Assembly (NCBI GenBank): GCA_002448875.1
Contig: DKAS01000014.1
Span: forward strand, 1 to 12,082
From: Proteobacteria bacterium UBA6920
Lineage (GTDB): Bacteria > Pseudomonadota > Gammaproteobacteria > SG8-11
DNA length: 12,082 nt
Reading direction: 5' to 3'
Shown here in pieces: positions 1 to 12,082 of the stretch. Each line of letters starts with the position of its first letter. Within the stretch, counting starts at the first letter, position 1. The notes below the pieces were generated by a model that was not told the DNA's origin, did not search any database, and saw nothing but the letters and a program-made list of their open reading frames with translations. The position numbers were made by a program, and so were the translations under genes.

Positions 1-65
<65 letters not shown>

Positions 66-89
66 ATGCGCGGATAACCGGTGGCCTGC

Positions 90-95
90 ATCTTA
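90..95 (-). promoter_or_regulatory. Candidate extended -10 of the tRNA-Ala gene
   Basis: On the minus strand the string TGCTAAGAT contains a TAAGAT hexamer preceded by TGn, an extended -10 arrangement, about 25 nt upstream of the tRNA 5' end. No good -35 hexamer is visible at 16-18 bp. A 7-bp hairpin (CCAGTGG/CCACTGG, 106-123) lies just upstream. This is a weak prediction from motif spacing alone. Confidence 0.3.
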
Positions 96-249
96 GCATC
101 GGCCGCCAGTGGGGTGCCACTGGTTTGCGACCGGGGGCGTGGTTACGTTGGTATTCTTGAATACACAAGATAAAAAGAGGGTTAATTGTCTGTTTAGTGG
201 GCAGCGGAGACCCATCCGGTTAGCCGTCTATTGCCGGCTATTATAGAAC

Positions 250-271
250 GCCGCACTGTTGCCAGTGCGGC
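250..271 (-). terminator. Stem-loop downstream of the peroxiredoxin gene, terminator-like
   Basis: A perfect 9-bp stem GCCGCACTG/CAGTGCGGC closes a four-base loop, starting 27 nt beyond the minus-strand stop codon at 298. On the minus strand it is followed by GTTCTATAATAG, only moderately T-rich, so intrinsic termination is plausible but not textbook. A second 6-bp hairpin (TAGCCG/CGGCTA, 221-240) follows. The rest of 66-297 shows no gene. Confidence 0.5.
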
Positions 272-297
272 GGTCCCTTGCTATCCCGTGCCTTCCG

Positions 298-960
298 TTA
301 GCCCAGGGCGTCGAGAATCTCCGCCGGCTCCACCCGCTCGCGGTAGTCGCCGCCTTCCGAGCGGGCCAGGGTGATCACGCCGTCGCGACCGATGACGAAC
401 ACCGCCGGTACCGGCAGTTCCGCCGACTTGTCGCCATAGAAGGCGAAGAAATCGTAGCCCAGCTCCTGCATCGCCTTGATCGAGGCCTCAGGGTTGCGGA
501 ACACGGTGGTGTACTGGCGCGCCACCTGGTTGCCCGCATCGCTCAGCACCGCGAACTGCAGTCCGTTGGTCTCCCCCATGGCGTTGGAGCTGTCCGGCGT
601 CATCGGCGATACCGCCACCAGCTGGGCGCCGGCCGCCCGGATTTGCGGCAGGATCTGCTGGTAGGTTTTCAGCTGCAGATTGCAGTACGGGCACCAGACG
701 CCGCGGTAAAACACCAGCACCACCGGACCCTGGCGCAGAGTGTCGCGCAGCGACCGCGAGACGCCGGCCGCGTCCGGCAGGGTGAAGGCGGGCGCTTTGT
801 CGCCGACACGCAACTTCAAGGGCTCGGGGTAGGACCTGGCCAGGGCGGCGGCGTCGTTGTTGAACACCGACAGCTGCGGTGCCGGCAGCATGCCTTTGAG
901 ATCGGCGACGAGTTGTTGCAGGTTTTGCGCGTAATTGGGCAGATCGATGACTTGTTGCAT
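298..960 (-). CDS. Peroxiredoxin-like AhpC/TSA-family protein
   Basis: A 220-residue protein of the thioredoxin-fold peroxiredoxin (AhpC/TSA) family, which reduces hydroperoxides through a catalytic cysteine. The core follows the family order: an approach segment with VGDKAPAFTLPDA (about 52-64), then VVLVFYRGVWCPYC (about 80-93) with Cys90 and Cys93 as a CxxC pair, then VAVSPMT (about 115-121) and a C-terminal VPAVFVIGRDG (184-194). The first 45 residues are a helical extension. The open frame continues upstream to 1746, but ATG at 960 is chosen because it is preceded by GGGAGA at proper spacing and because the longer reading would run across the divergent LysR gene. No signal peptide is evident, so it is probably cytoplasmic. 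Divergence from a LysR regulator suggests oxidant- or metabolite-responsive control, which is inference. The exact subfamily and substrate are not determined. Confidence 0.88.
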   Translation of the reverse strand: MQQVIDLPNYAQNLQQLVADLKGMLPAPQLSVFNNDAAALARSYPEPLKLRVGDKAPAFTLPDAAGVSRSLRDTLRQGPVVLVFYRGVWCPYCNLQLKTYQQILPQIRAAGAQLVAVSPMTPDSSNAMGETNGLQFAVLSDAGNQVARQYTTVFRNPEASIKAMQELGYDFFAFYGDKSAELPVPAVFVIGRDGVITLARSEGGDYRERVEPAEILDALG

Positions 961-1004
961 GTATGTCTCCCGGATTGAATTGATGACAGGGAGCAGGGTA
1001 AAAG

Positions 1005-1051
1005 AGTCATTTAACGCAATAAATATGTTGATGCGCATATGACTATTGCGT
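1005..1051. promoter_or_regulatory. Nested inverted repeats between peroxiredoxin and LysR genes; candidate operator
   Basis: Between the divergent start codons are a perfect 8-bp inverted repeat ACGCAATA (1014-1021) / TATTGCGT (1044-1051), a second pair AGTCAT (1005-1010) / ATGACT (1039-1044), and the palindrome ATGCGCAT (1031-1038). LysR-type regulators usually bind interrupted dyads in the intergenic region next to their own gene, so this is a good candidate for self-binding and control of the divergent gene. The sequence shows only the symmetry; binding is inferred. Confidence 0.5.
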
Positions 1052-1056
1052 AATCT
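1028..1056 (+). promoter_or_regulatory. Candidate promoter of the LysR gene
   Basis: TTGATG (1028-1033) and TAATCT (1051-1056) are 17 bp apart; the -10 keeps only the three most conserved bases of the consensus. Transcription would begin close to 1063, the A of the ATG, implying a leaderless or nearly leaderless mRNA. This agrees with the lack of any Shine-Dalgarno-like sequence upstream of that ATG. The -35 and -10 overlap the inverted repeats described here, compatible with autoregulation. Confidence 0.35.
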
Positions 1057-1062
1057 GCACGA

Positions 1063-1983
1063 ATGGAGTTGGACAACCTCAATCTCTTCATCGAAGTCAT
1101 GCGTCAAGGCAGTTTTGCGGACGTGGCCCGCGCCCGCGGCGTCGCACCCTCGTCCATTTCCCGGGCCATCGCCAATCTGGAGCGGGAACTGGGGGTGCGC
1201 CTGTTTCAGCGCAACACCCGCAATCTGGAACCGACGGAAGCGGCGGTGGTTTATTTCGATCGCATCCATCCGGCGGTGGCCGACATCGATGCCGCCAGGC
1301 ACGAAGCCGTGGACATCAGCGCCGAGCCCAAAGGCACGCTGCGTCTGACGGCGGCCACGGTCTTCGGCCAGACGATGCTGGCGCCGCTGCTGCCGGAACT
1401 GTCCACCTTGTATCCGCAACTGGCGGTGGAGCTGCTGCTGACCGATGCCTACCTGGATCTGGTGGAGGAGCGCATCGATATCGCCATTCGTCTGGGGTCG
1501 TTGCAGGACTCGGCGTATGTGGCCCGGCGCCTGGCCGCTATGCGCTTTTATATCTGCGCCAGTCCCGCGTATTTGCAACGGCGGGGTACACCGCAAACGC
1601 CCGGCGACATCGCGGGGCACGATTGTCTGCTGTTCCCACGTCAGGGTTACAAGCTGGACTGGCTGTTCCGCGACGCCCAGGGATCGGTGACCCGGGTTGC
1701 CATCGGCGGCCGGTTTCTCATTACCAATTCGGCCGCTATTCTGCACTGCACTCTGGCGGGCATGGGCCTGGCGTTGCTGCCGGACTGGCTGGTGAACAAT
1801 TCGCTGGCGAGTGGCGAACTAGTGGCCTTGTTTCCCGATCATGCGGTGTCCGCCACCGATTTCAACAGCGCGGTCTGGATTCTGTATCCGTCGCGCGCCT
1901 ACCTGCCGTTGAAGTCGCGGGTGATGATCGATTTTCTGCTGCGGCATTTTGGCGGAACGCAGGACGGCGACCCGACACAGTGA
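1063..1983 (+). CDS. LysR-family transcriptional regulator
   Basis: A 306-residue LysR-type regulator of usual length. Residues 2-60 form the N-terminal winged helix-turn-helix: LFIEVMRQGSFADVARARGV, APSSISRAIANLERELGVRL and FQRNTRNLEPTEA match the family pattern. A linker helix leads to a periplasmic-binding-protein-like effector domain from about residue 90 (GTLRLTAATVFGQTMLAPLL) to about 295. The start is fixed within narrow limits, because an in-frame TAA lies at 1051-1053 and ATG 1063 is the first start after it. It is divergent from the peroxiredoxin-like gene, the normal arrangement of a LysR regulator and its target. The effector is not recognisable. The protein most resembles the CrgA/DsdC-like broad class of LysR proteins, but I cannot assign a named regulator. 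Confidence 0.92.
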   Translation: MELDNLNLFIEVMRQGSFADVARARGVAPSSISRAIANLERELGVRLFQRNTRNLEPTEAAVVYFDRIHPAVADIDAARHEAVDISAEPKGTLRLTAATVFGQTMLAPLLPELSTLYPQLAVELLLTDAYLDLVEERIDIAIRLGSLQDSAYVARRLAAMRFYICASPAYLQRRGTPQTPGDIAGHDCLLFPRQGYKLDWLFRDAQGSVTRVAIGGRFLITNSAAILHCTLAGMGLALLPDWLVNNSLASGELVALFPDHAVSATDFNSAVWILYPSRAYLPLKSRVMIDFLLRHFGGTQDGDPTQ

Positions 1984-1984
1984 T

Positions 1985-2035
1985 GCGCCATTGCCGGGAA
2001 GTGCGCTCCGGGATGCGTCAGGCGTTTTTTCTTTT
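1985..2035 (+). terminator. Probable intrinsic terminator after the LysR gene
   Basis: GCGCC (1985-1989) can pair with GGCGT (2021-2025, one G-U pair), enclosing an inner CCGG/CCGG stem; the structure is followed by TTTTTTCTTTT. It begins two bases after the LysR stop codon. The stem is not continuous, so strength is uncertain, but position and T-run are right. Confidence 0.5.
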
Positions 2036-2144
2036 AAATAAATAAGTATCTCGTTGCTCTATCTTATCGTTTTAATCAGATTTTTTAACTTGACCGTTCT
2101 GCCGGGAAGGGATAAGTACTTTGTCTACCCGTCAGTGGAATTGT

Positions 2145-2211
2145 ATTGTAGCTCATTGAATGTGTTCTTCGCGGTGTTCGCTGTTCATCAGGCGGATGTC
2201 TGAGCTACAAT
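2145..2211. repeat. 11-bp perfect inverted repeat upstream of the lipoprotein gene
   Basis: ATTGTAGCTCA (2145-2155) and TGAGCTACAAT (2201-2211) are exact inverted copies separated by 45 bp. The pair lies about 60-125 bp before the start codon at 2270, in an otherwise AT-rich gap (1984-2269) with no gene. It could be a two-site operator, a leader hairpin or a remnant recombination site. Nothing else in the gap was recognised apart from the terminator and an A-rich stretch with TATAAA (2225-2230). Confidence 0.55.
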
Positions 2212-2269
2212 GCGCGGCGCAAAATATAAAATGAAATAGAAGAATTAGAAAAAATGGGGGGGTAGGCCA

Positions 2270-5200
2270 ATGTTGCGTTTGCATTCAGGGGTAGGGCTCG
2301 CTGGTGCCATTCTGACCGCTTTGTTTATCACCGCCTGTGGCAATGGCGGAACGGGGGATTCACCCAGGGGTAACCTGCGCTACACGGGCCTGCATTCAGC
2401 CGCGCATGTCAGCCAGGGCAACGCCAATATCCTGGCCGCCGATATCTTTTTTTCGTATGACGCCCCGATTTACGCCGCATCTCTCGCTGTTCCGCGACAG
2501 GAAGTCACGAGTGGCGGATTTGTCCCCACCCTGGTAAAACGTCTGGACGACATCACCGCTAGCGCCGCGCCGCGTCTGCTGCTCGGCACGCAGGCCGGCT
2601 ATGCCGCGGTGTCTTCGGCTACCACCGCGGTCGGTTCGCCGATCGGCGACACGGGATCCAGCAGTGGTACGACGACCACCAACAATTCCAGCGACATTTG
2701 TTATATGAGCGGCAGCTATACGGTATCCAGCAATGTGCAGGATGATGGTACCGGAACCGTTACCTTCAAATTCGTGGATTGCGATGACAGTTCCGAAATT
2801 CTCAACGGCGTGGTAAGCGTTACCGTCCGTGCCTACAGTGTTGATTACAGCACCCCCGTGGACATGCGAATCAGTTATTCCGATCTGCGCATGAACGCAC
2901 GGGGTATGGATGCCACCTTGCACGGCACCGTGGACCTGAAGGTGGCGCTGGAGGAATATTCGGAGACCTATCGCGTCAATCTGGTGCTGCAGGACAATCT
3001 GGCGCAGAAGGCGGTGCAGTGGCGTGATGTCACCATCATCGATAAAATGGGCGTGGATTATTATTATTCCGATTATGTCGAAACCATTACCGGTCGCATC
3101 TATGATTCGAAGGAAGGCTACGTGGATATCACCACGGAGCAGCCGTTGCACTTCTCCTACTATTACAGCACGTTTCCCGACGGTGGCGGCCCCCTGTTAC
3201 TGACCGGCGACAAAGGCAGTCGGGCGCGCCTGATGATCGTATCCAGCAGCAGGGCGCAGATCAGCGTCGACGAAGACGCCGATGGAGTCTTTGAGGCCAC
3301 CAATTTTTATTCCATTACCAACCTGGGCGGTACATCCCTGGTGAATCAGCCACCGGTCATAACGATGCTGCAGCTTTCACCGGCCACACCGGATCGTAGC
3401 AGTGTATTGCGGGCGCAGGTGTCGGCAAGCGATCCGGAAGGAGAGGAGTTGCAGATCACTTATATTTGGGCCCGCAACGATGTGATTATTGACGGTGCGG
3501 TGACGGATACGCTTGCAGCCACTGAATTTGCCAAGGGTGACAGTATAACATTCACCTGCAGCGTATCCGATGGCACCAGCACGGTCAGTCAAACAGCCTC
3601 GGTGGTAATCGGCGATACGCCGCCCGTATTCAGCGAACTGCCGCCGGCTGAGACGGTCTACGGTCAGCCGCTGTCGGTGCAATTGCAGGCCAGCGATGCC
3701 GACGGGGAAACCGTACAGTACTCGCTGGCCTATGGCCCGGATGGTATGCGGGTGGATACCGCCGGCAAGATGACGTGGACCGCCATTAGCCCAATGTTTC
3801 AGGATACCCTGGAAGTCCACTATGGGGTGCGGGCCAGCGCCGGCGCCGCCGAGACCGTGGCTGATTTTAGCATTGTGATCAAGGACGCAACCCGGGCCTT
3901 TGCCCTGGTGCACACCAGTATCGGTACACCGAGCCGGCCTAATGGCCTGGCGCTTGCCGATTTCGACGGCGACGGCATCAACGAGATCCTGATGAGCGAT
4001 CAGAGAAAAGCGCTGGCCATCCTGGGATATGATAAACAAAGCGGTGTCTACCGGGAGAAATGGGTCTATCCGTTCGATCTTGCGCCGGGCGGGAACATCG
4101 GCGTGGTGGCTGTACATGATGTCAATGCAGACAAGCGGCCGGATATCCTGGTGGCTGCGGGCAAGGGCATAACGGTATTGGATGGTGTAACCCACAAGAT
4201 ACTGACGATTATAGACGATCAATATGCGAGTCACTACGCCATTGAAATCAGCGATCTCGACCGCGACGGGCAGGAGGAAATCGTGGTTCTGGCGGGTGCC
4301 GAGGATTCCTACTACTCTGGCTCAGCACGCGAGACTATCAGCATCTACAAGCTGTCCGACTACAGTCTCATCTGGCGATCGCTGGAGCTTGATCTGGGTC
4401 CATCAGTTGCCGTGGGCAATGTCGATACGGATGCAGCGCTGGAAATTGTCACAGCCAAGGGTTATGTCTACGATGGCGCGACCCACTTGAACGAATGGGC
4501 CTATGGTCCAGGTTTCGGTTATGCCGTGGATACCGGCGATCTGGACAATGACGGCGTCGAGGAGATCGTCGGCGCGGTGGACTGGACGGCGGTGCGTGCT
4601 TACAGCGCGGTGCTGAAATCTCCTTTGTGGGAGATCACGCCGCCGTTCGCCGATCTGGGCGCGCTGCTGGTCACCAATATCGACGCCGATCCGGCCGCGG
4701 AAATCATCTTTGGCAACGGTCAATGGGGTAATGTGAGCGCCTATTCCTTCAATACCACGCAACGGTTGCCGGTGCTTGACTGGTCCATTGATGCGCAAAA
4801 CTGGGGAGTCAGCAGTCTCCTTGCCGGTGATGTGGATGGCGATGGTAAACTGGAAATCGTCTGGACGTCCGATAGCGGTGGACCGGGCGCCATGGTGGTG
4901 GCCGGCTTCAATCCCGCAATCGGCGTCGAGTGCAGCAACGGCGATTGTTTTCTGGGTACCAACAACCAGTATGCGGGGCCTTTCACCGGCGCGCGCTTCA
5001 TGAATACCGGCGCAGGTAAGCGCCAGGGTGTATTTGGCGTGAATAACGGCTCGAGCGCAGCATTGTTGGCGATTGATATGACCACGGGTGTGCTTAGCGC
5101 CAAGCCCCTCAATACCAGTTATTACTACTACACTTCCAATGTCCTGTTCGACAGCGTCGACTATGATGGCGATGGGGTGGATGAAGCCCTGATCGGCACG

Positions 5201-6010
5201 GCATATCAAACCAGTCCTTACTTCGCGGCTTATGACCCGGCACGCGGGGTCGAGGAATGGACGTCAGCGTTCAATCAGGGTACGGCCCAGGCCATGGCCC
5301 ACGGTGACCTGAATGGCGACGGCCACGCTGACCTGGTGGCACTGACCGAGGATGGCTATATCTATGTCTACGATATGTATGCTTCGACCTTGCTTTGGAA
5401 AAGCACCCAACTGCCTGGTAGTACCGGCTTTGATGTCAAGCTGGTGGATCTGGACAGCGATGGCGCGCCGGAGATCGTCGCCCTGTCACGGACCGCGCTT
5501 GCGGTCTACAAGAAAAATGAGCAATTTGGCTATATTCTTGCGACGAGCAAGACCCTGGGTGAGACATACAATTACTACAATACCTCGTATGCCTTGGCGG
5601 TGGGGGATTTCGACCAAAACGGAATTCCGGAAGTCCTGATAAATTTATATTCCGCCTATACAATCCCTGCGGTTGCTTACAATATGACTATTTTCGAGGG
5701 GGTCACGCTGGACGTTAAAGCCGCCTATGCATTTCCTTATGCGGTTACCGCGGTAACGGTTGGATCAGCGGCCGAGGGCCGGGCTAATTTGATCCTTGGC
5801 ATAACGCAGAATATCGACAGCTACAACTATTACAGCTCCGGTCACAATTTCATCGCGGCCATCGACGCTTATACCGGCAAGGAAATCTGGCGTTCACCGG
5901 ATCTGCTGGGCCCGGTGCAGTACAACAGCCTGTCTCTTTTCCTGGATGACGGCGACGGCCGGCAACGTCTGATCGTCGGCGGCTCTAACGCCATGTACAT
6001 CACCCGGTAG
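2270..6010 (+). CDS. Very large lipoprotein with Ig/cadherin-like domains and 14 FG-GAP/VCBS-type repeats
   Basis: A 1246-residue predicted exported lipoprotein. The N-terminus has a hydrophobic segment and lipobox ITAC with Cys23 as the lipidation site; Gly at +2 rather than Asp suggests outer-membrane destination. Residues 24-358 form an unrecognised beta-rich region with a Gly/Ser/Thr linker near 125-140 and a cysteine pair (144, 171). Residues 359-450 (NQPPVITMLQL... VSDGTSTVSQTASVVI) look like an Ig/PKD-type domain and 449-540 like a cadherin/putative-Ig domain. From about 544 to the end there are Ca2+-loop repeats of the DxDxDG...E type starting at 564, 617, 662, 717, 757, 803, 854, 964, 1013, 1060 and 1113, with degenerate copies near 910, 1165 and 1226. 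Spacing of 40-61 residues fits 14 propeller blades. CSNGDC (888-893) may form a disulfide. Tyr clusters recur throughout. Start codon ATG 2270 follows a G-rich ribosome-binding region. It converges on argS with 12 bp between stops. Likely role is surface adhesion or ligand binding; the specific function is unknown. Confidence 0.88.
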   Translation: MLRLHSGVGLAGAILTALFITACGNGGTGDSPRGNLRYTGLHSAAHVSQGNANILAADIFFSYDAPIYAASLAVPRQEVTSGGFVPTLVKRLDDITASAAPRLLLGTQAGYAAVSSATTAVGSPIGDTGSSSGTTTTNNSSDICYMSGSYTVSSNVQDDGTGTVTFKFVDCDDSSEILNGVVSVTVRAYSVDYSTPVDMRISYSDLRMNARGMDATLHGTVDLKVALEEYSETYRVNLVLQDNLAQKAVQWRDVTIIDKMGVDYYYSDYVETITGRIYDSKEGYVDITTEQPLHFSYYYSTFPDGGGPLLLTGDKGSRARLMIVSSSRAQISVDEDADGVFEATNFYSITNLGGTSLVNQPPVITMLQLSPATPDRSSVLRAQVSASDPEGEELQITYIWARNDVIIDGAVTDTLAATEFAKGDSITFTCSVSDGTSTVSQTASVVIGDTPPVFSELPPAETVYGQPLSVQLQASDADGETVQYSLAYGPDGMRVDTAGKMTWTAISPMFQDTLEVHYGVRASAGAAETVADFSIVIKDATRAFALVHTSIGTPSRPNGLALADFDGDGINEILMSDQRKALAILGYDKQSGVYREKWVYPFDLAPGGNIGVVAVHDVNADKRPDILVAAGKGITVLDGVTHKILTIIDDQYASHYAIEISDLDRDGQEEIVVLAGAEDSYYSGSARETISIYKLSDYSLIWRSLELDLGPSVAVGNVDTDAALEIVTAKGYVYDGATHLNEWAYGPGFGYAVDTGDLDNDGVEEIVGAVDWTAVRAYSAVLKSPLWEITPPFADLGALLVTNIDADPAAEIIFGNGQWGNVSAYSFNTTQRLPVLDWSIDAQNWGVSSLLAGDVDGDGKLEIVWTSDSGGPGAMVVAGFNPAIGVECSNGDCFLGTNNQYAGPFTGARFMNTGAGKRQGVFGVNNGSSAALLAIDMTTGVLSAKPLNTSYYYYTSNVLFDSVDYDGDGVDEALIGTAYQTSPYFAAYDPARGVEEWTSAFNQGTAQAMAHGDLNGDGHADLVALTEDGYIYVYDMYASTLLWKSTQLPGSTGFDVKLVDLDSDGAPEIVALSRTALAVYKKNEQFGYILATSKTLGETYNYYNTSYALAVGDFDQNGIPEVLINLYSAYTIPAVAYNMTIFEGVTLDVKAAYAFPYAVTAVTVGSAAEGRANLILGITQNIDSYNYYSSGHNFIAAIDAYTGKEIWRSPDLLGPVQYNSLSLFLDDGDGRQRLIVGGSNAMYITR

Positions 6011-6022
6011 TGGCGGGTTGTC

Positions 6023-7759
6023 TCACATCTGGGCGATGGTCTCGATGCCCAGCAGATCCAGCCCGCGCTGCAGTACCGCCGCCGTGTGCCGGCACAGCAG
6101 CAGGCGGCTGCTGCGCGTGGCGTCCTCGGCCTTGAGCACCGGGCAGGCTTCGTAGAACTGCATGAACAGGCCGGCCAGGTCGTACAGGTAGCTGCACAGC
6201 AGGTTGGGATTGCAGTCGGCGGCGACCGCTTCCACCACTTCGCCCAGGCGCAGCAGGGCCAGGCCCAGTTTGCGTTCCGCCGGGTGTTCCAGGCGGATGT
6301 GGCCGGTGAAATGGGTGTCGCTCAACTCGCCCTTGCGGAAGATGCTGTTGATGCGGGCGCAGGCGTACAGCAGATAGGGCGCTGTATTGCCGTCCAGGGC
6401 CAGCATCTGATCCCAGCTGAAGATGTAGTCGTTGATGCGGTTTTTCGCCAGGTCGGCGTATTTCACCGCCGCCACACCGACGCTGCGGGCGATGGCGCGC
6501 AGTTCGCCTTCGCTCAGCTCCGGATTCTTGCCGCTGACCACCACATAAGCCCGCTGCTCGGCTTCGTCCAGCAGCTCCATCAGTTTGACGGTGCCGCCGG
6601 CGCGGGTTTTGAACGGCTTGCCGTCCTCACCCATCATGGTGCCGAAGGCCAGGTGTTCCAGGGAGCAGGTCGACGGCACGTAGCCGGCGAGGCGGGCGAC
6701 GGCGAACACCTGCTTCAGGTGCAGGCTCTGCCGGGCGTCGACGAAATACAGAACCCGGTCGGCTCGCAATTCCGAACCACGGTGGCGCAGGGCGGCCAGG
6801 TCGGTGGTGGCATAGAGATAGCCGCCGTCGGATTTCTGCACGATGACGGGCAGCGGCGCGCCGTCCTTGCCGGTGAATTCGTCGAGAAACACGCACTGGG
6901 CGCCCTCGGATTCGCGCAACAGCTTCTGCTTGCCCAGGTCTGCGATGACCCAGGGCAGATCGGTGTTGTAGGCGCTTTCCGCTTTGACGTCGCCGCGGCG
7001 CAGAGTGACGCCCAGACGCTCGTATACCCGTTCGCAGTGGCTCATGGAGGTATCGATGAACTGCTGCCACAGGCGCAGGCAATGGGCGTCGCCCGCCTGC
7101 AGTTTTACCACGTAGGCGCGGGCGGTATCGGCGAAGGCGGGTTCGGCGTCGAATTTCTGCTTGGCGTTGCGATAGAAGCCTTCGAGGTCCTCCAGGGCCA
7201 GGCTGAGCTGGGCGGCGCCGCCGCTGCTCACATGCTCGATGTAGGCGATCAGCATGCCGAACTGGGTGCCCCAGTCGCCCACGTGGTTCTGGCGGATGAC
7301 CCGGTGACCGAGAAATTCCAGCACCCGCACCACGGCGTCGCCGATGATGGTGCTGCGCAGGTGGCCGACGTGCATCTCCTTGGCCAGGTTGGGCGAAGAG
7401 TAGTCGACGACCATGGTCTGCGGCTGCGCCGCTGGCTCCACCCCCAGGTGAGCTTCGCTCAAGGCGCCGTCCAGGCGTTTGCCCAGCCAGGTGTCGTGCA
7501 GGGTGATGTTGATGAATCCCGGCCCGGCGATTTCCACTTTGCTGGCGATATCACTCAGATCCAGGGCGTCAACCACTTTTTGCGCCAGCGCTCGCGGCGG
7601 CTGGCGCAGGCTTTTGGCGACGGCCATGGCGCCGTTGGCCTGGTAGTCGCCGAATTCCGGACGGCCGGCGGGGGCAAGCTGGGGATTGGCATCGGCGGGG
7701 GCGCCGGCCTGTTGAAATGCCTGCTGAAAACGCTGTTCGAGTAGTTTGCGAATATGCAT
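6023..7759 (-). CDS. argS: Arginyl-tRNA synthetase
   Basis: A 578-residue class I aminoacyl-tRNA synthetase that attaches arginine to tRNA-Arg in the cytoplasm; the length matches the E. coli enzyme (577). Residues 1-100 form the ArgRS-specific Add-1 domain (EFGDYQANGAMAVAK, 35-49; KVEIAGPGFINI, 74-85). The signature SSPNLAKEMHVGHLRST (121-137) contains the HIGH-type motif H130-V-G-H133, followed by NHVGDWGTQFGML (158-170). As in many ArgRS proteins, the KMSKS motif is degenerate, here KTRAG near 384-388. The C-terminal DALR-type helical domain includes ALDGNTAPYLLYACARI (454-470) and ends in IETIAQM. The start agrees with the family N-terminus although no clear Shine-Dalgarno sequence precedes it. 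It stands alone, divergent from the PilZ gene. Confidence 0.98.
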   Translation of the reverse strand: MHIRKLLEQRFQQAFQQAGAPADANPQLAPAGRPEFGDYQANGAMAVAKSLRQPPRALAQKVVDALDLSDIASKVEIAGPGFINITLHDTWLGKRLDGALSEAHLGVEPAAQPQTMVVDYSSPNLAKEMHVGHLRSTIIGDAVVRVLEFLGHRVIRQNHVGDWGTQFGMLIAYIEHVSSGGAAQLSLALEDLEGFYRNAKQKFDAEPAFADTARAYVVKLQAGDAHCLRLWQQFIDTSMSHCERVYERLGVTLRRGDVKAESAYNTDLPWVIADLGKQKLLRESEGAQCVFLDEFTGKDGAPLPVIVQKSDGGYLYATTDLAALRHRGSELRADRVLYFVDARQSLHLKQVFAVARLAGYVPSTCSLEHLAFGTMMGEDGKPFKTRAGGTVKLMELLDEAEQRAYVVVSGKNPELSEGELRAIARSVGVAAVKYADLAKNRINDYIFSWDQMLALDGNTAPYLLYACARINSIFRKGELSDTHFTGHIRLEHPAERKLGLALLRLGEVVEAVAADCNPNLLCSYLYDLAGLFMQFYEACPVLKAEDATRSSRLLLCRHTAAVLQRGLDLLGIETIAQM

Positions 7760-7800
7760 GGGGAAGGCGGCGGTCGACCGGGTAGTTGTTTTGGCAACGC

Positions 7801-7806
7801 ATTATA
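7801..7806 (-). promoter_or_regulatory. argS -10 element (extended)
   Basis: On the minus strand TGGTATAATG gives a perfect TATAAT with an upstream TGn, about 41 nt before the argS start codon. There is no good -35 at 17 bp, consistent with an extended -10 promoter. The leader RNA would be about 35 nt long. Confidence 0.6.
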
Positions 7807-7955
7807 CCATTTGCCGCCGCTCCGGCGACGTGCCGGGACCGATCTCGAACCCGCGTCGCCAGCGCCGGGCGAGGTTGTCGGTCGGCGTGGGGGGGCGAAC
7901 GTGGCCGGGCGAATGACTTCTTGCCCGCGATGGCCGGCTGTGGGAGACAATGTTT
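7807..7955. other. GC-rich gap between the argS and PilZ promoters
   Basis: The 340-bp divergent gap between argS and the PilZ gene holds a promoter-like element on each side and a folded leader on the right. This middle portion is GC-rich, contains a run of seven G residues near 7890, and shows no gene, RNA gene or convincing repeat that I can identify. Short open frames on both strands here look incidental. Confidence 0.4.
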
Positions 7956-7970
7956 TGCTATAAGAATAGC
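7956..7970 (+). promoter_or_regulatory. Extended -10 within a small palindrome, upstream of the PilZ gene
   Basis: TGC followed by TATAAG (7959-7964) forms an extended -10 pattern. It lies inside a perfect 5-bp dyad GCTAT/ATAGC (7957-7961, 7966-7970), which could be an operator half-site pair. No clear -35 is seen. Transcription starting near 7971 would give a leader of about 130 nt. Confidence 0.45.
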
Positions 7971-7994
7971 CCGTGGCATAACTTGCAATTCTTC

Positions 7995-8090
7995 ATCTAT
8001 CCGTGCCCCGGTCCCATTGCAGAGCCGATGAGTGGGGACGATAGATATTACACGAGTAAAACTGTCGGATATTTCGGCTGCCGCCCGAAA
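7995..8090 (+). promoter_or_regulatory. Structured 5' leader of the PilZ gene, two hairpins
   Basis: Hairpin 1 pairs ATCTAT (7995-8000) with ATAGAT (8041-8046), then CGT (8002-8004) with ACG (8038-8040), then CCCC (8006-8009) with GGGG (8034-8037): 13 pairs with two single-base bulges. Hairpin 2 pairs TTTCGG (8072-8077) with CCGAAA (8085-8090) around a seven-base loop, and its 3' arm runs into the Shine-Dalgarno sequence AGGAGG (8090-8095). This could control translation. The conserved bases of the GEMM c-di-GMP riboswitches are not seen. Confidence 0.45.
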
Positions 8091-8099
8091 GGAGGTTGT

Positions 8100-8747
8100 A
8101 TGAATCTGTTTCAGTTAAAAAATGTGGTACGCACCGCGCCACGGGCGGTAGTTCCGGCCACGGCTGGATTGTACCGGGGAGGGAAATTTCTGGGAGCGTA
8201 CCAGGTGGCCAATCTTTCCAGCAGCGGCGCCCTGCTGGTCGACGGGCCGGCACTGCGCAAACGCAGCGTTTACCGGATGCGGCTGTCGCTGTCGAGCGAC
8301 CTGCATCTGCCTGTCGACTGCCAGGTGCGCCGGCGTCAGGTGGATGGCCAGGGCAAGCTGTTCACCGGTGTGTCTTTCCTCAATATTGGTTCCGACATGA
8401 CGCTTTTTCTCGACAGTCTCGTGTCGGCGCGCCTGGACCTTCAGGCGCAGCGCAGCTGGCGCGCCTTGCTGGTCGATGGCGCGACGTCCCGCGGACGCCG
8501 CATGCAGGCAGACCTGCAGAGGCTGGGTTTGCAGGTGGAGCGGGCGGAACAGCCGCTGGACATCATCCGCCAGCTGCGGGAGCACGGCGACACCATCAAG
8601 GTGGTCATTATTCATCAGCCCGCGCAACTTACTGACGGCGGCGAGCTGCTGAATTATTTGCAGCAGACTTATCCGCAGATCCGCAGTTTTCTTCTGACCG
8701 GCACCGTATCGTTAAAGGCCGCGCTAGCTGAGTTGAATGCCGCCTGA
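8100..8747 (+). CDS. PilZ-domain protein with degenerate receiver-like C-terminal domain
   Basis: A 215-residue cytoplasmic protein. Residues 8-110 carry a PilZ domain, the c-di-GMP receptor fold: R11-TAP-R15 supplies the RxxxR motif and N38-LSSS-G43 the (D/N)xSxxG motif, so ligand binding is expected. Residues 119-215 look like a shortened response-regulator receiver: RALLVDG (121-127) resembles the acidic strand, VVIIHQ (168-173) occupies the phospho-acceptor strand with His172 where Asp is expected, and SFLLTG (196-201) the Thr strand. The conserved distal Lys region is missing. Phosphorylation is therefore unlikely. The frame is open from 7950, but ATG 8100 is chosen because AGGAGG lies just upstream and the PilZ motif begins at residue 11. 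A role in c-di-GMP-dependent motility or surface behaviour is inferred from the domain only. Confidence 0.85.
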   Translation: MNLFQLKNVVRTAPRAVVPATAGLYRGGKFLGAYQVANLSSSGALLVDGPALRKRSVYRMRLSLSSDLHLPVDCQVRRRQVDGQGKLFTGVSFLNIGSDMTLFLDSLVSARLDLQAQRSWRALLVDGATSRGRRMQADLQRLGLQVERAEQPLDIIRQLREHGDTIKVVIIHQPAQLTDGGELLNYLQQTYPQIRSFLLTGTVSLKAALAELNAA

Positions 8748-8791
8748 CGGACGGGCGATAACTTTTTGCAGCGCTGAACAGGGAGGACGAG

Positions 8792-8806
8792 CCGCCATTC
8801 AGGCGG
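8792..8806. terminator. Weak hairpin between the convergent PilZ and endonuclease genes
   Basis: CCGCC (8792-8796) and GGCGG (8802-8806) form a 5-bp stem with a five-base loop that overlaps the stop codon of the minus-strand endonuclease gene. It lies about 45 nt beyond the PilZ stop. Neither side has a strong T-run, so it is only a possible bidirectional terminator. Confidence 0.25.
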
Positions 8807-9230
8807 GCTTAATTGCTAGAAATGTCGCGACGAAGTGTTCGCGCAACACACGAAATTCGGCGGAATATTTACCATTGCGCGGGGTCAGGGCGAGATATTC
8901 TCGCAGCACCAGGGCAGCGCGCCGCGCTTTGTAGGAGCGAAGATAAGGTGCGATACGGGCAATAATCTGCAAGGCTTGTCTATTGGACAAAGTGTAGGTG
9001 TAACTGGGCGAGTGTTTGTTCGAATATACTCTTCTGCTGGTAATTTGCCCCATGCTGGTAGCATTCTGGACATATTCCAGTAAATATCTCTCCGTGCTGC
9101 TGATGCTAAGTACCAGTTGTCGATTTTCGTTGCGGTGGCGTCGTGACAAGGTAATGGTGCCTTCGCCATCCATCAGACCAGCGATGTAGGCCGCTTCTGC
9201 ATCTGTCAATGTCTGGAGGGTGCATTCCAT
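8799..9230 (-). CDS. Free-standing LAGLIDADG homing endonuclease
   Basis: A 143-residue protein with one LAGLIDADG motif, AAYIAGLMDGEGTITLSRR (about 13-31), in which D22 and/or E24 would contribute the metal-binding acidic residue. Family proteins with a single motif act as homodimers and cut long, nearly palindromic sites to start homing. After the motif come beta-strand segments (RQLVLSISSTERYLLEYV, SYTYTLSNRQALQIIARI) and a basic C-terminal helical portion, the usual single-domain layout. The frame is open to a TTG at 9257, but ATG 9230 is preferred because GGGAG lies six bases upstream. The gene is 3' of the intron-bearing ssrA in the same orientation, beyond a strong terminator hairpin, so it is not inside the intron. 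Its target is probably the intron-free ssrA T-arm or a nearby site, but this is inference. No truncation or frameshift is seen. Confidence 0.85.
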   Translation of the reverse strand: MECTLQTLTDAEAAYIAGLMDGEGTITLSRRHRNENRQLVLSISSTERYLLEYVQNATSMGQITSRRVYSNKHSPSYTYTLSNRQALQIIARIAPYLRSYKARRAALVLREYLALTPRNGKYSAEFRVLREHFVATFLAIKPA

Positions 9231-9271
9231 TGCTTTCTCCCGTTTCCTGAGCAGCAATAGTTAACTGGATA

Positions 9272-9309
9272 AATTTACAGTCCGCAAGCGATATTTCTGC
9301 GGGTAAATT
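9272..9309 (-). repeat. Bulged 12-bp hairpin upstream of the endonuclease gene
   Basis: AATTTAC (9272-9278) pairs with GTAAATT (9303-9309) and CCGCA (9282-9286) with TGCGG (9298-9302), leaving a 3-nt bulge on one side and an 11-nt loop. The structure lies about 40 nt before the endonuclease start. It could be a leader structure of the gene or a boundary element of the inserted segment. Confidence 0.45.
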
Positions 9310-9349
9310 CCTGCGGATTTGGGGAAGCTGCGGTGGAATCGGCCGGCTT

Positions 9350-9385
9350 GATAAAGAAGGCCGGACAGCCCTGTGGGCTGTCCGG
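9350..9385 (-). terminator. Intrinsic terminator of ssrA
   Basis: A perfect 11-bp stem CCGGACAGCCC (9361-9371) / GGGCTGTCCGG (9375-9385) with a three-base loop begins 10 nt after the encoded CCA of tmRNA; on the minus strand CCTTCTTTATC follows. A competing hairpin, CCGGCTT (9343-9349) with AAGGCCGG (9357-9364, one bulge), overlaps the 3' arm, so the two folds exclude each other. Confidence 0.75.
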
Positions 9386-9394
9386 AGTACGGAA

Positions 9395-9411
9395 TGGTGG
9401 AGGCGGCGGGA
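9395..9411 (-). ncRNA. ssrA: ssrA exon 2: T-loop last base to CCA
   Basis: On the minus strand T-CCCGC-CGCCTCC-A-CCA supplies the last T-loop base, the T-stem 3' strand, the acceptor 3' strand, discriminator A and CCA. At 17 nt it is useless without joining to exon 1, so tmRNA function in this organism depends on splicing. Confidence 0.92.
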
Positions 9412-9661
9412 CAGCTGTTCCATATTTTTCAATATGGGCTGGACTATGCTTTCACCTGCCGGCGGCAGGGGAGGGCGTATTGTGGATGCTGGCATCCACC
9501 CTAGTGCTTCATAGCAAAAGCCTTAGAAGCCTATGAGTCTCTAGCCGGCTTACCCGTTTCCGGTTCACCGGACGGCGTTGGCATAGGTTTGTACCCTTAG
9601 CGTTCACCGTATGAGCCCTCTTTTCCAACGGGGATTACTCCCCGTGGCGACCATTGCGTTA
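9412..9661 (-). mobile_element. ORF-less group I intron in the tmRNA T-loop
   Basis: The 250-nt insert has a group I core. The 5' exon ends in U9662, which forms the conserved U-G pair with G9651 in P1 (CGAU 9665-9662 with GUCG 9651-9648), and the intron ends in G9412 (omega G). P2 is ACGGGG/CCCCGT (9645-9640, 9633-9628). P3 is CCTATG (9587-9582) with CATAGG (9535-9530). The R-like segment CTAGAGACTCATAG and S-like segment GCATAGTCCAG give P7, GACT (9539-9536) with AGTC (9445-9442). P8 is CTTC/GAAG (9529-9526, 9510-9507), with two further hairpins before the P7 3' strand. P9 is CCATATT-GAAA-AATATGG (9437-9420), a GNRA-capped stem. The core strings resemble those of bacterial tRNA introns such as Azoarcus; the subgroup was not established. 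Insertion is between tRNA-like positions 59 and 60. It encodes no protein. Confidence 0.9.
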
Positions 9662-10006
9662 ATCGAACCCGCGTCCGTAAGTCCTCCGCCCTTGGTTCTA
9701 CATGCGTAGACTGTCTTTGAGTTTAACTGACCACTACCCGACAGACAGGGAATATAGTCAGCGATTCCGGTTAGGTTTTAGTGCGTCAGTCCCGAACGTC
9801 CATCAGCACGATCCTGTGTGGGTCGACCCCTGGGATCCGAGCGCACAGGCACGCATCGGGCAGAGGGCATTACGCTGGTTTTTAAGCAGCTAACGCGTAG
9901 TTGTCGTCGTTGGCAACTATAAGGTTTGCAGATGGTTTTACGAGGTACTCTGCACCTCGGCATGCCCCTCAGGTTTCGCGACCCACGTCGAAGCCATGTC
10001 GCCCCC
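9662..10006 (-). ncRNA. ssrA: ssrA exon 1
   Basis: This exon holds the 5' acceptor strand, the tag reading frame, the pseudoknot region and the closing helix, and ends GCGGG-TTCGAT at the splice junction. The junction is set by the last T before the intron and the terminal G of the intron; because T occurs on both sides, a one-base shift is possible on sequence alone, but omega G favours the position given. Confidence 0.92.
9882..9914 (-). CDS. ssrA: tmRNA proteolysis-tag reading frame
   Basis: The resume codon is GCC (9914-9912), followed by codons for NDDNYALAA and TAA (9884-9882), giving encoded ANDDNYALAA. The ALAA end is the ClpXP/ClpAP degron. The second acidic residue is Asp where E. 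coli has Glu, a common variant. The upstream TATAGTT context resembles the region that sets the resume frame. Confidence 0.93.
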   Translation of the reverse strand, partial: ANDDNYALAA

Positions 10007-10026
10007 GATGGTTTGTAGCCTCGGAC

Positions 10027-10055
10027 AGTTTACTCCGGTGGTAAGTTCAATTCAA
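10027..10055 (-). promoter_or_regulatory. Candidate ssrA promoter
   Basis: On the minus strand TTGAAT (10055-10050) and TAAACT (10032-10027) are separated by 17 bp. Transcription would start near 10020, about 14 nt before the mature tmRNA 5' end, leaving a short leader for RNase P. The element fits wholly within the 60-bp gap after smpB, so ssrA can be expressed independently. Confidence 0.5.
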
Positions 10056-10066
10056 ATGCAGACAGA

Positions 10067-10549
10067 TCAGCGCTTGCCGGCCTTCAGCAGCCGGCCCTTT
10101 TCCCGCTGCCAGTCGCGGTCGCGCTCGGTTTCGCGCTTGTCGTGCTGCTTCTTGCCCTTGGCCAGGCCCACTTCCACCTTGGCGCGGCCGCCTTTCCAGT
10201 ACATGGCGGTGGCGATCAGGGTGTAGCCCTTGCGTTCGACGTTGCCAATCAGCTTGTTCAGCTCCTCCCGATGCAGCAGCAGCTTGCGCGTGCGGGTGGG
10301 GTCGGGGATGAAGTGGGTAGAGACCGTGTTCAGCGGCGTGATCAGGCAGCCCAGCAGCCAGGCTTCGCCGTTCTTGATCAGTACATAGCTGTCCACCAGC
10401 TGGCACTTGCCGGCGCGCAGGCTCTTGACTTCCCAGCCCTGCAGGGCGATGCCGGCCTCGAAACGGTCTTCGAAAAAATAGTCGTGACCGGCCCGTTTGT
10501 TGAGGGCGATGGTCTTGTTGCCGGATTTCTGCTGTTCTTTTTTCGCCAT
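10067..10549 (-). CDS. smpB: SsrA-binding protein SmpB
   Basis: A 160-residue tmRNA-binding protein needed for trans-translation. The OB-type barrel is recognisable by [18 protein letters not shown] (17-34), [14 protein letters not shown] (36-49), EAWLLG (62-67) and the [11 protein letters not shown] signature (131-141). The basic C-terminal tail [15 protein letters not shown] (146-160) is the part that folds in the decoding centre. Length is the usual 150-160. The ATG start matches the family, though no clear Shine-Dalgarno sequence lies upstream. ssrA follows in the same orientation 60 bp downstream, so the two partners of ribosome rescue are neighbours. ratA is divergent on the other side. 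Confidence 0.98.
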
Positions 10550-10757
10550 GGTTGCTGACTGCGTCGGCGCCGGGGTGCGGCGGCTTGTTGCGAACGGGTC
10601 GCGTAAGGTGCTGTAAAGCCGCGAATTATATACATTTTAACGCGGGATTGCTTGTATCACTTTAAGATATCGCCGAAAATGGCAGGCAACGATAGCAAGT
10701 GCCGGCGCCGCTGGCAACTTGCCTGTATCCCTGAACACCCGAAGTCGAGTCCGGACC

Positions 10758-11189
10758 GTGCCAGTCATCAAGAAAAGCGCTTTATTGCCCTATACCGCCG
10801 CCCAGGTCTACGTCCTGGTGGAGGCGGTGGAGGACTATCCTCAATTTCTGCCCTGGTGCGGCGCCGCCCATATTATCGAGCGGGGGCAGGACGAGGTGCG
10901 GGCCAGTATCACCATCGATCACAAAGGGATACGCAAAGCCTTTACCACCCAGAATCGCCACCAGCCCGGTAAACTGATCGAGATGCGCCTGGTGGAAGGG
11001 CCGTTTCGCCTGCTGGAAGGCTTCTGGCGCTTCGAGGATCTGGGCTCCAACGGCTGCAAGGTGTCCCTGGATCTGGAGTTCGAATTTTCCAGCAAGTTGA
11101 TCGCGCTGGCCGTGGGTCCGGTGTTCAACCAGATCGCCAATACCCTGGTCGATGCTTTTTGTCATCGGGCGAAGGCGGTATATGGCTGA
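10758..11189 (+). CDS. ratA: RatA-like START/COQ10-family protein
   Basis: A 143-residue protein of the COQ10/START helix-grip family. It aligns with E. coli RatA, described as a ribosome-association toxin that binds 50S and blocks 70S formation; related eukaryotic Coq10 proteins bind ubiquinone, so the physiological role is debated. Landmarks are SALLPYTAAQVYVLVEAVEDY (7-27), YPQFLPWC (27-34), LVEGPFRLLEGFWRF and LDLEFEFSSKLIALAVGPVFNQIANTLVDAFCHRAKAVY at the end. GTG 10758 is chosen because the E. coli protein starts at the equivalent residue; a TTG at 10719 would add 13 residues not expected in the family. No strong Shine-Dalgarno is seen for either. Its stop overlaps the start of ratB by 8 bp, indicating translational coupling. 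Confidence 0.9.
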   Translation: MPVIKKSALLPYTAAQVYVLVEAVEDYPQFLPWCGAAHIIERGQDEVRASITIDHKGIRKAFTTQNRHQPGKLIEMRLVEGPFRLLEGFWRFEDLGSNGCKVSLDLEFEFSSKLIALAVGPVFNQIANTLVDAFCHRAKAVYG

Positions 11190-11496
11190 GGAACAGATGA
11201 CGGTGGAGGTGGCCTACGCCCTGCCGGAACAGCAGAGCATCATCGCCCTGCAGGTTCCGGTCGGCACCACCGCAGAACAGGCCATCGTCCTGTCGGGCAT
11301 CCGGTGTCTTTTTCCGCAGATCGAACGGGAAGAGCATAAAATCGGCGTCTTCAGCAAGGTATGCAAAGGCGATCAGGTGTTGCGCGAGGGCGATCGGGTG
11401 GAAATCTATCGCAAGCTGATCGCCGATCCCAAAGCGGTGCGCAAACAGCGGGCGGCCGAGGGCAAGCCGATGAAAAAAGGCGGCGCCGACGCTTAG
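11182..11496 (+). CDS. ratB: RnfH-family protein (RatB)
   Basis: A 104-residue small ubiquitin-like beta-grasp protein of the RnfH/RatB (UPF0125) family. The pattern VEVAYALPEQQ (9-19), GTTAEQAIVLSGI, KIGVFSKV and GDRVEIYRKLIADPK followed by a basic tail (VRKQRAAEGKPMKKGG) matches the family end to end. It was named RatB as the supposed partner of RatA in E. coli, but antitoxin activity is not established. ATG 11182 gives an 8-bp overlap with ratA and lies after GGCGG; an internal ATG at 11197 is possible. The 3' end overlaps the bamE stop codon on the other strand by 4 bp. Confidence 0.92.
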   Translation: MAEEQMTVEVAYALPEQQSIIALQVPVGTTAEQAIVLSGIRCLFPQIEREEHKIGVFSKVCKGDQVLREGDRVEIYRKLIADPKAVRKQRAAEGKPMKKGGADA

Positions 11497-11819
11497 TCGA
11501 TCTTGTCGACGGTCAAGGGGATTTTTTCGATTTTGGCCACTGTGTCGTTCTCGAATACGACTGTGACGCGGCCGGTTTCGACGGATTGGTCGACCACTTC
11601 GTAGCGATAGACATAATCCCAGCGATTCGGATGGAAGACGTCGTTGATCAGCGGCGTGCCCATGAGAAAGCGCACCTGGTTGCGGTCCATGCCCAGGGTA
11701 AGTTTCTCGATTTTCGCCGGTTCCAGTACATTGCCCTGCTGGATATCCGGCCGGTGAACGGAACAGCCGGCGAAGGCCAGGGTTGCAATGCAGGGGAGAA
11801 CAATGCGAAGCTTAACCAT
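11493..11819 (-). CDS. bamE: Outer membrane assembly lipoprotein BamE (SmpA/OmlA)
   Basis: A 108-residue lipoprotein of the BamABCDE machine that folds beta-barrel proteins into the outer membrane. A short signal peptide ends in the lipobox FAGC with Cys19 lipidated and Ser at +2, which permits transport to the outer membrane. The mature part shows the BamE/SmpA signature: KIEKLTLGMDRNQVRFLMGTP, then the HPNRWDYVYRYE segment and a final strand pair VTVVFENDTVAKIE. Length is normal. The gene converges with ratB and diverges from fur, an order known from pseudomonads. The Shine-Dalgarno sequence is weak. Confidence 0.96.
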   Translation of the reverse strand: MVKLRIVLPCIATLAFAGCSVHRPDIQQGNVLEPAKIEKLTLGMDRNQVRFLMGTPLINDVFHPNRWDYVYRYEVVDQSVETGRVTVVFENDTVAKIEKIPLTVDKID

Positions 11820-11851
11820 AGAAAATTACTCGGGAATAGGACAGCCCGTCC

Positions 11852-11881
11852 ATTATACCTTGGAGCCAACATGTCTGTAAG
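11852..11881 (-). promoter_or_regulatory. bamE promoter overlapping the start of fur
   Basis: On the minus strand a perfect TATAAT (11857-11852) lies about 33 nt upstream of the bamE ATG, with CTTACA (11881-11876) 18 bp further upstream matching four of six -35 bases. The -35 lies inside the first codons of fur, so the two divergent genes have overlapping control regions. No good Fur box is visible in the gap. Confidence 0.6.
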
Positions 11882-12082
11882 CCAGGATTTGAAAAAAGCG
11901 GGTCTGAAGATGACCCTGCCGCGGTTGCGCATCCTGGAGTTTCTCGAATCCAGCCACAACCGCCATGTCAGCGCCGAGGAAATCTACCAGATCCTCAAGG
12001 AAACGGGAGAGGACGTGGGCCTGGCCACCGTCTACCGGGTGCTGACCCAGTTCGAGCAGGCCGGCCTGCTGACGCGCAGCAA
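11871..12082 (+). CDS. fur: Ferric uptake regulator Fur, N-terminal part
   Basis: The first 70 residues of Fur, the iron-responsive repressor of uptake genes; the gene runs off the window. The visible part is the winged-helix DNA-binding domain: DLKKAGLKMTLPRLRILEFL (6-25), HVSAEEIYQ (32-40) with the conserved His32, and the recognition helix region GLATVYRVLTQFEQAGLL (50-67). ATG 11871 is preceded by TTGGAG at suitable spacing and gives the usual N-terminus. It is divergent from bamE across a 51-bp gap. The metal sites of the dimerisation domain are outside the window. Confidence 0.97.
   Translation, partial: MSVSQDLKKAGLKMTLPRLRILEFLESSHNRHVSAEEIYQILKETGEDVGLATVYRVLTQFEQAGLLTRS

Follow-up and report, generated by a model that had tools for sequence, protein, structure and literature searches.

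Group I introns in the T-loop of tmRNA are rare, having been counted in 883 of 97,179 unique tmRNA sequences in a 2025 survey, most of them at position 7 of the loop, the commonest insertion site, which occurs in 21 phyla (PMC11915505). In that survey, an endonuclease gene is placed inside 36 of the 883 introns (4.1%), as compared with 54% of archaeal rRNA introns, and amongst the founding 844 intron-form tmRNAs, 23 have such a gene, 19 of them in P7.1 and four after P9 (PMC11915505). A different arrangement is known from cyanophage S-PM2, in which the gene for F-CphI adjoins the intron-bearing psbA gene. There, the intron prevents self-cleavage and F-CphI, which is not a LAGLIDADG enzyme, gives the intron the chance to invade, a relationship termed collaborative homing (PMC6083498). 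According to a 2014 review, collaborative homing had been described for two phages (PMC3984707).

We analysed a stretch of 12,082 nucleotides from Proteobacteria bacterium UBA6920 (contig DKAS01000014.1), hereafter the window, in which the tmRNA gene is split at this same T-loop site and is followed by a predicted endonuclease gene. The features of the locus are as follows:

10067-10549, minus strand: smpB, upstream of tmRNA (Pfam SmpB, 198.1 bits)
10006-9662, minus strand: tmRNA (ssrA) exon 1, from the 5' acceptor strand through the tag reading frame (ANDDNYALAA) and pseudoknots to the T-loop TTCGAT (RF00023, ARAGORN)
9661-9412, minus strand: predicted group I intron of 250 nt at T-loop position 7 (pair counts over 19 introns; RF00028 on three of eight sister loci)
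9411-9395, minus strand: tmRNA exon 2, TCCCGCCGCCTCCACCA, comprising the T-stem 3' strand, the acceptor 3' strand and CCA (ARAGORN on the joined exons; pattern and model searches)
9361-9385, minus strand: terminator-like hairpin (11-bp stem) separating exon 2 from the endonuclease gene (consensus scan, fold)
8799-9230, minus strand: predicted LAGLIDADG homing endonuclease gene, outside the intron (Pfam, AlphaFold2, fold match)
7950-8747, plus strand: PilZ-domain gene, convergent with and adjoining the 3' end of the endonuclease gene (Pfam PilZ, 33.6 bits)

Elsewhere in the window, a tRNA gene on the minus strand (1-65, 51.1 bits) is cut by the window edge, and a reading frame of 1246 aa (2270-6010) contains FG-GAP repeats and has a start that appears lipoprotein-like by eye.

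A sequence-only reading of this DNA had proposed a group I intron splitting the T-loop of tmRNA, a perfect T-arm once the exons are joined, and the rarity of such introns; the survey counts given above agree with the last of these. As regards the first two, the Rfam tmRNA model RF00023 matched the minus strand from 9998 to 9660 (185.4 bits) and stopped in the T-loop, leaving out the T-stem 3' strand and the CCA end. ARAGORN detected no tmRNA gene in the raw window sequence, and recognized a full one when the intron was cut out in silico, i.e., a tmRNA of 362 nt (10006-9662 plus 9411-9395) with the tag ANDDNYALAA. In the joined molecule, the acceptor and T-stem strands pair and the T-arm reads GCGGG-TTCGATT-CCCGC, exactly as had been expected. 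The source genome yielded one full tmRNA match. As its assembly is 79.75% complete, there is room for a second copy elsewhere; it is reasonable to infer that trans-translation in this cell depends on splicing.

All of the elements that the same reading had named were located within the insert. The U at position -1 pairs with a G in P1, P3 is formed by 9620-9615/9476-9471 and P7 by 9541-9536/9445-9441, a P8 hairpin is present, P9 (about 9437-9420) is capped by the GNRA tetraloop GAAA, and the terminal omega G is 9412. With its P7.1 and P7.2, which are IA-like, the intron belongs to the first of two subfamilies, a and b, that share 50-60% identity with each other (11 introns compared). The check proposed alongside these elements, a search with the Rfam group I model RF00028, failed to match the window insert at E up to 1 or up to 10. 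RF00028 did match three of eight related loci over the intron, with ends within about 30 bases (E 9e-7, 9e-6 and 8.5e-4), all three below the gathering score; three of five loci of subfamily b were matched and none of three of subfamily a. Its failure is a matter of model sensitivity and not of defining chemistry. Because this direct test failed on the window, homologues and pair counts were used instead.

To this end, 19 introns at the same site were aligned, i.e., those of the window, one further locus from the genome_contigs collection and 17 genomes. A total of 26 intron loci were seen; seven of them (G086, G187, G197, G371, G373, G381 and G387), either later finds or truncated at contig ends, are outside the alignment. 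The helices P1, P2, P3, P4, P5, P6, P7, P7.1, P7.2 and P9 were scored, giving 51 pairs and 967 cells, with P8 left out owing to a one-base register shift between the two subfamilies. Standard pairs occupied 99.3% of the cells, as compared with 78.1% in shuffles and 31-44% with slid partners, the structure having been drawn after viewing these same introns, which favours the fold over its slid versions. Changes on both sides of a pair were seen in 28 of the 51 pairs (shuffle mean 24.2, equalled by one of 500 shuffles) and in 219 cells (shuffle mean 83.1, equalled by no shuffle). By helix, they affected 7/7 pairs of P2, 4/6 of P3, 1/2 of P5, 2/4 of P6 and none of P1 or P4. P7 is invariant and thus uninformative for covariation, and the changes in P1 are confined to one side; the assignments of these two helices therefore rest on sequence and position. 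The U-G pair at the 5' splice site and a G as last intron base were present in 19/19 introns. Taken together, these comparisons identify the insert as a group I intron that is predicted to self-splice. An intron in another genome (L078 of G036, 1865-1518) is 348 nt long and has an internal repeat in its P7.1 region, with no endonuclease gene nearby.

The window intron is real and ordinary for its kind. It shares with the tmRNA intron form described previously the host gene, the insertion subsite at position 7, the -1 U and the omega G, and is of similar length (250 nt here, against a founding-set average of 293 bp); however, endonuclease genes were there counted inside the intron, whereas here the gene lies behind exon 2 and the terminator-like hairpin (PMC11915505).

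This gene, which lies outside the stretch covered by the sequence-only reading and was missed by it, encodes 143 aa from an ATG at 9230, with a TTG start at 9257 also possible. The ATG is 164 nt past the CCA end, beyond the 11-bp hairpin, and a consensus scan found no sigma-70-like promoter between the tmRNA end and the gene. Pfam assigned the product to PF14528 (33.1 bits) and PF00961 (31.9 bits), both above cut-off. Its AlphaFold2 model had a mean pLDDT of 90, and the best fold match by Foldseek was I-MsoI (E 1.4e-7), with I-MsoI and I-CreI being closest; I-MsoI was also the closest by sequence. The best match had a TM of 0.73 by query length, with most of the top ten at 0.67-0.76 and identity at about 20%. 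The motif residues D21, G22, E23 and G24 are invariant in 45 aligned relatives, picked among 120 of 1080 matches. By domain, motif and fold, the protein is a predicted LAGLIDADG homing endonuclease.

Enzymes of the I-MsoI/I-CreI type carry a single motif, act as homodimers on near-palindromic sites and are encoded inside introns of rRNA genes. The window protein resembles them in its single LAGLIDADG motif and its predicted fold, and differs in that its gene is outside the intron, beside tmRNA, the T-arm of which is a natural inverted repeat. Some LAGLIDADG proteins are maturases, and two maturase structures (2ab5 and 1p8k) were present among the fold matches, such that the protein might instead aid the splicing of the intron. 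We consider this highly improbable, given that introns persist beside decayed or shortened genes (G336, G039, G314, G189, G197, G060, G387 and G371) as well as in genomes in which no endonuclease was seen (G381, G036, G086, G095 and G187).

No relatives of the endonuclease were found in plasmids. Phages yielded 11 records, the best of which had 36.8% identity, and viral contigs yielded nine loci, with at best 61-62% identity over 21-23 residues. Amongst the matches listed, proteins of Thioalkalivibrio and Parahaliea belong to the same endonuclease family, and two close relatives, P0002 with 64% and P0012 with 60% identity, bear the names of Nitrospirae or Nitrospiraceae genomes. As judged by these names, the family may extend to more than one phylum.

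The endonuclease was detected at E<=1e-10 in 17 of 369 genomes of the class, and in each of these the gene immediately follows tmRNA and shares its strand; contig ends cut three of these regions (G039, G197 and G244). The genome_contigs collection contained two relatives, both directly behind split tmRNA genes, and one of these is on the contig of G334, so that a single locus is added. In the 10 loci with an intact gene, the start codon (as chosen by script) lies 31-164 nt past the CCA end. The endonuclease is rare overall, since, in 393 genomes drawn from the phylum (partly the same ones as above), it occurred in the window's own genome alone.

To count introns in the same genomes, the exon-2 pattern GTCCCGCCGCCTCCACCA was tried and rejected. 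It matched 23 genomes, five of which (G191, G053, G239, G124 and G335) contain intact tmRNA genes with a G before TCCC, and it was replaced for this reason by a model, R1, that spans the intron 3' half and exon 2 (89 positions, 17 of them from exon 2) and thereby favours tmRNA. Members of this same genome set served to build R1, which was applied with strict filters and may therefore miss diverged introns. At E<1e-18 it identified 21 intron genomes among the 369, with one match each, all with tmRNA exon 2; in G187 and G197 the contig starts inside the intron and exon 1 is outside the assembled sequence. A further seven matches were weak (E 5e-4 to 8e-3) and proved to be intact tmRNA genes matched through exon 2. 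Spread of the intron among tRNA-like genes, which the sequence-only reading had thought possible, found no backing: 21/21 strong matches precede tmRNA exon 2, and no intron was seen in tRNA genes of the 369 genomes with R1, whose model includes exon 2.

The endonuclease (E<=1e-10, relics excluded) was present in 15/21 intron genomes and in 2/348 others (Fisher p 4e-20), not every one of which need contain an assembled tmRNA gene. Weak relics are in place in two more intron genomes, G163 (E about 1e-6) and G307 (E 0.007), and the remaining four (G036, G086, G095 and G187) had no endonuclease trace in the examined flank. These four, together with the endonuclease relics that lie beside intron-free tmRNA in G084 and G018, could be taken to indicate that the free-standing endonuclease gene is an element in its own right, with the tmRNA 3' end as its target site, and that the intron is a separate entity, surviving there by blocking cutting, with no joint transfer of the two. 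The strength of the association (15/21 vs 2/348) speaks against such independence, as does the block-wise organization of the locus in one genus.

Within this genus (g48), the only two genomes of their family in the sample, G049 and G189, have introns of different subfamilies. Their homology runs at 76.5% over 1374 columns up to the last base of exon 1, is weak thereafter, and is high again behind the endonuclease gene (88.6% over 201, E 3e-71), where it begins a single base ahead of another complete copy of GGGTTCGATTCCCGCCGCCTCCACCA. This displaced tmRNA end lies 15 nt past the endonuclease stop in G049 and 125 nt past it in G189, where the gene is shortened. On account of these homology boundaries, we take exon 1 and the displaced native end to flank a segment made up of intron, exon 2 and endonuclease gene. 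A decayed displaced copy was also found in G334, 20 nt past the stop codon (20/26 positions; shuffle maximum 17). In all three genomes, about 490-520 nt containing the endonuclease gene or its remnant separate exon 2 from the displaced copy. Of 20 loci examined for displaced copies, 17, the window among them, had none; the best candidate in the window matched 14/26 positions, i.e., chance level (shuffle mean 15.1).

The g48 blocks, in which each intron is accompanied by exon 2 and an endonuclease gene and which share their native flanks on both sides, thus add to the case against an independent free-standing endonuclease, a reading that is further helped by the weak correlation of intron and endonuclease distances described below and that we regard, on balance, as unlikely. 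The displaced ends also bear on whether the endonuclease is cargo, or a remnant, of integrase-driven genomic islands, with the second 3' end as an att site. The tmRNA gene is a known island site (PMC11915505), a 680-nt repeat in G018 recurs 8.4 kb apart at the tmRNA end, and, in G049 and G334, Fic-domain genes are located to the right of the displaced end. The 490-520 nt between exon 2 and the displaced copy are, however, too short for an integrase in G049, G189 and G334, and no further 26-mer copies (<=7 mismatches) occur in the approximately 46, 13 and 40 kb scanned around these three loci, respectively, which renders an island origin improbable. The Fic-domain genes (L058, 3615-5165; L064, 2755-3900) belong to two genomes of different families.

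As in genomic islands at the tmRNA gene, the 3' end has been replaced and the old end displaced; unlike in those islands, the copies are approximately 0.5 kb apart, there is no integrase and the left copy contains an intron. It is conceivable, at somewhat less than even chances in our estimation, that the intron, the replacement 3' exon and the external endonuclease gene constitute a compact mobile element of approximately 0.8 kb that inserts in the T-loop and displaces the old end without an integrase. Were this so, the element would have been overlooked in counts of endonuclease-bearing tmRNA introns, its gene being outside the intron.

In our preferred reading, which we hold to be likely, a group I intron occupies the commonest tmRNA site and has its mobility partner in the LAGLIDADG gene behind exon 2, even though this gene is external to it. 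By analogy, we read this layout as collaborative homing, known from phages and here located in bacterial chromosomes. The endonuclease, probably a homodimer, would cut an intronless tmRNA gene at the inverted repeat of the T-arm, and the break would be repaired from the donor, so that intron, exon 2 and endonuclease gene would all be copied. Once in place, the intron would split the target and shield the host from self-cutting, and self-splicing would restore the tmRNA. Later, the endonuclease gene would decay, and the intron could be lost precisely, with the relic staying behind the healed gene. The intron fold, the joining of the exons in silico, the recurrence of the endonuclease gene 3' of tmRNA, the loss stages presented below and the block boundaries in one genus support this scheme; the cleavage site, the protection by the intron, the transfer route and the splicing we infer.

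The nearest known case is that of F-CphI and psbA, in which, as here, a free-standing endonuclease gene adjoins the host gene of a group I intron that has none of its own. The present loci differ from it in being on bacterial chromosomes, in several families, and in involving an RNA gene, a LAGLIDADG enzyme and displaced gene ends, with cleavage being a prediction. The scheme would extend collaborative homing from phages to bacterial chromosomes of many families, and, within this class at any rate, an endonuclease gene outside the intron could account for part of the low share of tmRNA introns with such a gene inside (36/883). What may be new is the external position of the endonuclease gene, together with the displaced ends of the tmRNA gene and the fossils that remain once an intron is lost. 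A search of the open literature, mostly of titles and abstract openings and with subscription papers outside its scope, found no paper on an endonuclease gene beside tmRNA.

To compare the divergence of the partners, distance matrices were correlated by Mantel tests. Intron and endonuclease distances gave r 0.05 (P 0.26) over 10 loci and r 0.21 (P 0.04) over 11 loci; intron and exon 1 distances gave r 0.03 (P 0.33), and endonuclease and exon 1 distances r 0.42 (P 0.06). As intron and endonuclease distances are not clearly correlated, the two may not travel as one fixed unit. Partners may have been exchanged over time, which fits a collaboration better than a fixed element.

As the endonuclease gene is external, it stays behind as a fossil when the intron is lost, and the cycle of gain, decay and loss proposed for mobile introns could thus be read from genomes. 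Ten endonuclease genes are intact from the ATG to the conserved C-terminal motif (G000, JADZGE, G049, G244, G040, G109, G071, G334, G263 and G373), and all of them are beside introns. A further gene, in G312, is doubtful, its frame being open from the motif onward and the preceding ATG being in a different frame. Amongst intron-free tmRNA genes, the endonuclease was found in two cases, G084 and G018, and is decayed in both. The restriction of intact genes to intron-bearing loci is a weak test, because just these two intron-free cases exist. In the flanks of 46 mostly intron-free tmRNA genes, one clear relic was detected, L011, which is that of G018, along with one marginal match (E 0.005) at L132 of G338.

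The stages are best represented in family f81, the 20 genomes of which make up its whole order in the sample. We judged 11 tmRNA loci; eight genomes had no tmRNA match above cut-off, and the locus of G378 is cut. One locus has an intron and an intact endonuclease gene (G373), one an intron and the doubtful gene (G312), two an intron and a decayed gene (G387, and G371 at a contig end) and one an intron with no gene seen (G381). G084 has a decayed gene and no intron, and five loci have neither (G208, G384, G383, G377 and G379). The tmRNA region of G084 is 96.8% identical over 374 nt to that of intron-bearing G381, as compared with 91-93% for the five intron-free loci, and G084 groups with G381 in an exon 1 tree, with 75% support only. 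We read G084 as a putative case of precise intron loss in which the endonuclease gene was left behind.

Several loci showed further irregularities. In G018 (L074), a stretch of approximately 680 nt with the decayed endonuclease (2426-3105) is repeated at 10821-11499 with 98.8% identity; this second copy, 8.4 kb downstream, adjoins another fragment of the tmRNA gene end, giving the impression of an intervening island. The endonuclease gene of G060 (L073) is in two matching pieces, with about 2.5 kb between them. Behind the intron-free tmRNA gene of G338, there is a marginal similarity to the endonuclease (L132, about 1766-1855; E 0.005-0.007), possibly another fossil. Finally, G384 (L158) has a second tmRNA-like 3' part with a complete T-arm at about 5923-6032, approximately 4.8 kb behind its intact intron-free tmRNA gene.
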